From positions 1-64,000 of the forward strand of contig NZ_JAMZFT010000004.1 of NCBI RefSeq assembly GCF_024158125.1: a DNA stretch of 64,000 bases. The letters are read 5' to 3'. The notes under the pieces were generated by a model that saw only the letters and a list, made by a program, of their open reading frames with translations, did no database searches and had not been told where the DNA came from. This document shows positions 1-64,000 of the stretch, in pieces (positions within the stretch are counted from its first letter, which is position 1; each line of letters opens with the position of its first letter). This DNA comes from Futiania mangrovi (GTDB lineage: Bacteria > Pseudomonadota > Alphaproteobacteria > Futianiales > Futianiaceae). The translations under genes were made by a program, and so were the position numbers.

Positions 1-93
1 GCCAATGATACTGTGTCAAAAGACACGGGAAAGTCGGTAACCGCCAAGCCTAAACAGTCAAGAAAAACAAACCTCTCCTGATGTTCTCATTGC

Positions 94-171
<78 letters not shown>

Positions 172-203
172 CTTTACCGAACGGATCACGTTTGGATTGC
201 CAG

Positions 204-224
204 CCCCTCGTTGAGGGGTTTTTT
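204..224 (+). terminator. Rho-independent terminator after tRNA-fMet
   Basis: CCCCTC (204-209) pairs with GAGGGG (213-218) around a 3-nt loop and is followed directly by a run of six T. It lies 34 nt past the tRNA CCA end. No gene is visible between this site and the stop of the next gene at 427. Confidence 0.85.
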
Positions 225-426
225 GTTTTGGGGTTTTCGCCGGCAGTGCGGTGAGAGTTCCCGTGTCGGGGGGAGTGCCCGTTCAAAAGAGGGCGGTCAT
301 GGCAATGCGTCTCCACGCCCCGGTAGCAAGCGCTGTGGGCTGTGCTGTCTGGCTGGACTGGCGCGGCGAGCCGGGTTGCGTATCACGGGGGTCGTGGACG
401 CTGGCTCGTCCGCGCCGCGCGCATCT

Positions 427-1407
427 CTACGGTTCGATCACGATCTTGCCGAGGTGCGTGTTGGTGCGCATGAGGTCGTAGGCGCTCGTAATGTCCTCTA
501 GGGGGAAGGCAGCGACGACGGGCAGGGCAATGCGTCCCGCCTCGACATGGTGCTGCAGGGCCTCCGCGGTCGCGGCGACGATCGCCGCGATCTCCACGTC
601 AGAGCGGGTGCGGAAGGTGACGCCGATATAGCTCAGCCGCTTCAGCGCATGCAGGTCGAATTCGAACGGGCCGGACATGCCGCCGAGACGGCCGACGTTG
701 ACGATCCGGCCAAGGATCGCTGCGGCCAGCATGCTGCCGTTAACCGTTTCGCCGGACACCATGTCGATGACGAGGTCGACGCCCTTGCCGCCGGTGAGTG
801 TGCGCACCCGCTCCGGCCAGTTCGGATCGGTCGTGTTCACGCCCTCGTCCATGCCATGCGCCTTGAGCGCGGCAAGCTTCTCGTCCGAGCGGGAGGCGCC
901 GATCACCACCGACGCGCCCATCAGCTTCGCGATCTGCATGCCGACGATGCCGACGCCCGATGCCGCGCCTTGTACGAGGACGCTCTCGCCCGACCTGAGG
1001 CCGCCATTGGTCACGATGGCGTCGTACATGGTCTGCAGGGCGACCGGCAGGGTCGCCGCCGTGCGCCAATCCACGCCCGCGGGCACCGGCATGGCGTGGC
1101 GCTGGTCGATGACGCAATAGCCCGCATAGGCCCCCGCCGTCATGCCCATCACCCTGTCGCCGGGCGTCCATCGCTCGACACCGTCGCCCGCCGCGACGAC
1201 CTCGCCCGCGAACTCAAGCCCCGCGATGGGGTAGCTTTGGCCCGCGCCGACCTGCCGGTGGTTGGCATTTAGCGCGAGGTCCGCGCGGTTGAGGCCCGCG
1301 GCCTTCACGCGGACGAGAAGCTGGCCGGCGGACGGCGCGGGGTCGGGAATGTCCTGGACCGAAAGAGCTTTCGTGCCGTTCGTCTCGACGATCAGTGCGG
1401 CGCGCAT
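427..1407 (-). CDS. Zinc-independent NAD(P)H:quinone oxidoreductase family protein
   Basis: This 326-aa protein belongs to the medium-chain dehydrogenase/reductase superfamily, quinone-oxidoreductase branch. The N-terminal GroES-like domain (roughly residues 1-120) carries LNRADL and GLEFAGEV. The Rossmann half holds the NADPH-binding sequence QGAASGVGIVGMQIAK. The catalytic and structural zinc ligands of alcohol dehydrogenases are absent, as expected for this branch. The likely role is NADPH-dependent reduction of a quinone, enone or enoyl substrate in the cytoplasm. It lies 21 nt downstream of an enoyl-CoA hydratase on the same strand, so the two are probably cotranscribed. The true substrate cannot be read from sequence. 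Confidence 0.85.
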   Translation of the reverse strand: MRAALIVETNGTKALSVQDIPDPAPSAGQLLVRVKAAGLNRADLALNANHRQVGAGQSYPIAGLEFAGEVVAAGDGVERWTPGDRVMGMTAGAYAGYCVIDQRHAMPVPAGVDWRTAATLPVALQTMYDAIVTNGGLRSGESVLVQGAASGVGIVGMQIAKLMGASVVIGASRSDEKLAALKAHGMDEGVNTTDPNWPERVRTLTGGKGVDLVIDMVSGETVNGSMLAAAILGRIVNVGRLGGMSGPFEFDLHALKRLSYIGVTFRTRSDVEIAAIVAATAEALQHHVEAGRIALPVVAAFPLEDITSAYDLMRTNTHLGKIVIEP

Positions 1408-1428
1408 CGCGTGTCCCCCTTTGTCCGT

Positions 1429-2226
1429 TCAGCGGCCCTTGAAGCGGGCGTCGCGCTTCTCGCGGAAGGCGGTGGTGCCCTCGTCGAGGTCCTCGGTGTT
1501 GCCGAGATCGCGGAAGGAGCGGGATTCGAAGCGCAGCCCGTCCTCCATCGTCCGTCCGAGGGAGCGCAGCATCACCTCCTTGCCCAATTGCTGGGCGAGC
1601 GGGGCGCGCGTCGCCAGCTTCGTGGCATAGGCGACCGTCTCCTCCAGCAGGGTTTCCTGCGGCACGATCCGGTTGACGAGGCCGATGCGGAACGCGTGCT
1701 CGGCGTCGATCCGGTCTCCCGACAGAAACATCTCCATGGCGTTGCCGAGGCCGACGATCCACGGCAGGCGTATCAGTGCGCCGTCGCACGGGTGGAAGCC
1801 CCACTTCACGTCCTGGATCGCGAACTCCGCGTTGGGCGAGCAGAAGCGCATGTCGCAGGCCAGCGAAATCTCCAGCCCGCCGGAGATGGCGAAACCGTTC
1901 ACCGCGGCGATGACGGGCTTCCAGATTTCCATGTTCCGGGTGATGCCGCCGATCCCGTAGCCATTGGTATATTTCTGCCGGAATTCGGGGAGCGGGCGCC
2001 CGCCGAAATTCATCGTGTAGGTCTTGAGGTCGGCCCCCGCGCAGAATGCCTTGGAGCCCGCACCCGTGAGCACGCACACGCGCGCGTCGTCGTCCGCGTC
2101 GAACTCTTCCAGCGCGGCGGCAAGCGCGTCGTTCGCCGCGAAGTCGAGGGAGTTCATCTTGTCCGGGCGGTTGATCGTGACGATCCGCACGTGGCCCTGG
2201 CTTTCGTAAAGGATGTCCTCGCTCAC
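1429..2226 (-). CDS. Enoyl-CoA hydratase/isomerase family protein
   Basis: A 265-aa crotonase. I chose the GTG start because AGGGAGG sits just upstream; the frame stays open further upstream but encodes non-crotonase sequence. FCAGADLK forms the oxyanion-hole segment and GGLEISLACD carries the first catalytic Glu of classical hydratases. The second catalytic Glu is replaced by Asp (AIQDVKWG), so hydratase activity is plausible but unproven. It is the first gene of a two-gene operon with the quinone oxidoreductase, and is divergent from the Liv-type transporter at 2863. Confidence 0.85.
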   Translation of the reverse strand: MSEDILYESQGHVRIVTINRPDKMNSLDFAANDALAAALEEFDADDDARVCVLTGAGSKAFCAGADLKTYTMNFGGRPLPEFRQKYTNGYGIGGITRNMEIWKPVIAAVNGFAISGGLEISLACDMRFCSPNAEFAIQDVKWGFHPCDGALIRLPWIVGLGNAMEMFLSGDRIDAEHAFRIGLVNRIVPQETLLEETVAYATKLATRAPLAQQLGKEVMLRSLGRTMEDGLRFESRSFRDLGNTEDLDEGTTAFREKRDARFKGR

Positions 2227-2862
2227 GCTTTCGATCCTCCCTTGCGAGCAATGTGTGGCAGTGCGCTTCTCCGCGCGACGACCTCGGGCGCACTTTTCCG
2301 TTTGCACAAGCCTAAGGGCGGCACCGGCCCCAAGTCCCGAAAAACTGGCGTATTTTCTGTGGGGCACGCATGCATACCAACTATGCAGCGGCTTGCTTCC
2401 GGAGGCCCTGACGCGGGACCGGGCGGGTTGCGCCACGCGGGCGATGGGTCGTGAGGGGCGGTGTGCGGCGCACCATCCCCATGCTTCCATATGTCGAAAT
2501 GACGTTCAACTGATCGAAATATTGTGGAAATTTCCTGTGCGGCGGTGCGCAAGAACTGCACCCGGATCCGCTCCGCTCCGCATGTTCGGAAGGATGCGTC
2601 GTTGCCCCCTCGATAGGTCTTTCCCATGAGACCTTTGTGGCGGGCCAGGGGGAGGGCCGATTGACGGACCCCTCTGTTTTCCGTACCGTTTCTCGAACAA
2701 GCGTTCGGTTACGTCGATCTCTCATCCCGCGTCCTGCGACAGTGCAATGGCAGGAGGGAGGGCGGTCCTGCAACCCGCAAGCGGTGCTCCACGACAATGG
2801 CACCTGCGGGAACGGGTGAGTTTTGCCCGCACGAAACGAAAACAAGGTCAAGGGAGGCAAGC
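2227..2862. other. Divergent intergenic region, 636 bp
   Basis: No convincing gene is present; short open frames here lack ribosome binding sites and recognisable sequence. The region should hold the promoters of the hydratase operon (-) and the transporter operon (+). It contains two palindromes, TGCATA-N5-TATGCA at 2371-2387 and GGAAATTTCC at 2526-2535. It also has two TCGAAAT direct repeats 20 bp apart (2494 and 2514). Confidence 0.6.
2371..2387. promoter_or_regulatory. Candidate operator, inverted repeat TGCATA-N5-TATGCA
   Basis: Perfect 6-bp arms are separated by 5 bp in the divergent region between the hydratase operon and the first Liv-type transporter. The size fits a dimeric helix-turn-helix repressor. 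No regulator gene is adjacent, so the binding protein is unknown. Confidence 0.35.
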
Positions 2863-3993
2863 ATGTTCGGGACGAGGGGCATGACAGCGGTGCTCGCGGG
2901 CGTCTTCGCCGTCGCGGGGCCGGCAGCGGCCGAAACGGTGAAGATCGGCGCCGTGCAGGGTTTGAGCGGCCCGCCCGCGATCGTCGATTTCGGCGAGAGC
3001 TACCTGCAGGGCAACCAGCTTGCGCTGAAGGAGTACAATGCGAACAATCCGAAGCACCAGATCGAATTCATCGTCTACAACGACGAGGCGAACCCGCAGC
3101 GCGCGGTCTCGCTGGTGCAGCGCCTGATCAGCAACGACCAGGTCTCGATCGTGGTCGGTACCGTGAACAGCGGCAATGTCGCCGCCTTCGCGCCGATCAT
3201 GCAGCAGGCCCGCGTGCCGCTGATGGCCGGGCCGGCGATCGCGACCAACATCACGGCGAAATTCATCGACCAGGATCCGAGCTACATCTTCCGCTGCTCG
3301 ATGGTCGAGAAGTACCAGGTCGATGCGATCCTCGACTGGGGCGTGAAGACCTTCGACAAGATCGGCATGCTCCACGGCACCACGGGCTACGGCATGTTCG
3401 CCGCCGGCGAGATCCAGAAGGGCATGGAGGAGCGGGGCGTCAAGCTCGTCGCGGTCGAGAGCGGCTCGCCGCAGGCCAATGATGTGACGCCGCAGGCGCT
3501 GCAGCTGAAGAACGCAGGCGCGGAACTTGTCCTGCTGTTCCACGACAGCTTCGAGCTTCTGTACCGCGCGCTGCCCAAGGCCGACTACCGGCCCGTGATC
3601 GCGGGCAACTGGGGCATGTCCTCGCAGATGATCCTGAACATCCTCGGCAAGGAGGCGCTCGAAGGCTCCGTCATGGGGCAGGCGCTCGACATGAACGACC
3701 CCAAGGCGCAGGAGTTCGATGCGAAGATGAAGGCCGAATACGGCGACAAGTACCGCTGGCCGGTCGTCGCCTCGCTCGGCTACGACGCAATGCGCCTCGT
3801 CCTGCAGGCCGTGGACATGGCCGGGGGCGACCGCGATGCGATCCGTGACGCGCTGGAGAAGATCGACAATTTCGACGCCGTCTCCGGCACGCCCGCCAAG
3901 CCGTTCGGCCCGAAGGATCACGAGTGCCTCGACGCCGACAACGTGTTCCTCGGCGTGTGGCGCGACGGCCAGGTCGTGAAGCTCGAGCAGTAG
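2863..3993 (+). CDS. ABC transporter substrate-binding protein, Liv (branched-chain amino acid) family
   Basis: A 376-aa periplasmic binding protein of the type I Leu/Ile/Val fold. The ATG at 2863 follows GGGAGG and gives a clean signal peptide of about 20 residues ending ...PAAAE. An upstream in-frame start would bury the signal peptide. The mature protein begins VKIGAVQGLSGP, typical of Liv/aromatic-acid binding proteins. It is the first gene of an operon with permease, fused permease-ATPase and ATPase genes. The nearby thiolase and acyl-CoA ligase suggest an organic acid or amino-acid-derived ligand, but the ligand is not readable from sequence. Confidence 0.9.
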   Translation: MFGTRGMTAVLAGVFAVAGPAAAETVKIGAVQGLSGPPAIVDFGESYLQGNQLALKEYNANNPKHQIEFIVYNDEANPQRAVSLVQRLISNDQVSIVVGTVNSGNVAAFAPIMQQARVPLMAGPAIATNITAKFIDQDPSYIFRCSMVEKYQVDAILDWGVKTFDKIGMLHGTTGYGMFAAGEIQKGMEERGVKLVAVESGSPQANDVTPQALQLKNAGAELVLLFHDSFELLYRALPKADYRPVIAGNWGMSSQMILNILGKEALEGSVMGQALDMNDPKAQEFDAKMKAEYGDKYRWPVVASLGYDAMRLVLQAVDMAGGDRDAIRDALEKIDNFDAVSGTPAKPFGPKDHECLDADNVFLGVWRDGQVVKLEQ

Positions 3994-4004
3994 GAAAAGC
4001 GGTG

Positions 4005-4052
4005 GCAGGTCCGGTCCGGGGCACCCGCGGGGGGCGTCCCGGGCCGGTCTGC
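4005..4052 (+). repeat. GC-rich imperfect stem-loop between binding-protein and permease genes
   Basis: GCAG, CCGG and CCGGG on the left pair with CCCGG, CCGG and CTGC on the right, with small bulges. There is no T-tract. The position between a binding-protein gene and its permease suggests an mRNA-stabilising or attenuating element that keeps binding-protein levels high; this is inference. Confidence 0.5.
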
Positions 4053-4105
4053 ATCGCTCACTGCCGTCCTTCGCGGCCAACTTCTCCGAACACATGGGCG
4101 GGACC

Positions 4106-5005
4106 ATGAGTCTGTCTGATTTCGTTCAGGTGCTGATCACGGGCATCGCCATGGGGGGCATCTACACCCTGATGGGGAAGGGCCTCTTCATCACCTTCCT
4201 GACGACGCGCGCGCTCAATTTCGGGCAGGGCGACTTCCTGATGATCGCGTCCTTCATGGCGATGGCCATGATGCTGTCCGGCGTGCCGGTGATCGTCACG
4301 GTGGCGGTCACGCTGCTGGTGATGATTGTGCTGGGTCTCGTGCTGGAGCGCGTGGCGATCCGGCCCCTGTCGGTGCACCTTGAAGGCAGCGGCGCGAGCC
4401 TGGCCTGGATCCTGACCACGCTGGGCTTCGGCATGTTGCTGCAGAACGTGGTGACGCTCGTCTGGGGCAAGTCGCGCTACTATTCGCCGCCGCTCTTCTC
4501 GTCCGGCGAAAGCCAGGTCGTGACGATCTTCGGCGCAGGCGTCTATCTGGAGGAGCTGGTGGTAGCGGGCCTCGCGCTGCTGGCGGTCGCGGCACTCTAC
4601 TGGCTGCTGTTCCGGCACCGTTGGGGCAAGGAGATCTCGGCGGTGGCCTTCGACAAGGACACCGCCGCGCTGCTCGGCATCAACGTGCGCCGCGTGGTGA
4701 TGCTCTCCTACGCGATCATGGGCGTGCTGACCGCGGTGGCGGGCATCCTCGTCGGCCCGATCACGACGGTGCAATCGCACATGGGCCTTCTCTTCATCGT
4801 CAAGGGCTTCGCGGCGGTGTGCATCGGCGGGTTCGTGAACCCGGTCGGCATCCTGATCGCGGGCATCGGCTTCGGGGTCGTAGAGGCGTTCAGCAACTAT
4901 TTCGATTCCGCCTTCGGGGACCTCTACCCGTTCGTGCTGTTCCTTCTCTTCATCGTCGTGCGGCCGGCCGGCATCTTCGCCGAGCACCGCGCGGATGTCC
5001 GGTAG
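4106..5005 (+). CDS. livH: Liv-type ABC transporter permease (LivH family)
   Basis: A 299-aa very hydrophobic inner-membrane protein, the usual LivH length. It starts MSLSDFVQVLITGIAMGGIYTL and has the LNFGQGDFLM segment conserved in LivH permeases near the first membrane spans. An ATG 12 nt upstream (4094) is an alternative start. It would form the transmembrane channel with the permease half of the next gene, 9 bp downstream. The gene sits between the binding protein (2863) and the fused permease-ATPase (5015). Confidence 0.9.
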   Translation: MSLSDFVQVLITGIAMGGIYTLMGKGLFITFLTTRALNFGQGDFLMIASFMAMAMMLSGVPVIVTVAVTLLVMIVLGLVLERVAIRPLSVHLEGSGASLAWILTTLGFGMLLQNVVTLVWGKSRYYSPPLFSSGESQVVTIFGAGVYLEELVVAGLALLAVAALYWLLFRHRWGKEISAVAFDKDTAALLGINVRRVVMLSYAIMGVLTAVAGILVGPITTVQSHMGLLFIVKGFAAVCIGGFVNPVGILIAGIGFGVVEAFSNYFDSAFGDLYPFVLFLLFIVVRPAGIFAEHRADVR

Positions 5006-5014
5006 GCCAGAGGC

Positions 5015-6784
5015 ATGCATCACATCCGCTACATCGTCGCCGCGCTGCTGATCGCCGGACTGCCCTACCTGGCGCCGAACGACTACTACCTGCACATGGC
5101 GCAGGACATCGCCATGGTCGCCATCGCGGCGATCGGGCTCAACATCCTGCTGGGACTCTCGGGCCAGTTGTCGCTGGGACAGGCCGGGTTCTTCGCGCTG
5201 GGCGGATACGGCTCGGGCATTCTCGCCACCAACTATGGCTGGCCGCTGTGGGCCAGCATCCCCGTCGGCATCGCCGTCGCCGCGGTGGCTGGGGTCCTGA
5301 TCGGTCTCGTGGCGCTGCGCGCGCGGACGCACTACCTCGCCATGGCGACGCTCGCCTTCGGCCTGATCGTGGAGATCCTGGCGCAGCGTTGGGTCGACCT
5401 GACGGGCGGCTCGATGGGCCTGATCGGGGTGCCGCAGCTCAACCTCGGCGATTTCGCGAACGGGTCGCTCTATTTCTTCTGGATCGTCGCGGGCACACTC
5501 CTCGTGGTGCAGATGCTCAACGACTACCTGATGCAGTCGCACCAGGGCCGCGTGCTGCACTCGATCCGCGAGAGCGAGAGCTTCGCGCAGACAGTGGGCA
5601 TCAACGCTGCCGTTTGGCGCGCGGGCGTGTTCGTCGCCGCGGCGGTCCTGGCCGGCATCTCCGGCATCTTCTTCGTGCACCAGTCGGGCTATGTCAGCAG
5701 CGACGCATTCGGCCTCGACCGCTCCATCGCGCTACTGATCGCGGTCGTGATCGGCGGGCTGGGGCGGCAATACGGCCCGCTGGTCGGAGCCGTCGTCGTG
5801 GTGCTGCTGAACCAGTTCATCGCCGATCTTTACGAGTACGCGATGTTCATCTTCGGCGGCATCCTGCTGGGGGTGATGCTGTTCTTCCCCGGCGGCGCGG
5901 TCGGCATGTTCGAGCTGGCCTTCGGCCGGTTCCGCCGTGCAGCCGACCGGGAGAGCGACCGTCCCTCGGGCGAGCGGCCAGCCCCGCGGCATTTCACGCG
6001 CACGGCCGCCGCGGGCGACGGCCCCGTGCTGGAACTCGAAGGCGTCAGCAAGTCGTATGCCGGCGTCGTCGCGGTCGACAAGCTGAGCATGGCCATCCAA
6101 CCGGGCACCATCCATGCGCTGATCGGCCCCAATGGGGCGGGCAAGAGCACGGCCATCAACGTGATCGCCGGTCTCTACCGCGCGAACGGCGGCACGATCC
6201 GCTTCCGTGGCCAGGACATCACGGAGCTTGCAGCCTGGCGGCGCGCGCGGCTCGGCATCGCGCGGACGTTCCAGAACCTCCAGCTGATCCGCAACCTGAC
6301 GGTCTGCGAGAACGTGATGCTGGGCCTCCGCGAGGGGCAGCGCGGCTTCGTGCCGGGCTTTGCGCGCTGGCTTGCCACGCCGCGCTTCGAGGCGGAGGAG
6401 CGCGAGGAGGCGATGGAGCTTCTGCGCTATCTCGGCATTGCCCGCTTCGCCGACGTGAAGCCCGGCAGCCTGTCCTACGGCCACCGCAAGCTGTGCGAAC
6501 TGGCCCGCGCGCTGGCGCAGCGCCCGACGCTCATGCTGCTCGACGAGCCCATCGCGGGCCTCAACGACGAGGAGGTGCGCGAGATCGCCAACGCCATCAA
6601 GCTGCTGCGCGAGCTTGGCATCACTGTGCTGATCGTCGAGCACAACATGGGCTTCGTCATGAGCGTGAGCGATGCGGTGACGGTCCTCGACTATGGCGAG
6701 CGGATCGCGCAGGGCACGCCGGAGGAGGTCCAGCGCGACCCGAAGGTGATCGCCGCCTATCTCGGAACGGAGCCGGTGTCGTGA
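5015..6784 (+). CDS. Fused Liv-type permease (LivM) and ATPase (LivG)
   Basis: A 589-aa protein joining two normally separate subunits. Residues 1 to about 300 form a LivM-like membrane domain (LNILLGLSGQLSLGQAGFFA). After a charged linker (about 305-335), residues 336-589 are a LivG ATPase with Walker A GPNGAGKST (371-379), signature LSYGH and Walker B LMLLDEPIAGLN. The frame is continuous across the joint, so this is a real fusion. The stop overlaps the GTG start of the LivF gene. The fusion fixes one permease and one ATPase in a 1:1 ratio. Confidence 0.92.
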   Translation: MHHIRYIVAALLIAGLPYLAPNDYYLHMAQDIAMVAIAAIGLNILLGLSGQLSLGQAGFFALGGYGSGILATNYGWPLWASIPVGIAVAAVAGVLIGLVALRARTHYLAMATLAFGLIVEILAQRWVDLTGGSMGLIGVPQLNLGDFANGSLYFFWIVAGTLLVVQMLNDYLMQSHQGRVLHSIRESESFAQTVGINAAVWRAGVFVAAAVLAGISGIFFVHQSGYVSSDAFGLDRSIALLIAVVIGGLGRQYGPLVGAVVVVLLNQFIADLYEYAMFIFGGILLGVMLFFPGGAVGMFELAFGRFRRAADRESDRPSGERPAPRHFTRTAAAGDGPVLELEGVSKSYAGVVAVDKLSMAIQPGTIHALIGPNGAGKSTAINVIAGLYRANGGTIRFRGQDITELAAWRRARLGIARTFQNLQLIRNLTVCENVMLGLREGQRGFVPGFARWLATPRFEAEEREEAMELLRYLGIARFADVKPGSLSYGHRKLCELARALAQRPTLMLLDEPIAGLNDEEVREIANAIKLLRELGITVLIVEHNMGFVMSVSDAVTVLDYGERIAQGTPEEVQRDPKVIAAYLGTEPVS

Positions 6785-7488
6785 TCGAAGCGAGAGACAT
6801 TTCCGTCAGGATCGGCGAGATCGAGATCCTCCACGGCATCGACCTCGACGTGCCGAACGGCTCCGTCGTGACGGTGGTCGGAGCCAATGGCGCGGGCAAG
6901 ACGACACTGCTGCGCGTGCTCTCACGCCTGGCGCCGCTGACCAAGGGAACGATCCGCTTCGACGGCGAAGTCATCGACCGGATGGAGCCGCACAAGCTCG
7001 CCCAGCGGGGGCTGGTACACGTGCCGCAGGGCCGGCAGATCATTCCCAGCCTGTCGGTCGAGGACAATCTGCTGATCGGTGCGAACCGCATCCCCGGCCT
7101 CGAGGATGCGGAGAAGGCCCGCCTGCTGGAGCAGGAATACGCACGCTTCCCCGTGCTGAAGGAGCGCCGCGCGATCCCCGGCGGCTCGCTGTCGGGCGGG
7201 GAGCAGCAGATGCTGGCGGTCTCGCGCGCGCTGATGATGAAGCCGAAGCTGCTGATGCTGGACGAGCCCTCGCTCGGCCTCGCGCCGCAGATCGTGCGCG
7301 CCATCCTCGACGCGCTGCGCGACCTCAGCCGGGACGGCATGACCGTGCTGCTGGTGGAGCAGGCGGCCTTCACCGCGTTGAAGATCGCCGACGTCGGCTA
7401 TGTGCTGCAGAACGGCCGGGTTGTCCTGTCGGGTCCGACAGGAGACCTGCTGAAGGATTCCCGGCTGATCGAACGATACTTGGGTTGA
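6781..7488 (+). CDS. livF: Liv-type ABC transporter ATPase (LivF family)
   Basis: A 235-aa ATPase starting at a GTG that overlaps the stop of the fused permease-ATPase (GTGA). It has Walker A GANGAGKTT, signature LSGGEQQML and Walker B LLMLDEPSLGLAP, with the switch His replaced by Gln-Ala (LLVEQAA) as usual in LivF. It is the cytoplasmic partner of the ATPase half of the previous protein. The overlap implies translational coupling. It closes the transporter part of the operon, and the thiolase starts 20 bp later. Confidence 0.92.
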   Translation: MIEARDISVRIGEIEILHGIDLDVPNGSVVTVVGANGAGKTTLLRVLSRLAPLTKGTIRFDGEVIDRMEPHKLAQRGLVHVPQGRQIIPSLSVEDNLLIGANRIPGLEDAEKARLLEQEYARFPVLKERRAIPGGSLSGGEQQMLAVSRALMMKPKLLMLDEPSLGLAPQIVRAILDALRDLSRDGMTVLLVEQAAFTALKIADVGYVLQNGRVVLSGPTGDLLKDSRLIERYLG

Positions 7489-7508
7489 GGCAGAAAAGGG
7501 AGGCGGCC

Positions 7509-8747
7509 ATGACGGACGTCTATGTCGTCGGCATCGGAATGACCCCGTTCGGGAGGTTTCTCGACAAGTCGGTCAAGGATCTCACGCGCGAGGCGGTGAC
7601 GGGCGCGCTCGACGATGCGGGCGTGGACAAGGATGCCGTCGGCGCGGCGTTCTTCGCCAATGCCTCGCAGGCCGCGATCGAGGGGCAATACATGATCCCG
7701 GGCGAAATCGCGCTGCGCGACATGGGCATCGGCGGCATCCCGGTAACCAATGTCGAGAACGCATGCGCCAGCGCCAGCACGGCCTTCCACCTCGCCTACG
7801 GGCAGATCAAGGCGGGGCTCACCGACGTGGCGCTCGCGGTCGGGGCGGAGAAGATGTTCGACGCCGACAAGACGAAGAGCTTCGCCGTCTTCAACGGCGC
7901 CTGGGACGTGCACGAGGCCGACAAGATCACCGGCAACCTGATGAAGCTCGCAGAGGGTGTCGAGACGCCGCCGGAGCGGGCCGGAGACAACCGCATGCGC
8001 AGCGTCTTCATGGACGTCTACGCGGCGCTGGCGAAGTTCCACATGAAGACCTTCGGCAGCACGGAGCGGCAGTTCGCCGCCGTCGCGGCCAAGAACCACC
8101 ACCATTCGACCATGAACCCGCTGTCGCAGTACCGCAACGACATGACGGTCGAGGAGGTGCTGGCCGCGCGCATGATCTCGTGGCCGCTGACCCTGCCGAT
8201 GTGTGCGCCGATCAGCGACGGCGCGGCGGCGGCGATCCTGTGCACCGAGGACGCGCTCGACCGCTTCGACCGGTCGCGGGCGGTGAAGGTCCATGCCTCG
8301 GTGCTGGCGACCGGCATCGACAGGCAGCCGGAGGAGGTCGACAAGCACATCACGCACCTCGCGGCGAAGAAGGCTTACGACGTCGCGGGGCTCGGGCCCG
8401 AGGACATGTCGGTGGCCGAGGTACACGACGCCTCCGCCTTCGCCGAGGTGGTGCAGGCCGAAAACCTCGGCTTCTGCGAATTCGGCCAGGGCGGCTGGCT
8501 GGCCGAGCAGGGGGAAACCGCGCTCGGCGGACGCATCCCGATCAACACCTCGGGTGGGCTCGAATCCAAGGGACACCCGATCGGGGCGACGGGCCTCGGC
8601 CAGATCTACGAGCTTGTGACCCAGCTTCGCGGCGAGGCGGGCGCCCGCCAGGTGGAGAAGGCGCGCTTCGCCATCGCGGAGAACGGCGGCGGCTTCCAGG
8701 GTTACGAGGAGGCGGTCGCCTGCATCACGATCCTCGGACGGGAGTAG
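7509..8747 (+). CDS. Thiolase family protein (SCP2-type acetyl-CoA acyltransferase)
   Basis: A 412-aa thiolase-fold enzyme starting at 7509 behind AAGGGAGG. The nucleophilic Cys lies in NVENACASAS and the His of the active site in SKGHPIGATG. The arrangement resembles the SCP-x/lipid-carrier thiolase subfamily more than PhaA or FadA. These enzymes cleave 3-ketoacyl-CoAs, often of bulky or branched acids, with release of acetyl- or propionyl-CoA. It lies in the same run as the Liv transporter (upstream) and an acyl-CoA ligase (10 bp downstream), giving an uptake-activation-thiolysis set. The substrate is unknown. Confidence 0.88.
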   Translation: MTDVYVVGIGMTPFGRFLDKSVKDLTREAVTGALDDAGVDKDAVGAAFFANASQAAIEGQYMIPGEIALRDMGIGGIPVTNVENACASASTAFHLAYGQIKAGLTDVALAVGAEKMFDADKTKSFAVFNGAWDVHEADKITGNLMKLAEGVETPPERAGDNRMRSVFMDVYAALAKFHMKTFGSTERQFAAVAAKNHHHSTMNPLSQYRNDMTVEEVLAARMISWPLTLPMCAPISDGAAAAILCTEDALDRFDRSRAVKVHASVLATGIDRQPEEVDKHITHLAAKKAYDVAGLGPEDMSVAEVHDASAFAEVVQAENLGFCEFGQGGWLAEQGETALGGRIPINTSGGLESKGHPIGATGLGQIYELVTQLRGEAGARQVEKARFAIAENGGGFQGYEEAVACITILGRE

Positions 8748-8757
8748 GGGCCGCGCC

Positions 8758-10290
8758 ATGAACATCGCCAATCTGCTGCGGTCGACCGCCCGGTCCTTCG
8801 CCGACCGGCAGGCGCTCTCCTTCGGCGACCGGCCGGTCCACACCTATGGCTCGCTTCACGACCGGGCGGCCCGGCTGGCGGCTGGCCTGCGCGGGCTGCC
8901 CGGCATGCAGCCCGGCGACCGGGTTGCGCTCGCCATGAAGAACTGCCCGCAATATTTCGAGACGATGTGGGCCTGCTGGCAGGCAGGGCTCTGCGCCGTG
9001 CCGATCAATTCCAAGCTGCACCCGCGCGAGTTCGCGTACATCTTCGAGAACACGGGCGCGCGGCTGGCGTTCGTCACGTCGGACCTGGCCGAGGCGCTGA
9101 CCCCGCTTTCGGGCGAGATCGACACGCTCGACCGCGTCGTGTGCGTGGAGGATGCCGAGTACGAGACGCTCTGCCGGCATGAGCCGCTTGAGATGCAGGC
9201 GGTGGCCGAGAGCGACCCGGCCTGGCTCTTCTACACCAGCGGCACGACCGGGCGTCCCAAGGGGGCGGTGCTGTCTCATCATGCGCTGCTGGCGATGACG
9301 TTGCGCTATTACGCCGACGTCGACCATGTCGGCCTCGACGACCACATGATCCATTGCGCGCCGCTGTCACACGCGAGCGGGCTCTATTCCCTGCCCCACA
9401 TTGCCAAGGGATCGGGGCACGTCATCCCAGCGAGCCAGGGCTTCGACCCGGCGGAGGTGTTCGACCTCATCGCCATGTATCCGAACGCCACGATCTTCTG
9501 CGCGCCGACGATGGTCACGCGCATGACGGCGCACCCGGGGGCGGAGGGCGTGAAGCCCGGCCAGTTCCGGACGATCTTCTACGGCGGCGCGCCCATGTAC
9601 CTGGAGGATCTCAAGCGCGCGCTGGCGAAGTTCGGGCCGTGCCTGTGGCAGGGCTACGGCCAGGGCGAGATGCCCAACACGATTACCTTCCTGTCGAAGG
9701 CCATGCACGCCGACACCGCGCACCCGCGCTTCGAGGAGCGCCTGACCACGGTCGGCGTGCCGCGCACGGGCGTCGAGGTGCGCATCGTCGACGAGGACGA
9801 CAACGACCTGACCCCCGGCGAGATCGGCGAGGTGATCGCGCGCAGCGACCTGTGCATGTCGGGCTACTGGAACAACCCGGAGGCCTCGGCGAAGACGCTC
9901 CGCGGCGGCTGGCTGCACACGGGCGACCTCGGCAGCATGGACGAGGAGGGCTTCCTCACGCTCAAGGACCGGTCCAAGGACCTCATCATCTCGGGCGGCA
10001 CGAACATCTACCCGCGCGAGGTTGAGGAGGCGCTGCTGATCCATCCGGGCGTACTCGAATGTTCCGTGATCGGGCGGCACCACCCGGACTGGGGCGAGGA
10101 GGTGGTCGCCTTCGTCGTCACCCGCGAAGGCCAAAGGCCGAGCGAGGCGGAACTCGACCGCGTGTGCCTCGACAATATCGCGCGGTTCAAGCGGCCGAAG
10201 GCCTATTTCTTCATCGATGCGCTGCCCAAGAGCGCCTATGGCAAGATCCTGAAATCCGAGCTTCGGGAGATGCTCAAGGCAGGCGCCTGA
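8758..10290 (+). CDS. AMP-dependent acyl-CoA ligase
   Basis: A 510-aa member of the ANL superfamily. The P-loop YTSGTTGRPKGAVLSH binds ATP phosphates, the hinge motif GWLHTGDLG precedes the C-terminal lid, and the lid carries the catalytic Lys in KSAYGKILKSEL. It activates a carboxylic acid to its CoA thioester via an acyl-AMP. Being last in the transporter-thiolase operon, it probably activates the imported acid. The length suits short, medium or aryl acids rather than long-chain FadD, but this does not settle the substrate. Confidence 0.9.
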   Translation: MNIANLLRSTARSFADRQALSFGDRPVHTYGSLHDRAARLAAGLRGLPGMQPGDRVALAMKNCPQYFETMWACWQAGLCAVPINSKLHPREFAYIFENTGARLAFVTSDLAEALTPLSGEIDTLDRVVCVEDAEYETLCRHEPLEMQAVAESDPAWLFYTSGTTGRPKGAVLSHHALLAMTLRYYADVDHVGLDDHMIHCAPLSHASGLYSLPHIAKGSGHVIPASQGFDPAEVFDLIAMYPNATIFCAPTMVTRMTAHPGAEGVKPGQFRTIFYGGAPMYLEDLKRALAKFGPCLWQGYGQGEMPNTITFLSKAMHADTAHPRFEERLTTVGVPRTGVEVRIVDEDDNDLTPGEIGEVIARSDLCMSGYWNNPEASAKTLRGGWLHTGDLGSMDEEGFLTLKDRSKDLIISGGTNIYPREVEEALLIHPGVLECSVIGRHHPDWGEEVVAFVVTREGQRPSEAELDRVCLDNIARFKRPKAYFFIDALPKSAYGKILKSELREMLKAGA

Positions 10291-10345
10291 AGCGCCCGCC
10301 AACGCCCGTCTTCCGCGAAGGGTGGCAGGGGCGGGAGTGCGCCGC

Positions 10346-11227
10346 CTAGCGCGCCGTCAGGATTGCGCCGTCCCGCGCGCGCGGATCGCGCGGCCTCCAC
10401 TGGCCGCAATCGACCGTCTGCACGAAGTCGAGCAGAAGCGCGTTGAACCGCTCTGGCTCCTCCAGGTTGATCGTGTGGCCGGTGTTCGGCAGCACGGCGA
10501 GCGCGGAATTGGGGATAGTCCGCTTCATCAGCAGACCGGGTTCGAGGCAGGGCCAGTCCTCGTCGCCCGTAACGATCAGGGTCGGTGCGGTGATACCCTT
10601 CATCTGCTCCACCAGTTCGTAAAGCGACGGGCGCCGCTTCTGCACGCCGCGCATCGTGTTGGCCGACCCCTTCTCGGAGTGTTCGGCGAGGTTGTCTCGA
10701 AATTCCGCCCAGCCGCGCGGGTCCTTGTTCTGATGCTGGATGCGCATGGGCCCCTCGGCGTAGATTGCCGCGGCCTTCTCCATTCCCAGTTCCTCGAACT
10801 GCGCCGCCGCGCGCTCCGCCTCCTCGGCGAACTGGTCGCGCTTGCCGGGCTCGGCGCCATAGCCGCAGCCCGCGACCAGGAGCGAGAGCGTGCGCTCCGG
10901 ATAGGCGATGCCGAAATGCAGGGTCGCGAAGCCGCCCATGGAGAGGCCGACGATGTGCGCCCTCTCGATGCCGAGCCCGTCCATCACCGCGCGGATGTCG
11001 TCGCGCGCGCGGGCCTGGGAATAGGCGCTTGCGTCCTCGGGAATGTCCGAGGGGTGATAGCCGCGTGCCGAATAGGTGATGCAGCGATGGCGCCGGGCGA
11101 GCGCGCGCACCTGCGGCTCCCAGCTCCGCCAGTCGCCGGCGAACTCATGCACGAAGACGATGGGCGTGCCGCTGCCCGTGTCCTCGCAGTAGAGCGCGAC
11201 GCCGTCGTCCGTCCTGATCCAGCCCAT
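10346..11227 (-). CDS. Alpha/beta-fold hydrolase
   Basis: A 293-aa alpha/beta hydrolase. The ATG at 11227 follows GAAGGGGGATGG; a TTG further upstream is less likely. The oxyanion motif VHEFAG, the nucleophile elbow GLSMGG (Ser) and the C-terminal NTGHTINLEEP (His) are all present, as in enol-lactone hydrolases and C-C hydrolases. It is cytoplasmic, with no signal peptide. It is transcribed after the hydroxyproline epimerase gene with a 60-bp gap, so it may belong to that operon, though no hydrolase is needed in the known hydroxyproline route. Confidence 0.8.
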   Translation of the reverse strand: MGWIRTDDGVALYCEDTGSGTPIVFVHEFAGDWRSWEPQVRALARRHRCITYSARGYHPSDIPEDASAYSQARARDDIRAVMDGLGIERAHIVGLSMGGFATLHFGIAYPERTLSLLVAGCGYGAEPGKRDQFAEEAERAAAQFEELGMEKAAAIYAEGPMRIQHQNKDPRGWAEFRDNLAEHSEKGSANTMRGVQKRRPSLYELVEQMKGITAPTLIVTGDEDWPCLEPGLLMKRTIPNSALAVLPNTGHTINLEEPERFNALLLDFVQTVDCGQWRPRDPRARDGAILTAR

Positions 11228-11287
11228 CGGTCCATCCCCCTTCGCCAAGTCTTTTGCGTTTCCGGCCGGTGGCGCACCGGCCCCCTC

Positions 11288-12289
11288 TCAGACGACCACG
11301 AAGCCGTGCGCGAACGGGTCCCGGTCGTCGATGAAGATCGTATTGAAGCCGGTGACGCGCGCCCATCCCGCGATGGAGGGCACGATGGCCGGTCGGCCCC
11401 CGACCTCGGTCGCGGCTTCCACCCGGCCCTTGAACAGCGAGCCGATAATGCTCTCGTGCACGAAGTCGTCGCCGGGCTTGAGCTTGCCCTTCGCGGCGAG
11501 CTGCGCCATGCGTGCGGACGTGCCCGTGCCGCAGGGCGACCGGTCGATGGCCTTCTCGCCATAAAAGACGGCGTTGCGGGCGTGTGCCTGAGGGTTGCGC
11601 GGCGCGCCGGTCCACAGGATGTGGCTGAGGCCGCGGATCTCCGGGTGCTCGGGATGCACGAACTCGTATTTCGCGTTGAGCGCGGCGCGCAGTTTCGGGC
11701 TCCAGCCGATCAGCTCGCCCGCCGTATGGTCGGCGATGTCGCGGAAGGCCTTCTGCGGCTCGACGATGGCGTAGAAGTTTCCGCCATAGGCGACGTCCAC
11801 CGCGACCTCGCCGAGCCCGTCGACTTCCGCGGTCAGCCCCTCGGAATGCAGGAAGCCTGGCACATTGGTCAGGCGCACCTCCTCCACGAACCGGCCCTCC
11901 TGCCGGTACACGACGTCGACGCGGCCCGCGGGCGTGTCGAGCGCGAGCTTGCCGGGGTGGCGCGGGCTGACGAGGCCGTTTTCCAGCGCGATGGTGACCG
12001 TGCCGATGGTGCCGTGGCCGCACATCGGCAGGCAGCCCGACGTCTCGATGAACAGGACGGCCACGTCGCAGTCCTCGCGCGTCGGCGGATAGAGGATCGC
12101 GCCCGACATCATGTCGTGGCCGCGCGGTTCGAACATCAGGCCCGTGCGGATCCAGTCGTGCTCGGCGAGGAAATGCGCCCGCCGCTCCAGCATGGTCGCG
12201 CCCTGAAGCTGCGGCCCGCCGCCCGCGACGAGGCGCACCGGGTTGCCGCAGGTATGCCCGTCGATGCAGAGGAAGGTGTGCTGTGCCAT
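11288..12289 (-). CDS. 4-hydroxyproline 2-epimerase (proline racemase family)
   Basis: A 333-aa proline-racemase-fold enzyme. Two catalytic cysteines are visible, C90 in LPMCGHGT and C253 in SPCGTGTSA. Two Cys are expected for epimerases and racemases; trans-3-hydroxyproline dehydratases have Thr at the second site. With the DapA-family gene upstream, the best fit is epimerisation of trans-4-hydroxy-L-proline to cis-4-hydroxy-D-proline, the first step of hydroxyproline catabolism. The D-hydroxyproline oxidase and semialdehyde dehydrogenase of that route are not in the window. The start ATG gives MAQHTFLCIDGH, the usual N-terminus. Confidence 0.85.
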   Translation of the reverse strand: MAQHTFLCIDGHTCGNPVRLVAGGGPQLQGATMLERRAHFLAEHDWIRTGLMFEPRGHDMMSGAILYPPTREDCDVAVLFIETSGCLPMCGHGTIGTVTIALENGLVSPRHPGKLALDTPAGRVDVVYRQEGRFVEEVRLTNVPGFLHSEGLTAEVDGLGEVAVDVAYGGNFYAIVEPQKAFRDIADHTAGELIGWSPKLRAALNAKYEFVHPEHPEIRGLSHILWTGAPRNPQAHARNAVFYGEKAIDRSPCGTGTSARMAQLAAKGKLKPGDDFVHESIIGSLFKGRVEAATEVGGRPAIVPSIAGWARVTGFNTIFIDDRDPFAHGFVVV

Positions 12290-12308
12290 CGGTCCCGGCC
12301 TCTCCGCC

Positions 12309-13202
12309 TCAGAACAGCGACAGGTCCGGCCGTGCCGCGATTGCCGCGCGCACTGTCGCTTCCACGGCGGCGCGTCGCTCACCGGTCAGCGGCTGGCGCG
12401 GCGCGCGCACATGCTCGGTCGAGCCGATCTCGATGGCTTCGGCGAGCTTGATGTTCTGCACGAGGAAGGTCGACACGTCGAGGTCGAGCAAGGGCCGGAA
12501 CCAGCGGTAGATCGACCGCGCCTCGGCAATGCGGCCCGCCTGCACCAGCTCCCAGATCTTCACGGTCTCGCGGGGAAAGGCGAGCACGAGACCGGCGACC
12601 CAGCCGACCGCGCCCATCAGCATCGCCTCCAGCGCCAGGTTGTCCACGCCCGTCAGCACGGCGTAGCGGTCGCCTAGCCGGTTGACGATTTCGGTCGTCC
12701 GGCGGATATCGTCGGAGCTTTCCTTGATCGCCACCATGAGCGGGTTTTCCGCCAGGTCCTCCATCATGTCCGGGGTCACGTCCACCCGGTAGCCCACGCG
12801 GTTCGAATAGATCATCACCGGGAGGCCGCCCGCGTTCGCGATGGCGTCGAGGTTCGCGATCGTTTCCGCCCGGTCCGTGTGGTAGATCGGCGAGGGCACG
12901 ACCATCAGCCCGTCGGCCCCGGCCTTCGCGGCCTTCGCGGCCAGTTCGCAGGCCTCCCGCGTGCCCGGCTCCGACACGGTCAGGAGAGCGGGCTTGTTCC
13001 CGGCTGCCGCCTTGCACAGGCGCAGTACCTCGATGCGTTCCTCATGGCTCAGCATGTTGCCTTCGCCCAGCGTCCCGCACGCGATCAGCCCGTGGCAGCC
13101 CGCCTCCATCAGCAGGCCGTAGCACCGCTCCATCTCCGCGCGGTCGAGGGCGCCGTCCGCTGTGAACTTGGTCGAGACGGCGGGGAGGATGCCTTGCCAC
13201 AT
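12309..13202 (-). CDS. DapA-family aldolase/deaminase, probable pyrroline-4-hydroxy-2-carboxylate deaminase
   Basis: A 297-aa TIM-barrel enzyme of the dihydrodipicolinate synthase family. The Schiff-base Lys is K160 in VAIKESSDD, and Tyr132 (MIYSNRVGY) matches the conserved catalytic Tyr. The first active-site loop reads GTLGEG rather than the GTTGE of true DapA. Located 19 bp upstream of the hydroxyproline epimerase, it most likely deaminates 1-pyrroline-4-hydroxy-2-carboxylate to 2-oxoglutarate semialdehyde. The function rests partly on this linkage. The start at 13202 gives MWQGILPAVST. Confidence 0.8.
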   Translation of the reverse strand: MWQGILPAVSTKFTADGALDRAEMERCYGLLMEAGCHGLIACGTLGEGNMLSHEERIEVLRLCKAAAGNKPALLTVSEPGTREACELAAKAAKAGADGLMVVPSPIYHTDRAETIANLDAIANAGGLPVMIYSNRVGYRVDVTPDMMEDLAENPLMVAIKESSDDIRRTTEIVNRLGDRYAVLTGVDNLALEAMLMGAVGWVAGLVLAFPRETVKIWELVQAGRIAEARSIYRWFRPLLDLDVSTFLVQNIKLAEAIEIGSTEHVRAPRQPLTGERRAAVEATVRAAIAARPDLSLF

Positions 13203-13452
13203 GGGTCGTGTCCTTTCTTCGGTCGGGCCGGGCGCGCCGGGCGTGCCGGCGCGGGTGTCGAGTCTGCGCGGCCCCGGCGTTTTGCGCCAGAGCCTCCTCG
13301 CGAATACCTGCACGGCGCCCCCGCGCCTGTCCGCCCGTATGCGGGGGTGGTTTGCGCGCCCCGCACTTGCAGGCGGCCGGGCGCTGGCCGCACACTCGGG
13401 CCCAGCGCCGACAACAGGAAACGCGCGGCCGGCACAAGGGGGAAGCGGAGCC

Positions 13453-14241
13453 ATGCACACCGACCGGATCATCTGCACGCGCGAGGGCGCCATCGGACGC
13501 ATCGTCTTCAACAATCCCGAGCGGCACAACGCCATGTCCTACGACATGTGGGTGGCGGGCGAGGCGGCGGTCCGCAGGCTCGCCGAGGATGGCGAGACCC
13601 GGGTGATCGTGCTCACCGGCGCGGGCGACAAGGCGTTCGTCGCCGGCGCAGACATCTCGAAGTTCGAGAAGGAGCGCGGCAGCGCCGGCGCGATCGAGGA
13701 ATACAACGCCGCCGTCGCGCGCTTTCAGGACACGCTTGCCGCCGTCGCCCTGCCGACCATCGCCATGATCGGCGGCTATGCCATCGGCGGCGGGCTCGCC
13801 ATCTCGATCTGCTGCGACATCCGCATTGCCTCAGACGACAGCCGCTTCGCCATTCCGGCGGCCAAGCTCGGCCTCGGTTACGCCATGCCGGGCGTGGCCA
13901 AGCTGATGGAGGTGGTGGGCCCCGCCTTCGCCAAGGAGATCTTCTTCACCGCACGGCAGTTCGACGCGGCCGAGGCCCTGACCATGGGCCTCGTCAACCG
14001 CGTCGTGCCGCGCGCCGAGCTTCGGGCGACGGTCGACGACTACACCGCCCGCATCTCCGAGAATGCGCCGCTGACGATCCGGGCCGCCAAGGCCGCCTTG
14101 ACCGAACTGGTGAAACCCGAAAGCCAGCGCGACGGGGACCGCGTCGACGCACTGGTCGACGCCTGTTTCCACAGCGAGGACTACCAGGAGGGCCGCCGGG
14201 CCTTCATGGAGAAGCGCAAGCCCGCCTTCCAGGGGCGCTGA
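13453..14241 (+). CDS. Enoyl-CoA hydratase/isomerase family protein lacking both classical Glu
   Basis: A 262-aa crotonase, ATG at 13453 close behind GGGGGAAGCGGAG. The oxyanion segment FVAGADISKFE and the trimer contacts are normal. However, both positions that carry catalytic Glu in classical hydratases are Ala (GGGLAISICCD and AIPAAKLGLG). It is therefore unlikely to be a standard hydratase; isomerase, decarboxylase or thioesterase-like chemistry is possible. It is followed after 7 bp by a 2-hydroxyacid dehydrogenase, implying an operon, and is divergent from the hydroxyproline genes (250-bp gap with nothing recognisable). Confidence 0.82.
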   Translation: MHTDRIICTREGAIGRIVFNNPERHNAMSYDMWVAGEAAVRRLAEDGETRVIVLTGAGDKAFVAGADISKFEKERGSAGAIEEYNAAVARFQDTLAAVALPTIAMIGGYAIGGGLAISICCDIRIASDDSRFAIPAAKLGLGYAMPGVAKLMEVVGPAFAKEIFFTARQFDAAEALTMGLVNRVVPRAELRATVDDYTARISENAPLTIRAAKAALTELVKPESQRDGDRVDALVDACFHSEDYQEGRRAFMEKRKPAFQGR

Positions 14242-14248
14242 GGCACGC

Positions 14249-15286
14249 ATGGGCGCTGGCAAGTTCCGTGTCGGCTACCTCGACCGCGTGCCGCATCCGG
14301 CGTTCCTCGACGCCATGGCGCCCGCCCGGGATGCCGTCGACCTCGTCTGCATCCCGTCCGGCGGCGATCCGGAGGAGGTGACGCGCATGCTCGCCACCTG
14401 CCACGGCTATTACATCTCCGCCGCGCGCGACGAGCTGCCGCGCCGCTGGCACGCGACCGCGGCCTTTCTCGATACGATGCCGAACCTGCTGATCGTGTCG
14501 AGCCAGGGCGCCGGTCACGATACGATCGACGCCGCCGCCTGCGCGGCGCGCGGGGTCGCTGCGTGCTGCCAGTCGGGCGGCAATGCGGAAGGCGTGGCGG
14601 AGCAGACGCTGGGCGTGATCCTCAGCCTGCTGAAGCGCGTGCCGGAGGGCGACGCCGCGATCCGCAGGGGCGAGGCGCGCGACCGCTCCCGCCTTCTGGG
14701 ACGCGAGCTTGCGGGCCGCACGGTAGGCCTTGTCGGCATCGGCAATATCGGCACGCGCACGGCTCATTACCTCAAGGCGTTCGGCTGCCGTGTTCTGGCT
14801 CACGACCCTTATGTGGACCGCGAAACTTGCGCCGTGCGCGGGGCGGAGAAGGTGGACCTCGCAAGGCTTCTGGCCGAAAGCGACATCGTCAGCCTGCATT
14901 GTCCCCTGACCGTTGAGACGGCGGGCATGTTCGGGGCGGAGGCGTTCGCGGCCATGCGCCCGGGCGCGCTGTTCGTGACGACCGCCCGCGGTGGCATCCA
15001 TGACGAGGCTGCGCTCCACGACGCGCTCGTTCGCGGTCACATCGCAGGCGCAGGCCTCGACGTCTGGGCCGTGGAGCCGCCGCCGCCCGGCCATCCGCTG
15101 CTCAGCCACCCCGCCGTCATCGCGACGCCGCACATCGCGGGCGTCACCGACGAGAGCCGCAGGCGCGTGACAGCGATGGCGGCGGAAACCTTCATCGCGG
15201 TCTCCCGGCGCGAGGTGCCGCCGCGCCTGATCGAACCGGCCTCGGCGGATGCGGTACGCGCGCGTCTTGCGGCGGCGGTCTGGTAA
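14249..15286 (+). CDS. D-isomer-specific 2-hydroxyacid dehydrogenase
   Basis: A 345-aa protein of the D-2-hydroxyacid dehydrogenase family. The NAD-binding motif GLVGIGNIGT lies in the central Rossmann domain, with LHCPLT, the TARGG segment carrying the substrate-binding Arg, and PHIAGVT carrying the catalytic His. It would reduce a 2-oxoacid such as hydroxypyruvate or glyoxylate, or oxidise the matching D-hydroxyacid. It starts 7 bp after the crotonase stop, so they are cotranscribed. The substrate is not predictable. Confidence 0.87.
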   Translation: MGAGKFRVGYLDRVPHPAFLDAMAPARDAVDLVCIPSGGDPEEVTRMLATCHGYYISAARDELPRRWHATAAFLDTMPNLLIVSSQGAGHDTIDAAACAARGVAACCQSGGNAEGVAEQTLGVILSLLKRVPEGDAAIRRGEARDRSRLLGRELAGRTVGLVGIGNIGTRTAHYLKAFGCRVLAHDPYVDRETCAVRGAEKVDLARLLAESDIVSLHCPLTVETAGMFGAEAFAAMRPGALFVTTARGGIHDEAALHDALVRGHIAGAGLDVWAVEPPPPGHPLLSHPAVIATPHIAGVTDESRRRVTAMAAETFIAVSRREVPPRLIEPASADAVRARLAAAVW

Positions 15287-15351
15287 GGGGCGGGGGCTGC
15301 GTTAGACTGGGCGGCAGGGACAGGAACACGTCAGAAGGGGCAAGCGACGAC

Positions 15352-16080
15352 ATGGACAAGCGCGACATCGTCATCGACACGGCGGACGGACAGGCGAAGG
15401 CCACAGTCTTCGGGGACAAGGGCGGGCCCGGCGCGATCGTCTACATGGACGCCTTCGGGCCGCGCCCCGGCCTCGACAGCATGGCGGAGCGGCTGGCCGC
15501 GGCGGGCTACACCGTGCTCGTACCCGACCTCTTCTACCGGGAGGCGCCCTACGGTCCCTTCGATGCGGCGACAGCCTTCGACGATCCGGAAAAGCGCGCG
15601 CAGATCATGCACCTGATGAAGGTGACGACGCAGGACATGAGCGTACGCGACACCGCCGCCTTCCTCGACGCGCTGGCGGCGGAGGGGGCGGGCGGACCCG
15701 TCGGCGTCGTCGGCTACTGCATGGGGGGCGCCAGGGCGCTCAACGCGGCGGCCGCCTACCCCGACAGGATCGCGGCGGCAGCGAGCTTTCACGGCGGGGG
15801 CCTCGCGAGCGACGCGCCCGACAGCCCGCACCGCCGCGCGGGCAGCATCCGCGCCCGCGTCTATGTCGCGTCTGCGGGCGTGGACGGCAGCTTCCCGCCG
15901 GAACAGTCGGCCAGCCTCGCCCAGGCGCTGCGTGAGGCCGAGGTCGACCACATCATCGAGAACTATATGGGCAAGCTGCACGGCTGGGCGGTGCCCGACC
16001 ACAAGGTGTTCGACGCCGAAGGGGCGGAGCGGCACTGGACGCGCCTGCTCACGCTCTTCGCAGAGACGCTGAAGGTCTGA
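15352..16080 (+). CDS. Dienelactone hydrolase family protein
   Basis: A 242-aa alpha/beta hydrolase with a Cys nucleophile. C123 lies in GVVGYCMGGARAL, the position known for dienelactone hydrolase. The His of the triad is probably in KLHGWAVPD, and an acidic residue lies in SAGVDGSF. The length matches the family. Such enzymes open dienelactones in the modified ortho-cleavage pathway, but many members act on other esters or lactones. The ring-cleavage genes of an aromatic pathway are not in the window. It lies 65 bp after the dehydrogenase and runs into the convergent crotonase at 16095. Confidence 0.85.
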   Translation: MDKRDIVIDTADGQAKATVFGDKGGPGAIVYMDAFGPRPGLDSMAERLAAAGYTVLVPDLFYREAPYGPFDAATAFDDPEKRAQIMHLMKVTTQDMSVRDTAAFLDALAAEGAGGPVGVVGYCMGGARALNAAAAYPDRIAAAASFHGGGLASDAPDSPHRRAGSIRARVYVASAGVDGSFPPEQSASLAQALREAEVDHIIENYMGKLHGWAVPDHKVFDAEGAERHWTRLLTLFAETLKV

Positions 16081-16094
16081 ACCAGCCGTCCGCG

Positions 16095-16862
16095 CTATTT
16101 CCGCGCGGCGAAGAAGGCCTTGATGGCGGCCTGCATCTCCGGCGTGCGGCCCGCCGCATCCTGCAGGTCGCGCTCCGTGTCGAGCGCGTCGTCGAGGCCC
16201 ACGTCGCCTGCCTGCGCGATCAGCTTCTTGGTGCCCGCGATCGCGTGCGGGGCGAGCGTGGCGAGTTTCTTCGCGACCGCGTCGGCTTCCCCGGCGAGCG
16301 CTGCATCCTCCACCACCTTCCAGACGAGGCCCCAGTCGCACGCCTGCTCCGCCCCGATCCGGTCGCCGAGCAGCATCATGCCCGCGGCGCGCATCCGGCC
16401 CATCATCTGCGTGAGGAACAGCGTGTTGCCCGCGTCCGGCACGAGCGCGATGCCCACGAACGGTTCGTAGAAGAAGGCCGACTTCGCCGCCAGAACGATG
16501 TCGGCGGCGAGCGCGATGCCGACCGCGGCGCCGGCGCACGGGCCGTTGACCGCTGCGACGATCGGCAGGGGCGAATGCCGCATCTGGCGGACCAGCGGAT
16601 TGAAATGCGCCTCCAGCACATGGCCGAGGTCGGGCGTCGTCCCCTCCGCGAGGGTCGAGAGGTCGTAGCCCGCGCCGAACGCGCGCCCCTCGCCCGTCAG
16701 GATCACGGCGCACACGTCCGGGTCGTCCTCTGCGCGCGCCAGGGCGTGGCCGATCTGGTCGGCCGTCTCGTTGCGGAAGGCGTTGAGCTTGTCGGGCCGC
16801 GCGAGTGCGATACGCGCGACCCCGTCCCCCGTCGCGTAGCTGATGTCGGAATAGCCGGTCAT
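16095..16862 (-). CDS. Enoyl-CoA hydratase/isomerase family protein, PaaG-like
   Basis: A 255-aa crotonase. The start at 16862 gives MTGYSDISYATGDGVARI. The oxyanion segment is FGAGYDLS. The GIALVPDAGN signature resembles PaaG-type isomerases rather than classical hydratases, and the two hydratase Glu positions are Gly and Phe. It may isomerise a double bond in an acyl-CoA. It follows the HCCA isomerase gene by 29 nt on the minus strand and is probably the last gene of the carboxylase operon. Confidence 0.83.
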   Translation of the reverse strand: MTGYSDISYATGDGVARIALARPDKLNAFRNETADQIGHALARAEDDPDVCAVILTGEGRAFGAGYDLSTLAEGTTPDLGHVLEAHFNPLVRQMRHSPLPIVAAVNGPCAGAAVGIALAADIVLAAKSAFFYEPFVGIALVPDAGNTLFLTQMMGRMRAAGMMLLGDRIGAEQACDWGLVWKVVEDAALAGEADAVAKKLATLAPHAIAGTKKLIAQAGDVGLDDALDTERDLQDAAGRTPEMQAAIKAFFAARK

Positions 16863-16891
16863 GCGCGCGTGCTCCCTCGTCGATTGGCTCG

Positions 16892-17491
16892 TCAGCTGGC
16901 GGTCTTGAGCCGCCATTCCAGTTGCGGAAGCCGGTCTACGCCGAAGAAGCCCTCCCCGTCGAGCACGAAGAAGGGTGCGCCGATGGCCCCGTCGGCAGCC
17001 GCCCGGTCCACGGCGGCGAACAGGCGGGCCTTGGCGTCCGCGCCCGTCATCCCCTCCGACACGAAGGCCCCGTCATGGCCGAGGGACTCCGCCACCTCCC
17101 GTACGACCGTTTCTTCCGAGATGTCGCGGCCATGCAGCATGTAGGCCTCGAACACCGCGCGGCCGAAGACGCGTGCCGCCGCCACATCCGTCTCCGCGAT
17201 GGTGTGATAGAGCCGCGCGGGCAGGACGGAAGACACGGGGATTCGCTCCGGATGCCGGTAGGGCACCCCGAGGAATGCCGCCGACCGCACCATGTCCGCC
17301 ATCAGGTAGGCCGTGCGCACGGGCGAGGCGAGCGGCGGGTGGATGCCTTGCGCCTTCAGCACGGCCCAGTTCGGCACCGGGTTCCAGACGATCTCGCGCC
17401 CGTGTTCGGCGGCGATCCGGTCGGCGGCGTCGAGCGCGAACCAGGAATAGGGCGAGGCGAGGTCGAGGTGCAGGGTGATCGGGCTTGCCAT
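16892..17491 (-). CDS. 2-hydroxychromene-2-carboxylate isomerase family (DsbA/GST-kappa fold)
   Basis: A 199-aa thioredoxin-fold protein starting at 17491, 2 nt after the carboxyltransferase stop. The sequence LDLASPYSWFAL contains the Ser that replaces the redox Cys in HCCA isomerases and GST-kappa proteins. GAPFFVLDGEGFFGVDRL near the C-terminus is the typical cis-Pro/substrate region. Known members isomerise naphthalene-pathway intermediates with glutathione, but many homologues lie in CoA catabolic operons with unknown roles. Here it is embedded in the acyl-CoA carboxylase operon. Confidence 0.82.
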   Translation of the reverse strand: MASPITLHLDLASPYSWFALDAADRIAAEHGREIVWNPVPNWAVLKAQGIHPPLASPVRTAYLMADMVRSAAFLGVPYRHPERIPVSSVLPARLYHTIAETDVAAARVFGRAVFEAYMLHGRDISEETVVREVAESLGHDGAFVSEGMTGADAKARLFAAVDRAAADGAIGAPFFVLDGEGFFGVDRLPQLEWRLKTAS

Positions 17492-17493
17492 GG

Positions 17494-19101
17494 TCAGAAC
17501 CGGAAGACGCCGTAGCCCGGATCGACCGGCGGCGCGTTGAGTGCGGCGGAGATGGCGACGCCCAGCGCGTTGCGCGTGTCGACGGGGTCGAGGATGCCGT
17601 CGTCCCACAGGTTCGAGGTCGAGTAATAGGCCGACAATTGCTCCTGGTAGGCCGCGCGCGTCTGCGCCCACAGCGCGTCGACCACGGCCTGGTCGACCTC
17701 ACCGCCATTGCGGCGCATCTGGTTGACCTTCACCTCCGCCAGCGTGTTCGCCGCCTGGTCGCCGCCCATGACGCCGATCTGGTGGTTTGGCCAGGCAAAG
17801 AGCAGCCGCCCGTCGAAGGCGCGTCCGCACATGCCGTAATTGCCCGCACCGAAAGACCCGTTGCACATGACCGTGAACTTCGGCACGTGCGAGCAGCTTT
17901 GCGCCATGATCATCTTGGCGCCGTCCTTGGTGATGCCGGCGCGCTCGTAGGCGCGGCCCACCATGTAGCCGGTGATGTTCTGCAGGAAGACGAGCGGCGT
18001 GTTGTTCTGGTTGCACAGCTCCATGAAGTGCGCGCCCTTCAGCGAGCTGTCGTTGAACAGCACACCGTTGTTGGCGAGGATGCCGACCTTGAAGCCCCAG
18101 ATGTGCGCATAGCCGCAGACGAGCGTGGTGCCATAGTCCGGCTGATATTCGTGGAAGCGGCTGCCGTCGACGATGCGGGCGATGACCTCGCGCATGTCGA
18201 ACTGCGTCTTGATGTCGTCGGGTACGATCCCGTAGAGCTCCTCCGGGTCGTAGGCGGGGTCTTCCGGCGTCTCGCGCTGGATGTCCCACTTCTTGGGGCG
18301 CTCCCATTGGGCGACGATCTCGCGCCCGATCAGGATCGCCTCGTCCTCGGACGACGCCGCGTAGTCGCAGGTGCCGCTGACGGTCGTGTGCATGTCGGCG
18401 CCGCCCAGCTCCTCGACCGTGACCTCCTCGCCCGTTGCCGCCCGCACCAGGGGCGGCCCGCCGAGGAACACCGCGCCCGTGCCGCGCACGATGACGTTGT
18501 AGTCCGACAGGCCCGGGATGTAGGCGCCGCCCGCCGTGCAGTGTCCGAAGACGAGGGCAAGCTGCTTGCAGCCGAGCTTCGACAGGATCGACTGGTTCCG
18601 GAACACGCGCCCGCCCATGTACTTGTCGGGGAAGAGGTCGGCCTGAAGCTGCAGGAAGCCGCCCGCGGAATCGCACAGGTGCACGACCGGCAGCCGGTTC
18701 TCGATCGCGATGTCGAGGCAGCGGACGATCTTCTTCACCGTCAGCGGGTACCAGGCCCCGCCCTTCACGGTCGGGTCGTCGGCGTGGATCATCACCTCGC
18801 GGCCCGAGATCACCCCGATGCCGGTGATGCAGCTCGCCGACGGCGACTCGCCGCCATAGGACATGTTGGCCGCGAGCGATGACAGCTCCAGGAACGGTGT
18901 GCCGGGGTCGAGCAGCTTCTCCAGCCGCTCGCGCGGGCGCATCTTGCCCTGGCGCGCGAGCCGGTCGAGGTCGCGCTGCGGACGGATATGGCGGGCCGCC
19001 TCCTGCTTCTCGCGGAAGATGCGGACAAGCTCCCGGTTGTGGGCGGCGTTGCGCCGGAAGTCCGCGCCCGACGGGCTGATCATCGACTGGATCTTTCGCA
19101 T
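17494..19101 (-). CDS. Acyl-CoA carboxylase carboxyltransferase (beta) subunit
   Basis: A 535-aa biotin-dependent carboxyltransferase of the MccB/AtuC/LiuB type. The two crotonase-like halves contain CTAGGAYIPG and GGPPLVRAATGEEVT (N-half, acyl-CoA binding) and GSFGAGNYGMCGRAF with FAWPNHQIGVMGGDQAA (C-half, biotin binding). It transfers CO2 from carboxybiotin to a branched enoyl-CoA such as 3-methylcrotonyl- or geranyl-CoA. GHCTAGG and PGLSDYN differ from the GSCTAGG and PAMSDE that I recall for MccB and AtuC, so the substrate is open. The biotin carrier and biotin carboxylase genes lie directly upstream. Confidence 0.88.
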   Translation of the reverse strand: MRKIQSMISPSGADFRRNAAHNRELVRIFREKQEAARHIRPQRDLDRLARQGKMRPRERLEKLLDPGTPFLELSSLAANMSYGGESPSASCITGIGVISGREVMIHADDPTVKGGAWYPLTVKKIVRCLDIAIENRLPVVHLCDSAGGFLQLQADLFPDKYMGGRVFRNQSILSKLGCKQLALVFGHCTAGGAYIPGLSDYNVIVRGTGAVFLGGPPLVRAATGEEVTVEELGGADMHTTVSGTCDYAASSEDEAILIGREIVAQWERPKKWDIQRETPEDPAYDPEELYGIVPDDIKTQFDMREVIARIVDGSRFHEYQPDYGTTLVCGYAHIWGFKVGILANNGVLFNDSSLKGAHFMELCNQNNTPLVFLQNITGYMVGRAYERAGITKDGAKMIMAQSCSHVPKFTVMCNGSFGAGNYGMCGRAFDGRLLFAWPNHQIGVMGGDQAANTLAEVKVNQMRRNGGEVDQAVVDALWAQTRAAYQEQLSAYYSTSNLWDDGILDPVDTRNALGVAISAALNAPPVDPGYGVFRF

Positions 19102-19105
19102 CGGT

Positions 19106-19609
19106 TCAGTCTCCGTCCGCCAGCGGTTCGAGGCGGGCGACCACCTCGTCCTTGTCGAAGGTCTCGCCCGCGCGCTTCAGGACCTCGGCGACGACGCCGT
19201 CGCGGGGCGCGGGCAGGGCGGTCTGCAGCTTCATGCTCTCGATGGTGAGCACTGTCTCGCCGCGCGCGACCGCCTCGCCCGGCTGCTTCTGGACCGAAAC
19301 GACGGCCCCCGGCATCGGCGCGTGGATGTCGTCGTGGCCGCCGCCCGCGCGCTCCGCCTCCTCGCGCGGGTCGATGACCTCGATGTCGAATGTGCGCCCC
19401 CCGATCCGGACGTGGCGCAGGCCGCCCGCGCCTGCGTGGACGAGCGCCACATGTTCCCCGTCGAGCGTCATGTCGCGCGCGCCTGCGCCGGCTCCCGGCA
19501 CCGCCTCGACCGTGCGCAGCCGCCCGTCGATGCGTAGCACGAGATGCGGCCTGCGGCGCACGATCTCGATGTCGTGTTCGGCCCCATCGAGGGTGAGTTT
19601 CACCGCCAT
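19106..19609 (-). CDS. Biotin carboxyl carrier protein (separate polypeptide)
   Basis: A 167-aa protein. The last 80 residues form a biotinyl domain (HAPMPGAVVSVQKQPGEAV) with the biotin-accepting K127 in ESMKLQ. Most such domains have AMKM, so Ser-Met-Lys-Leu is a variant. The first 90 residues resemble the linker between biotin carboxylase and carrier in fused alpha subunits. In Mcc and Gcc enzymes this domain is fused to the carboxylase; here the carboxylase stops 3 nt before this start, so the alpha subunit is split into two genes. Confidence 0.87.
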   Translation of the reverse strand: MAVKLTLDGAEHDIEIVRRRPHLVLRIDGRLRTVEAVPGAGAGARDMTLDGEHVALVHAGAGGLRHVRIGGRTFDIEVIDPREEAERAGGGHDDIHAPMPGAVVSVQKQPGEAVARGETVLTIESMKLQTALPAPRDGVVAEVLKRAGETFDKDEVVARLEPLADGD

Positions 19610-19612
19610 CGC

Positions 19613-21093
19613 TCAGTTCCTCCAGAAGCCGATGGAGGCGTGCGGCTCCGGCGTGCCGAGCGCGAGGTCCCGGAACGCGGGCGTCGCCAGCGCCGCCGCG
19701 ATCAACGCCGCGTCGCGCGTGCGCGCGTCCGCCGCGCCCGCCGCCAGCGCCCCGGCATGTTCCGCCACGAAGCCCGTATGCAGCCGCCCGTCCGCGAAGG
19801 CCGGGTGCCCGATCACGCGCGCCAGATAGTCGATGTTGGTCTTCACGCCGAGCAGATGGAGGTTCGAGAGTGCCTCCAGCGTGCGCGCGACGGCCTCGCC
19901 CCGGTCGGCCCCGTGCACGACCAGCTTGGCGAGCATCGGGTCGAAGTCGGCGGTGACCTTCTGCCCTTCTGCCAGCGCGCTCTCGAACCGGATCCAGGGC
20001 GCGCGCGGCACCGAGAGAAGGCGGATCGCTCCCGTCTCCGGCATGAAGTCGCGGTCGGGGTCCTCCGCGCAGATGCGGCACTCGATGGCGTGGCCTTGGG
20101 TGCGCACGCCGTCCTGCGCCACGGGCAGGCCCTCGCCCGCGGCAATCGCGATCTGGGCCGCGACGAGGTCGAGGCCCGCGATCATCTCGGTCACCGGATG
20201 CTCGACCTGCAGGCGCGTGTTCATTTCCAGAAAGAAGAAGCGTCCGTCGGCGCCCAGGATGAACTCGACCGTGCCCGCGTTGCGGTAGTTCGAGGCGCTG
20301 GCGAGGCGGACTGCCGCCGCGCAGATCTCGTCGCGCAAGGGTGCGGGCAGGTTCGCCGCGGGCGCTTCCTCCACGATCTTCTGGAAGCGGCGCTGGATCG
20401 AACATTCGCGCTCGAACACGTGGATCGCGTTCCCTGAGCCGTCGCCCAGCACCTGCACCTCGATGTGGCGGGGCTCCTCGACATAGACCTCGGCATAGAT
20501 GCGCCCGTCGCCGAAATAGCGTTCCGCCTCGCTCGCCGCGATGCGGGCCGCTTCCCTCAGGCCGGCGGCGTCGCGCACGATGCTGATGCCCTTGCCGCCG
20601 CCGCCCGCCGCCGCCTTGATGAGCAGCGGGAAGCCGATCTTCTCCGCCGCCGCGATGAAGGCGTCGAGGTCGCCGTCCGACAGCGCCGAGGGGGCGACCG
20701 GCACGCCGTGCTTCTCCGCGAAGGTGCGGGCCGAGATCTTGTCGCCCATCAGCGCGATCACGTCCGCGTCAGGCCCGATGAAGACGAGGCCTGCTTCCGC
20801 AACCGCGCGTGCAAAGCCCGCGTTCTCCGACAGGAAGCCATAGCCGGGGTGGATCGCCTGCGCCCCCGTCCTCTGCGCAGCCGCGATGATCTGCGCGCCG
20901 TCGAGGTGGGCTGCGACCGGCGTCTCGCCTGTGATCTCCACCGCCTCGTCGGCCATCAGGACGTGCGGGCTCTTCGCCTCCACTGCGTGATGGATGGCAA
21001 CCGACGCGATGCCGAGGTCGCGCAAGGTCCGCATGACGCGCACGGCGATCTCGCCGCGGTTGGCGATCAGCACCTTGGCGAAGGGGCGCGCGC

Positions 21094-21097
<4 letters not shown>
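19613..21097 (-). CDS. Biotin carboxylase subunit of acyl-CoA carboxylase
   Basis: A 494-aa ATP-grasp enzyme. The order is the pre-ATP-grasp domain (KVLIANRGEIAVRV), the glycine loop KAAAGGGGKGI, ERECSIQRRFQK and EEAPA, then LEMNTRLQVEHPVTE with metal and bicarbonate ligands. It carboxylates biotin on the separate carrier protein. The ATG start overlaps the stop of AtuA (ATGA). The length matches stand-alone biotin carboxylases plus a short C-terminal extension. The frame stays open upstream into AtuA, but that sequence is a shadow and not part of this protein. Confidence 0.92.
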
Positions 21098-22925
<1,828 letters not shown>

Positions 22926-22929
<4 letters not shown>

Positions 22930-23708
22930 TGCCCGGTCCAGTTCGGGGCGCGCTTGCCGGCGAAGGCCGCGAAGCCCTCGCGCGCGTCCTCGGTACGGGC
23001 CATGTTGGCGAGCATGAACTGCGCGTATTCCAGCGCGGCATCCGTGCCCATCTCCCGGATTCGGTTCAGCCCCTGCTTGCCGAGGCGGATGCCGGTCGGG
23101 GACTTGGTGGCGATGCGGTTGGCGAGCCAGGCGGTCTTTGCGTCAAGCTCCGCCGCCGGGACCGCATAGTTGACCAGCCGGTCGGCCACGCCGTCGGCTG
23201 CCGTGATCGGCTCGCCGGTCAGGCACAGTTCCATCATCAGCCGGTAGGGGATGGTGCGCAGCAGATAGGGCAGGATCATCATGGGGAACAGGCCGACCTT
23301 GACCTCGGAGACGCCAAGCAGCGCATCCTCGCGCGCCACCACCACGTCGCAGGCCGACACGAGGCCAAGCCCGCCCGCCAGCGCATGGCCGTTCAGCTTC
23401 GCGATCAGCGGCAGGCGGCAGGCATCCATCCGCCGCAGCAGGTCGGCGACATAGTGCTTCGGGTCGGCGGCATCGATGGTGAAGGGGCTGCCGTCGGCGG
23501 CGGGTTGCAGGTCGCCGCCCGCGCAAAACGCCTTGTCGCCCGCGCCGCTCAGCACGATGCAGCGCACCTCGCGGTCGGCCTCCGCTGCATCCAGCGCGGC
23601 CACGATGCCGCGGGCCACGTCGGCGTTCAGCGCATTGCGCCGCTCCGGCCGGTTGATGACGACGGTCAGGACGGCACCGTCCCGTTGCGTCTGCACGACA
23701 TCGCTCAT
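22926..23708 (-). CDS. Enoyl-CoA hydratase, LiuC/AtuE-like
   Basis: A 260-aa crotonase and first gene of the minus-strand carboxylase operon. The oxyanion segment is FCAGGDLQ. The second hydratase Glu is present (GVSEVKVGLFP) while the first is Gly (GGLGLVSACD), a pattern I associate with methylglutaconyl-CoA and isohexenylglutaconyl-CoA hydratases. It would hydrate the carboxylase product. The stop overlaps the AtuA start. A candidate operator (23777-23789) and a TTGACA element lie about 70-95 bp upstream. Confidence 0.85.
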
Positions 23709-23776
23709 GCCGATCCTCCCAAGCCTGTTTCGCGGGCGTTCTTGGCCGCTCCGGCTGCGCCCGCTTTCCCTCTAAA

Positions 23777-23789
23777 TGACTTCAATTCA
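23777..23789. promoter_or_regulatory. Candidate TetR operator, copy 1
   Basis: TGACTTCAATTCA matches TGANNNCNNTTCA. It begins 7 nt past a minus-strand TTGACA (23802-23797), the likely -35 of the hydratase-AtuA-carboxylase operon. I see no convincing -10 at standard spacing. Confidence 0.5.
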
Positions 23790-23920
23790 GCAATTCTGTC
23801 AATCGGCGCGGTGGGCACGGCAAGCAAGTGGCAGGCACGCTTCTGTCCTGCAGGATTTTCAGATCTTGCGGGCGCGTTTTCGGGGCACTCCTGCGCCTGA
23901 TGGCCACAGCCTCGCTCTGC

Positions 23921-23948
23921 TTGACTGATGAAGCCTGTTCATTATAGC
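23921..23948 (+). promoter_or_regulatory. Predicted sigma70-type promoter of the acyl-CoA dehydrogenase operon, with operator copy 2
   Basis: TTGACT (23921-23926) and TATAGC (23943-23948) are 16 bp apart. The spacer contains TGAAGCCTGTTCA (23929-23941), the second copy of the shared motif, with perfect TGAA/TTCA arms. Binding there would block RNA polymerase. The gene starts at 24034. Confidence 0.5.
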
Positions 23949-24033
23949 GTTTCGGAAACACCAACAGCCGATGCCGCGATGGTCCTGCGGGCCGCGCTTG
24001 CCAGGCGTCAGGCGGACGAGAGGGAGGGGTGGC

Positions 24034-25254
24034 ATGGGTGTGCCGGGGCAGCTTCAGAACGCGCCGCGCGATCCGAATTTCGACCTGACGGACGATCAGC
24101 AGGCCATCCTCGACCAGGTGGACCGCTTCTCGAAGGCGGAGCTTTACGGCCTCGCGCCGCGTATGGATGCGGAGGAGTGGTGGCCGGAGGACGTGTTCCC
24201 GAAGATCGGCGCGGCCGGCTTCCTTGGCGTCACGGTGCCGGAGGAGTATGGCGGCGTCGGCCTCGACCTCGTGGCGCAGGGCCTGGTCGCGCATGGCATG
24301 GCGCGCTGGAACCACGCGCTGACGCTGTCGGTGGTGGCGCACGACAATCTCTGTGTGAACAACATCTACCGGAACGGGAACGAGGCGCAGCGGCGCAAGT
24401 ACCTGCCCGACCTGTGCGCAGGCAAGGCGATCGGCGCGCTGGGCCTGACCGAACCGGGCGCGGGGTCGGACGCGCTGGGCTCCATGCGCACGACGGCGCG
24501 GCGGGACGGCGACACCTGGGTGCTCAACGGGTCCAAGATCTACATCACCAACGGGCCCGTCGCCGACGTGCTGCTGGTCTATGCCAAGACCTCGCCGGAG
24601 AAGGGCGCGCACGGCATTTCCGCCTTCATCGTCGAGAAGGATTTTCCCGGCTTCAAGGTCGCGCAGAAGCTGACCAAGATGGGCTATCGCGGCAGCCAGA
24701 CGGCAGAGCTTCTGTTCGACAATTGCGTCGTGCCGGCGGAGAACCTCGTGGGCGAGGTGGACAAGGGCGTCGCCGTGGTGATGAGCGGCCTCGACCTCGA
24801 GCGTGCGATGATCTCTCCGATCTGCCTCGGCATCGCCGAGCGGGCGCTGGAATTGTCCGTCGACTACGCCCAGACGCGCCAGCAGTTCGGCAAGCCCATC
24901 GGCAGCTTCCAGATGGTGCAATCCATGCTGGCGGAGATGTACGTCTCCATAGAGGCCATGCGCGGCTTCACCTACCGCACGCTGGCCGCCGCGGCGGCGC
25001 TGGAGATCGGCGAGGGCGGGCGCGGCGACATCCACGCGCTGACCGCGGCCTCGGTGATGTTCTGTGCGCAGGCGACGCACGACGTGCTCGACCGCGCGAT
25101 GCAGGTCCACGGCGGCAGCGGCTACATCTGGGAGTCGGAGATCAACCGTCTCTACCGTTCCATCAAGCTGCTGGAGATCGGCGCGGGCACGACCGAGGTG
25201 CGCAAGATGATCATCGCGGGCGAGCTTCTGCGGGACATGCGCCGCAATGGCTGA
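24034..25254 (+). CDS. Acyl-CoA dehydrogenase, isovaleryl/citronellyl type
   Basis: A 406-aa flavoenzyme, ATG at 24034 behind GAGGGAGGGG. GLTEPGAGSDALG contacts FAD and substrate. The usual catalytic Glu near the C-terminus is replaced (LEIGAGTTEVRKM), while E256 sits in GLDLERAM on helix G. This is the catalytic arrangement of isovaleryl-CoA dehydrogenase and related branched-acyl enzymes such as AtuD. It would form the 2-enoyl-CoA that the divergently encoded carboxylase uses. Electrons would pass to ETF. The gene overlaps the SDR gene by 8 bp. Confidence 0.9.
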   Translation: MGVPGQLQNAPRDPNFDLTDDQQAILDQVDRFSKAELYGLAPRMDAEEWWPEDVFPKIGAAGFLGVTVPEEYGGVGLDLVAQGLVAHGMARWNHALTLSVVAHDNLCVNNIYRNGNEAQRRKYLPDLCAGKAIGALGLTEPGAGSDALGSMRTTARRDGDTWVLNGSKIYITNGPVADVLLVYAKTSPEKGAHGISAFIVEKDFPGFKVAQKLTKMGYRGSQTAELLFDNCVVPAENLVGEVDKGVAVVMSGLDLERAMISPICLGIAERALELSVDYAQTRQQFGKPIGSFQMVQSMLAEMYVSIEAMRGFTYRTLAAAAALEIGEGGRGDIHALTAASVMFCAQATHDVLDRAMQVHGGSGYIWESEINRLYRSIKLLEIGAGTTEVRKMIIAGELLRDMRRNG

Positions 25255-26113
25255 CACGCCCGGCGCGGAGCGGAGCTTCGGCCTCGACGACGCCGATCTC
25301 GCGGTCCATCCGACGATCTACGCCCCGGACGCCTTTGCCGGGCAGACCGTGCTCGTCACCGGCGGCGCGGGCGGGATCGGCCGGGCGGTCGCCTGGCTGC
25401 TCGGGCGGCTGGGCGCGCGCGTCGTCATGGCGGGCCGCGATCCGGAGAAGCTGGAGGGAGCGGCGGCCGCCATGCGCGCCCGCGGGCTCGCCGTGCGTGC
25501 CCACGCCGTGGACATCCGCGAGCCCGATGCCGTGCAGGCGCTCTTCGACGGCATCGCCGCGGAGGAGGGCCACATCGACATGCTGGTCAACAGCGCCGGC
25601 GGCCAGTTCCCGAAGGAGGCGATCGACATTCCGGCGAAGGGCTGGAACGCGGTCGTGAACACCAACCTCAACGGCACCTGGCATGCCATGCAGGCCGCCG
25701 CCCGCGCCTGGCGCGACGCGGAGAGGCCCGGCAGCATCGTGAACATCGTCGTGGTCACCACGCACGGGCTCTACGGTGTCGCGCACACGGTCGCGGCCCG
25801 GTCGGGTGTCGTGGGCCTCAGCCGGACGCTGGCGGTCGAATGGGCGCCGCTCGGCATCCGCGTGAACTGCATCGCGCCCGGCGCGATCGAGACGCCCGGC
25901 TGGCGGGTCTATTCGCCGGAGGCCGTCGCTACCTACGCGACCTCCAACCCGATGATGCGCAACGGCACCGTCTGGGAGATCGCGGAGGCGGTCGCCTATC
26001 TCGGCGGGCCGTCCGCCGCCTATGTCACGGGCGAGGTGCTGAACGTCGCGGGCGGCGCGCAGCTCTGGGGCGAAACATGGACGGTGCCGAAGCCCGGCTA
26101 TTTCAAGCTTTGA
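25247..26113 (+). CDS. SDR family oxidoreductase lacking the YxxxK catalytic pair
   Basis: A 288-aa short-chain dehydrogenase fold. The cofactor motif TGGAGGIG (38-45) and NSAG (115-118) are intact. At the position of the catalytic Tyr-x-x-x-Lys the sequence reads T181-V-A-A-R185, and the usual Ser is also missing (VVVTTHG). Dienoyl-CoA reductases of the SDR fold also depart from the standard triad, so this may act on an unsaturated acyl-CoA rather than an alcohol. The position resembles AtuB/AtuG in terpene clusters. The 3' end overlaps the convergent tetR gene by 11 bp. Confidence 0.82.
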   Translation: MADTPGAERSFGLDDADLAVHPTIYAPDAFAGQTVLVTGGAGGIGRAVAWLLGRLGARVVMAGRDPEKLEGAAAAMRARGLAVRAHAVDIREPDAVQALFDGIAAEEGHIDMLVNSAGGQFPKEAIDIPAKGWNAVVNTNLNGTWHAMQAAARAWRDAERPGSIVNIVVVTTHGLYGVAHTVAARSGVVGLSRTLAVEWAPLGIRVNCIAPGAIETPGWRVYSPEAVATYATSNPMMRNGTVWEIAEAVAYLGGPSAAYVTGEVLNVAGGAQLWGETWTVPKPGYFKL

Positions 26114-26843
26114 GGCCGCCGGGTGCGTTGGTTGCGAGCCGTTCGAGCCGGTCGGCCGCCTTCTCCACCCTCGCGGCGGCCCGGCTCAGCCGGTCCTCTT
26201 CCGGCGCCGCCTCCGGCGCGGCGGCCAGCGCCCGGTAGATCATGTCGGTGATGCCGTCGACCGTCGCGGCGAGGTCGAAATCCTTCTCGTTGCGCAGATA
26301 GCCCCAGGTCCGGTGCTCGATCCCCCCGTAGATCATGTCGCGGACCAGCGAGGGCGAGACGTCGGGGCGGAACTCCCCCGATGCGATGCCCTCGCGCACC
26401 ACGTCGAGAATGTGTTGGGTATAGGCCTGGTTCAGCTTGAACAGCCGGCTGGCGCGGTAATCGGGGTCGGCGCGCAGTTGCAGGAGGACAAGGCGGCTGA
26501 GGCCGGGCTCGCGCCGGATCGACATCAGGTGCTCGTGAATGATGTAGCGGATCCGGTTCCTGGTTCCCTCGACCGCAGAGAACTGCTCTTCGCTGGCGGC
26601 GAGCATCTGCTCGTACCAGTTCTCCACGACGCGCACCAGAAGGTCCCGCTTGTTGACGAAGAAGCGGTAGATGCTGCCCTCGACGACGCCTGCGCGCTCC
26701 GCGATCTCCGAGATCAGCGCGTCGTTGTAGCCGCGTTCGGTGAACACTTCCCGCGCCGCGGCCATGATGTCCGCTATGCGCTTTTCCGGCGGCAGGCGGT
26801 TGATCTGACGCTTGAGCCTGCCCTGGGCCGCTGGCTTTGTCAT
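26103..26843 (-). CDS. TetR family transcriptional regulator
   Basis: A 246-aa repressor-type regulator. The N-terminal helix-turn-helix spans roughly residues 20-70, with REVFTERGYNDALISEIAERAG cut by helix turns and GSIYRFFVNKRDLL as the recognition region. The C-terminal ligand domain resembles fatty-acid or acyl-CoA sensing TetR proteins. ATG 26843 is preferred; a TTG 75 nt upstream would add an unlikely tail. The gene lies between the catabolic operons and the second Liv operon. Four copies of a 13-bp motif in the flanking promoters, one upstream of itself, suggest it controls all of them, as AtuR does for terpene genes. Confidence 0.87.
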   Translation of the reverse strand: MTKPAAQGRLKRQINRLPPEKRIADIMAAAREVFTERGYNDALISEIAERAGVVEGSIYRFFVNKRDLLVRVVENWYEQMLAASEEQFSAVEGTRNRIRYIIHEHLMSIRREPGLSRLVLLQLRADPDYRASRLFKLNQAYTQHILDVVREGIASGEFRPDVSPSLVRDMIYGGIEHRTWGYLRNEKDFDLAATVDGITDMIYRALAAAPEAAPEEDRLSRAAARVEKAADRLERLATNAPGGLKA

Positions 26844-26945
26844 CGCGGGAACTCGCTCGTCCGTTGGGGCGCGGGGTCGAAGGGGCGGAAAACGCCACGA
26901 ATGCGCATGCTGCGTCAAGGCAGGGGAATTCGATCCCCTACCAAG

Positions 26946-26958
26946 TGATCCCCGTTCA
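26946..26958. promoter_or_regulatory. Candidate TetR operator, copy 3 (tetR upstream)
   Basis: TGATCCCCGTTCA matches TGANNNCNNTTCA, about 100 bp upstream of the tetR start. This suggests autoregulation. No clear minus-strand promoter hexamers could be assigned. Confidence 0.45.
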
Positions 26959-27057
26959 TTTGCTGGTCAGTCTGGGCCCTCCCGCAGCCCGCGTCAAGAA
27001 ATGCTGCGCTGCGGTACAAATGCCGCGATGCTGCACGTTCCACAGTCTGCGCGGGCA

Positions 27058-27086
27058 TTGACAGAAATAAATGAGTACTATTCAAT
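27058..27086 (+). promoter_or_regulatory. Strong sigma70-type promoter with operator copy 4
   Basis: A consensus -35 TTGACA (27058-27063) is followed after 17 bp by TTCAAT (27081-27086). TGAGTACTATTCA (27072-27084), the fourth motif copy and nearly palindromic, covers the spacer and part of the -10. It should drive the Liv/acyl-CoA synthetase operon under TetR control. Confidence 0.55.
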
Positions 27087-27219
27087 AAATGCTTCGGGAA
27101 GACGGCTATCAAGGCCGCATCCCCCGATGGGAGGAGAGATTTCGTGGCAAGTGGGCGCAGTTCCCGTCCGTCTGGAGTCCGTCCGGTGCCCGGCAATCGG
27201 GCCGTCTGCGGTCGCGGCC

Positions 27220-28044
27220 ATGCGCGCGCCTGACGCAAGCGCCCCGCCGGCCGAACCTGTCCTGTCCTGCCGGGGCATAGAGCGGTCGTTCGGCGGCCTG
27301 AAGGCGCTGAAGGGCGTCGACGTCGACGTCTTCAAGGGCGAGATCTTCGGCCTCGTCGGTCCGAACGGGTCGGGCAAGACCACGATGGTAAACGTCATGA
27401 CCGGTTTCTACCCGGCCGAGGCGGGCCATGTGCGGCTTCTGGGCGAGGATGTGACCAATCTCGCGCCGCACGCGATCGCGGGCCGCGGCGTCGCGCGCAC
27501 CTTCCAGAACCTCGCTCTCTTCAAGGGCATGAGCGTGCTCGACAACATCCTCGTCGGGCGCCACACCCACATGAAGCCGAGCGCGCTGGCCACGCTCTTC
27601 TACTGGGTCTGGGCGCAGCGCGAGGAACTTGCCCATCGCCGCATCGTCGAGGAAATCATCGACTTCATGCAGTTGCAGGACATCCGCGACGAGCCGGTGG
27701 ACGTCATCCCTATGGGTCTGCAGAAGCGCGTCGAGCTGGCCCGCGCGCTGGTCGCCGAGCCGTCCTTCCTGATCCTCGACGAGCCGATGGCCGGCATGAA
27801 CCAGGAGGAGAAGGAGTACATCGCGCGCTTCATCCTCGACGCGCGCGACGAACGCGGCGTGACCATCCTGCTGATCGAGCACCACATGGACGTCGTCACC
27901 GCGATCTGTGACCGCGTCGCCGTGCTGAGCTATGGCGAGATCATCGCGCAGGGCGAACCGCGCAGCGCCATCGCCGACCCCAAGGTGGTCAAGGCCTATC
28001 TCGGCGAACGTGCCGCGCGGCGGCATGCGGGGGTGACGGCATGA
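27220..28044 (+). CDS. livG: Liv-type ABC transporter ATPase (LivG family)
   Basis: A 274-aa ATPase with Walker A GPNGSGKTT, Walker B FLILDEPMAGMN and switch His in LLIEHHMD. The ABC signature is degenerate (IPMGLQKRVELA in place of the usual LSGGQ or YG-Q-R form), so ATPase geometry may be carried mainly by the LivF partner. The start is uncertain: ATG 27220 gives a normal length but has no clear ribosome binding site, and ATG 27127 or GTG 27151 lie nearer the promoter. The stop overlaps the next gene (ATGA). Confidence 0.87.
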   Translation: MRAPDASAPPAEPVLSCRGIERSFGGLKALKGVDVDVFKGEIFGLVGPNGSGKTTMVNVMTGFYPAEAGHVRLLGEDVTNLAPHAIAGRGVARTFQNLALFKGMSVLDNILVGRHTHMKPSALATLFYWVWAQREELAHRRIVEEIIDFMQLQDIRDEPVDVIPMGLQKRVELARALVAEPSFLILDEPMAGMNQEEKEYIARFILDARDERGVTILLIEHHMDVVTAICDRVAVLSYGEIIAQGEPRSAIADPKVVKAYLGERAARRHAGVTA

Positions 28045-29993
28045 ACGCGCCCGTGTCCGCGACGTCGCTCATCCGCGCCTGGCCCGTCACCTCCGATGGC
28101 GGTCCTGCGACGCTTGTCGCGGGGGTCGCCTGCAACGCGGCGGAGGCCGGCAAGCGCACGGGCTTCCGGGAGCGCGACTACGGCATCTGGCGGGAGTGGA
28201 CGTGGTCGCAGATCCTCGACGAGGTGCTGGCGCTGGCCGCCGGGTTCGAGGAGCTGGGCCTGAAGCCCGGCGCGGCGCTAACTGTGGTTGGCGACAACCG
28301 CGTCTCGATCTACCTGGCGATGCTGGCTGCGAACGCGCTCCGGGCCTATCCCTCGCCGGTCTTTTCCGACGTGCCGGTGCAGCAGTTCTCCGCCTACATG
28401 CGCCACGGCGCGCCCGACATCGCGGTCGCCGAGGATCAGGAGCAGGTCGACAAGCTGCTTGAGGTGCGCGAGCAGACCGGGCGGCCCTCGATCATCGTCT
28501 ATGACGACAAGCGCGGCCTCGGCGCCTATGAGGCGCCGGGCATCCACGCGCTGGAGGAGGTGGCAGCCCGTGGCCGCGCGCGCCTGCGGGCGGAGCCGGG
28601 CCTCGCTGCCGACCTGGTGAACCGCGCACGGCCCGAAGATCCGGCGGTGCTTCTCTACTCCTCGGGAACCACCGGTCTGCCCAAGGGCGTGCCGCTCACG
28701 CACCGCAATGTGGTGAGCGGCATCGCGAACGCGCGCAAGGGCGGATACTTCAAGGAAAACGAGATCCTGTTCGCCTATCTGCCGACCGCCTGGGTGGGCG
28801 ATTTCGTCTTCTCGCTGGGCGCGGGCGTACTCCTGCGCGCCACGATCAACATCCCCGAACGGCAGGAAACCGCGCTGCACGACCTGCGCGAGGTGGCGCC
28901 GACCTTCTACCTCGCCGCGCCGCGGGCCTGGGACAATATGCTGACGCGCGTGCAGGTGGGCATTGCCGATTCCACGCCGCTGAAGCGCCGGCTGTTCGAC
29001 TTCTTCATGCCGCGCGCGATCGCGATGGAGCGCAAGCGGCTTGCGGGGCAATCCCTCTCCCTGCTGGAGCGGCTGATCGACGCCTTCGGTCGCGTGACGA
29101 TCTATGGACCCATCAAGGATTTCCTCGGGCTTACGCGCGCCGAGCGTGCCTTCACCGGCGGCGAGGCGATGGGCGAGGACACCTTCCTGTTCTTCCGCGC
29201 GCTCGGCATCCGTCTGAAGCAGTTCTATGGCCAGACCGAAACCTGCGCGCTCTCGGCCGCCCAGACCGAGGGCAACGTCAGGCTGCACACGGTCGGACGC
29301 GCCATGCCCGGCGTCGAGGTGAAGGTCGACGGGAACGGCGAGATCCTGATTCGCTCGGAGTCGGTGTTCGGGGGTTATGCCGACAATCCGGACGCCACGG
29401 CGGACGCGCTGAGCGACGGCTGGCTGCGCACGGGCGACGCCGGCTACATGGAAGACGACGGCAATCTCGTCGTGCTCGGCCGCGTGAGCGAGCTGGTCGA
29501 GACTAAAGACGGCGAGCGCTACATCCCGAACTTCATCGAGAACCGGATCAAGTTCAGCTCCTACATCCGCAATGTCTGCGTGCTGGGCGCGGGGCGCGCC
29601 GACCTCACCGCCATCGTCTGCATCGACGATGAGGCGACCGGCCATTGGGCGGAGGTGCGCTCGCTCTCCTACACCTCCTATGCCGACCTGTCGCAGCGGC
29701 CGGAGGTCTATGAGCTGGTCAAGGGCGTGATCCGGCACGTCAACGAGACCCAGCCGGAGGCGCTGAAAATCCGCCGCTTCGTCAACCTGCACAAGGACTT
29801 CGACGCCGACGACGGCGAGATCACGCGCACCCGCAAGCTGCGCCGCAACGTCATCGAGGAGCATTACGGAAAGCTCGTGGACGCGCTCTACGACGGGTCG
29901 GAGCGCGTCACCTTCGAGGCGAAGATCACCTATGACGACGGCACCACCGGCGTGCTGACCCGGGAACTCAGGATTCACGAGGTGGGCGGCTGA
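28041..29993 (+). CDS. Long-chain-type AMP-dependent acyl-CoA synthetase
   Basis: A 650-aa ANL enzyme of the long-chain acyl-CoA synthetase type, longer than the 510-aa ligase at 8758. The P-loop reads YSSGTTGLPKGVPLTH, the hinge GWLRTGDAGYM, and the C-lid carries GRVSELVETKDGERYIP. It overlaps the LivG gene and the LivH gene by 4 bp and 1 bp. It is thus translated as part of the transporter, which suggests coupling of uptake to CoA activation (vectorial acylation). The substrate is unknown; a branched, cyclic or terpenoid acid would fit the shared TetR motif. Confidence 0.9.
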   Translation: MNAPVSATSLIRAWPVTSDGGPATLVAGVACNAAEAGKRTGFRERDYGIWREWTWSQILDEVLALAAGFEELGLKPGAALTVVGDNRVSIYLAMLAANALRAYPSPVFSDVPVQQFSAYMRHGAPDIAVAEDQEQVDKLLEVREQTGRPSIIVYDDKRGLGAYEAPGIHALEEVAARGRARLRAEPGLAADLVNRARPEDPAVLLYSSGTTGLPKGVPLTHRNVVSGIANARKGGYFKENEILFAYLPTAWVGDFVFSLGAGVLLRATINIPERQETALHDLREVAPTFYLAAPRAWDNMLTRVQVGIADSTPLKRRLFDFFMPRAIAMERKRLAGQSLSLLERLIDAFGRVTIYGPIKDFLGLTRAERAFTGGEAMGEDTFLFFRALGIRLKQFYGQTETCALSAAQTEGNVRLHTVGRAMPGVEVKVDGNGEILIRSESVFGGYADNPDATADALSDGWLRTGDAGYMEDDGNLVVLGRVSELVETKDGERYIPNFIENRIKFSSYIRNVCVLGAGRADLTAIVCIDDEATGHWAEVRSLSYTSYADLSQRPEVYELVKGVIRHVNETQPEALKIRRFVNLHKDFDADDGEITRTRKLRRNVIEEHYGKLVDALYDGSERVTFEAKITYDDGTTGVLTRELRIHEVGG

Positions 29994-30880
29994 TGGACCT
30001 GATCCTTCTCCTCGAGCTGGCGATCAACGGCGTCTTCATCGGCCTGATGTACGCGCTCGTCGCCGCCGGTATCGTGCTGATCTACAAGACGTCGGGCATC
30101 GCCAACCTGGCGCAGGGCGCGCTCGCCATGATGGGGGCCTATGTCACGTGGGCGCTGGCGACGCTCGCCGGCCTGCCGATGTGGCTGTCGATCCCGGTGG
30201 CGCTGGCGGCGATGTTCGCCACCGGCATCCTGACGGAACGGCTGGCGCTGCGCCGCATGATCGGCCAGCCGGTCATCATGGTCATCATGCTGACGCTCGG
30301 CCTGGAGATCATGCTGCGCGGCCTGCTGCCGGGCATCTTCGGCGCGGCGGTGAAACGGCTGGACCTCGGGATTCCCAACGCACCGCTCTTCGTCGGCGAT
30401 CTTCTCATCAACCGGGCAATCCTGATCGGAGGCTCGATCTCCTTCGCGCTGATCCTGGCCTCGGTCTTCTTCTTCAATTCCCGCCTCGGCATCATGATGC
30501 GCGCCGTTTCCGACGATCAGGGGGCCTCCTGGTCGGTCGGCATCCGGGTGGAGCGCGCGATCGCCATCGCCTGGGGCCTCTCCGCCATGATGGCGACGAC
30601 GGCGGGCGTGCTGTGGGGCTCCACGCAGGGCGTGGACTGGTCGCTGTCGCTGCTGCTGATCAAGGCGCTGGCGATCGCGATCCTGGGCGGCCTCGACTCA
30701 ATCGTCGGCGTGATCATCGCGGGCATCCTTGTCGGCCTCGCGGAGAGCCTGGCGACCGGCATCCTCGATCCCATCATCGGCGGCGGCACGCGCGACGTGG
30801 TCGCGTCCGTCATCATCCTGCTCACGCTGCTTTTGCGCCCGCACGGGCTCTTCGGCCGCGAACACATCGAGAGGGTCTGA
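29993..30880 (+). CDS. livH: Liv-type ABC transporter permease (LivH family)
   Basis: A 295-aa integral membrane protein starting MDLILLLELAINGVFIGLMYAL, with the LivH segment SGIANLAQGALAMMGAY. Its ATG overlaps the acyl-CoA synthetase stop and its own stop overlaps the LivM start (TGATG). It is expected to form the transmembrane pore with the next protein and to be powered by the LivG (27220) and LivF (33329) ATPases. Confidence 0.9.
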   Translation: MDLILLLELAINGVFIGLMYALVAAGIVLIYKTSGIANLAQGALAMMGAYVTWALATLAGLPMWLSIPVALAAMFATGILTERLALRRMIGQPVIMVIMLTLGLEIMLRGLLPGIFGAAVKRLDLGIPNAPLFVGDLLINRAILIGGSISFALILASVFFFNSRLGIMMRAVSDDQGASWSVGIRVERAIAIAWGLSAMMATTAGVLWGSTQGVDWSLSLLLIKALAIAILGGLDSIVGVIIAGILVGLAESLATGILDPIIGGGTRDVVASVIILLTLLLRPHGLFGREHIERV

Positions 30881-31953
30881 TGTTCTACCGCCGCGCCGGG
30901 ATCAGCCACACCCGCTACCAGGACGAGCGCCAGATCTGGCCGCTGCCGCTCGACCGCTTCCTGGTGGCGGCGGTGTTCGTCCTGCTGCTGGCCGCACCCT
31001 TCCTCGTCGACCGGCTCTACCTCGTCAGCTACCTGGTGCCCTGGGTGATCTGGTCGACCGCGGCGCTGGGCCTCAACCTGCTTATGGGTGGGGCGGGGCA
31101 GATACACCTCGGCTACGGCGCGGTCATCGCCATCGGCGCCTACGGTTCCGTGCATCTGGTGCGGGCGGGCGTGCCCTTCGAGATCGCCATGATCGCCGGC
31201 GGCCTGCTGAGTGCGGGTATCGGCATCGTCTTCGGAGCCGCCGCGCTCCGGGTGAAGGGGCTCTATCTCGCCATGGCGACGCTCGCCATGCAGTACATCG
31301 TGGACTTCGTTATCATCCAGTTCCCGGCGATCAGCGGGGGCACGCAGGCGACGCTGCAGGTGCCGCCGGTGACCTTCTTCGGAATTCCGGTGACGGGCGA
31401 CGTGGCACCCTACTACGTGGCGCTGTTCGTCTGCGTGGTGGTGACGCTCTTCATGCTGAACGTGAAGCGCACGAGCTTCGGGCGCGCGCTGGCGGCGGTG
31501 CGCGAGAAGGACTACGCCGCCGCGATCATCGGCGTCAGCACCTTTCGCTTCAAGATGCTGGCGTTCTGGGTCAGCTCCTTCATCGGGGGCGTGGTCGGTT
31601 CGGTGCTGGCGGTCTGCTATTACCGCGCGATCTCGCCCGACCAGTTTCACCTCGACCTGTCGATCCAGCTGGTGGCGATGGTGATCGTGGGCGGTCTCGG
31701 CTCGGTGCTCGGCTCCTTCTTCGGCGTGGCGCTCATCCTGTTCGCACCCATCGTGCTGAACCAGGTCATCGGCTTCCTGGCAACCGAGCTGGGGCTGGCG
31801 ATCTCGATGGACCTGCGCTCGCACCTGCCGCTCGTTCTCTACGGCATCCTGATCATCGGCTTCCTGCTGTGGGAGCCGCTGGGCCTGTCCAAGATCTACA
31901 ACAACGCGCGCAACTATTTCCTCGTTTGGCCCTTCAGGCATGCCAGGCATTGA
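30880..31953 (+). CDS. livM: Liv-type ABC transporter permease (LivM family)
   Basis: A 357-aa membrane permease beginning MFYRRAGISHTRYQDE, a hydrophilic cytoplasmic start, and continuing with LivM hallmarks LNLLMGGAGQIHLGYGA and LYLAMATLAMQYI. Unlike the first Liv system, the permease is not fused to an ATPase. The binding-protein gene follows after 35 bp. Confidence 0.9.
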   Translation: MFYRRAGISHTRYQDERQIWPLPLDRFLVAAVFVLLLAAPFLVDRLYLVSYLVPWVIWSTAALGLNLLMGGAGQIHLGYGAVIAIGAYGSVHLVRAGVPFEIAMIAGGLLSAGIGIVFGAAALRVKGLYLAMATLAMQYIVDFVIIQFPAISGGTQATLQVPPVTFFGIPVTGDVAPYYVALFVCVVVTLFMLNVKRTSFGRALAAVREKDYAAAIIGVSTFRFKMLAFWVSSFIGGVVGSVLAVCYYRAISPDQFHLDLSIQLVAMVIVGGLGSVLGSFFGVALILFAPIVLNQVIGFLATELGLAISMDLRSHLPLVLYGILIIGFLLWEPLGLSKIYNNARNYFLVWPFRHARH

Positions 31954-31988
31954 GCGTGAAACAAGAACTCAAATCGGGAGGAAACATC

Positions 31989-33251
31989 ATGTCGGTTACA
32001 CGTCGTACGGTTCTCCAGGGCGCGGCGCTCGCCGCCCTGGTCTCGCAGGTCCCGGTCACGCGCGCCTTCGCGCAGGACAAGGTGATCCGCTTCGCGATGC
32101 CGCAGGACTTCACGCGCATCTATACGTTCGTGACGTCCGAATACAGCCAGGGGCAGCGCGATTACATCAGCCTCGTGAACGGCCGCGGCGGGATCAACGG
32201 CTACACGATCCTTGCCGACGTCTCCGACCACGGTAACGACATGCCGCGCGCGATCGAGGCCTATGAGCGGGCCAAGGCCGAGGGCGCCGTCCTGATCGAC
32301 CCGCTGTCGACGCCGGTCGCGCGTGCGCTCGTGCCGCGCGTGCTGGAGGACAAGATCAATCTCATCACGGCCTTCTCCGGGCGCTCGGACGCGGCGGACG
32401 GATCCGTCTTCCCCTATGTGCTGCCGCTGACGCCGAACTACTGGACGCAGGCCGGCCTGCTGATCGACTTCTTCCGCCAGCAGGACGGCGACCTGAAGGG
32501 CAAGACGATCTGCTTCGTGCACATCGACACGCCCTTCGGCAAGGAGCCGCTGCCAATCCTTGAGAAACTGGCCGAGAAGGAAGGCTTCAAGCTGCAGGCC
32601 TTCCCCTATACGCCGCCCGGCAACGACCAGTCGGCGATCTGGCCGCAGGTGCGGCGCGCGCGCCCCGACTGGGTGATGTTCTGGGGTGCGGCCGTGGGCC
32701 AGACGGTGGCACTGACGGAGGCGATCCGCAACGGCCTGCCGATGGACCGCGTGTCCTCTTCCGTCTGGATCTCGGAATCCGACATGGAGGTCGTCGGCAA
32801 GGCCGACACCAAGGGCGTCCTCAAGGTCGAGCCCTGCGCATCCGGCCGCGATCCGCAGATCATCCAGGACATCCTCAAGGAGGTCGTGGACGCTGGAAAG
32901 GGCGCCGGACCGAAGGAGAAGGTCGGCACCAGCTACTACAACTATGGTGTCATGCTGGCCGCGCTCATGGTCGAGGGCGTGCGCATGGCCTTCGAGAAGA
33001 ACCCGAACGGCCCGATCAACGGCGAATGGATGAACGCCGGTCTGCGGTCGATCACCAACTTCGACGCCGGCGGCTTCATCCCGCCGACGACGGTGACGCC
33101 GGAAGACCACCAGGGCGGCGGGAAGGCCCGCATCGCGCGCTGGGACGGCGAGAAGTTCGTGCCCGCCACCGACTGGTACTCGGCGAACCAGGACGTGGTG
33201 TGGGAGGAGGTCCGCAAGTACTCCGCCCAGTTTAAGGCAACCGGCAAGTAG
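31989..33251 (+). CDS. ABC transporter substrate-binding protein, Tat-exported Liv family
   Basis: A 420-aa binding protein, ATG at 31989 behind GGGAGG. The N-terminus MSVTRRTVLQGAALAALV has twin arginines followed by a hydrophobic stretch and ends TRAFAQ, a likely Tat signal with cleavage after residue 32. The mature domain (KVIRFAMPQDFTRIYTFVTS) resembles binding proteins of Liv systems that sit with acyl-CoA synthetases, often linked to aromatic or alicyclic acid uptake. It is followed by a stem-loop and the LivF gene. Tat export may mean folding in the cytoplasm. Confidence 0.88.
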   Translation: MSVTRRTVLQGAALAALVSQVPVTRAFAQDKVIRFAMPQDFTRIYTFVTSEYSQGQRDYISLVNGRGGINGYTILADVSDHGNDMPRAIEAYERAKAEGAVLIDPLSTPVARALVPRVLEDKINLITAFSGRSDAADGSVFPYVLPLTPNYWTQAGLLIDFFRQQDGDLKGKTICFVHIDTPFGKEPLPILEKLAEKEGFKLQAFPYTPPGNDQSAIWPQVRRARPDWVMFWGAAVGQTVALTEAIRNGLPMDRVSSSVWISESDMEVVGKADTKGVLKVEPCASGRDPQIIQDILKEVVDAGKGAGPKEKVGTSYYNYGVMLAALMVEGVRMAFEKNPNGPINGEWMNAGLRSITNFDAGGFIPPTTVTPEDHQGGGKARIARWDGEKFVPATDWYSANQDVVWEEVRKYSAQFKATGK

Positions 33252-33263
33252 GACGCGGCACGC

Positions 33264-33294
33264 CCGGCCGCCCTGCCGCTGGTGGGGCGGCCGG
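33264..33294 (+). repeat. Stem-loop after the binding-protein gene
   Basis: A perfect 10-bp stem, CCGGCCGCCC with GGGCGGCCGG, around an 11-nt loop. There is no T-run, so full termination is unlikely. It separates the binding-protein gene from livF and probably protects or attenuates the upstream message. Confidence 0.6.
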
Positions 33295-33328
33295 ACCGTC
33301 GCCGCCGGTTCCGGGGAGAGAGGCGTTC

Positions 33329-34120
33329 ATGGCCCTGCTCACGCTGAACAATGTCGAGGTCGTGTACGACGGCGTCTTTCTCGCAGTGAAGGGCGTCTCC
33401 ATCGAGGTGCCCGACAAGGGCCTCGTGGCGCTGCTGGGCGCGAACGGCGCGGGCAAGAGCACGATCCTCAAGTCGGTCAGCGGGCTTCTGGCTCCGGAAC
33501 GCGGCCTCGTGACGCGCGGCCAGATCGCCTTCGAGGGGACGGACATCCTCGCCCTCGACCCGCCCGACCGGGTGCGCAAGGGCATTGTCCACGTGCTCGA
33601 GGGGCGGCGCGTGTTCGAGCATCTGACGCCAGGCGAGAACCTGCTGGCGGCGACGTCGATGCATCGCGACCGGGCGCGGGTGGCCCGGCTGATCGACCAG
33701 ATGTTCACCTTCTTCCCGCGTCTTGCGGAACGATCCAGGGCCAAGGCAGGCTACCTGTCGGGCGGGGAGCAGCAGATGCTCGCCATCGCGCGCGCGCTGA
33801 TGACGGAGCCGAAACTCTTGCTGCTGGACGAGCCTAGCCTGGGCCTCGCCCCTTTCCTCGTCGACGAGATCTTCGACATCATTTCGCGCATCAATGCCGA
33901 ACAGGGCGTCGCGGTCCTGCTGGTCGAGCAGAACGCGCTTGCTGCGCTCGACGTGGTGCAGTCGGCCTATCTGCTGGAGCAGGGCCGCATCGTCATGTCC
34001 GGTTCGGCCGAGGTTCTGCGCTCCAATCCCGACATCCAGGAAGCCTACCTGGGCGGCGGGGTGCAGACCGACTATCACGCGGTCAAGCACTACCGGCGGC
34101 GCAAACGCTGGCTTGCCTGA
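33329..34120 (+). CDS. livF: Liv-type ABC transporter ATPase (LivF family)
   Basis: A 263-aa ATPase with Walker A GANGAGKST, signature LSGGEQQML and Walker B LLLLDEPSLGLAP. The final 20 residues (TDYHAVKHYRRRKRWLA) are a basic tail longer than in classical LivF. It completes the second Liv system together with the LivG at 27220. It is last in the operon; the LysR gene starts 90 bp later and is probably separate. Confidence 0.9.
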   Translation: MALLTLNNVEVVYDGVFLAVKGVSIEVPDKGLVALLGANGAGKSTILKSVSGLLAPERGLVTRGQIAFEGTDILALDPPDRVRKGIVHVLEGRRVFEHLTPGENLLAATSMHRDRARVARLIDQMFTFFPRLAERSRAKAGYLSGGEQQMLAIARALMTEPKLLLLDEPSLGLAPFLVDEIFDIISRINAEQGVAVLLVEQNALAALDVVQSAYLLEQGRIVMSGSAEVLRSNPDIQEAYLGGGVQTDYHAVKHYRRRKRWLA

Positions 34121-34210
34121 CGGCAGGGCACCGGGAGCCGCAGCCTTGCGCCCGCGATCGGGCGCGGCAACAGTGGGAGCAACCTCCACGCTGAGTGCGG
34201 CGCCCGTCTC

Positions 34211-35092
34211 ATGACATTCGACCAACTCCTGACGTTTCTCTGGGTAGCGCGGCTTGGCGGCATGCGCCGTGCGGCCGAGCAGATGAATCTCTCGCAGCCG
34301 GCGATCTCGGCCCGGCTCTCCGCCCTGGAAGACAGCCTGCGCGTCAAGCTGTTCGAGCGCACGCCGCGGGGCGTTGCCCTGACCCGCGCCGGAGAGCTGC
34401 TGCGGACCTATGCCGAGCAGATGTTATTCGTGCGGGAAGAGATCCTTAGCCGGGTCGCCAACCCGGCCGGAATCGACCGGCCCTTCCGCATCGGCTGTTC
34501 TGAGACGATCGCGCAGTCCTGGCTGCCGGACTTCCTGCAGCGGTTCAGCGACCGCTACCCGGGGGTCACGCTGGAACTGACCATCGACATCTCGCTCAAT
34601 CTCCGCGAAGGGCTGATGTCGCACCAGTTCGACCTGTCCTTCCTGATGGGACCCGTTTCCGACTACCAGGTGAAGAACGTGGCGCTTCCCAAGTTTCCGC
34701 TGCGCTGGTACCGCAAGACCGGCGCGCAGAGCGATCTGCGCCGCGTTCCGGTGATCTCCTATTCCCGCCAGACGCGCCCGTACCGGGAACTCTCCTCCGA
34801 ACTGTCGCGCCGCTATGGCCCCGGCGTGCGGGTCTATTCCAGCGCCTCGCTCTCCACCAGCCTCAAGATGATCGCGGCCGGAACGGGCGTCGGCCCCTTC
34901 CCGGAGGCCCTGGCGCGGGAGCTGGTCGCGGCGGGCGAGATCGAGGAGTTCGACCCGGGCTGGGCGATGCCCGCGCTCGACTTCACGGCCTCCTACCTCG
35001 CCGAGCCGCGCGACTTCCTGGCCGAGGAGGCGGCCGATCTGGCCGCGCAGACCGGTCACGAGTGGGCCGAGCGCATGGCGATTCTCGAATGA
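34211..35092 (+). CDS. LysR family transcriptional regulator
   Basis: A 293-aa LysR-type regulator. The winged helix (FDQLLTFLWVARLGGMRRAA, then NLSQPAISARLSALE) spans residues 1-60, and the rest is a periplasmic-binding-protein-like effector domain. It precedes the DUF1445-TRAP operon in the same direction, with a 139-bp gap. LysR genes are usually divergent from their targets, so control of this operon is plausible but not certain. Confidence 0.87.
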   Translation: MTFDQLLTFLWVARLGGMRRAAEQMNLSQPAISARLSALEDSLRVKLFERTPRGVALTRAGELLRTYAEQMLFVREEILSRVANPAGIDRPFRIGCSETIAQSWLPDFLQRFSDRYPGVTLELTIDISLNLREGLMSHQFDLSFLMGPVSDYQVKNVALPKFPLRWYRKTGAQSDLRRVPVISYSRQTRPYRELSSELSRRYGPGVRVYSSASLSTSLKMIAAGTGVGPFPEALARELVAAGEIEEFDPGWAMPALDFTASYLAEPRDFLAEEAADLAAQTGHEWAERMAILE

Positions 35093-35231
35093 AAACACAC
35101 AGGTATGCGATGCGGAGGCCGATATAGAAAATTCTTATCGCCAATGACACAAAACCACGATTTGACGTGATGGGTAGCCACGGCAATCCTTCAACCATCA
35201 GGGTGGGAAAAGCAGAGGGTGACGTGTCACG

Positions 35232-36062
35232 ATGGATTACGAAACCGCGCGCTCCCTCGGTTTGAACGACATCCGCAGCGCGATCCGCAGCGGCGCCTAC
35301 ACGCGGCACACGGCGGGTCTGGCTGATGGCTACCTGCAGTGCAATCTCGTAATCCTTCCCAAGGAGCAGGCCGCCGACTTCCGTGACTTCTGCCTGCGCA
35401 ATCCGCGGCCCTGCCCCCTCATTGCGATGTCCGAGCCCGGCGTTCCGCACTTCTCGGCCTTCGGGACGCAGATCGATCTGCGCACCGACGTGCCGCGCTA
35501 CCGGGTCTACCGGGATGGCGAGGCGACGGCGGAGCCGACGGACATCTCCGATCTTTGGCGCGAAGATCTTGTGGCGTTCGCGCTGGGTTGCTCCTTCACG
35601 TTCGAGCGGGCGCTCATCGCCGCCGGCGTGCCTCTGCGCCATATCGAGCGGGACGTGACCGTGCCGATGTTCGCGACCTCGGTGGCGTGCGAGCGTTCCG
35701 GCCCCTTCCGGGGGAACATGGTCGTCTCGATGCGGCCGATCGCGCCGCACCATCTCGACCTCGTGGATGCGATTTCCGGGCGGTATCCGCATGCGCACGG
35801 TGCGCCCGTTCACCAGGGCAATCCGGCGCAGATCGGCATCACCGACATCATGCACCCGCAGTGGGGCGAGGCTGTCGAAGTGCTGGAGGGCGAGGTGCCG
35901 GTGTTCTGGGCCTGCGGTGTCACGCCGCAGAACGTGCTGACACAGGCGCGGCTGCCCTTCTGCATCACGCATGCGCCCGGACACATGCTGATCACCACCC
36001 GCGACGAGACGTCGCCGGCCAATGTTGAGGATTTCCTCGAGCTTCAAAACAGGGAGACCTAG
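35232..36062 (+). CDS. DUF1445 family putative hydro-lyase
   Basis: A 276-aa protein of the DUF1445 family, annotated in general as a putative hydro-lyase; the bacterial reaction is not established to my knowledge. Family segments include YLQCNLVILP, FALGCSFTFE, GPFRGNMVVSMRP and PGHMLITTRD. The related domain in vertebrates is the N-terminal part of D-glutamate cyclase. The TRAP binding-protein gene starts 4 bp after its stop, so it acts in the same unit as the transporter, probably on the imported acid. Confidence 0.82.
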   Translation: MDYETARSLGLNDIRSAIRSGAYTRHTAGLADGYLQCNLVILPKEQAADFRDFCLRNPRPCPLIAMSEPGVPHFSAFGTQIDLRTDVPRYRVYRDGEATAEPTDISDLWREDLVAFALGCSFTFERALIAAGVPLRHIERDVTVPMFATSVACERSGPFRGNMVVSMRPIAPHHLDLVDAISGRYPHAHGAPVHQGNPAQIGITDIMHPQWGEAVEVLEGEVPVFWACGVTPQNVLTQARLPFCITHAPGHMLITTRDETSPANVEDFLELQNRET

Positions 36063-36066
36063 GACA

Positions 36067-37104
36067 ATGAAGCGTATCATTGCGAGTTCACTGCTTGCGG
36101 CGAGCATCGCCGCTCCGGCTGCGGCTACCGAACTGGCCGTTGTCGGCAGCTGGTCGGGCCTGCCGCTGCACAAGCAGTACGAGGCGCCCTTCTGGTCGGA
36201 GACGCTCCCCGCCGCGTCTGGCGGCAAGATCACCGTCCAGCTGACCACGCACAACCAGATGGGCCTCGGCGTGGCGGACGTGTTCCGTCTGCTGGGCGAC
36301 GGCGTTTATGATGTTGCGATGACGGTGAGCGACTATGCGGTTGCCGATGCGCCGGAACTGGAAGGCCTCGACGTGCCGCTGGTGGCGCTGACGGCCAACG
36401 AGGCGCTGGCGATGGTCAACGCCGCCCGCCCGATGGTGCGCGACATCTTCCGTACGCGCTTCAACTCCGAAGTGCTCGCGATCGCGCCGTACCCACCGCA
36501 GATCGTGTTCTGCAACCACGAGGTCTCCTCGCTGGCGGACCTCAAGGGCCTGAAGATCCGCGGTTCCGGCCGCATGACCACGAAGTTCCTCGAGGCGCTG
36601 GGCGCCGAGGGTGTGAACGTGGCGTTCTCCGAGGTTCCCGGGGCGCTGCAGCGTGGTGTCGTGGATTGCGCCGTGACGGGTGCGGGGTCGGGCTACAACG
36701 CGGGCTGGTGGGAAGTGTCCACGCACCTCGTGACCCTGCCGCTGGGCGGCTGGGATCCGGTCGTGACCGCGATCAACCTGGACAGCTGGAAGGGCCTCGA
36801 CGCCGACACCCAGAACCTGATCCGGGAGCGTATCGCCGAGGACTTCGAGACCCCGGCCTGGGCCTCTGCGCAGAACGCGCTGGTCAATGACGTGGCCTGC
36901 CTCACCGGCAACGGCACCTGCCCCTATGGCGATGCCCGCAACATGAAGCTGGTCGAAGTTTCCGACGCCGACTTCGCCGAAGCGCGCCGCATCCTTGAGC
37001 AGGTGGTGCTTCCCGATTGGGCCGGCCGCGCCGGCGCCGAGTGGGCTGCCCGCTGGAACAAGACCGTCGGCAAGACTGTCGGCGTGAGCGTCCCCGCCAA
37101 CTGA
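36067..37104 (+). CDS. dctP: TRAP transporter substrate-binding protein (DctP family)
   Basis: A 345-aa periplasmic binding protein with a signal peptide of about 20 residues ending APAAAT. The DctP core includes LKGLKIRGSGRM, in which the Arg normally binds the ligand carboxylate. TRAP systems use the ion gradient to take up organic acids. The order DctP-DctQ-DctM is complete, with gaps of 17 bp and a 4-bp overlap. The upstream DUF1445 gene hints at a hydroxy- or amino-acid-like ligand. Confidence 0.88.
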   Translation: MKRIIASSLLAASIAAPAAATELAVVGSWSGLPLHKQYEAPFWSETLPAASGGKITVQLTTHNQMGLGVADVFRLLGDGVYDVAMTVSDYAVADAPELEGLDVPLVALTANEALAMVNAARPMVRDIFRTRFNSEVLAIAPYPPQIVFCNHEVSSLADLKGLKIRGSGRMTTKFLEALGAEGVNVAFSEVPGALQRGVVDCAVTGAGSGYNAGWWEVSTHLVTLPLGGWDPVVTAINLDSWKGLDADTQNLIRERIAEDFETPAWASAQNALVNDVACLTGNGTCPYGDARNMKLVEVSDADFAEARRILEQVVLPDWAGRAGAEWAARWNKTVGKTVGVSVPAN

Positions 37105-37121
37105 ACATCTGGCCCGCCGCA

Positions 37122-37670
37122 ATGGAACAATCACTGTTTAACATCCTGCGGCGGGCCAACCGCTTCGTGGCTGCGATCTGCGGCCTCGCCGTCGCGGGAT
37201 GTACTGTCTTCATCCTGCTCGACATCGTGCTCCGCCAGACCGGCGGCTCGTTCGGCGGCACCGACGAGATCGCCGGCTACGTGATGGCTGCCATCACGAC
37301 CTGGGGCCTTTCCTATGCCTTGCTGGAGCGCGCGCACGTCCGGATCGACGTGCTGCGCGGGGTCTTGCAGACGCCCGGGAAGATCTTTCTCGACATGGTG
37401 TCCCTGCTGTCCCTGGCCTTCGTTGCCATCGTTCTTGCCATCCAGTCCTGGCCCGTTCTCGCCCGCACGCTCCAGAACGACGCCCGCGCGAATACGCCGC
37501 TCGAGACGCCCCTGATCGTTCCGCAGGCGCTGTGGTTCGGCGGCCTTGTGTGGTTCGCGCTCATGGCTTCGCTGCTGGTGCTCGTTGCCTGCCTCGCGAT
37601 CGTCCGGCGCGAGCCAGCCCTCGTCGAGCAGTCCATCGGCCTGCAATCCGAATTGGAGGGCGCAGAATGA
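37122..37670 (+). CDS. dctQ: TRAP transporter small permease (DctQ family)
   Basis: A 182-aa protein with four predicted membrane helices, the usual DctQ topology. It begins MEQSLFNILRRANRFVAA and has the FGGTDEIAGYVMAAITTWG segment between helices 1 and 2, typical of DctQ. It pairs with DctM to form the membrane part. The stop overlaps the DctM start (ATGA). Confidence 0.88.
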   Translation: MEQSLFNILRRANRFVAAICGLAVAGCTVFILLDIVLRQTGGSFGGTDEIAGYVMAAITTWGLSYALLERAHVRIDVLRGVLQTPGKIFLDMVSLLSLAFVAIVLAIQSWPVLARTLQNDARANTPLETPLIVPQALWFGGLVWFALMASLLVLVACLAIVRREPALVEQSIGLQSELEGAE

Positions 37671-38947
37671 TCCTGTCCGTCTCGGCGGGTCTGCTGGGCC
37701 TGCTCGCACTCTCGATCCCGGTCGGGATCGTCCTTTTTCTTCTGGGCTTCGGGATTTCCGAGTTCTTCAGCCCGTTCCCCCTGCTGCGCGGTCTCGGGCA
37801 GCTGGCGTGGTCGAGCATGAACAGCTCGACGCTCATCGCCATTCCGCTGTTCGTGCTCCTCGGCGAACTGCTCGTCCGCGGCGGTGTGGCTGCGCGGACC
37901 TATGCGGCGCTCGACAAGTGGGTTTCCTGGCTGCCCGGCGGTCTGGTGCATGCGAACATCGGCACGGCCACGCTCTTCTCGGCTACATCGGGCTCCTCGG
38001 TGGCAACGGCTGCGACGGTCGCCACGGTCGCCATGCCGCAGGCCGAGCGGCTGGGCTACGACCCGCGTCTGTTTGCCGGCGCAATTGCCGCGGGCGGCAC
38101 GCTCGGCATCATGATCCCGCCGTCGATCAACCTCATCGTCTACGGCTTCCTGACTGAAAGCTCGATCCCCCAACTCTTCCTGGCCGGGCTCGTTCCGGGC
38201 CTTCTGCTTGCGCTCTTCTTCAGCCTGGTCACGGCTGCGATCTGCGCGGTGCGGCCCGAACTCGGCGGTGAGCGGCGGACCTATCCGTTCGCACAGATGC
38301 TGGCCTCGCTGATCCATCTCGTGCCGGTCCTGCTGCTGTTCGGCATCATCGTCGGGACGATCTACACCGGCCTTGCAACCCCGACGGAGGCGGCGGCGGT
38401 CGGCGTGGCCGCGGCGCTCCTCATCACGGGTATCTCCGGGCAGATTGCCGTCCCGATGCTGATGCAGGCGCTTTACGGCACGATCCGGATCACGGCGATG
38501 GTCATGCTGGTCGTGTCGGGGGCGGCGTTCCTGAACTTCACGCTGGCGTCCGCCGGTCTCGGCACCGAGCTGCGCGCCTTCATGGACAGCATCGGCCTCG
38601 GTCCGCTGGGGACCATGCTGGTGATCGTGGTCATCTACATCGTGCTCGGTTTCTTCATCGAGACCCTGTCGCTGATGGTCGTCACGATCCCGATCATGGT
38701 GCCCATCGTGGTGGAGCTTGGCTTCGACAAGGTGTGGTTCGGCATCCTGATGATCGTGCTGGTCGAGATGGCGCTCATCACCCCGCCAGTCGGCCTCAAT
38801 CTCTACGTGGTGCAGGGCGCCCGCCGCTCCGGCAAGCTGCAGGAGGTCATGGTCGGCTGCATTCCCTATGTGCTCGTCATGCTGGCGATGGTGGCCGCGC
38901 TGATCGCCGTGCCGGAGATCGCACTGTTCCTGCCGAATCTTCTCTAG
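37667..38947 (+). CDS. dctM: TRAP transporter large permease (DctM family)
   Basis: A 426-aa membrane protein of about 12 helices. It contains the DctM signatures FSATSGSSVATAATV, GGTLGIMIPPSINLI and the C-terminal ITPPVGLNLYVVQG. It is the ion-coupled translocation subunit. It ends the operon; a repeat with GC-rich hairpins lies between its stop and the convergent dipeptide ABC operon. Confidence 0.92.
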   Translation: MILSVSAGLLGLLALSIPVGIVLFLLGFGISEFFSPFPLLRGLGQLAWSSMNSSTLIAIPLFVLLGELLVRGGVAARTYAALDKWVSWLPGGLVHANIGTATLFSATSGSSVATAATVATVAMPQAERLGYDPRLFAGAIAAGGTLGIMIPPSINLIVYGFLTESSIPQLFLAGLVPGLLLALFFSLVTAAICAVRPELGGERRTYPFAQMLASLIHLVPVLLLFGIIVGTIYTGLATPTEAAAVGVAAALLITGISGQIAVPMLMQALYGTIRITAMVMLVVSGAAFLNFTLASAGLGTELRAFMDSIGLGPLGTMLVIVVIYIVLGFFIETLSLMVVTIPIMVPIVVELGFDKVWFGILMIVLVEMALITPPVGLNLYVVQGARRSGKLQEVMVGCIPYVLVMLAMVAALIAVPEIALFLPNLL

Positions 38948-38960
38948 CGGGTGCCGCGGG

Positions 38961-39030
38961 CGCCCTTCACGCATGGTGACAGGCGGCCTCGCGGCCGCCC
39001 TTCACGCATGGTGACAGGCGGCCTCGCGGC
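38961..39030. repeat. 35-bp perfect tandem duplication at the end of the dipeptide ATPase gene
   Basis: Two identical 35-bp units (38961-38995 and 38996-39030) lie side by side. The second unit contains the last codons and stop of the minus-strand ATPase gene (TCA at 39002); the first repeats them downstream of the stop. The protein is therefore unchanged. Each unit carries a GGCGGCC-TCGC-GGCCGCC hairpin, so the duplication doubles a possible transcription end between convergent operons. Confidence 0.85.
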
Positions 39031-39964
39031 CGCCTGTCCGCGTTTCGAGCGCCGGTTCCTCGTCCCGGCAGATGGGCGTCGCGCGGGGGCAGCGCGGGGC
39101 AAAGGGACAGCCACCCGCGGGCGGTACGTCTGCCTCGGCCGGGGCAGCGCGCGGCCGGCGCCGTCGCGCGGGGTCCGGCACGGGCACCGCGGCCAGCAAC
39201 TGGCGCGTATAGGGGTGAACCGGGTCCGAGAAAACCGCACCGACCGGGCCGCGCTCGACGACGCGGCCCTGGTACATCACCGCGACCTCGTCGGCGACAT
39301 GCCGGACGATGGCGAGATCATGCGAGATGAAGAGGTAGGAGAGGCGGTGCTCCTCCTGCAGGTCGAGCATCAGGTTGAGGATCTGCGCCTGCACAGACAC
39401 GTCGAGCGCGGATACCGGCTCGTCCGCCACGATCAGCTTCGGGCGCGTGATCAATGCGCGCGCAATGGCGATCCGCTGGCGCTGTCCGCCTGAGAACTCG
39501 TGCGGGTATCGCGCGCCCGACGCGGCGGACAGGCCGACCTCGGCCAGTGCCGTGGCGATGCGCTCGCGGCGTTCCTGCCGTGGAACGGGGGCTAGCGCGT
39601 CCAGCGGTTCGGCCACGATCCGCGCGACCGTGTGGCGCGGGTCGAGCGAGCCGTAGGGATCCTGGAACACCATCTGGAAGTCGCGCCGCGCCTTGCGCAG
39701 TTCGCCGGGCGAAAGTGCGAAGATGTCTCGGTCTCCGATCCGGACCGTGCCGCCGTCGGGCCGCTCCAGCGCCATGACGGCGCGGGCAAGCGTGGACTTG
39801 CCGCAGCCGCTTTCCCCGACCACGCCAAGGCTCCTGCCCGCAGGAATCGTCAGCGAGACGCCATGCAGGGCGCGCAGCATCGGGCGCGGGCCGAACAGGC
39901 TGCGGCGCGGCAAGGCATAGTCTCGCACCAGCGCCTCCACGCTGAGGAGGGGCGCGCCGGTCAC
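39002..39964 (-). CDS. Dipeptide/oligopeptide ABC transporter ATPase (DppF family)
   Basis: A 320-aa ATPase with Walker [10 protein letters not shown], signature FSGGQRQRIAIARAL, Walker B LIVADEPVSALD and the C-terminal Cys-rich oligo_HPY region (CPFAPRCPRATPIC). The GTG start overlaps the stop of the upstream ATPase (GTGA). It belongs to a five-gene Dpp/Opp-type importer. The C-terminal Cys motif may bind an Fe-S cluster in related proteins. Confidence 0.88.
   Translation of the reverse strand: MTGAPLLSVEALVRDYALPRRSLFGPRPMLRALHGVSLTIPAGRSLGVVGESGCGKSTLARAVMALERPDGGTVRIGDRDIFALSPGELRKARRDFQMVFQDPYGSLDPRHTVARIVAEPLDALAPVPRQERRERIATALAEVGLSAASGARYPHEFSGGQRQRIAIARALITRPKLIVADEPVSALDVSVQAQILNLMLDLQEEHRLSYLFISHDLAIVRHVADEVAVMYQGRVVERGPVGAVFSDPVHPYTRQLLAAVPVPDPARRRRPRAAPAEADVPPAGGCPFAPRCPRATPICRDEEPALETRTGGREAACHHA
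39014..39037. terminator. Possible bidirectional terminator hairpin
   Basis: A perfect 10-bp stem, ACAGGCGGCC with GGCCGCCTGT, and a 4-nt loop TCGC. It lies at the 3' ends of two convergent operons but has no T-tract on either side, so Rho-independent termination is uncertain. Confidence 0.4.
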
Positions 39965-40959
39965 CGCGGAAACTCCGGTGCGTGCATCGCATGTGGATGA
40001 AGGCAGGCGGCGCGGTGCCCGGTACCGACAGGCACCAGGGGAGGGCGCAGGCTGCGGCAATCGTCCTGCACCCGGGGGCAGCGATCGGCGAAGGCGCACG
40101 CGGCGGGGCGCGCGGCCGGGTCGGGGACCACGCCCGGAATGGTGGGGAGCCGCCTGCCGGCCGGGCCGGGTGCGGTTCCCGCCGCCTGGGGCATCGCCGC
40201 GAAAAGCCCGCGCGTATAGGGGTGCGCCATGCGGGCGAACACATCCGCCGTGGAGCCTGCTTCGGCGACGCGGCCCGCATACATGACCAGCATCTCGTCG
40301 GTCGCCTCCGCCACCACGCCGAGGTCGTGGGTGATCAGCATGAGCGCCATCCCCTCGCCATCGACGAGGTCGCACAGCAGGTCGAGGATCTGTGCCTGGA
40401 TCGTCACGTCGAGCGCGGTGGTGGGTTCGTCGGCGATCAGCAGGTCCGGCCCGCAAGCGATGGCGCCCGCGACGACGACGCGCTGACGCTGGCCGCCGGA
40501 CAGTTGCTGTGGGTAGAGGGTAGGGGAGAAGCGTGCGGGCGGCAGCCCCACGCGGTCGAGCAGGCGCACCGCCTCCGCTTCCGCTTCCGCGCGCGAGAGC
40601 CCCCGGTGCAGGCGCAAGGGTTCCGCCACCTGCGCGCCGATGGTCCTGACCGGGTTGAGCGCCGTCATCGGCTCCTGGAAGACCATGGCGATGCGATTGC
40701 CGCGTAGCTTGCAAAGCGTGCGCTCGCTCATGCCGACAAGGTCCTCGCCGTCGAAGCGGATCGTGCCCGAGACGCGCGCGCCGCGCGGCATCAGGCCCAT
40801 GACCGCAAGCGCCGTCATGGATTTGCCGCAGCCGCTCTCGCCCACGAGGCCGAGGCTGCGCCCCCGGTCGAGATCGAGATCGATGCCCTCCAGGATGGGC
40901 ACGACGCCTGCCGGCGTGGCGATGTCGACGGAGAGGCCGCGGATCTCGAGCAGGGCCAT
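39961..40959 (-). CDS. Dipeptide/oligopeptide ABC transporter ATPase (DppD family)
   Basis: A 332-aa ATPase with Walker [10 protein letters not shown], signature [15 protein letters not shown] and Walker [13 protein letters not shown]. The C-terminal oligo_HPY segment ([14 protein letters not shown]) marks the Dpp/Opp family. The Walker A ends in Ser-Met rather than Ser-Thr, as in many DppD proteins. It is coupled to the permease gene upstream (ATG overlaps its stop) and the DppF gene downstream. Confidence 0.88.
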
Positions 40960-41795
40960 CAGCGCGCCCTCCGCAGCCGCGGGTCGAGCACGTCGCGCAG
41001 GCCGTCGCCGAGCAGGTTCAGGCCCAGCACCGCCAGCACGATGACGAGCCCCGGAACGATGGCGAGGCGGGGCGCGAGGAACATCATGGTCTGCGCCTCG
41101 GCCAGCATCTTGCCGAGCGAGGGCGCGGGCGGCTGCAGGCCGAGGCCGAGATAGCTCAGTCCCGCGTCGATAAGGATCGCCAGCGCGAACTGGATCGTCA
41201 TCTGCACGATCAGCGTCGGCGCGATGTTGGGCAGCACGTGCTCGACCGTGATGCGCACGCCGCCCTTCCCCGCCGCGCGTGCAGCCAGCACGAACTCCCG
41301 CAGAAGCACGCCCATGGCGGCCCCCCGCGTCAGGCGCGCGAACACGGGGATGTTGAACACGCCGATCGCAACGATCGAATTGAAGGCGCCAGGTCCGTAG
41401 AGCGCGGTCAGCATCACCGCCGTCAGAAGTGCGGGAAAGGCGAAGGTGAAGTCGCCGAGGCGCATCACCGCCTCATCCACCCATCCGCCGCGCGTGGCAG
41501 CCAGGGCGCCGAGCGGCACGCCAAGCCCCGCGCCCAGCGCCACCGCGAATATGGCGATGACGAGGGAGTTGAACGCGCCTGCCATGATCCGGCTCAGCAG
41601 GTCTCGGCCGAAATGGTCCGTGCCAAGCCAGTGAGCCATCGAGGGGCCTTGCAGGCGGGCCGCGACGTTCACGTCCGCCACCCCGTACGGCGTCCAGACA
41701 AGGGACACGAGTGCCAGCGCCAGCATGGCGAGCGTGATCGTGCCGCCGATCAGGAAGGCGCGGGAGGCGAGCCCGTGGCGCAGGATCTCACCCAT
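40959..41795 (-). CDS. Dipeptide-type ABC transporter permease (DppC family)
   Basis: A 278-aa membrane protein. I prefer ATG 41795 (MGEILRHG), which overlaps the DppB stop by 8 bp, over an ATG 42 nt upstream. HWLGTDHFGRDLLSRIMAGA is the DppC signature after the first helix. It forms the channel with DppB. The ATPase-contacting loop (EAA motif) is visible near AARAAGKGGVRI. Confidence 0.88.
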   Translation of the reverse strand: MGEILRHGLASRAFLIGGTITLAMLALALVSLVWTPYGVADVNVAARLQGPSMAHWLGTDHFGRDLLSRIMAGAFNSLVIAIFAVALGAGLGVPLGALAATRGGWVDEAVMRLGDFTFAFPALLTAVMLTALYGPGAFNSIVAIGVFNIPVFARLTRGAAMGVLLREFVLAARAAGKGGVRITVEHVLPNIAPTLIVQMTIQFALAILIDAGLSYLGLGLQPPAPSLGKMLAEAQTMMFLAPRLAIVPGLVIVLAVLGLNLLGDGLRDVLDPRLRRAR

Positions 41796-42747
41796 CTCCG
41801 CGGCCCCGGAGCCTGAGCCTGGGGTCGAGGAGCACATAGGCCACGTCGACCGCGAAATTCACGGTGACGACCGCGGCGACCATGATGAGCAGCAGGCTCT
41901 GCACCACGATCAAGTCGCGCTGCGCGATGGCCTGGAACATCAACCGCCCAACACCCGGAAGGTAGAAGACGTTCTCGATGATGATCGTGCCGACCAGCAG
42001 GAAGGAGAACTGCAGACCCATGATCGTCACGACGGGAATGAGCGCGTTGCGGACCGCGTGCCGCCAGAGCGCCTGCACGCGCGTGAGGCCGCGCGCCCGT
42101 GCCGTGCGGACATAGTCCTCGCCCATCGTCTCCAGCACGGAGGAGCGGGTGACGCGCGCCAGGATCGCCGCCTGCGGCAGGGCGAGCGCCAGCGCCGGCA
42201 GCAGCAGCGAGACGACGGCTGCCTGCCAGCCCTTGTCCCAGCCCGCGAAACCGCCCGCCGGCACCCAGCCCAGCCAGACCGCGAAGACGAGGATCAGCAG
42301 CATCGCGAACCAGAAGTTCGGGACCGCCACGCCCAGTTGGGCAAGGCCCATGACGCCCGCGTCCGCCGCCGTGTTGTGCCGGGCGGCGGCGAAGACGCCT
42401 GCCGGTATGGCGATCGCCGTCGACAGGAGGATGGCCATGATGGCCAGCGGCACGGTGACGCCGATCCGCTCGCCCACCAGTTCCGTGACGGGGCTGCCAT
42501 AGGTGTGAGAGACGCCCAGCGAGCCTGTCAGGATCTCGCCCCACCAGCCGAGGAAGCGGGCATGCGCCGGGAGGTCGAGGCCCATCTGGGCGCGCAGCGC
42601 GGCGAGCGTGTCCTCCCGCGCGCCCGTCCCGAGGATGACCGCCGCAGGATCGCCCGGCAGTACCTCCATCACCAGGAAGATGACGAGCGACGCCCCGAAG
42701 AGCGTCGCCGCCAGCGCCAGAAGCCGCCTGAGAAGGAAGGCACCCAT
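41788..42747 (-). CDS. Dipeptide-type ABC transporter permease (DppB family)
   Basis: A 319-aa membrane protein with a first helix MGAFLLRRLLALAATLFGAS, a large periplasmic segment, and the EAA loop YVRTARARGLTR. These match DppB-type permeases. The gene follows the binding-protein gene after 75 bp that contain an inverted repeat. Confidence 0.9.
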   Translation of the reverse strand: MGAFLLRRLLALAATLFGASLVIFLVMEVLPGDPAAVILGTGAREDTLAALRAQMGLDLPAHARFLGWWGEILTGSLGVSHTYGSPVTELVGERIGVTVPLAIMAILLSTAIAIPAGVFAAARHNTAADAGVMGLAQLGVAVPNFWFAMLLILVFAVWLGWVPAGGFAGWDKGWQAAVVSLLLPALALALPQAAILARVTRSSVLETMGEDYVRTARARGLTRVQALWRHAVRNALIPVVTIMGLQFSFLLVGTIIIENVFYLPGVGRLMFQAIAQRDLIVVQSLLLIMVAAVVTVNFAVDVAYVLLDPRLRLRGRGDG

Positions 42748-42769
42748 GGGCTCATGCGCCCATGAAAAG

Positions 42770-42821
42770 GGGGCGGCGGGACATGTGCACGTCCAGCTGG
42801 ATCCTCATGCCCCGCCGTCCC
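42770..42821 (-). repeat. Inverted repeat between dipeptide binding-protein and permease genes
   Basis: Arms of 16 bp (42770-42785 and 42806-42821) pair with two mismatches around a 20-nt loop. There is no T-tract. As in the other transporter operons here, it separates a binding-protein gene from its permease gene. Confidence 0.5.
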
Positions 42822-42822
42822 G

Positions 42823-44307
42823 TCACTGCGTCCAGCGGACCCCTGTCAGGTCGTTGGCCTGGACGGGGCTGTTCTCCCACAGGCCTTCGAGCCCCGCCTT
42901 CCAGACGCCGAGCTTGGGCAGCTGGAACAGGAAGACGTTGACCGCGTCGTCGGCGAGCTTGCGCTGGGCGTCGCCCATCAGCGCATAGCGCGCCTCGGTC
43001 TCGGCCGTCAGGTTCAGCTTGTCGATGATCGCGTTGAACTCGTCGCTGACATAGTTGAAGTAGTAATCCGTGCCGCGGGCATAGATGCCGATGTCCATGG
43101 GCTCGGTGTGCGAGACGATGGTCAGGTCGAAATCGTCGCCCCGGAACACCTGCTCCAGCCATTGCGGCCACTCGACCGGAATGATCTCCAGCTTGACGCC
43201 AACCTCCGCCAGCTGGGCGGCGATCAGTTCGCCCCCGCGCCGCGCGTAGGAGGGCGGCGGCAGCTTCAGCGTTGCCGAGAAGCCGTCCGGATAGCCCGCC
43301 TCGGCCAGTAGCTTGCGGGCGCCGTCCTTGTCGTAGGGATAGCGGTTCGTGAGGTCCACATAGGCCGGGTGATGCGGCGCGAAGTGCGACCCGATCGGGG
43401 TCCCGTTGCCGAACATGGCGCCGTCGATCAGGGCCTTGCGGTCGATCGCGTGGCTCAGCGCCCGGCGCACGCGAACATCGTCGAAGGGCTTCTGCTGGTT
43501 GTTGATCGCGAGGATCGTCTCCCCCTCCGTCGACCCGATGGTCACCTCGAAACGCGGGTCGGCCCGGAATTGCTCCAGCGCCTCGCCCGCCGGGAAGTTG
43601 GCGAAGGCGTCCACGTCGCCGGCGAGCACCGCGGCGACCGCCGCAGCCGGGTCGCTGATGAACTTGAAGGTCGCCGACGCGAGTGCCGGCTTATCGCCCC
43701 AATAGCCGTCATAGGCGGAAATCTCGACCCGGTCCCCCTTGACCCATCGATCCAGCTTGAACGGACCGGTGCCGACCGGCTGGTCCTTGTTGGTGTCGGC
43801 CGACGAAGGCTCGACGATCACCGCGTCGCCCCAGCCGAGGTTGAAGAGCAGCGCGCCGAACGGGTTCTTCAGCGTGATGCGCACGGTTGCGGGATCGACA
43901 GCCTCGACCGTCTCGATGGGCGCGAAAAGCTGCTTCTGCGCGTTGACGGATCCTTCCGCCATCGCCCGCTCGAAGCTGAAGACCACATGGTCCGCCGTCA
44001 TCGGCACGCCGTTGTGGAAGGTGACGCCGCCGGCCAGCTTGAAGGTGTAGACCTTGCCGTCCTCGCTGATCTCCCAGCTGCGGGCCAGCGCGGGTTGGAC
44101 CGCGCCCGTACTGTCGATCCGCGTCAGCCCCTCGAACACGTTGGCATAGACCACCTCGTCGATCGCCGCGGCTGCGCCCGCCGTCGGGTCGAGGTGCGGC
44201 GGCTCCAGCACCATGCCCATGGTCAGGCTGGTGTTCGCCGCCATCGCGGGCCATGCCAGCGCAGCGGCCGCCACCGCGGCCAGTGCAAGGCGTTTCAGCT
44301 TGGTCAT
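42823..44307 (-). CDS. Dipeptide-type ABC transporter substrate-binding protein (SBP_bac_5)
   Basis: A 494-aa periplasmic binding protein. The start at 44307 gives the signal peptide MTKLKRLALAAVAAAALAWP..AMA. The mature part starts NTSLTMGMVLEPPHLDPT, and LARSWEISEDGKVYTFKL is the conserved family region. Ligands of this family include peptides, opines and N-acylated amino acids. The M20 deacylase gene upstream suggests that the imported compound is an N-acyl amino acid or a peptide that is then hydrolysed. Confidence 0.9.
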   Translation of the reverse strand: MTKLKRLALAAVAAAALAWPAMAANTSLTMGMVLEPPHLDPTAGAAAAIDEVVYANVFEGLTRIDSTGAVQPALARSWEISEDGKVYTFKLAGGVTFHNGVPMTADHVVFSFERAMAEGSVNAQKQLFAPIETVEAVDPATVRITLKNPFGALLFNLGWGDAVIVEPSSADTNKDQPVGTGPFKLDRWVKGDRVEISAYDGYWGDKPALASATFKFISDPAAAVAAVLAGDVDAFANFPAGEALEQFRADPRFEVTIGSTEGETILAINNQQKPFDDVRVRRALSHAIDRKALIDGAMFGNGTPIGSHFAPHHPAYVDLTNRYPYDKDGARKLLAEAGYPDGFSATLKLPPPSYARRGGELIAAQLAEVGVKLEIIPVEWPQWLEQVFRGDDFDLTIVSHTEPMDIGIYARGTDYYFNYVSDEFNAIIDKLNLTAETEARYALMGDAQRKLADDAVNVFLFQLPKLGVWKAGLEGLWENSPVQANDLTGVRWTQ

Positions 44308-44392
44308 CTTGTGCGTTCCCTCGTCTGCGGCCGGCGGCCCGCGGCTCGCCCGCGGGGCTGACAAGGCATGCCGGCCATTCCCCGATCTGTCG

Positions 44393-45652
44393 TTATCCCG
44401 CCGCGCCGGTCAGGGCCAGGGCCGCCCCTGCCATGACCTTCGCGGACGCCACCATGTCATCGATCACGATAAACTCGTCCGGCTGATGCGCCAGATCGAG
44501 AATTCCCGGACCGTAGGCGATGCAGTCCTTCAGGTGCCCGAAGCGGGCGATGTGCTTCTGGTCGTAGGTGCCGGGCGAGACGACGTATTCCGCAGACTTC
44601 CCGAACTCGCGCGCTATCTCGCGGGCGACGGCCTGCACGACGGGAGCGCTTTCCTCCGTCATGGTCGGCACAAACTCCAGGATGTCGCGGATGCGGTAGC
44701 GGAAGCCCTGCCGTTCCGCGGCGAGGCGCTCCAGAATTCCGGTCACTTCCCGCTTCACGTCGTCCGGGTCTTCCTCGATCAGGTAGCGCCGGTCGATCAC
44801 CATGCGACAGCTGTCGGGCACGCAGGGCGAGGGCAGCCCCTCGAACTCCTCCGCGAGCCCGCCGTGAATGGAGTTGATGTTGAGCGTGGAGGCGCGCGCG
44901 CCCTCCGGCACCACGGGCATTGAGGTCCGGCGGGCGTCGAGCGCGGGGATCAGCTCCCGCTCGATCCGGTCGAGGAAGGCCCCCATGTGGCGCACCGCGC
45001 AGTCGCCGAGGAAGGGCATGGAGCCATGGGCGATCCGGCCCAGCGTCTCGACCTCCGCCCACCAAACGCCGCGATGACCCAGGCAGATGCGGTCGACGTT
45101 CAGCGGCTCCGGGATGATCACGTGGTCGACGCGGGGTTTCGAGAAATAGCCCTTCTGCGCCATGTAGCCGACGCCGCCATAGCCCCCCGATTCCTCGTCC
45201 ACCGTGCCCGAGATCTCCAGCGCGCCTTGGAACGGGATGCCCGCCTCGAGGATCGCGTCGACCGCGATCATGGCGGCGGCCAGCCCACCCTTCATGTCGC
45301 AGGTCCCGCGCCCGTAGATGCGCCCATCCTTCACCACGGCCTCGAACGGGTCGACTGTCCAGCCCTGTCCGGCCTGCACCACGTCGATATGGCCGTTGAA
45401 GTGGACGCACGGGCCCGGACCCCTGCCTTCGATCCGGCCGATGACGTTCGTGCGGGGGTAGCGGTCAGAATCGCCGGGCGTGCCTTCACCGCGCACATAT
45501 TCGACCGTGAAGCCGCGCCTCTTCATCCAGTCGCCGATCAGTTCCGCGCACGGGGTATAGGCATCGCCCGGCGGGTTCACCGTCGGAATGCGCACGAGGT
45601 CGCGGGTCAGCGCGACCAGTTCCTCGCGCTTGGCATCGATGCGGGCGTTCAA
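44393..45652 (-). CDS. M20 family deacylase/peptidase (ArgE/DapE type)
   Basis: A 419-aa metallohydrolase. FNGHIDVV carries the first metal His and catalytic Asp, GRGTCDMKGG the bridging Asp, and DEESGG the catalytic Glu, with AHQPDEF near the C-terminus. The family removes acyl groups from amino acids or cleaves small peptides. The start is unusual: TTG at 45652 is the first conventional start, but a GAGGAG ribosome site is better placed for an in-frame ATT at 45664. It is the first gene of the dipeptide-type transporter operon. Confidence 0.87.
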   Translation of the reverse strand: MNARIDAKREELVALTRDLVRIPTVNPPGDAYTPCAELIGDWMKRRGFTVEYVRGEGTPGDSDRYPRTNVIGRIEGRGPGPCVHFNGHIDVVQAGQGWTVDPFEAVVKDGRIYGRGTCDMKGGLAAAMIAVDAILEAGIPFQGALEISGTVDEESGGYGGVGYMAQKGYFSKPRVDHVIIPEPLNVDRICLGHRGVWWAEVETLGRIAHGSMPFLGDCAVRHMGAFLDRIERELIPALDARRTSMPVVPEGARASTLNINSIHGGLAEEFEGLPSPCVPDSCRMVIDRRYLIEEDPDDVKREVTGILERLAAERQGFRYRIRDILEFVPTMTEESAPVVQAVAREIAREFGKSAEYVVSPGTYDQKHIARFGHLKDCIAYGPGILDLAHQPDEFIVIDDMVASAKVMAGAALALTGAAG

Positions 45653-45901
45653 CTCGGCGGAAATGGCGGGTCACTCCTCGAAGGAACCGGCGTATTGCGG
45701 CGAAAGCCTATGCCCGGACGGGTGGGGGCGCAACCGGCGTGGCAGGGGCGGCGCCGGCCTTCCTCGACAGCGGGTGCGCAGCGCGCTACCTTTTTCTCCG
45801 GTCGGGCCGCCATGGCCCGGCGCATGGCGTACCCCTGAGGACCGCGGGACGGGCGAAGCGCATGTTGCTCTTGCCGTTCGCGCACCAGATGAAGGAGTCG
45901 C

Positions 45902-46093
45902 ATGATGAAATCCGTTCTTGCCATCGCCGCCGTGGTGGCGCTCGCCGCCGGCCCTGCCGCCGCAGGCTGCGCGGGGCATGTCGCCAGCAGCGAGACCAAA
46001 CAGTCTGTCGCCCAGTCAAAGGCGCCTGCCGCATCGGCAGAGCAGGTCAAGGTCGCCGAGCGCAAGGCCGCCCAAAGCAAGGCCACGAACTGA
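45902..46093 (+). CDS. Small exported protein of unknown function
   Basis: A 63-residue protein starting MMKSVLAIAAVVALAAG, a signal peptide with likely cleavage after PAAA. The mature part is about 40 residues, rich in Ala, Lys, Ser and Gln, with a single Cys near its start (AGCAGH). AAGGAG lies at good spacing before the first ATG. I do not recognise a family. The Cys position is not a clear lipobox. The gene lies alone between two minus-strand genes. Confidence 0.6.
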   Translation: MMKSVLAIAAVVALAAGPAAAGCAGHVASSETKQSVAQSKAPAASAEQVKVAERKAAQSKATN

Positions 46094-46132
46094 CCTGACG
46101 GCGAACTGACTTCGCGGCGAAGCGGGCGCGGT

Positions 46133-46834
46133 TTATGCGCCCAGCTTCTCCGCGAGGTCGAGGAAGTCGTCGGCGATCACGTCCCAGTCGCTTTCGGGCG
46201 CGAGGTCGGTTGTCTGGGCTGCACCATGCTCGACCGGTCGCGCGACGAATCCCGTCTTGAGGCCGGAGGCCCGGGCGGCAAAAAGGTCGTCGTTGTGGGC
46301 GGCGACCATCATGCAGTCCTGCGGCGCCAGAGAGAGTGCCGCCGCCGACGCGAGATAGACCGCGGGCTTCGGCTTGTAGTCCTGTGCGATCTCGGAACCG
46401 AGCACCGTGTCCCACGGCAGGCCGCCGTGGCGCGCCAGCTGCACCATCAGCGAAATGTTGCCGTTCGACACGGGTGCAAGCAGGTAGCGCGTGCGAAGGC
46501 GCGTGAGCCCCGGTGCCGAATCCGGCCAGGGATCCAGCCGGTGCCACGCGCGGGAGAGGCCGTCGCGCACGCCTTCCGCCACCTCCCCGATGCCGTAGGT
46601 GTCGAGCGTCGAGTCGAGGTTCTCCCGGTGCAGCGTGTCGAGCTTCACATAGCCGCGCGATCCGCTGCGGATCCGTTCCATGGCCGGCTGGTAGAGCCCG
46701 CGCCAATGGTCGGCCATCGCTTCCCAGTCGCGGTCGATCCCGTGCCGGGCGCCGAATTGGGCCAACTCCCGCGCCACGCTGGTGCGCCAGTCGACCACGG
46801 TCCCGAAGACGTCGAAAAAGAGTGCCTGAACCAT
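46133..46834 (-). CDS. Haloacid dehalogenase type II family hydrolase
   Basis: A 233-aa HAD hydrolase. The nucleophile Asp8 lies in FFDVFGTVVDWR, motif II Ser/Asn in APVSNGN, motif III Lys in YKPKPAVY, and motif IV in AAHNDDLFAA. The DVFGT-V-DWR pattern and AAHNDDL fit L-2-haloacid dehalogenases rather than phosphatases. It could release halide from 2-haloacids, though many homologues have unknown substrates. It is 34 bp downstream of the CoA-transferase genes on the same strand. Confidence 0.85.
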   Translation of the reverse strand: MVQALFFDVFGTVVDWRTSVARELAQFGARHGIDRDWEAMADHWRGLYQPAMERIRSGSRGYVKLDTLHRENLDSTLDTYGIGEVAEGVRDGLSRAWHRLDPWPDSAPGLTRLRTRYLLAPVSNGNISLMVQLARHGGLPWDTVLGSEIAQDYKPKPAVYLASAAALSLAPQDCMMVAAHNDDLFAARASGLKTGFVARPVEHGAAQTTDLAPESDWDVIADDFLDLAEKLGA

Positions 46835-46868
46835 TCTGTTTCGCTCCCTCCGGCCGTCTCGCGGGGCG

Positions 46869-47555
46869 TTAGCCGACCGCCGGCGGGCAGAGCGTGCCGA
46901 TCTTGCCCTCGGTGGCGAGCGGCGCGCCCGTCATCTCCTGCAGCCGCTCCACGGTCATGCCGGGCACCATCTCCTTCAGCACGAAGCGCCCGTCCTGCAC
47001 ATGGATCACCGCGACGTCGGTGAAGATGCGCGAGACGACGCCGACGCCGGTCAGCGGATAGGTGCAGCGCTCGATCAGCTTGTGCTCGCCGGTGCGCGTG
47101 ACATGGCTGGTGATGACCCAGACCGACTTGGCGCCGACAACGAGGTCCATGGCTCCGCCCACGGCGGGCACCGCGTCATCGCCCGCGCGCCAGTTGGCAA
47201 GGTCGCCATTCGGCGCGACCTGGAAGGCACCGAGGATCGCCACGTCGATATGGCCGCCGCGGATCATCGCGAAGCTGTCGGCATGGTGGAAGAAGGAGGC
47301 GCCCGGCAACAGCGTCACCGGCTTCTTGCCCGCGTTGACGAGGTCGTAGTCCTCCTCGCCCTGCGGCGGACGCTCGCCGAAGCCCAGGACGCCGTTCTCG
47401 GTGTGATAGGTGACCTGCCGGCCTTCGGGCACGAACTGGGCGACCTGTTCCGGAATTCCGATGCCGAGGTTGGCATAGGTCCCGTCGGCGATGTCCTGCG
47501 CCGCGCGCCAGGCCATCTGTGCGCGGCTGAGGCGCGTCACGGTTTCGGTGCTCAT
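46869..47555 (-). CDS. scoB: 3-oxoacid CoA-transferase subunit B
   Basis: A 228-aa CoA-transferase beta subunit. The catalytic Glu is E53 in YHTENGVLG, which forms the glutamyl-CoA intermediate in class I CoA-transferases. GGAMDLVVGAK and TVERLQEMTGA follow the ScoB/PcaJ/AtoA pattern. It moves CoA from succinyl-CoA to acetoacetate or 3-oxoadipate. The start overlaps the subunit A stop (ATGA), giving equal synthesis. Confidence 0.88.
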   Translation of the reverse strand: MSTETVTRLSRAQMAWRAAQDIADGTYANLGIGIPEQVAQFVPEGRQVTYHTENGVLGFGERPPQGEEDYDLVNAGKKPVTLLPGASFFHHADSFAMIRGGHIDVAILGAFQVAPNGDLANWRAGDDAVPAVGGAMDLVVGAKSVWVITSHVTRTGEHKLIERCTYPLTGVGVVSRIFTDVAVIHVQDGRFVLKEMVPGMTVERLQEMTGAPLATEGKIGTLCPPAVG

Positions 47556-48280
47556 GGATAGACGGCTCCTTCGGCGAACAGCAGTTCCTCCTGGGCGGGG
47601 TCGGCGACCTGCACGATACGGTCGACGAAGATGCCCGGCGTGACGACCGCCTCCGGATCTATGGCGCCCGGCTCCACGACGTTGCGGACCTGTACCACGG
47701 TCGTTTGCGCCGCCATGCACATTACGGGGCCGAAGTTGCGCGCCGACATGTTGTAGAGCAGGTTGCCCGCGCGGTCCGCCGTCTCCGCCTTCACCAGCGC
47801 ATAGTCGGCCCGGATCCAATGCTCCATCACATAGTCCCGGCCGTCGAAGGTGCGCACCTCCTTGCCCTCGGCGAGCGGGGTGCCGACCGAGGCCGGGGTG
47901 TAGAAGGCCGGGATGCCGGCGCCCCCCGCGCGGATCCGCTCTGCCAGCGTGCCCTGCGGCACCACCTCCAGCTCGATCTCGCCCTTGAGATAAAGCTCGG
48001 TGAACGCCTTCGGATTGGCCGAGCGCGGGAAGGAGCAGATCATCTTGCGCACGCGGCGCTCGCGGATCAGTGCCGCCAGGCCGACGTCGCCGTTCCCGGC
48101 ATTGTTGTTCACCACCGTCAGGTCGCGCGCGCCCTGGTCGATCAGCGCGTGGACAAGTTCGATGGGCGAGCCCGCGCCGCCGAATCCGCCAACCAGCACG
48201 GTTGCGCCGTCGGGCACATCGGCCAGCGCCTCCGCGATCCCCATGACGGGCTTTTCCACGACCTTCGCACGTGCAGTCAA
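47552..48280 (-). CDS. scoA: 3-oxoacid CoA-transferase subunit A
   Basis: A 242-aa alpha subunit with the CoA-binding motif VGGFGGAGSP and the segment TVVNNNAGNGDVGL. The TTG at 48280 is chosen because GGGGAGG lies 9 nt upstream; an internal ATG would remove the N-terminus. With subunit B it could feed acetoacetate or 3-oxoadipate into central metabolism, which suits branched-acid degradation elsewhere in the window. The choice between ScoA and PcaI type is not certain. Confidence 0.86.
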   Translation of the reverse strand: MTARAKVVEKPVMGIAEALADVPDGATVLVGGFGGAGSPIELVHALIDQGARDLTVVNNNAGNGDVGLAALIRERRVRKMICSFPRSANPKAFTELYLKGEIELEVVPQGTLAERIRAGGAGIPAFYTPASVGTPLAEGKEVRTFDGRDYVMEHWIRADYALVKAETADRAGNLLYNMSARNFGPVMCMAAQTTVVQVRNVVEPGAIDPEAVVTPGIFVDRIVQVADPAQEELLFAEGAVYP

Positions 48281-48424
48281 AGCAGCCGGCCTCCCCTTTC
48301 TGCTGCCTGCCGGATCTCCCGGCGGCATGTCTTGTTCGGCGCCCGGGAGCCGAGGCCCGTGCGGCGCGGTGGCGATCTTAGAGGATGCACATGGCGAGGG
48401 CCACCCGGGGCCGAGCCCTACGCT

Positions 48425-48444
48425 CTGTCCGCACGTCCGGACAG
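48425..48444. promoter_or_regulatory. Candidate operator, CTGTCCG-N6-CGGACAG
   Basis: Perfect 7-bp arms in the 253-bp divergent region between the CoA-transferase operon (-) and the pirin gene (+). The regulator is unknown; no regulator gene is adjacent. Confidence 0.4.
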
Positions 48445-48533
48445 CGTTGCACGAGCGCCGCCCCATGGACCTTTGTGCGCGACTGCCTATCTCAGGCTCC
48501 AAGACCGGGGTTCGCCGGGGCCAAGAGAAAGGG

Positions 48534-49433
48534 ATGACCGTTCCGATGCGCACGCAACCGATGACCGACGCTTCTCCAGCCTCCGGCGCAGATGCGATCC
48601 GCCCGGTCCTGCGGACCTTCCGTGGCATGCCGACCAGCGACGGGGCCGGCGTGCGGCTCTCACGTGTGATCGGGACGCCCGCGCTGCCCGATCTCGATCC
48701 CTTCCTGATGCTCGACGAGTTCCGGGCCGACGATCCGAAGAGCTACATCGCAGGTTTTCCCGACCACCCGCACCGCGGGTTCGAGACGGTGACCTACATG
48801 CTCGCGGGCCGCATGCGGCACGGCGACAACCAGGGCAATGTGGGCCTGCTGCGCCCCGGCAGCGTGCAATGGATGACCGCCGGGCGCGGCATCGTGCATT
48901 CGGAGATGCCGGAGCAGGAAGACGGCCTGATGTGGGGCTTCCAGCTCTGGGTGAACCTGCCCGCGCGCGACAAGATGACCGCGCCCCGCTACCAGGACAT
49001 TCCGCCGGAGGACGTGCCCGAGGTAACGCCGCCTGGCGGAGGCAAGGTGCGCGTCGTTGCGGGCGAGGTCGACGGCGTCGCGGGCGCGGTCAGCGCGATC
49101 GCGACGGATCCGGTCTATCTCGACGTGATCCTGCCGCCGGGTGCATCCTTCGAGCACGCGCTGCCCGCGGGTCACAACGCCTTCGTCTATGTCTACACGG
49201 GTACCGCGCACGTCGGCCCCGCAGATGGCGGGCAGGAGGTGGGCGAGCGGACGCTGGGCGCGCTGGGAGCGGGTGCTCGCGTCCGCATCGCTGCGGGCGA
49301 TGCGGAAGCCCGTGCGCTGCTCGTCGCAGGCCGTCCGCTGCGCGAACCCGTGGCCCGCTACGGTCCCTTCGTGATGAACACCGAGGCCGAGATCCACCAG
49401 GCCATCCGCGACTACCAGGCCGGGCGGTTCTGA
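48534..49433 (+). CDS. Pirin family protein
   Basis: A 299-aa bicupin. The metal site is visible as two His in DHPHRGFETVTYML, then His and Glu in IVHSEMPEQE. Pirins bind iron; some show quercetin 2,3-dioxygenase activity and others act as regulators or redox sensors. The ATG at 48534 is preceded by GAGAAAGGG. Two further in-frame ATGs follow within 27 nt. It is convergent with the TAXI-TRAP permease, with 7 bp between stops. Confidence 0.88.
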   Translation: MTVPMRTQPMTDASPASGADAIRPVLRTFRGMPTSDGAGVRLSRVIGTPALPDLDPFLMLDEFRADDPKSYIAGFPDHPHRGFETVTYMLAGRMRHGDNQGNVGLLRPGSVQWMTAGRGIVHSEMPEQEDGLMWGFQLWVNLPARDKMTAPRYQDIPPEDVPEVTPPGGGKVRVVAGEVDGVAGAVSAIATDPVYLDVILPPGASFEHALPAGHNAFVYVYTGTAHVGPADGGQEVGERTLGALGAGARVRIAAGDAEARALLVAGRPLREPVARYGPFVMNTEAEIHQAIRDYQAGRF

Positions 49434-49440
49434 GCGCGCG

Positions 49441-51225
49441 TCAGATACCCCCTGCAAAAAGTGCCGCACCGCCCAGGCTGACCAGAAGAGCGCGCCACGC
49501 CACGGGTTTCTGCGAGATCAGGCCGTAGGAAATCGCGGCAAGACCCGCGCCAACCTTGAGAAGCGCGGCCAATGCCAGCGCAGGTTCGGTACCGAGCGCG
49601 ATCAGCGACGGATTGGCGACCATGCCCAGCGGCACGAGATAGAGCCCGAGCCCGAGCAGCATCGCCACGCCCGCGACCTTCAGCCAGTTCTCCCCCACCA
49701 TGCCCGAGGCAATGAACACCGCCCCGCAGACAGGCGGCGTGATGGTCGAGAGCAGCGCGTACCAGAACACGAACAGGTGCGCGGTGAGCGGCGGAAGCCC
49801 CAGCTTCTGAAGCGCCGGCCCGGCTACCGAGACGCAGATGACATAGGCCGCGGTCGTCGGCACCTCCATGCCGAGGACGAGGCAGGCAATAGCAGTCAGC
49901 AGCAGGGCGGGCCACAACTCGCCGCCTGCGCCGGCGAGGATCAGCGAGGTGATCTTTACGCCGAGACCCGTGAGACCCAGGACGCCAATCACGATCGAGG
50001 CGCAGATGATGATGGACGCGATCGTCGCGATCTGGCTGCCCGCCGTGATCAGCGCGGTTTCGATCCGCTCCCGTGTCCGTGGCAGGGAGAAGGTGAGGCG
50101 CCCGTCCAGAAACAGCAGCACGAAGCCCGCGAGGATGGCGACGCAGGCGGCGTATTGCGGGGTGTAGCCGCCAACGAACATGCGCTCCAGCAACAGAACG
50201 AAGGGCACGGCGAAGAACAGCGAGGTGACGAGCACGTCGCGCCGCGACGGCCGGTCCTCCGCCGCCACGGGCTTGAGGTCGTAGCGGCTGGCGAAGGCAT
50301 CGATGCCGATCCAGACGGTGGCGAAATAGAGCAGGGCGGGAAGCATGGCTGCCGCCATGATCTCGGCATAGGGGGTGCCGGTCAGTTCCACCATGACGAA
50401 GGCGCCCGCGCCCATCAGCGGCGGCATGATCTGGCCGCCGGAGGAGGCGACCGCCTCCACCGCGCCGGCGAGCGGGCGCGGATAACCGAGCCGCCGCATC
50501 GCGGGCAGCGTGATCGCGCCGGTGGATGCGACGTTCGCCGACGCCGAGCCCGAGATCGAGCCGAAGAGGGCCGAGGAAAGTACCGAAACCTTGGCCGCTC
50601 CGCCCTTCAGCCGCCCGGCGGCTGCGGTCGCGAGGTTCATGAACCCCTGGCCTGCCTCGCCCGCGTTCAGTACGGCACCGAAGATGACGAAGATCGCGAC
50701 CACGTCGACGGAGACGCCGGTCAGGCTGCCCCAGAGGCCGCCCTCGGCGATGGTCAGCGTGCCGAGGAAGCTCGACAGCGGAAGGCCGGGGTGTCCGAAC
50801 TCGCCCGGGAGATGCTGGCCGAAGAGGCCGTAGAGCAGGGCCAGCGCCGCAACCGTCGGCAGAGGCCAGCCGATGGCGCGCCGCGCCATCTCCAGCGTCA
50901 GCGCCAGCAGGACGATGGCGAGCGCGAGCTGACCGTTGCCCGACAGGAAGCCGTACTGGTCGGAAAGCGCGTCCGCATTCAGCGCGATCCACAGCGTTGC
51001 ACCCATCCCGATCGCGGAGAGCGCGAGGCCCGTGCGCAATTGCAGCTTCGTGCGTGCGGCGAACACGAGCACCCAGGGCAGCGCCAGCGCCATGTGCACC
51101 GGCCGTGCGACGAGGGCCGGCGTCAGTCCGGAGAACACGAGGCTGAGGTGGAAGGCCACCGAAACGGCACCGAGGGCGGCCCAGAAGAGCCGCCCTCGCG
51201 CAGAAAGATCGTTCTGCGGTGTCAC
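49441..51225 (-). CDS. TAXI-type TRAP transporter fused permease
   Basis: A 594-aa membrane protein joining the small (DctQ-like) and large (DctM-like) permeases, standard for TAXI systems. FGSISGSASANVASTGAITLP and SSGGQIMPPLMGAGAF are the fused-permease signatures, and ITPPVCGAVFIASG is the C-terminal one. It takes up an organic anion with the binding protein encoded 7 bp upstream. The substrate cannot be predicted. Confidence 0.9.
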   Translation of the reverse strand: MTPQNDLSARGRLFWAALGAVSVAFHLSLVFSGLTPALVARPVHMALALPWVLVFAARTKLQLRTGLALSAIGMGATLWIALNADALSDQYGFLSGNGQLALAIVLLALTLEMARRAIGWPLPTVAALALLYGLFGQHLPGEFGHPGLPLSSFLGTLTIAEGGLWGSLTGVSVDVVAIFVIFGAVLNAGEAGQGFMNLATAAAGRLKGGAAKVSVLSSALFGSISGSASANVASTGAITLPAMRRLGYPRPLAGAVEAVASSGGQIMPPLMGAGAFVMVELTGTPYAEIMAAAMLPALLYFATVWIGIDAFASRYDLKPVAAEDRPSRRDVLVTSLFFAVPFVLLLERMFVGGYTPQYAACVAILAGFVLLFLDGRLTFSLPRTRERIETALITAGSQIATIASIIICASIVIGVLGLTGLGVKITSLILAGAGGELWPALLLTAIACLVLGMEVPTTAAYVICVSVAGPALQKLGLPPLTAHLFVFWYALLSTITPPVCGAVFIASGMVGENWLKVAGVAMLLGLGLYLVPLGMVANPSLIALGTEPALALAALLKVGAGLAAISYGLISQKPVAWRALLVSLGGAALFAGGI

Positions 51226-51232
51226 GAAGCGG

Positions 51233-52189
51233 TCAGCGCAGGCTGTCCGGCACGGCGACGCCCGCTTCCTCGTAGTAGCGCAATGCGCCGGGGTGCAGCT
51301 TGCCCGTCACATTGGACAGCAGGTCCGGCGACACGGCCTTCCACCAGGCGGCGCTTTCGCCCATTTCGGCCTTCTTCGTCCAGAAGGTCTTGGTCAGCGT
51401 GTAGGCGGTGTCGTCGTCCATCGCGGTCGTCGCATAGGCGACCACCGGCAGGGAAGTGGTCACGGTGTCCGTGTCGACACCCGCATAGGTTCCCGCCGGG
51501 ATCACGAGGCGGGTGCGCTTTGTTTCCGCCACCTGCTCCTCCGTCATGGAAACGAGCGAGATGCCCGTGCTGGCGGCTGCCTCGGTGACGTTCGGGGCGG
51601 GGAAGGAGCCCGCGGTGACGAAACCGTCGATCTGGCGGTTCTTCAGTGCGCTGGCCGCATTGCCAAGCTCGGCGTCGGCGATCTTCACCTTGTCCTTCAG
51701 GCCGAACATCTCGACGTATTTTGCGCCCTCGTTGGCGCCGAAGGAGCCCTTGCCGAGCAGGATGGTCTTGCCTTCGAGATCGGCGAAGCTCTGCACGCCC
51801 GCGTCTGCACGCATCACGAAGTGCATGGTGAGCGACGGAATGGGAAAGAGCGCCCGGATCTCGTCGAACTTCGGGTTGCCCTTGTCCTTGAAGGGACCGG
51901 CGCCCTTCTGCGCCGCGCCGACGAGCGCCGGGGGCGTGGTGAAGACGTAATTTCCGGGCCGCACGGCCGCTTCCATCACGTTCTGGACCGATCCCTGGCT
52001 CTCCTCGACGGTCAGGATCACGCCGCCATCGGTCCCGGCCTTCATCGCCTCGGCCAGTTCGACGCCCATCTGGTAGTAGGACGTGCCGGCCTTGGCCGAC
52101 TTGTAGGTCACGCGGGTTTCCGCCTGGGCCCCGGTCGCGCCCGCGAGCAGGACACCGGCCGCGATCAGCCCCGTCATCATCCGCTTCAT
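51233..52189 (-). CDS. TAXI family TRAP transporter solute-binding protein
   Basis: A 318-aa periplasmic protein starting at 52189, with signal peptide MKRMMTGLIAAGVLLAG..AQA. The mature N-terminus VTYKSAKAGTSYYQMGVELA corresponds to the TAXI motif region. It delivers the ligand to the fused permease. Ligands of characterised TAXI proteins include glutamate and 2-oxoglutarate-like acids. No stem-loop lies between the two genes. Confidence 0.87.
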   Translation of the reverse strand: MKRMMTGLIAAGVLLAGATGAQAETRVTYKSAKAGTSYYQMGVELAEAMKAGTDGGVILTVEESQGSVQNVMEAAVRPGNYVFTTPPALVGAAQKGAGPFKDKGNPKFDEIRALFPIPSLTMHFVMRADAGVQSFADLEGKTILLGKGSFGANEGAKYVEMFGLKDKVKIADAELGNAASALKNRQIDGFVTAGSFPAPNVTEAAASTGISLVSMTEEQVAETKRTRLVIPAGTYAGVDTDTVTTSLPVVAYATTAMDDDTAYTLTKTFWTKKAEMGESAAWWKAVSPDLLSNVTGKLHPGALRYYEEAGVAVPDSLR

Positions 52190-52412
52190 GTTTTTCCTCC
52201 CGGTCTGAGCCGCTCTTTTGCTGGTATTCGAAACGCATCCATGCCGCATGGGCCGGTCCTGTCAAGCGTAACGCGCGCCTGCCGTCCCGATCCCGGCGAT
52301 TGCGTATCGCGACCGTCAGGAGTTGACTAACGAGGCGGTTACAACCTGCAATCGAGCATGTAGAGTGGATGTGCGTGCCGCTGGGGAGCACGTACCGCGC
52401 TGGCAGGCCACC

Positions 52413-52616
52413 ATGCGCCATCCGCTGTTAAGGCTTCTTCTCATGCTTGCGCCGCCCGTGGTCAGCGGGGGGGCCATTCATGTCGTCATGTCGGCGATGG
52501 GCGCGGACCCTTCGATCGCGCTCTTTCTCTCCGTCGTCGTTGGCCTGCTAACGCTTGTCCTGGCGTTCCTGCTGGTCCGGCCGTCCGTGCTCAGGATCCG
52601 CCGGAAGAAGGAGTAG
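52413..52616 (+). CDS. Small membrane protein of unknown function, two predicted helices
   Basis: A 67-residue protein from ATG 52413: MRHPLLRLLLMLAPPVVSGG, a second hydrophobic segment (IALFLSVVVGLLTLVLAFLL), and a basic tail RIRRKKE. The tail suggests both ends face the cytoplasm. I do not recognise it. Its last 26 bp overlap the 3' end of the convergent RiPP-cluster protease. A TTG 90 nt upstream is an alternative start. A role in peptide export or immunity is possible but unsupported. Confidence 0.5.
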   Translation: MRHPLLRLLLMLAPPVVSGGAIHVVMSAMGADPSIALFLSVVVGLLTLVLAFLLVRPSVLRIRRKKE

Positions 52617-53577
52617 GCCGGGGCGTCAGGTCGACCGCCTCGTTCCACATCAGATATCGCCCGCCGAAATGGATCCCGACGACGGCGCCCGTGGCGGGAT
52701 CGATCACCGGGGAGCCCGAGCTGCCGCCCAGGGTCGAGGCATCGTGCCGCAGGGTGTAGAGTGCAAGCTCCCGGCTCAGGATCCTGCCTGGCAGAACCCG
52801 TTTCACATTGTAGATGCCCCGGAAGATCCGCTGCATGACCTCGGCGTCGTTGCGCCGCGAGTCGAACGCCGGATAGCCGAGCGCGACCACGTCGGCGCCA
52901 GCGCGCGCGGGCTGCGCTGCGTGGGGCAGCGGAGAAGGGCAGCCGCCGGGCGCCATCTGCAGGACCGCGATGTCGAAGTGGGTGTGCACGCCCCAAATGC
53001 CGGTGACGGCGACCTCGCGGGTCTGAAGACCGCCGATCTCCTCCGCAAAGTCGACGCGCACGCCGACCCCCTCGCGGATGTGCCATCCGTGCACCGGGTC
53101 GTGCGATGCGAACGTCTCCACCACATGGCGGTTCGTGGCGACGAGATCCTCGGCGATCACGAAGCCGGTGCCGACCCAGTCGAGGTCGATGTCGCCTTCC
53201 GCCTCGATCCGGCCGGTCCGGGCCAGCGCGTGCTCGATTGCGGCGCGGTGTCCCTCCAGGTGCGCCCACTCTTCCGGCATGGGGAGGAACTGCCCGTCCT
53301 GCACCAGCACGGCCGGACGCAGCTCCGTGTGGACGATCGCCTCGAGGACCAGGGTATCGCGGTCGGTCAGCGCCTCGGGCGGGGTCGCCTCCGTCAGGCG
53401 CTCCGTCAGGTCGGCCATCTCCGCGGTCAGGGCGGCGGCTTCGGGCGCGCTTTCGGTGTGTGCATGTACCGCGCGGTAGGTCTTCCCGGTATCGAGACGC
53501 CCGCCCCGGGCGATCCAGCCGGGCCGGCAATTGCGGACGAGGCCCAGCAGGCGGCGGCGCTTGTCATGCGGGTGCAT
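52591..53577 (-). CDS. Trypsin-like serine protease of the RiPP operon
   Basis: A 328-aa chymotrypsin-fold protease. The triad is H151 (VATNRHVVE), D202 (HTHFDIAVL) and S287 (GGSSGSPVID). There is no signal peptide or membrane helix, so it should act in the cytoplasm, unlike most HtrA/trypsin-like bacterial proteases. About 130 residues precede the protease domain, partly helical and charged. Its start overlaps the cupin gene by 14 bp, making it the last gene of the RiPP operon. The likely role is leader removal from the modified precursor; this is inference. Confidence 0.85.
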   Translation of the reverse strand: MHPHDKRRRLLGLVRNCRPGWIARGGRLDTGKTYRAVHAHTESAPEAAALTAEMADLTERLTEATPPEALTDRDTLVLEAIVHTELRPAVLVQDGQFLPMPEEWAHLEGHRAAIEHALARTGRIEAEGDIDLDWVGTGFVIAEDLVATNRHVVETFASHDPVHGWHIREGVGVRVDFAEEIGGLQTREVAVTGIWGVHTHFDIAVLQMAPGGCPSPLPHAAQPARAGADVVALGYPAFDSRRNDAEVMQRIFRGIYNVKRVLPGRILSRELALYTLRHDASTLGGSSGSPVIDPATGAVVGIHFGGRYLMWNEAVDLTPRPTPSSGGS

Positions 53578-54436
53578 GGATGTCCTCCTTCAGGGCGCGG
53601 ACGACGAGTTCGGAGAGATCGCCCGGGGGTGCGGGCGCCTGCGCTCTGCCCGGGCGCCAGCTGTCAAGCGCAGCGCGCGTGACCACGGCCAGGGCGGGCG
53701 GCAGCAGGTGCCAGGCGCCGGGCGAGAGGCTCGGGCTATCGGCGTCGCGGGCGCGGACGAGGGCGTTGCCGTCCTCGACAAGATGCAACAGGCCGATGGC
53801 GGCATGAACCGCGCCCGAGGGGCCGTTCGCCGCCTGATGCGGCGTGCCCCGCGGCAGCCAGAGTGCGTCGCCGGCGCGCAGGACGACGCGCTCCGCCGAT
53901 TCCGGACCGCGCGGGCCGAGGCGTGCCGCAACGTCCAAGATCTTCTCGCCCGTCAGAACCAGCATCAGGACGTCGTGCGGATCGCGATGCCAGGGCAGCC
54001 CGGGTGTCTCCGGCGGCCCGGCATAGAGGTTGACCTGGCAGGGCTGCGCGGTTTCTGCCTCGAACGCGCGGGCGAGCCGGTCCCAGCCCGGCGATTGCGC
54101 ATCTGCTTTCTGGATGACGAGGGTCGCGCTGGCCGCGAGAAGCGCCCGCGCGCCGCGTCTTCCCAGATGACCGCCGGGTTCGAGGTGACGCGCAAGGTCG
54201 ACGGCGGCCGCCTTGCCCTCGATCCGGCGGACGGCCCGCACCTCCATGTCGGCGGGACGCGGGCGCAGGCCGTCGGCCAGAGCGGCGGCGAGCGTCAGCG
54301 GCGCTACGGTCTCCAACCGGGCGGCCACCCGCAGCAGTACCGCACCGCCCGTGCGCCGGGGGGCCGCCGCTATCTGCCGGCCGAGACGGCGGATCGCAAT
54401 GGCGTCCGAGGGTCGAACCACGCTGCGGTCAGACAT
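53564..54436 (-). CDS. JmjC-like cupin oxygenase (ribosomal-oxygenase type)
   Basis: A 290-aa protein. Residues about 130-220 match the JmjC/cupin_4 core: QVNLYAGPP, then LPWHRDPHD with H150 and D152 as probable Fe(II) ligands, LTGEKILDVA, and GDALWLPRGTPHQA with the third ligand H200. 2-oxoglutarate-dependent ribosomal oxygenases of this type hydroxylate His or Arg side chains of proteins. Located between YcaO and the protease in a RiPP operon, it may hydroxylate the precursor. Overlaps on both sides (8 and 14 bp) show translational coupling. Confidence 0.75.
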   Translation of the reverse strand: MSDRSVVRPSDAIAIRRLGRQIAAAPRRTGGAVLLRVAARLETVAPLTLAAALADGLRPRPADMEVRAVRRIEGKAAAVDLARHLEPGGHLGRRGARALLAASATLVIQKADAQSPGWDRLARAFEAETAQPCQVNLYAGPPETPGLPWHRDPHDVLMLVLTGEKILDVAARLGPRGPESAERVVLRAGDALWLPRGTPHQAANGPSGAVHAAIGLLHLVEDGNALVRARDADSPSLSPGAWHLLPPALAVVTRAALDSWRPGRAQAPAPPGDLSELVVRALKEDIHAPA

Positions 54437-55316
54437 GGCGCCCTCCCTTCAGTGCACGGACGACGGTCCCCCCGAAGCCGCGGAAGGCGGGCGGCGTCGC
54501 ATCGGCAAAGACGAGCCCGCTGGCGTCGAAGGCCTCTGCCGGGGTGATGACCGGCTGCACGTGCCCGTGTGTGCCCGTGGCGTGGAGGTCCCGGATCGTG
54601 CGTATCCCGAAGGGCGCGAGCAGTGCGTCGCCTGCACCGACGCTGCCCGGCAGCACCTCGCCTTCCGCTGCGAGATGCGCGAGCGCGGCCTCCCGCACAG
54701 CCTTTTCCGCGGAGGCTTGCGGGTCCGGATCGGCGGCGGAGCCCGCCCCCGCGATGCGGCCCCGGCCATCTGCGATGACGGCGAGCATCGCAGGGATCGG
54801 CGCCGGCAGCAGGTAGAGCGTCGCTTGATTCTTGCCGCAGCATTGCGTCCCCGCCGCCGCCACACCGGGGCCACCCGTGGACAGGGCGTCCCTGAGCGCC
54901 GCCCGCTCGATCAGTTCGAGCCCGGCGCGCAGGCAGGCCGTCTGCCTGTCGAAGGCGAAGGCCAAGCCCTCCGACGTTGCGGGCAGAACCGGTCCGCGTG
55001 CGTCGCAGTAGGGCAAATAGACGCGCGCCGCAGGCACCCAACCCGCCGGCACGCCGGAGAACGTTCGGGCAGGGACCTCTGCCGGGGTGCCGTCGGGCAC
55101 CAGCGCCGCGCCGAGCCGTTCGAGACATTCACCCAGCGCCCGCGCTTCCGCATCCTCGCGCGTGGCCCCCGCGCCGAGGCCGAGGGCCACATCCGCCGCC
55201 CCGCCCATGGTGCGCGCGTCGGCTCCTTTCGCCACTGCCACCCAGAGGCCGAGATCTGCAAACGCCCGCGCCTCCAGCGACTCCACCAGACCCGCGAGTG
55301 CCGATGCGTCACGCAT
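54429..55316 (-). CDS. Compact YcaO-domain protein
   Basis: A 295-aa protein with the YcaO ATP-binding pattern: DAEARALGECLERLG, AGLELIERAALRDAL (Glu residues for Mg-ATP) and ASAEKAVREAAL. YcaO enzymes activate peptide backbones with ATP to form azolines, thioamides or amidines. It is about 100 residues shorter than typical YcaO proteins and ends soon after GGTVVRAL, without a Pro-rich C-terminus. No E1-like, TfuA or dehydrogenase partner is encoded nearby. Start 55316 overlaps the SPASM gene stop by 8 bp; the frame is open further upstream but only as a shadow. Confidence 0.82.
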   Translation of the reverse strand: MRDASALAGLVESLEARAFADLGLWVAVAKGADARTMGGAADVALGLGAGATREDAEARALGECLERLGAALVPDGTPAEVPARTFSGVPAGWVPAARVYLPYCDARGPVLPATSEGLAFAFDRQTACLRAGLELIERAALRDALSTGGPGVAAAGTQCCGKNQATLYLLPAPIPAMLAVIADGRGRIAGAGSAADPDPQASAEKAVREAALAHLAAEGEVLPGSVGAGDALLAPFGIRTIRDLHATGTHGHVQPVITPAEAFDASGLVFADATPPAFRGFGGTVVRALKGGRHV

Positions 55317-56601
55317 GCGCGGCCTCGCGGCGGGCGTCCGCTTCGAGGCGTGCGAAGTGTGCGAACACTTCCGCCAGCCCGCAGCAGCCGCCCGCTGTGC
55401 CGCGCAGGTCGGCGATGTGCGCCTCGTGCGGGCACCAGCCCTTGCAGCGCCCGAACCACTTGCACGCGGCGAGCCGGGTCTGGGCGGCGCGGTAGCGGTC
55501 CTTGAGCGCGCGCATCTCCGTCGAGGCGCGCATCTCCGCGAAGCTCCGCTCCGCGAGCGTGCCGAGCACATGGGCGTCGGAGCCCAGGAACTTGTCGCAG
55601 TGCATGACCTGCCCGTCCGGATCGACGCCGAAATAGTCGCCAAGGCAGGGGCCGCGCAGCTCGCAGAAGCCCGTCCCCGTGCCCTGGTAGGCTGCGTGGA
55701 GCGCATCCAGTTCCCGCACGGCGAGCCGCCGGTCGGGATGGGCGCGCAGCGCGTCGAGCAGGCGCACGAGAAAGCGGGCAAACGCCTCCGGCGCGAGGCA
55801 GGGACCGGATCCGTCCGCCGACGACGGGCGCACCGGCAGGAAGGCGGCGGCATCGACGCCCGCAGCCTCCAGCGCATCCACGAGGTAGAGCGGATCGAGG
55901 GCCGCGATCTCCTCCGTCACGACGACCAGCGCGCCGGCGAAGAGGCCCGCCGCCTTCAGCCGCCCGATCCCGTCCGCCGCCGCGTCGAAGGAGGGCGTGT
56001 CCGCAACCGTCCTGCGGGTGCGGTCGTGCATCTCGCGCGGGCCGTCGAGGCTGACGCTCGCGCGCACGCCGAACAGTTTCCATAGCGCGATCATCTCGTC
56101 GGTCAGCCCGACGCCGTTCGTCTGCAGCGAGTTGCGCACCATCTGGCCCGGCCGCCGCAGCCTGGCTTGCAGCCAGAGGAAGCCCAGCGTGCGCCGGACG
56201 CCGAGCAGCGACGGCTCGCCCCCGTGCCAGACGAACTTGAGCGTGGCGGCGCGCGCATCCTCCGCGGCACGGCGCAGCATCAGCACCTGGGTGCGCGGTG
56301 TCATCTGCTGGCCGGGTCCCTCGCGCCAGTCGTTGCAATAGGTGCAACGCAGGTTGCAATGGCGCGTCAGCTTGGCGATCAGCACCAGCGTTGCAAAGCC
56401 GTCCGGAGGTGTGAGAGCGGGCGGCCCTGCCCGTTCGACCTCGGCGAAGACCGGATCCTTCAGCGGAAGGTCGCGGGCGGCGACGCTGCCCAGGGCGTCG
56501 AGCGGCCTCTTGCCGCCTGCGCGCGCCTGCGCGAACGCTTCCCGGCCCGCGGGCGCGAGGGCTGAAAGCGCATCCGTTTCGATGTCCGCCGCCTCGGTCA
56601 T
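55309..56601 (-). CDS. Radical SAM/SPASM peptide maturase
   Basis: A 430-aa radical SAM enzyme. The SAM [4Fe-4S] motif is C82-x3-C86-x2-C89 (HCNLRCTYCN), followed by WHGGEP. The C-terminal SPASM-type region has C313, C319, C335, C380, C386, C390, C406 and C407, enough for two auxiliary clusters. Such enzymes form thioether or C-C crosslinks in RiPPs, including three-residue cyclophanes at aromatic residues. The precursor's Trp150, Trp162, Phe168 and Phe189 are possible targets. The gene lies 12 nt after the B12 radical SAM gene. Confidence 0.88.
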   Translation of the reverse strand: MTEAADIETDALSALAPAGREAFAQARAGGKRPLDALGSVAARDLPLKDPVFAEVERAGPPALTPPDGFATLVLIAKLTRHCNLRCTYCNDWREGPGQQMTPRTQVLMLRRAAEDARAATLKFVWHGGEPSLLGVRRTLGFLWLQARLRRPGQMVRNSLQTNGVGLTDEMIALWKLFGVRASVSLDGPREMHDRTRRTVADTPSFDAAADGIGRLKAAGLFAGALVVVTEEIAALDPLYLVDALEAAGVDAAAFLPVRPSSADGSGPCLAPEAFARFLVRLLDALRAHPDRRLAVRELDALHAAYQGTGTGFCELRGPCLGDYFGVDPDGQVMHCDKFLGSDAHVLGTLAERSFAEMRASTEMRALKDRYRAAQTRLAACKWFGRCKGWCPHEAHIADLRGTAGGCCGLAEVFAHFARLEADARREAAHA

Positions 56602-56613
56602 CGTTCCGCCCCC

Positions 56614-58512
56614 TCAGCGCGGCTTGAAGGGCAGGGGCAGGGCGAGGAACAGCCCGCCCTCCGCCGCCACGACCCCGTCTGCGGCGAGCAGGCGCAGCGC
56701 CCGGTCGACGCGGTTCTGCGGCTCGCCCAGCTTCTCCGCGATGCGTGCCGCGGTCAGCGGCTTCTCGATGATCGACTGGAACACGCGCGCCTCGCGGCCC
56801 CGGTAGCGGACGACGGCGGGCTCGGCGCTTGTGCGCGCGTCCTCGACCGTCACGACGTCGGGTGCCGAGAAATAGGTAAGCCGCGGCGACCAGTCCTGCA
56901 TCCAGGCCTGTTTCCATGCCTCGATGGCGGCCTCGATCTTCGCATAGGCCCCCTTGGGCAAGGTGTTTTCCAACTCGTACTCGAAGAAATAGGCGACCTG
57001 CTCCTTGTCCATCTCCGGCGGCAGGATGAAGTCGAGCGAGCGTTCCGGGCGGCGGAATTTCCGGGGGAACGCCTTCTCGTCCTTGTAGAGCGGGCTGAAG
57101 CGTTCGAGCCAGATGCGGATGCCTGCCGACGGCGGCTGGAGGTGGTGCAGTTTCGCGAACAGCGCGGCCTGCGCGTCGTAATCCTCCCGGCTCTCGCCCG
57201 GAAAGCCCCAGAGCACGTTCCAGCTCACGGCAATGCCGTGGTGCGCGGCCCAGCGCAGCATGTTGAGGTTGTCGAGCCCGCGCACACCCTTGCGCATCAG
57301 CTTCAGCACGTCGGTCGACAGGCTCTCGATGCCGGGCTGGATGGTGCGGATGCCGGCGGCGGCGAGCGCGGCCATGTCCGCGGGCTTCAGGTTCGACTTG
57401 ACCTCGTAGAACAGGTCGTAGTTGACGTCGGGCCGCGACAGCCGAGGCAGCAAGGTCTCCATGTAGGAGCGGTCGATAATGTTGTCGACGGCCTCGAAAT
57501 GATAGGAGCGGTGCCGGCGGGCGAGTTCGCCAAGCTCCTCCAGCACCTTCTCTGCGGGCTTTGAGCGGAACTTCATGGAGAGCGCGTTGAGCCCGCAGAA
57601 GGTGCAGTGCTGGTTCTCGCCCCACCAGCAGCCGCGCGCGCTCTCGAACGGCACGCGGATGTCGTTGCGCAGGCCGGGCGGAAGGATGCCGAAATACTCC
57701 GCGCGCGCGAAATACTCCTGGTAGTCGGGCACGGGATTGCGGTCGAGATCGGTGACGAGCGGCGCGGGCGGGTTCTGCACGGGTGCGCCGTCGCTGCCCC
57801 GCCAGGCAAGCCCGCGCACCTTGTCGAACCCCGCGCCATCGGCGATGGCGCCGAGCAGCACGGGGAAGGTGCGGTCGGCCTCGCCGCTCAGGATCAGGTC
57901 GATCTCCGGCACGGCGGAGAGCCATTCCCGCGCCATCTCGCGCTCGAAGTTCGCGCCGCCATACACCGTGACGACGTCCGGCAGCATCTGCTTGAGCCGC
58001 CGCCCAATGGCGATGGCCGCAGCCGTCTGCTGGAAGGTCGAGGTGAAGCCGGCGACGTCGGGCGCTGCCCGCGCGATCTCGGCCGCGGCCAGCTCGACGA
58101 ACGCGGGAACCACTTCCGTCCGGACGTGCAGCAGCAGGTCGCGGTCGCGCCGGTCGAAAGCCGCGATCAGTTTCTCGCCCGTCGGGTCGGGCGCGCGGTC
58201 GCCGAAGGCGGCAAGGGAAAACAGCCAGTCGCCGACCGCGACGCCGCGGTCGTTGGCGACCGCCTCGTAGAAATCGGGGCTGGCCATGGCGGCGAAATCG
58301 AGGAAGAGGTGGTGCGTCGTCGCGTGCCACCCCGCCTCGCGCGCGATCTCCGACAGGAGCCCCACCTGGATCGACGGACGGCGCACGGAATTGAACGGCG
58401 CCGCGATCAGGGCGATGCGCCCGGCGGGCGGGGCGGCGTGTGCAGCCTCCCCGTCCGTGGCGCGGGCCCCCGCCGGAAGACCCGCTTCCGGCAGAGACGT
58501 CTCGAGCGTCAT
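56614..58512 (-). CDS. RiPP maturation radical SAM C-methyltransferase, B12-type
   Basis: A 632-aa enzyme. Residues about 30-230 form a cobalamin-binding-like domain (APFNSVRRPSIQVGLL). The radical SAM motif is C295-x7-C303-x2-C306 in RGCWWGENQHCTFCGLN, the unusual spacing I know from the ribosomal-peptide maturation radical SAM protein 1 family. Members methylate unactivated carbons of ribosomal peptides. The C-terminal 90 residues look like a winged-helix domain (LTAARIAEKLGEPQNRVDRA). It starts 4 nt after the precursor stop, which ties it to that substrate. Confidence 0.9.
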   Translation of the reverse strand: MTLETSLPEAGLPAGARATDGEAAHAAPPAGRIALIAAPFNSVRRPSIQVGLLSEIAREAGWHATTHHLFLDFAAMASPDFYEAVANDRGVAVGDWLFSLAAFGDRAPDPTGEKLIAAFDRRDRDLLLHVRTEVVPAFVELAAAEIARAAPDVAGFTSTFQQTAAAIAIGRRLKQMLPDVVTVYGGANFEREMAREWLSAVPEIDLILSGEADRTFPVLLGAIADGAGFDKVRGLAWRGSDGAPVQNPPAPLVTDLDRNPVPDYQEYFARAEYFGILPPGLRNDIRVPFESARGCWWGENQHCTFCGLNALSMKFRSKPAEKVLEELGELARRHRSYHFEAVDNIIDRSYMETLLPRLSRPDVNYDLFYEVKSNLKPADMAALAAAGIRTIQPGIESLSTDVLKLMRKGVRGLDNLNMLRWAAHHGIAVSWNVLWGFPGESREDYDAQAALFAKLHHLQPPSAGIRIWLERFSPLYKDEKAFPRKFRRPERSLDFILPPEMDKEQVAYFFEYELENTLPKGAYAKIEAAIEAWKQAWMQDWSPRLTYFSAPDVVTVEDARTSAEPAVVRYRGREARVFQSIIEKPLTAARIAEKLGEPQNRVDRALRLLAADGVVAAEGGLFLALPLPFKPR

Positions 58513-58516
58513 GGGA

Positions 58517-59092
58517 TCAGCGGCCGAAACCGCCCGGCAGGCCGCCGAGGCCGCCCGGATTGACCGGGTTGGTCAGCGTGCCGCCCCGGAACGCCGGGTT
58601 GGTGCGCCAGCCGCCGACGTCGACCTTGTCGAGATCCTTCGACCAGTCGACCCCCACGCAGGCGACGCCGACACCCACGCCGACCGCATCCTGGACCGTG
58701 CCTCCGCCGATGTTGCCGAGGCGGCCCTGCTCGACCTTCGTCAGGCCGGCGAAGGCGTCGCTCAGATGCACCGCACGCATCTTCGCCAGGTTGTCGACCT
58801 GGATCTTGCGCAGGTTCTCGACGCGGCCTTCCTTCGATGCAACGCCTTCCAGATGGTGCGCCGCGGCGCCGAAGATACCCAGGAGATAGAGGCGCTGGCG
58901 GTCGCTCAGCTTGTTCTCGATGCTCTCGATGGCGTCGGAGATGCCGTCAAGCTCCTCGTCGTCCAGTTCGATCTCCGTCATGCCGCCGGACGCGGCCCCG
59001 CCCTGGCGCAGCAGGGCGAGCACCTCGTCCAGCCGTTCCTCCAGCGCGTCGATGCGTTGTTCAAGCCCTTGCAGCGATCGTGTCGTGGCCAT
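58517..59092 (-). CDS. Candidate RiPP precursor, 191 aa with Gly-rich C-terminus
   Basis: First gene of the six-gene operon. Residues 1-32 form a predicted coiled coil (LEQRIDALEERLDEVLALL), 38-60 are acidic, and 60-125 are helical, all fitting a long leader. From residue 127 the sequence turns Gly-rich: GNIGGGTVQ, VGVGVGVACVGVDW, VGGWRTNPAFRGG, TNPVNPGGLGGLPGGFGR. It has one Cys (145), two Trp (150, 162) and two related TNP-x-GG units. I do not recognise a family. A ribosome site (AGGGGAG) precedes ATG 59092. The call rests on position, size and composition. Confidence 0.7.
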   Translation of the reverse strand: MATTRSLQGLEQRIDALEERLDEVLALLRQGGAASGGMTEIELDDEELDGISDAIESIENKLSDRQRLYLLGIFGAAAHHLEGVASKEGRVENLRKIQVDNLAKMRAVHLSDAFAGLTKVEQGRLGNIGGGTVQDAVGVGVGVACVGVDWSKDLDKVDVGGWRTNPAFRGGTLTNPVNPGGLGGLPGGFGR

Positions 59093-59160
59093 GGTGAAGC
59101 ACTCCCCTCTTCGGTTCTATGGCGTTTCCGAATGCGACTGGGCGCCGGGGCGGTGTTCAT

Positions 59161-59189
59161 GTCTATCCGCCGCTTCGGCAAAGATAGAC
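59161..59189 (-). promoter_or_regulatory. Leader hairpin in the RiPP operon 5' region
   Basis: On the minus strand GTCTATC and GATAGAC form a 7-bp outer stem around an inner GCCG-AAG-CGGC stem, 29 nt in total. It starts a few bases past the predicted -10 and about 70 nt before the precursor start. It may protect the transcript or form a regulatory fold. Confidence 0.45.
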
Positions 59190-59192
59190 TGG

Positions 59193-59221
59193 CAAATAAC
59201 AAGGTTAAAGGAAAGTAGCAA
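59193..59221 (-). promoter_or_regulatory. Predicted promoter of the RiPP operon
   Basis: On the minus strand TTGCTA (59221-59216) and TATTTG (59198-59193) are 17 bp apart. The -35 touches the Fur-like palindrome. The -10 is weak, which would suit a regulated promoter. Confidence 0.4.
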
Positions 59222-59236
59222 AATGCGAATCATTTT
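59220..59236. promoter_or_regulatory. Fur-like palindrome AAAATG-N5-CATTTT
   Basis: Perfect 6-bp arms around CGAAT. The core ATGCGAATCAT resembles gamma-proteobacterial Fur boxes (ATGATAATCAT). It overlaps the -35 of the RiPP promoter. Alphaproteobacteria often use Irr or RirA instead, so the binding protein is uncertain. Confidence 0.4.
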
Positions 59237-59251
59237 ACACAAAATTTCATG

Positions 59252-59280
59252 TTGCTGAATAGGATGAAAAAAAGTGGAAT
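59252..59280 (+). promoter_or_regulatory. Possible promoter of the SDR-iclR operon
   Basis: TTGCTG (59252-59257) and TGGAAT (59275-59280) are 17 bp apart on the plus strand, in the AT-rich region. The gene starts at 59405. Support is limited to the hexamers. Confidence 0.3.
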
Positions 59281-59404
59281 TAGACTAGATTTAAATTTCG
59301 ATCGTTTGGGTTCCGGGCGGTCGTGCCTGGCAAGGTGACAGGGCACCGCGGCCTGCCTATCCTCGCACCCGGAACACCGCCGAGCCCGAAGGAGCCTTCC
59401 CGCC

Positions 59405-60172
59405 ATGACCGACCTGCCCGTCACGCCGTCCTTCTCTCTTGCCGGGCGTCGGGCCCTCGTGACCGGGGCAGGCCGCGGGATCGGCCGCGCGGCTGCCTGC
59501 GCACTGGCCCAGGCGGGGGCCGTGGTCCACGCGGTCGCCCGCAGCGGCGGCGAGGTTGAGGCGCTCGCAGCCGCGCTGCGGGCCGAAGGGTTCAAGGCGC
59601 AGGGCTTTGCGCTCGACGTCACCGATACGCGCGCCGTTGCGGAGTTCGTGGGCGCGCATGGGCCTTACCGGATCCTCGTCAACAACGCGGGGACGAACCG
59701 GCCCCTGCCGATCGCCGAGATGACGGAGGCCGATTTCGACGCGGTCAACGATCTCAACGTGCGCGCGGCCTATTTCGTCGCGCAGGCCGTGGCGAAGGGC
59801 ATGACGGCGGCGGGCGAGGGGGGCTCGATCATCAATGTTTCATCCGCCATGGGGCACGTGGGCGCGGCCCGGCGGACGGTCTATTGCGCCTCCAAGTTCG
59901 CCATCGAGGGGTTCACGAAGGCTCTCGCCTGGGAACTGGGCGGCGAGGGCGTCCGGGTCAACACGCTCTGCCCGACCTTCGTGCGCACGCCGATGACCGA
60001 GGGCATGCTGTCGGACCCGGCCTTCGAGCAGTCCGTGACGGCGAAGATCGCGCTGGGCCGGGTCGGCGAGCCGGAAGACCTGATGGGCGCCATCGTCTTT
60101 CTGGCCTCCGACGCTTCCCGCTTCGTGACCGGCTCGTCCCTGATGGCCGACGGCGGATGGACCGCGCAATGA
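59405..60172 (+). CDS. SDR family oxidoreductase (classical)
   Basis: A 255-aa short-chain dehydrogenase with TGAGRGIGRAAA, NNAGTN, catalytic Ser in INVSSAMG and intact YCASK. It resembles gluconate 5-dehydrogenase and 2-keto-3-deoxygluconate dehydrogenase types. The C-terminal DASRFVTGSSLMADGG is standard. The stop overlaps the iclR start (ATGA). Together with IclR and the TAXI-TRAP system downstream, it probably oxidises or reduces an imported hydroxyacid or sugar acid. Confidence 0.88.
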   Translation: MTDLPVTPSFSLAGRRALVTGAGRGIGRAAACALAQAGAVVHAVARSGGEVEALAAALRAEGFKAQGFALDVTDTRAVAEFVGAHGPYRILVNNAGTNRPLPIAEMTEADFDAVNDLNVRAAYFVAQAVAKGMTAAGEGGSIINVSSAMGHVGAARRTVYCASKFAIEGFTKALAWELGGEGVRVNTLCPTFVRTPMTEGMLSDPAFEQSVTAKIALGRVGEPEDLMGAIVFLASDASRFVTGSSLMADGGWTAQ

Positions 60173-60978
60173 GCCCGGTTGCAGACGCATGGCCCGCAGG
60201 CGCCGGTACAGGGGAGGCCCAGCCAGGCACCCGCAGCGTCGGTGCCGTGGTGCAGGCCGTCTGCATCCTGCGCCATCTCGCTGCCCAGGAGGCGCCGTCC
60301 GGCGTGACCGCGGTGGCGCGGGCGACGGGCCTCAATACCTCGACCTGCTTCAATATCCTGCGGACGCTGGCGGCCGAGGGGCTCGTCGTGTTCGATGGGG
60401 AGGCGAAGACCTATCGTCTCGGCTTCGGCATCCTGGAGCTGTCGACCAGCCTTCTGGGCGCGAGCCCTGTCGACCTGATCCGGCCAGAGCTGGAGCGGCT
60501 CGCCCATGGCCGGCCCGTGGTGGTCTGCCTCTGGCACGTGACGGGAAACGATCGCGTCGTGCTGGCCGACCGGGTCTGCGATCCCAGGACCATGGTGCGG
60601 GTGGAGATGGCACCCGATATCCGCCTGCCGAGCTTCGCTGCTGCCGTGGGCCGCTGCGTCGCGGCGGCATGGAAGCTGCCGGATGCGGAACTGCGCCGCC
60701 GCTTCGACGGCCTGCGCTGGCAGAACCCGCCGGCGTTCGAGGATTACCTCGCCGATGTCCGCCGTGCGGAGATGGAGGGGTATGCGCTCGACCTCGGGCA
60801 GATGTTCGTCGGCCTCGATACCGCCGCGGCGGTGATCGCCGACCACCGGGGGCACCCGCGCTTCGGCATGAGCGCGATCAGCATCCATGGCCAGATGCCC
60901 CGCGCCGATCTCGATGCGCTGGGCGCTGAGTTGCGCGACGTCGCGCGGCGGATCGGGGCGGCCCTCTTTCCGCGCTGA
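60169..60978 (+). CDS. IclR family transcriptional regulator
   Basis: A 269-aa regulator. The N-terminal winged helix includes AVCILRHLAAQEAPSGVTAVA and NTSTCFNILRTLAAEGLVV; the effector domain fills the rest, with YALDLGQMFVGLDTAAAVIA near the ligand site. The start overlaps the SDR stop. It is placed to control the SDR and the downstream TAXI-TRAP genes; an inverted repeat at 61004-61048 is a candidate site. Confidence 0.88.
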   Translation: MSPVADAWPAGAGTGEAQPGTRSVGAVVQAVCILRHLAAQEAPSGVTAVARATGLNTSTCFNILRTLAAEGLVVFDGEAKTYRLGFGILELSTSLLGASPVDLIRPELERLAHGRPVVVCLWHVTGNDRVVLADRVCDPRTMVRVEMAPDIRLPSFAAAVGRCVAAAWKLPDAELRRRFDGLRWQNPPAFEDYLADVRRAEMEGYALDLGQMFVGLDTAAAVIADHRGHPRFGMSAISIHGQMPRADLDALGAELRDVARRIGAALFPR

Positions 60979-61003
60979 GGGAGGCTGCGGCTGGCGGGCG
61001 CAT

Positions 61004-61048
61004 GGCCAGTCTTCTCTGGACAGAATGGCTTTCATGTGGAGACTGGCC
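61004..61048. promoter_or_regulatory. Inverted repeat GGCCAGTCT-N27-AGACTGGCC
   Basis: Perfect 9-bp arms lie between the iclR stop and the TAXI binding-protein gene. It could be an operator pair for IclR or the base of a hairpin ending the iclR transcript. No T-run follows. Confidence 0.4.
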
Positions 61049-61135
61049 CCAAGCGAAGGATGCGCACGACGTATCCCAACAAGACGGTCGTGAGAGGCGG
61101 GCGCGGATCCCGCCGGACGTTCAAGGGAGGACACC

Positions 61136-62263
61136 ATGAAGAGAATGAAGACGGTCGCCAGCGCCGTCCTGATGCTTGCGGCTGGCGCGCTTGCCGGCAC
61201 GGCGCAGGCGGAGCTTCCGAAGTCCATGACCTGGACAGCCTATGATGTCGGCTCCTCGGGCTATGTCGAGGCGTCCGCGATGGCCGACGCGCTGATGAAG
61301 GAAGAGAGCACGCGCGTGCGGATCATGCCGTCGGGCACCTCCATCGGCCGCCTGCTGCCGCTGAAGACGGGCCGGGCCGCCTATGGCTGGCTCGCCAACG
61401 AGATCTATTTCGCCGCCGAAGCGATCCACGACTTCGCCGCGCAGGAGTGGGGCCCGCAGGACCTGCGCGTCATGCTGGGCCGTCCGGCGGGCTTCGGCCT
61501 GGGTGTGGCGGGCGACGCGGGCGTCAAGACGCTCGCAGACCTCAAGGGCAAGCGGATCGCGCGCGTGCAGGCGAACCCCTCGGTCAACATCAAGGTGGAA
61601 GCCATCCTCGCCTTCGCCGGCCTGACCTGGGACGATGTCGAGGTGGTGGACGTGCCGTCCTACGGCGCCTCGCTGCGCGCCCTCGTCGAGGGCACCGCGG
61701 ATGCCGCCGGCGGCGTGCCGACCGCGGCGACCTTCCGCGAACTGGAGGCGAGCCCGCGCGGTATCGTCTGGCCGAGCCTGCCGGACGACGACAAGGCGGG
61801 CTGGGACCGGGTGAAGAAGGTCGGCTCCTTCTTTGCCCCGATCACCGAGACGGTGGGCGCGGGCCTGTCGGAGGACAATCCCGCGCAGCTGATCGGCTAC
61901 CGCTACCCGATGATCGCGACCTACGCCGACACCTCCGCGGACGAGGTCTACGCGGTCACGAAGGCGATCGTCGAGACCTACGACCTCTACAAGGACGTCA
62001 ACAAGATCATGCCGCGCTGGCAGGCGAAGATCGCGGGCCATCCCCCGGCAGACGCGCCGTTCCACGAGGGGGCGGTGCGTTACCTGAAGGAGATCGGCGT
62101 CTGGACCGCCGAGGACGAGGCCTGGAACCAGGACCGTCTTGCCCGCATGAAGGCGGTTCAGGCCGCCTGGGACGCGGCGATGGACGAGGCGCTGGAGAAG
62201 AACCTGCCCGGCAAGGATTGGGAAGCGTTCTGGGCGGACTACCGCGCCAAGAACCTCCAGTAA
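61136..62263 (+). CDS. TAXI family TRAP transporter solute-binding protein
   Basis: A 375-aa periplasmic protein behind AGGGAGG, with signal peptide MKRMKTVASAVLMLAAGALA..AQA. The mature start MTWTAYDVGSSGYVEASAMA is the TAXI region. It is longer than the 318-aa TAXI protein at 51233 and only distantly similar, so the ligands probably differ. It is followed by a stem-loop and its permease gene. Confidence 0.87.
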   Translation: MKRMKTVASAVLMLAAGALAGTAQAELPKSMTWTAYDVGSSGYVEASAMADALMKEESTRVRIMPSGTSIGRLLPLKTGRAAYGWLANEIYFAAEAIHDFAAQEWGPQDLRVMLGRPAGFGLGVAGDAGVKTLADLKGKRIARVQANPSVNIKVEAILAFAGLTWDDVEVVDVPSYGASLRALVEGTADAAGGVPTAATFRELEASPRGIVWPSLPDDDKAGWDRVKKVGSFFAPITETVGAGLSEDNPAQLIGYRYPMIATYADTSADEVYAVTKAIVETYDLYKDVNKIMPRWQAKIAGHPPADAPFHEGAVRYLKEIGVWTAEDEAWNQDRLARMKAVQAAWDAAMDEALEKNLPGKDWEAFWADYRAKNLQ

Positions 62264-62292
62264 TCCGGTCCGCCGGTTTCCTCAGCCGCGCC

Positions 62293-62319
62293 GGGGCGCC
62301 GTCGACAAGGCGGCGCCCC
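62293..62319 (+). repeat. Stem-loop between TAXI binding-protein and permease genes
   Basis: A perfect 9-bp stem, GGGGCGCCG with CGGCGCCCC, around a 9-nt loop and without a T-tract. It is the fourth such element between a binding-protein gene and the next transporter gene in this window. Confidence 0.6.
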
Positions 62320-62345
62320 GTGCACCTTCAGCCCGGATCTGACCG

Positions 62346-64000
62346 ATGAGCACAGCCTCCACACCTGCGGCCGGGGTGCCTGCCGCGCCTGCTGCCGAAC
62401 CGCACGAAGACCCGCGCTGGGGCTGGGACCGCCAGGGCCGCCGCATGGGCGGCGCGGCCTATCTGGTTGCGCTGGTCCTGTCGGCGGCAGGTCTCGCCAT
62501 CGTCGTGAACCAGGTGTTCAATCTCGGCGCGTTCGGGTTCCGGCCGCTCAGCACGGCCTTCTACTATCTCGTGATCGCGATCTTCCTGCCGGTCGCATTT
62601 CTCGCCTATCCCGCACGGGCCGGAGATGCGCAGCGGGTGCGCTGGTACGACTGGCTGCTCGGCGCGCTCACCATCGCGGTGGGCGGCTACCTCTCCCTCA
62701 ATGCCGAGAACATCCTGACGCGCGGCTGGGATATCGAGGCGCCCGCCGCGCCGACGGCGGTCGCCGGCGTGCTCGTGCTGCTGGCGCTGGAAGGGGTGCG
62801 CCGCTGCGGCGGGACGCTGCTGTTCGTCATCTGCGGCGTCTTCGCTGTCTTCCCGCTCTTTGCCGACCACATGCCGGGCGTTCTGTGGGGGATCCAGTAC
62901 ACGGCGCCCGAGGCCGCACGCGCCCATGCCATGGGGGTGGAGAGCATCATCGGGATTCCCATGCGGGTCGTGTCCGACCTGCTGATCGGCTTCATCCTGT
63001 TCGGCGTGGCGCTGGTGGTTTCGGGCGGCGGGACGTTCTTCATGAACTTCGCCATGGCGCTGATGGGCGCACGGCGCGGAGGGCCGGCCAAGGTGTCGAT
63101 CCTCGCGTCGGGCTTCTTCGGCAGCCTGTCGGGCAGCGTGATCTCGAACGTGATCTCCACGGGCTCGATGACCATTCCGACGATGAAGCGGTCCGGCTAC
63201 CCCGCGCACTATGCGGGTGCGGTGGAGGCCTGCGCCTCGACCGGCGGGACTCTGATGCCGCCCGTGATGGGGGCCGTGGCCTTCATCATGGCCTCGTTCC
63301 TGAACGTGCCCTACACCGACGTGATGCTGGCGGCGCTGGTGCCTGCGGTGCTGCTCTATCTCGTGCTGTTGCTGCAGGCGGATGCCTATGCCGCGCGCGT
63401 CGGACTGAAGGGCCTGCCGCGGGCGGAGCTTCCGGCCCTCGGCGCGACCCTGCGCCAGGGCTGGGTCTATCTGCTGAGCCTCGCGCTTCTGATCTACCTC
63501 CTGGTGTTCGAACGGATCGAGTCGATGGCGCCCTTCTATGCGGCGCTGCTGCTGCTGGCGACGGCGGTGGTGCTGCAGAAGGGGATGGGCCGGGTCCGGA
63601 TCGCGCTCGACATGGCCGTGGAAGCCGGCGTGAACATCGCGAACCTGGTAGGCATCCTGGCAGGCATCGGCCTGATCGTCGGGGCGCTCTCGATGACGGG
63701 CGTGGGCACGGCCTTCTCCCGCGAGCTGGTCAATTATGCAGGCGACAACATCCTGCTGCTGCTGGCACTGGGGGCCCTGACGAGCTTCATCCTCGGAATG
63801 GGGATGACGGTCAGCGCCTGCTACATCTTCCTCGCGATCGTGCTCGCGCCAGCGCTCGTGCAGGTCGGCCTCAACGAGATGGCGAGCCATCTCTTCATCC
63901 TGTACTGGGGCATGCTGTCCTACATCACGCCGCCGGTGGCGCTGGCGGCCGTGGCGGCTGCCGGCATCGCCGGGGCGCCCGCGATGAAGACCGGCGTCAT
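62346..64000 (+). CDS. TAXI-type TRAP transporter fused permease (cut by window end)
   Basis: My translation from ATG 62346 runs open to the window end, 551 codons without a stop. The first 40 residues are hydrophilic (MSTASTPAAGVPAAPAAEPH), then membrane segments follow. GFFGSLSGSVISNVISTGSM and STGGTLMPPVMGAVAFIMAS match the fused TAXI permease, and SYITPPVALAAVAAAGIAG near the end is the C-terminal signature. Most of the protein is therefore present. It works with the binding protein at 61136. Confidence 0.9.
   Translation, partial: MSTASTPAAGVPAAPAAEPHEDPRWGWDRQGRRMGGAAYLVALVLSAAGLAIVVNQVFNLGAFGFRPLSTAFYYLVIAIFLPVAFLAYPARAGDAQRVRWYDWLLGALTIAVGGYLSLNAENILTRGWDIEAPAAPTAVAGVLVLLALEGVRRCGGTLLFVICGVFAVFPLFADHMPGVLWGIQYTAPEAARAHAMGVESIIGIPMRVVSDLLIGFILFGVALVVSGGGTFFMNFAMALMGARRGGPAKVSILASGFFGSLSGSVISNVISTGSMTIPTMKRSGYPAHYAGAVEACASTGGTLMPPVMGAVAFIMASFLNVPYTDVMLAALVPAVLLYLVLLLQADAYAARVGLKGLPRAELPALGATLRQGWVYLLSLALLIYLLVFERIESMAPFYAALLLLATAVVLQKGMGRVRIALDMAVEAGVNIANLVGILAGIGLIVGALSMTGVGTAFSRELVNYAGDNILLLLALGALTSFILGMGMTVSACYIFLAIVLAPALVQVGLNEMASHLFILYWGMLSYITPPVALAAVAAAGIAGAPAMKTGV

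Follow-up and report, generated by a model that had tools for sequence, protein, structure and literature searches.

A probable six-gene RiPP-type maturation cassette with a 191-aa candidate precursor in Futiania mangrovi

What is made by an operon in which two radical SAM enzymes, a YcaO-like protein, a JmjC-type oxygenase and a serine protease are encoded behind the gene for a 191-aa protein, and on what do these enzymes act? The question is raised by a locus in the window (the whole 64,000-nt stretch of Futiania mangrovi DNA that was analyzed). The initial annotation described it as a single RiPP-type maturation operon with the 191-aa protein as the substrate, and the present analysis supports that reading. 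All six minus-strand open reading frames are present, spanning 52591-59092 overall (Table 1), and their spacing is exactly as had been reported: starting from the precursor gene, gaps of 4 and 12 nt are followed by overlaps of 8, 8 and 14 bp. HMM searches (NCBIfam, Pfam) recover the enzyme families that had been proposed, with a YcaO assignment that is real but weak. No transporter/exporter, regulator or immunity gene is present within the six-gene unit, in the window or in the Sphingopyxis loci with which it was compared. We consider it probable, with some assurance, that the unit is a self-contained RiPP-type maturation cassette whose substrate is the 191-aa protein.

Table 1. Features of the cassette, in window coordinates
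Feature	Coordinates	Strand	Basis
Candidate precursor, 191 aa	58517..59092	-	ORF; orthologues in three Sphingopyxis cassettes
Conserved precursor tail, ~ residues 110-191	58517..58765	-	Regional identity with L022
B12-binding radical SAM, TIGR03975, 632 aa	56614..58512	-	639 bits
Radical SAM/SPASM peptide maturase, DarW/DarE neighborhood, 430 aa	55309..56601	-	NCBIfam and tree
Divergent stand-alone YcaO-like protein, 295 aa, ATG at 55316	54429..55316	-	Pfam YcaO, 52.7 bits
JmjC_2/cupin Fe(II)/2-oxoglutarate-type oxygenase, 290 aa	53564..54436	-	Pfam JmjC_2, 39 bits
Trypsin-like serine protease, 328 aa	52591..53577	-	Pfam Trypsin_2, 72.5 bits

Genomes were scanned with the B12 enzyme as query, the co-occurrence check that had been suggested, and one close relative, 67% identical, emerged in Sphingopyxis sp. 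LK2115. The locus around it (L022) contains all six genes in an order identical to that of the window, with a 15-nt gap behind the precursor gene and then overlaps of 4-8 bp. The cassette recurs, again closely coupled through short gaps or overlaps, in a second Sphingomonadaceae genome (G508, locus L042) and in a third, from the genus (G1142, locus L055). In all, the intact, ordered cassette is found in only four known genomes, the window genome and three of Sphingopyxis. Of 80 genomes of the genus, 3 carry it, as do 2 in a sample of 398 from the family; in a sample of 299 from the phylum it occurs solely in the window's own genome. The cassette comparisons span just two deep lineages, the three Sphingopyxis loci being close relatives. 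In the window the cassette is flanked by genes for catabolism and transport, namely an SDR gene and genes of a TRAP transporter; the Sphingopyxis loci share a GntR regulator upstream and a universal-stress gene downstream. When the window is compared with LK2115 by blastn, matches occur only within positions 9427-16304 of L022, that is, inside the six genes. The cassette is therefore a real unit: two unrelated neighborhoods bound it, fixing its limits twice, and DNA similarity does not extend past the six genes.

An order-level search found no other genome of the host's order in the collection. Across the class, TIGR03975 enzymes were found in six other genomes, none with another cassette gene (the match in G373 lies on a 7.4-kb contig), and the JmjC query returned distant ROX-type proteins only. 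The SPASM profile, run against 398 genomes of the phylum, likewise found distant enzymes only, mostly adjoining sulfatase genes, and neither the precursor nor the YcaO query matched the plasmids searched. The operon is rare and patchily distributed, and the wide gap between the host and Sphingopyxis suggests that it has spread horizontally.

The 191-aa protein has no NCBIfam match and no Pfam match above cut-off. Its gene is present as a single copy in the window and in all three Sphingopyxis loci, and nowhere among these cassettes were the enzymes seen without it. Nor is the protein conserved throughout, as an enzyme would be, and so neither of the outcomes that the initial annotation had named as refuting its reading was observed. 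Identity between the window and LK2115 proteins is 61% overall, but it is distributed very unevenly: the variable half matches at 11/38 (residues 1-38), 12/21 (39-59), 16/23 (60-82) and 12/27 (83-109), and the tail at 18/21 (110-130), 21/24 (131-154), 9/10 (160-169) and 14/15 (177-191). The tail, proposed to hold both a recognition segment and the modified core, contains the near-invariant blocks VGVGVGVACVGVDWSKDL, GGWRTNPAF and NPGGLGGLPGGFGR and shows the pattern NPGxLGGLPGGFGR. The protein has a single Cys (145) and two Trp (150 and 162), all of them in the tail. The DNA itself has not been frozen: despite the near-invariant tail, the window and LK2115 genes disagree at 55% of their fourfold-degenerate sites. 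Between LK2115 and L055, the codon differences are 22 silent and 0 replacement in the tail (129-190), and 28 silent and 6 replacement in the leader. As in a RiPP cluster, therefore, a precursor gene is always linked to the enzymes, the core it encodes is conserved and the leader varies more, and judged from these alignments the pattern is that of a putative leader plus core, not that of an enzyme. The drifting N-terminus is coiled-coil/helical; a structure model of the whole protein, built on a three-row alignment, has a mean pLDDT of 41. A TIGR03975-linked precursor of Paracoccus denitrificans (L032, 8583-8975) is organized in a comparable way, with a coil at the N-terminus, an acidic segment and a Gly-rich end, although its blastp similarity falls short of significance.

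The SPASM protein (motif CNLRCTYC) matches the NCBIfam models for DarW (240 bits), DarE (184) and a sulfatase maturase (151), all below the curated cut-offs; the cut-off is 650 for both DarE and DarW, and the protein is not a daropeptide equivalog. In a small tree, which carries a long-branch warning, the window, Sphingopyxis, Cupriavidus and Vibrio DarE sequences stand apart from the sulfatase maturases with support of 92/91. The nearest relative outside the cassettes, from Cupriavidus sp. KK10 (40%), adjoins a small ORF in which VWEKKNK occurs. In WNWSKSF, DarE by itself installs two crosslinks, an ether between Trp residues and a carbon-carbon bond between Trp and Lys (PMC9055067). Since W150-S151-K152 of the tail corresponds to the triad crosslinked by DarE in darobactin, a Trp150-Lys152 crosslink is predicted; the preceding W-x-W is absent, and so a Trp-Trp ether is not expected. 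As a specific prediction, the Trp150-Lys152 cyclophane stands at roughly even chances. W-x-K is a short motif and the score of the enzyme lies far under the DarW and DarE cut-offs, both of which count against a DarE-like reading. Even though it falls outside the daropeptides, the enzyme may still resemble DarE in forming the Trp-Lys bond.

The second radical SAM enzyme belongs to TIGR03975, the RiPP maturation radical SAM C-methyltransferases, with a score well over the cut-off of 281.85 bits. Its cluster-binding motif, CX7CX2C at 295-306 (CWWG...HCTFCGLN), is invariant in an eight-member alignment. A winged-helix-like module occupies the C-terminus (~ residues 547-625). As a family profile, this module matches PqqD with an hhalign probability of 88% (0.2% for the reversed control); the window sequence alone, at 0.7%, does not stand out from GntR or IclR controls, and a leader-binding role is for this reason only suggested. 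A TIGR03975 relative in S. clavuligerus adjoins a DUF5825 gene, and such a pair is reported to carry out C-methylation in clavusporin biosynthesis (work cited in PMC12257519). Methylation is consequently the default for the cassette enzyme. However, the B12 radical SAM enzymes BipD and PbsB form biaryl bonds without methylating (PMC12707348, PMC12257519). The original proposal of four different chemistries converging on one substrate therefore remains conjectural, given that enzymes of this type can crosslink and that the YcaO protein is divergent.

"Backbone activation" is the weakest of those four claims because the YcaO protein is little conserved, stands without an E1-like or dehydrogenase partner and has lost two expected residues. 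Against Pfam YcaO (PF02624, cut-off 25.7) the window protein scores above the threshold, the LK2115 orthologue scores 19.5 bits, and L042 gives no match. Together with the JmjC protein (~43% identity between the window and Sphingopyxis), YcaO (~45%) is the least conserved of the cassette genes. In an alignment with E. coli YcaO, the equivalents of E75, E78, E199, E202 and R203 are kept and those of N187 and E191 are lost; all seven we take to be ATP/Mg-site residues. NCBIfam and Pfam searches of the unit found no ThiF, TIGR03882 or SagB protein (E1-like partner, leader-binding and dehydrogenase functions), which places it outside the linear azol(in)e/TOMM class; the SagD model gives 33.5 bits against a cut-off of 219. 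No solved structure matching the YcaO profile was found, and a structure model from a three-row alignment has a mean pLDDT of 39. From its sequence, the activity of the protein is doubtful. Hence it is a real possibility, somewhat short of an even chance, that the pathway is a reduced one, in which modification of the tail falls to the radical SAM pair alone, or perhaps to that pair plus the JmjC protein, while YcaO persists as a catalytically weakened remnant or as a scaffold. Such a pathway would be compatible with a RiPP or with the maturation of a protein. The divergence, the marginal Pfam recognition and the lost residues all point that way, as does the absence from the window proteins of the Cys-containing N-terminus of the Sphingopyxis YcaO copies and of the C-terminus of the Sphingopyxis JmjC copies. 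On the other hand, the YcaO reading frame is intact and E63, E66, E134, E137, R138 and E209 are invariant across the four cassettes, and the YcaO protein of L090, which scores above the Pfam cut-off, likewise lacks E191.

The remaining two enzymes have intact active-site residues. Aligned with MINA53, the JmjC_2 protein places H150-x-D152 and the distal H200 on the iron ligands (the HRD...H triad); the triad is kept in the orthologues, so that domain and HxD...H motif together identify a JmjC_2 oxygenase. BipG, which carries out the hydroxylation of ornithine in biphenomycin, is likewise a JmjC protein (PMC12707348). The catalytic triad of the protease (H151/D202/S287) is invariant among orthologues. 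It is preceded by an N-terminal region of ~130 residues, and a signal peptide is not evident.

Because export and immunity genes are absent from the unit, the main rival to a peptide product is maturation of a protein: the 191-aa protein would be kept whole, with its modified tail serving as an active site or binding surface. There are parallels in McrA, which is modified by a YcaO and a B12 radical SAM enzyme, and in the amine dehydrogenase subunit, which carries a SPASM crosslink; the protease would then act in quality control or as an activator. The large size of the precursor, a tail that is near-frozen over deep divergence, the lack of a regulator gene in the unit and a protease with no evident signal peptide would all suit such a retained protein. 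However, the N-terminal half of the precursor drifts (11/38), which a folded enzyme subunit would not be expected to do; the unit includes a protease of its own; and TIGR03975 genes elsewhere adjoin small precursor genes. Overall, we judge this explanation unlikely. A role in conflict or defence, in which the protease would serve as sensor or effector switch and cleavage would free the modified protein as a toxin or inhibitor, was considered on account of the protease's close kin (plasmid-borne, and forming the N-terminal parts of fusions to a DNA/RNA endonuclease, a PLD-like or an S8 peptidase domain) and could draw as well on weak matches to the PADLOC NACHT-associated and RT-protease models and on the rare, patchy occurrence of the operon, but it is very improbable, since the rest of the unit gives it no support: there is no other PADLOC component, the cassette contains no nuclease, STAND or ATPase gene, and the flanks are catabolic and transport genes.

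If the unit is a RiPP-type cassette, maturation might proceed as follows. The helical N-terminal part of the precursor and the conserved segment LSDAFxGLTKVEQGRLG would be recognized by the enzymes, leaving the ~60 C-terminal residues as the modified core. Within this core the DarW/DarE-like SPASM enzyme would most likely link Trp150 to Lys152, with W162-R-T as a possible further site; the TIGR03975 enzyme would most likely C-methylate core residues, and the JmjC protein most likely hydroxylate a core side chain. YcaO, if still active, would have as its target the backbone near Cys145. Finally, the protease, which probably cuts the precursor tail, would release or trim it intracellularly. That all of this adds up to a new RiPP class, in which a protein-sized precursor receives a crosslink between Trp and Lys, either C-methylation or another crosslink, a side-chain hydroxylation and a partner-free YcaO step and is released inside the cell by a dedicated trypsin-like protease akin to those of conflict systems, is a tentative and somewhat doubtful proposal. 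The lack of exporter and immunity genes raises the question of whether a RiPP-like product can act inside the cell. Since the six-gene unit is complete and minimal and its substrate near-frozen, the product and the individual steps should be amenable to coexpression in a laboratory host.

How does the cassette compare with known systems? A literature search, with most subscription journals outside its scope, found no described pathway with this gene combination, in keeping with the initial impression that none had been characterized. The daropeptides (DarA/DarE) are similar in that the cassette SPASM enzyme is nearest to the DarW/DarE models and the tail has the W-S-K triad crosslinked in darobactin (PMC9055067), but they have a DarBCD exporter and a precursor of ~58 aa, whereas the cassette has no DarBCD, a 191-aa precursor and four further enzymes. 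Biphenomycin-type pathways (bip, pbs, bpm) also direct a B12 radical SAM enzyme, a JmjC-type hydroxylase and a protease to one precursor (PMC12707348, PMC12257519). However, they use an MNIO, an arginase and a TldD metalloprotease, none of which was found among the six cassette proteins (NCBIfam, Pfam); the cassette instead has a SPASM enzyme, YcaO and a serine protease, and no FxF-type core. In other TIGR03975 clusters a B12 radical SAM enzyme of the same family adjoins a precursor, as in S. clavuligerus (with DUF5825), Streptomyces globosus (with a pheganomycin-type precursor) and Paracoccus denitrificans (L032), but identity is only 33-40%, and DUF5825 and other partners are missing from the cassette. 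The Paracoccus TOMM cluster resembles it further in combining YcaO with a precursor that has an N-terminal coil and a Gly-rich tail, and differs in its full E1-like/YcaO/SagB set. Bottromycin biosynthesis likewise pairs B12 radical SAM enzymes (methyltransferases there) with YcaO proteins that have no classical E1 partner; unlike the cassette, it uses a ~44-aa precursor with a C-terminal follower, an amidohydrolase and a P450, and has no SPASM or JmjC enzyme. Thus, the cassette fits no described class, whether daropeptide, TOMM or biphenomycin. With a DarE/DarW-like crosslinking enzyme, a B12 radical SAM enzyme, a JmjC protein and a partner-free YcaO that would all act on one substrate, a combination new to the literature searched, it has the look of a modified-peptide pathway of a kind not yet described.

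The Sphingopyxis YcaO copies bear CxxC and CxC motifs in an N-terminal region that is absent from the window YcaO, and the window JmjC-like protein is shorter at its C-terminus, missing about 45-70 residues of the Sphingopyxis copies. Both flanks of the cassette hold transporter genes (see table), accompanied by genes of the CoA-transferase, pirin and SDR families.

On plasmids, proteins of the DNA/RNA non-specific endonuclease, PLD-like and S8 peptidase kinds incorporate a relative of the cassette's protease (matches H66-H90). In Paracoccus sp. MA an AAA ATPase adjoins such a relative. These plasmid relatives look like protease-gated conflict effectors.

On a Methylomagnum ishizawai plasmid, a TIGR03975 enzyme has three neighbours: a SPASM maturase of family TIGR04463, an oxygenase of the 2OG-Fe(II) type and a RiPP precursor of 679 aa with a Cys at every fifth position. 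This is a further case of both radical SAM types paired with an oxygenase. At L039, the coding sequence of a TIGR03975 enzyme is split between two frames with about 2.3 kb between them; the gene has probably been interrupted. The Paracoccus denitrificans HAMBI_2443 plasmid cluster has a Cys-rich 130-aa precursor on one side of its TIGR03975 B12 radical SAM gene and a full E1-like/YcaO/SagB azole set on the other, and is a predicted methylating TOMM cluster.

Plasmid p1 of Cupriavidus sp. KK10 contains an unannotated small cassette (L043 8257-11385; genes in the table), possibly a glycosylated, daropeptide-like system.

Coordinates of the cassette flanks and of related loci
Feature	Location	Remark
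TAXI-type TRAP transporter genes	window 49441-52249; 61136-64000	flank cassette on both sides
YcaO N-terminal region, Sphingopyxis	L022 13335-13440; L042 7945-8049	
Plasmid proteins incorporating protease relative (examples)	L045 4779-6707; L046 5809-7785	
TIGR03975 locus, M. ishizawai	L070 3428-10387	
Split TIGR03975 enzyme	G360:C1:7608892-7612669 (L039)	
TOMM cluster (predicted), P. denitrificans	L032 8583-14047	
ORF, 110-149 aa, Cupriavidus	within L043 8257-11385	tail with VWEKKNK
78-aa ORF	within L043 8257-11385	
Glycosyltransferase	within L043 8257-11385	weak GT4-conflict similarity
DarW-like radical SAM/SPASM	within L043 8257-11385	318 bits against DarW

Follow-up and report, generated by a model that had tools for sequence, protein, structure and literature searches.

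What does a six-gene operon of Futiania mangrovi make, and what part in it falls to the 191-residue protein encoded by its first gene? The question arises in a window of 64,000 nucleotides (positions 1 to 64,000 of the forward strand of contig NZ_JAMZFT010000004.1), in which a sequence-only reading had singled out this protein – P0002 – as a candidate precursor with a long structured leader and a Gly-rich tail. Our analysis makes it highly probable that P0002 is a RiPP precursor matured by the products of its own operon: the operon is tight, its membership is conserved, the leader and tail show the pattern of such a precursor, and motifs in the tail are conserved. The enzymes belong to known families, but their combination with this precursor was not found described: a literature search, mainly of open-licence papers, returned no published description of the cluster. 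We file it as a RiPP operon.

The precursor gene and its protein

The open reading frame is a real gene, encoded by the minus strand (59092→58517), a point on which the earlier claim had been silent; the plus strand across the same interval is a different reading frame. Its G+C content per codon position (0.74/0.44/0.87) is typical of coding DNA, and codon differences between two Sphingopyxis orthologues are 16 synonymous versus 1 non-synonymous. Because orthologues exist in four other genomes, a chance open reading frame is ruled out.

Residue counts bear out the compositional split that had been described. Residues 1–125 contain 23 Asp/Glu versus 15 Lys/Arg, 14% Gly+Val+Pro, and neither Cys nor Trp; residues 126–191 are 50% Gly+Val+Pro and carry the sole Cys (145), both Trp (150 and 162) and Phe at 168 and 189, ending in GGFGR as reported. 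Two TNP-containing units ending in GG had also been noted, and P0002 does have them (TNP at 164 and 174), but no relative has the second, and the idea that these units form a repeat-expanded core was dropped for that reason. As for the helical leader, AlphaFold (run on a three-row alignment of the precursor) gives helical secondary structure to about residue 106, but at a pLDDT of 35 and a pTM of 0.27 the model does not confirm a structured fold.

The remark that no matching family came to mind also held: no Pfam or NCBIfam model matched P0002 above cutoff, the Nif11 and nitrile-hydratase-like (NHLP) leader models in those two collections included. A Pfam match to ABC_tran_CTD (E 0.0086) was under cutoff and resembles coiled-coil noise, and a precursor profile searched against PDB chain sequences matched nothing beyond coiled-coil or sigma-factor chains, and those weakly (best E 0.038). 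Since no family model matched, a genome-mining tool dependent on models of precursors would not put a name to P0002.

Table 1. Features of the operon and of its precursor gene, in coordinates of the window.
Feature	Coordinates	Strand	Basis or remark
Ribosome-binding-like GGGGAG	59102..59107	minus	Purine-rich, upstream of P0002
P0002, precursor gene, 191 aa	58517..59092	minus	First gene of the operon
Leader, residues 1-126	58715..59092	minus	Variable 1-37, then conserved block 38-126 (52-63% identity)
Core/tail, residues 127-191	58520..58714	minus	Gly/Val/Pro-rich; length differs between distant relatives
Val/Gly track VGVGVGVACVGV, residues 137-148	58649..58684	minus	Holds the only Cys; putative C-methylation target
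W150-S151-K152	58637..58645	minus	Invariant; candidate three-residue cyclophane site by analogy with darobactin W-S-K (PMC9055067)
W162-R163-T164	58601..58609	minus	W-x-T invariant; middle residue Q in Polyangiaceae
F189-G190-R191 within GLPGGF(G/T)R	58520..58528	minus	Possible third cyclophane site or C-terminal recognition tag
P0003, B12-binding radical SAM C-methyltransferase, TIGR03975	56614..58512	minus	NCBIfam match
P0004, radical SAM/SPASM enzyme, nearest DarW/DarE	55309..56601	minus	NCBIfam scores and tree
P0005, compact YcaO	54429..55316	minus	Pfam YcaO, 52.7 bits (cutoff 25.7)
P0006, JmjC_2/cupin oxygenase, HxD...H	53564..54436	minus	Pfam JmjC_2, 39 bits (cutoff 22)
P0007, trypsin-like serine protease	52591..53577	minus	Trypsin_2, 72.5 bits (cutoff 27.6)

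The operon and its enzymes

The six genes run in the same direction, each separated from the next by no more than 12 bp or overlapping it slightly, and encode in order the precursor, a B12 radical-SAM C-methyltransferase, a SPASM enzyme, a YcaO protein, a JmjC_2 oxygenase and a trypsin-like protease (Table 1). P0003 scores 639 bits against TIGR03975 (cutoff 281.85), covers profile positions 1–606 of 606, and has a winged-helix-like C-terminal stretch at residues 573–618. The best NCBIfam model for P0004 is DarW (NF041300, 240–251 bits) and the next is DarE (184.5 bits), both under a cutoff of 650; the enzyme also failed the GrrM (66 bits, cutoff 310), FxsB (102, 370), YhhB (107, 445) and XyeB (53, 450) models and did not reach the DynA cutoff. 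In a tree of SPASM enzymes, those of the operon form a single clade (100/100) that neighbours DarE and DarW-like enzymes and is separate from the sulfatase maturases (92/95).

NCBIfam and Pfam recognised no ThiF or TfuA-type partner of the YcaO protein among the remaining four enzymes encoded in the window operon. The relatives keep the HxD...H residues of the JmjC enzyme and the His/Asp/Ser residues of the protease, which in the window (P0007) has no evident signal peptide.

Three enzymes of the window lack stretches that their counterparts have. P0004 (start 56601) is without some 65–85 N-terminal residues that are present in the Polyangiaceae and Sphingopyxis enzymes, P0005 (start 55316) is without the N-terminal CxxC...CxC stretch of the YcaO proteins from the same two sources, and P0006 is without the C-terminal extension of about 50 residues seen in the Sphingopyxis versions; RRE-like domains have been reported fused to PF08007 proteins (PMC12710340).

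Relatives and distribution

A search of genome contigs with P0004 found two full relatives, in Sphingopyxis sp. LK2115 (L011) and in a Polyangiaceae MAG (L012), together with a more distant enzyme in Phycisphaerae (L013). Both full relatives have the precursor, both radical-SAM enzymes, the YcaO protein and the protease in the order of the window operon, and L011 also has the JmjC gene. A profile of the precursor added two further Sphingopyxis genomes, both with complete operons. The sequence-only reading had pointed to homologues outside any modification cluster as evidence against a precursor; we looked for them and saw none, the precursor being the first gene, directly upstream of the same radical-SAM operon, in five of five cases, with both radical-SAM enzymes, the YcaO protein and the protease kept each time.

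The precursor and its enzyme set are rare and patchy in distribution, for the precursor family occurs in only 3 of 80 members of the genus Sphingopyxis, and P0004 had no further match at E 1e-40 among 385 genomes of the same class. In a sample of 96 other genomes the precursor had weak matches at best (E 0.003 or worse), and no homologue was found in plasmids and viral contigs. One match (L019, E 9e-5) was rejected, as it falls in a sensor-kinase frame.

The SPASM tree pairs the Polyangiaceae enzyme with that of Sphingopyxis (90/90) and leaves P0004 outside the pair, which suggests horizontal transfer or a misassigned contig. The Polyangiaceae locus as a whole (L012:3760-9954) – no JmjC gene seen, a precursor without Cys, enzymes that group with Sphingopyxis – likewise hints at transfer or at misbinning. 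The joint absence there of Cys145 and the JmjC gene is a single correlation.

Conservation of leader and tail, and the nature of the product

Across three distinct lineages – window, Sphingopyxis and Polyangiaceae, and so few independent sequences – the precursor is 52–63% identical in block 38–126 with at most one gap column, 27–64% identical in residues 1–37, and 49–77% identical in the tail (127–191), where distant pairs have 37–39 gap columns. A conserved leader and a variable tail had been predicted; the leader block is indeed nearly gapless and the tail variable in length, but the tail is not hypervariable. Between distant pairs its conservation roughly equals that of the leader, so the product is not diversifying.

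Three stretches of the tail are invariant in the three lineages: W150-S151-K152, G160-x-W162-x-T164 and G184-L-P-G-G-F189-x-R191. Within each, the aromatic residue (W150, W162 or F189) and the residue two places on (K, T or R) never change, and in two of the motifs the residue between them varies, on a count of three lineages only. The expectation that Trp, Phe and Cys positions would be retained was therefore borne out for both Trp and the C-terminal Phe, but not for Phe168, which is Leu in the distant relative, nor for Cys, which is absent from it. The Sphingopyxis tails are identical in three species whose enzymes are 62–97% identical (YcaO 62–83%, JmjC 76–92%, protease up to 97%); tails that stay the same as enzymes diverge may be taken as an argument for selection on the product.

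The similar conservation of leader and tail, and a Sphingopyxis precursor more conserved than its enzymes, would also suit a chain of 191 residues kept whole, as a modified protein or protein-bound cofactor, with the operon as its maturation system (compare quinohemoprotein amine dehydrogenase, matured by a SPASM enzyme). That no exporter or immunity gene is recognised in the window operon points the same way. We nonetheless consider this improbable: a trypsin-like protease is conserved in every operon, the tail ranges from about 62 to 103 residues among homologues while the enzymes stay similar, and the operon encodes no partner redox protein.

There is a slim chance that the core serves as a carrier, or as a scaffold for a small molecule, and is cut back to no more than a few residues in the manner of pearlin or PQQ biosynthesis, most of the tail being recognition sequence and GLPGGF(G/T)R the business end or a docking tag. 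Pearlins do use carrier peptides (PMC9303977), and this C-terminal run is the longest strictly conserved one in the tail; against that, W-S-K and W-x-T are conserved far from the C-terminus, and NCBIfam and Pfam reveal no peptide aminoacyl-tRNA ligase or PQQ-type enzyme in the operon. That P0002 is a chaperone or scaffold for radical-SAM enzymes acting on another substrate is very improbable. Its long leader-like domain, helical in the low-confidence model, would fit such a role, but we noticed no other precursor-like open reading frame immediately ahead of the operon, the tail has conserved aromatic-X-X motifs and the low complexity that cores often have, and gene order and adjacency fit a precursor gene.

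A proposed maturation

If P0002 is a RiPP precursor, its leader of about 126 residues would recruit the operon enzymes and the last 65 or so residues would be the substrate. The SPASM enzyme would act at W150-S-K152, and perhaps also at W162-x-T164 and F189-x-R191, bonding the aromatic ring of the first residue to the beta-carbon of the third. DarE makes such links in W-S-K and W-S-R, joining Trp to Lys and accepting Arg for Lys (PMC9055067), and triceptide SPASM enzymes link Trp or Phe at position i to the beta-carbon of i+2 (PMC11002830). Because the three invariant motifs have this same spacing and the SPASM enzyme lies beside DarE/DarW-like enzymes, we think it probable, by analogy, that at least one three-residue cyclophane link is formed, with W-S-K as the most likely site.

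The further steps are those suggested by enzyme class. The odds are about even that P0003 C-methylates the Val/Gly track or its flanks. Modification of the backbone by the YcaO protein, at Cys145 or elsewhere, is a tentative proposal, as is hydroxylation of a side chain by the JmjC_2 enzyme, each somewhat short of an even chance. The trypsin-like protease is the natural candidate to cut the leader from the core, and we lean slightly towards its doing so.

Taken in full, these steps would define a new RiPP class. Directed by a large leader, a DarE-like enzyme would install up to three three-residue cyclophanes (W-S-K, W-x-T, F-x-R) in a single chain; the Val/Gly track of that chain would be C-methylated, and a YcaO protein working without a partner would modify the backbone of the track, with JmjC hydroxylation as an option. 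In that complete form we regard the scheme as doubtful. If true, one small operon would subject a single peptide to radical C-methylation and radical C-C cross-linking as well as to backbone modification by YcaO and oxidation by a JmjC enzyme. The darobactin-like group of enzymes would reach past the substrates now known for it, and specificity tests would gain a substrate that offers three candidate sites for cross-links.

Comparison with known systems

The daropeptides (DarA/DarE) come close. They share with this operon a W-S-K in the core, a SPASM enzyme placed near DarE/DarW in the tree, and the cluster motif CNLRCTYC, found in P0004 and quoted for DarE (PMC9055067). They differ in that the present operon has no DarBCD transporter, a 191-residue precursor with another leader, and extra B12 radical-SAM, YcaO, JmjC and protease genes. 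The daropeptide core rule, WxWx(K/R) or WT(F/Y)RF, also fails, the sequence here being V-D-W-S-K or V-T-W-S-K: the position two before the central Trp, darobactin W1, is Val in every homologue. With no W1 there can be no darobactin ether link and at most a Trp-Lys C-C link, and the product would therefore not be a daropeptide by definition.

Plasmid p1 of Cupriavidus sp. KK10 (L010:9374-9703) carries a 110-residue open reading frame with W-V-R and W-E-K, upstream of a DarW-like SPASM gene and a glycosyltransferase-like open reading frame; this may be a precursor belonging to a different but related system. The likeness of its leader to that of P0002 is weak and not significant (hhalign E 0.029 with a probability of 1.7%, in one comparison out of eight).

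Triceptides (XncB, OscB/GrrM, FxsB, YhhB) resemble our system in their Gly-rich tail, their SPASM maturase and their aromatic-X-X motifs, in which the third residue is conserved (here as judged from three lineages), but P0004 is well under the GrrM, FxsB and YhhB cutoffs and outside these enzymes in the tree, and other enzymes are present here.

Polytheonamide-type proteusins combine a Val/Gly-rich core with a long leader. That pattern is shared by P0002, as it is by TvgA, the poly-cyclopropylglycine precursor with TVGG repeats (PMC11002830), but the present system has no match to a nitrile-hydratase-like or Nif11 leader, no epimerase and no TVGG repeats.

In the biphenomycin cluster a B12 radical-SAM enzyme (BipD) stands with a JmjC ornithine hydroxylase (BipG), so that JmjC oxygenases do act in RiPP clusters (PMC12707348). 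The pairing within one cluster is the same as ours; its MNIO and TldD-type peptidase are missing here, and its quoted gene list is without SPASM or YcaO (PMC12707348).

To the RiPPs of TIGR03975 (rSAM_ocin_1) the operon is tied by P0003, a clear member. The relatives examined have other partners – a SPASM enzyme and Cys-rich precursor (L033), a pheganomycin-type precursor (L021), a radical-SAM epimerase and Nif11 precursor (L022) – and neither this precursor nor this enzyme set was present at those three loci. The suggestion that long leaders often accompany B12 radical-SAM enzymes found support at L033:2805-3839, where a 344-residue open reading frame, upstream of a SPASM gene and a TIGR03975 relative, has a tail rich in Cys and Gly behind a long leader whose end is an AGG-like site, and looks like a long-leader, Cys-rich precursor.
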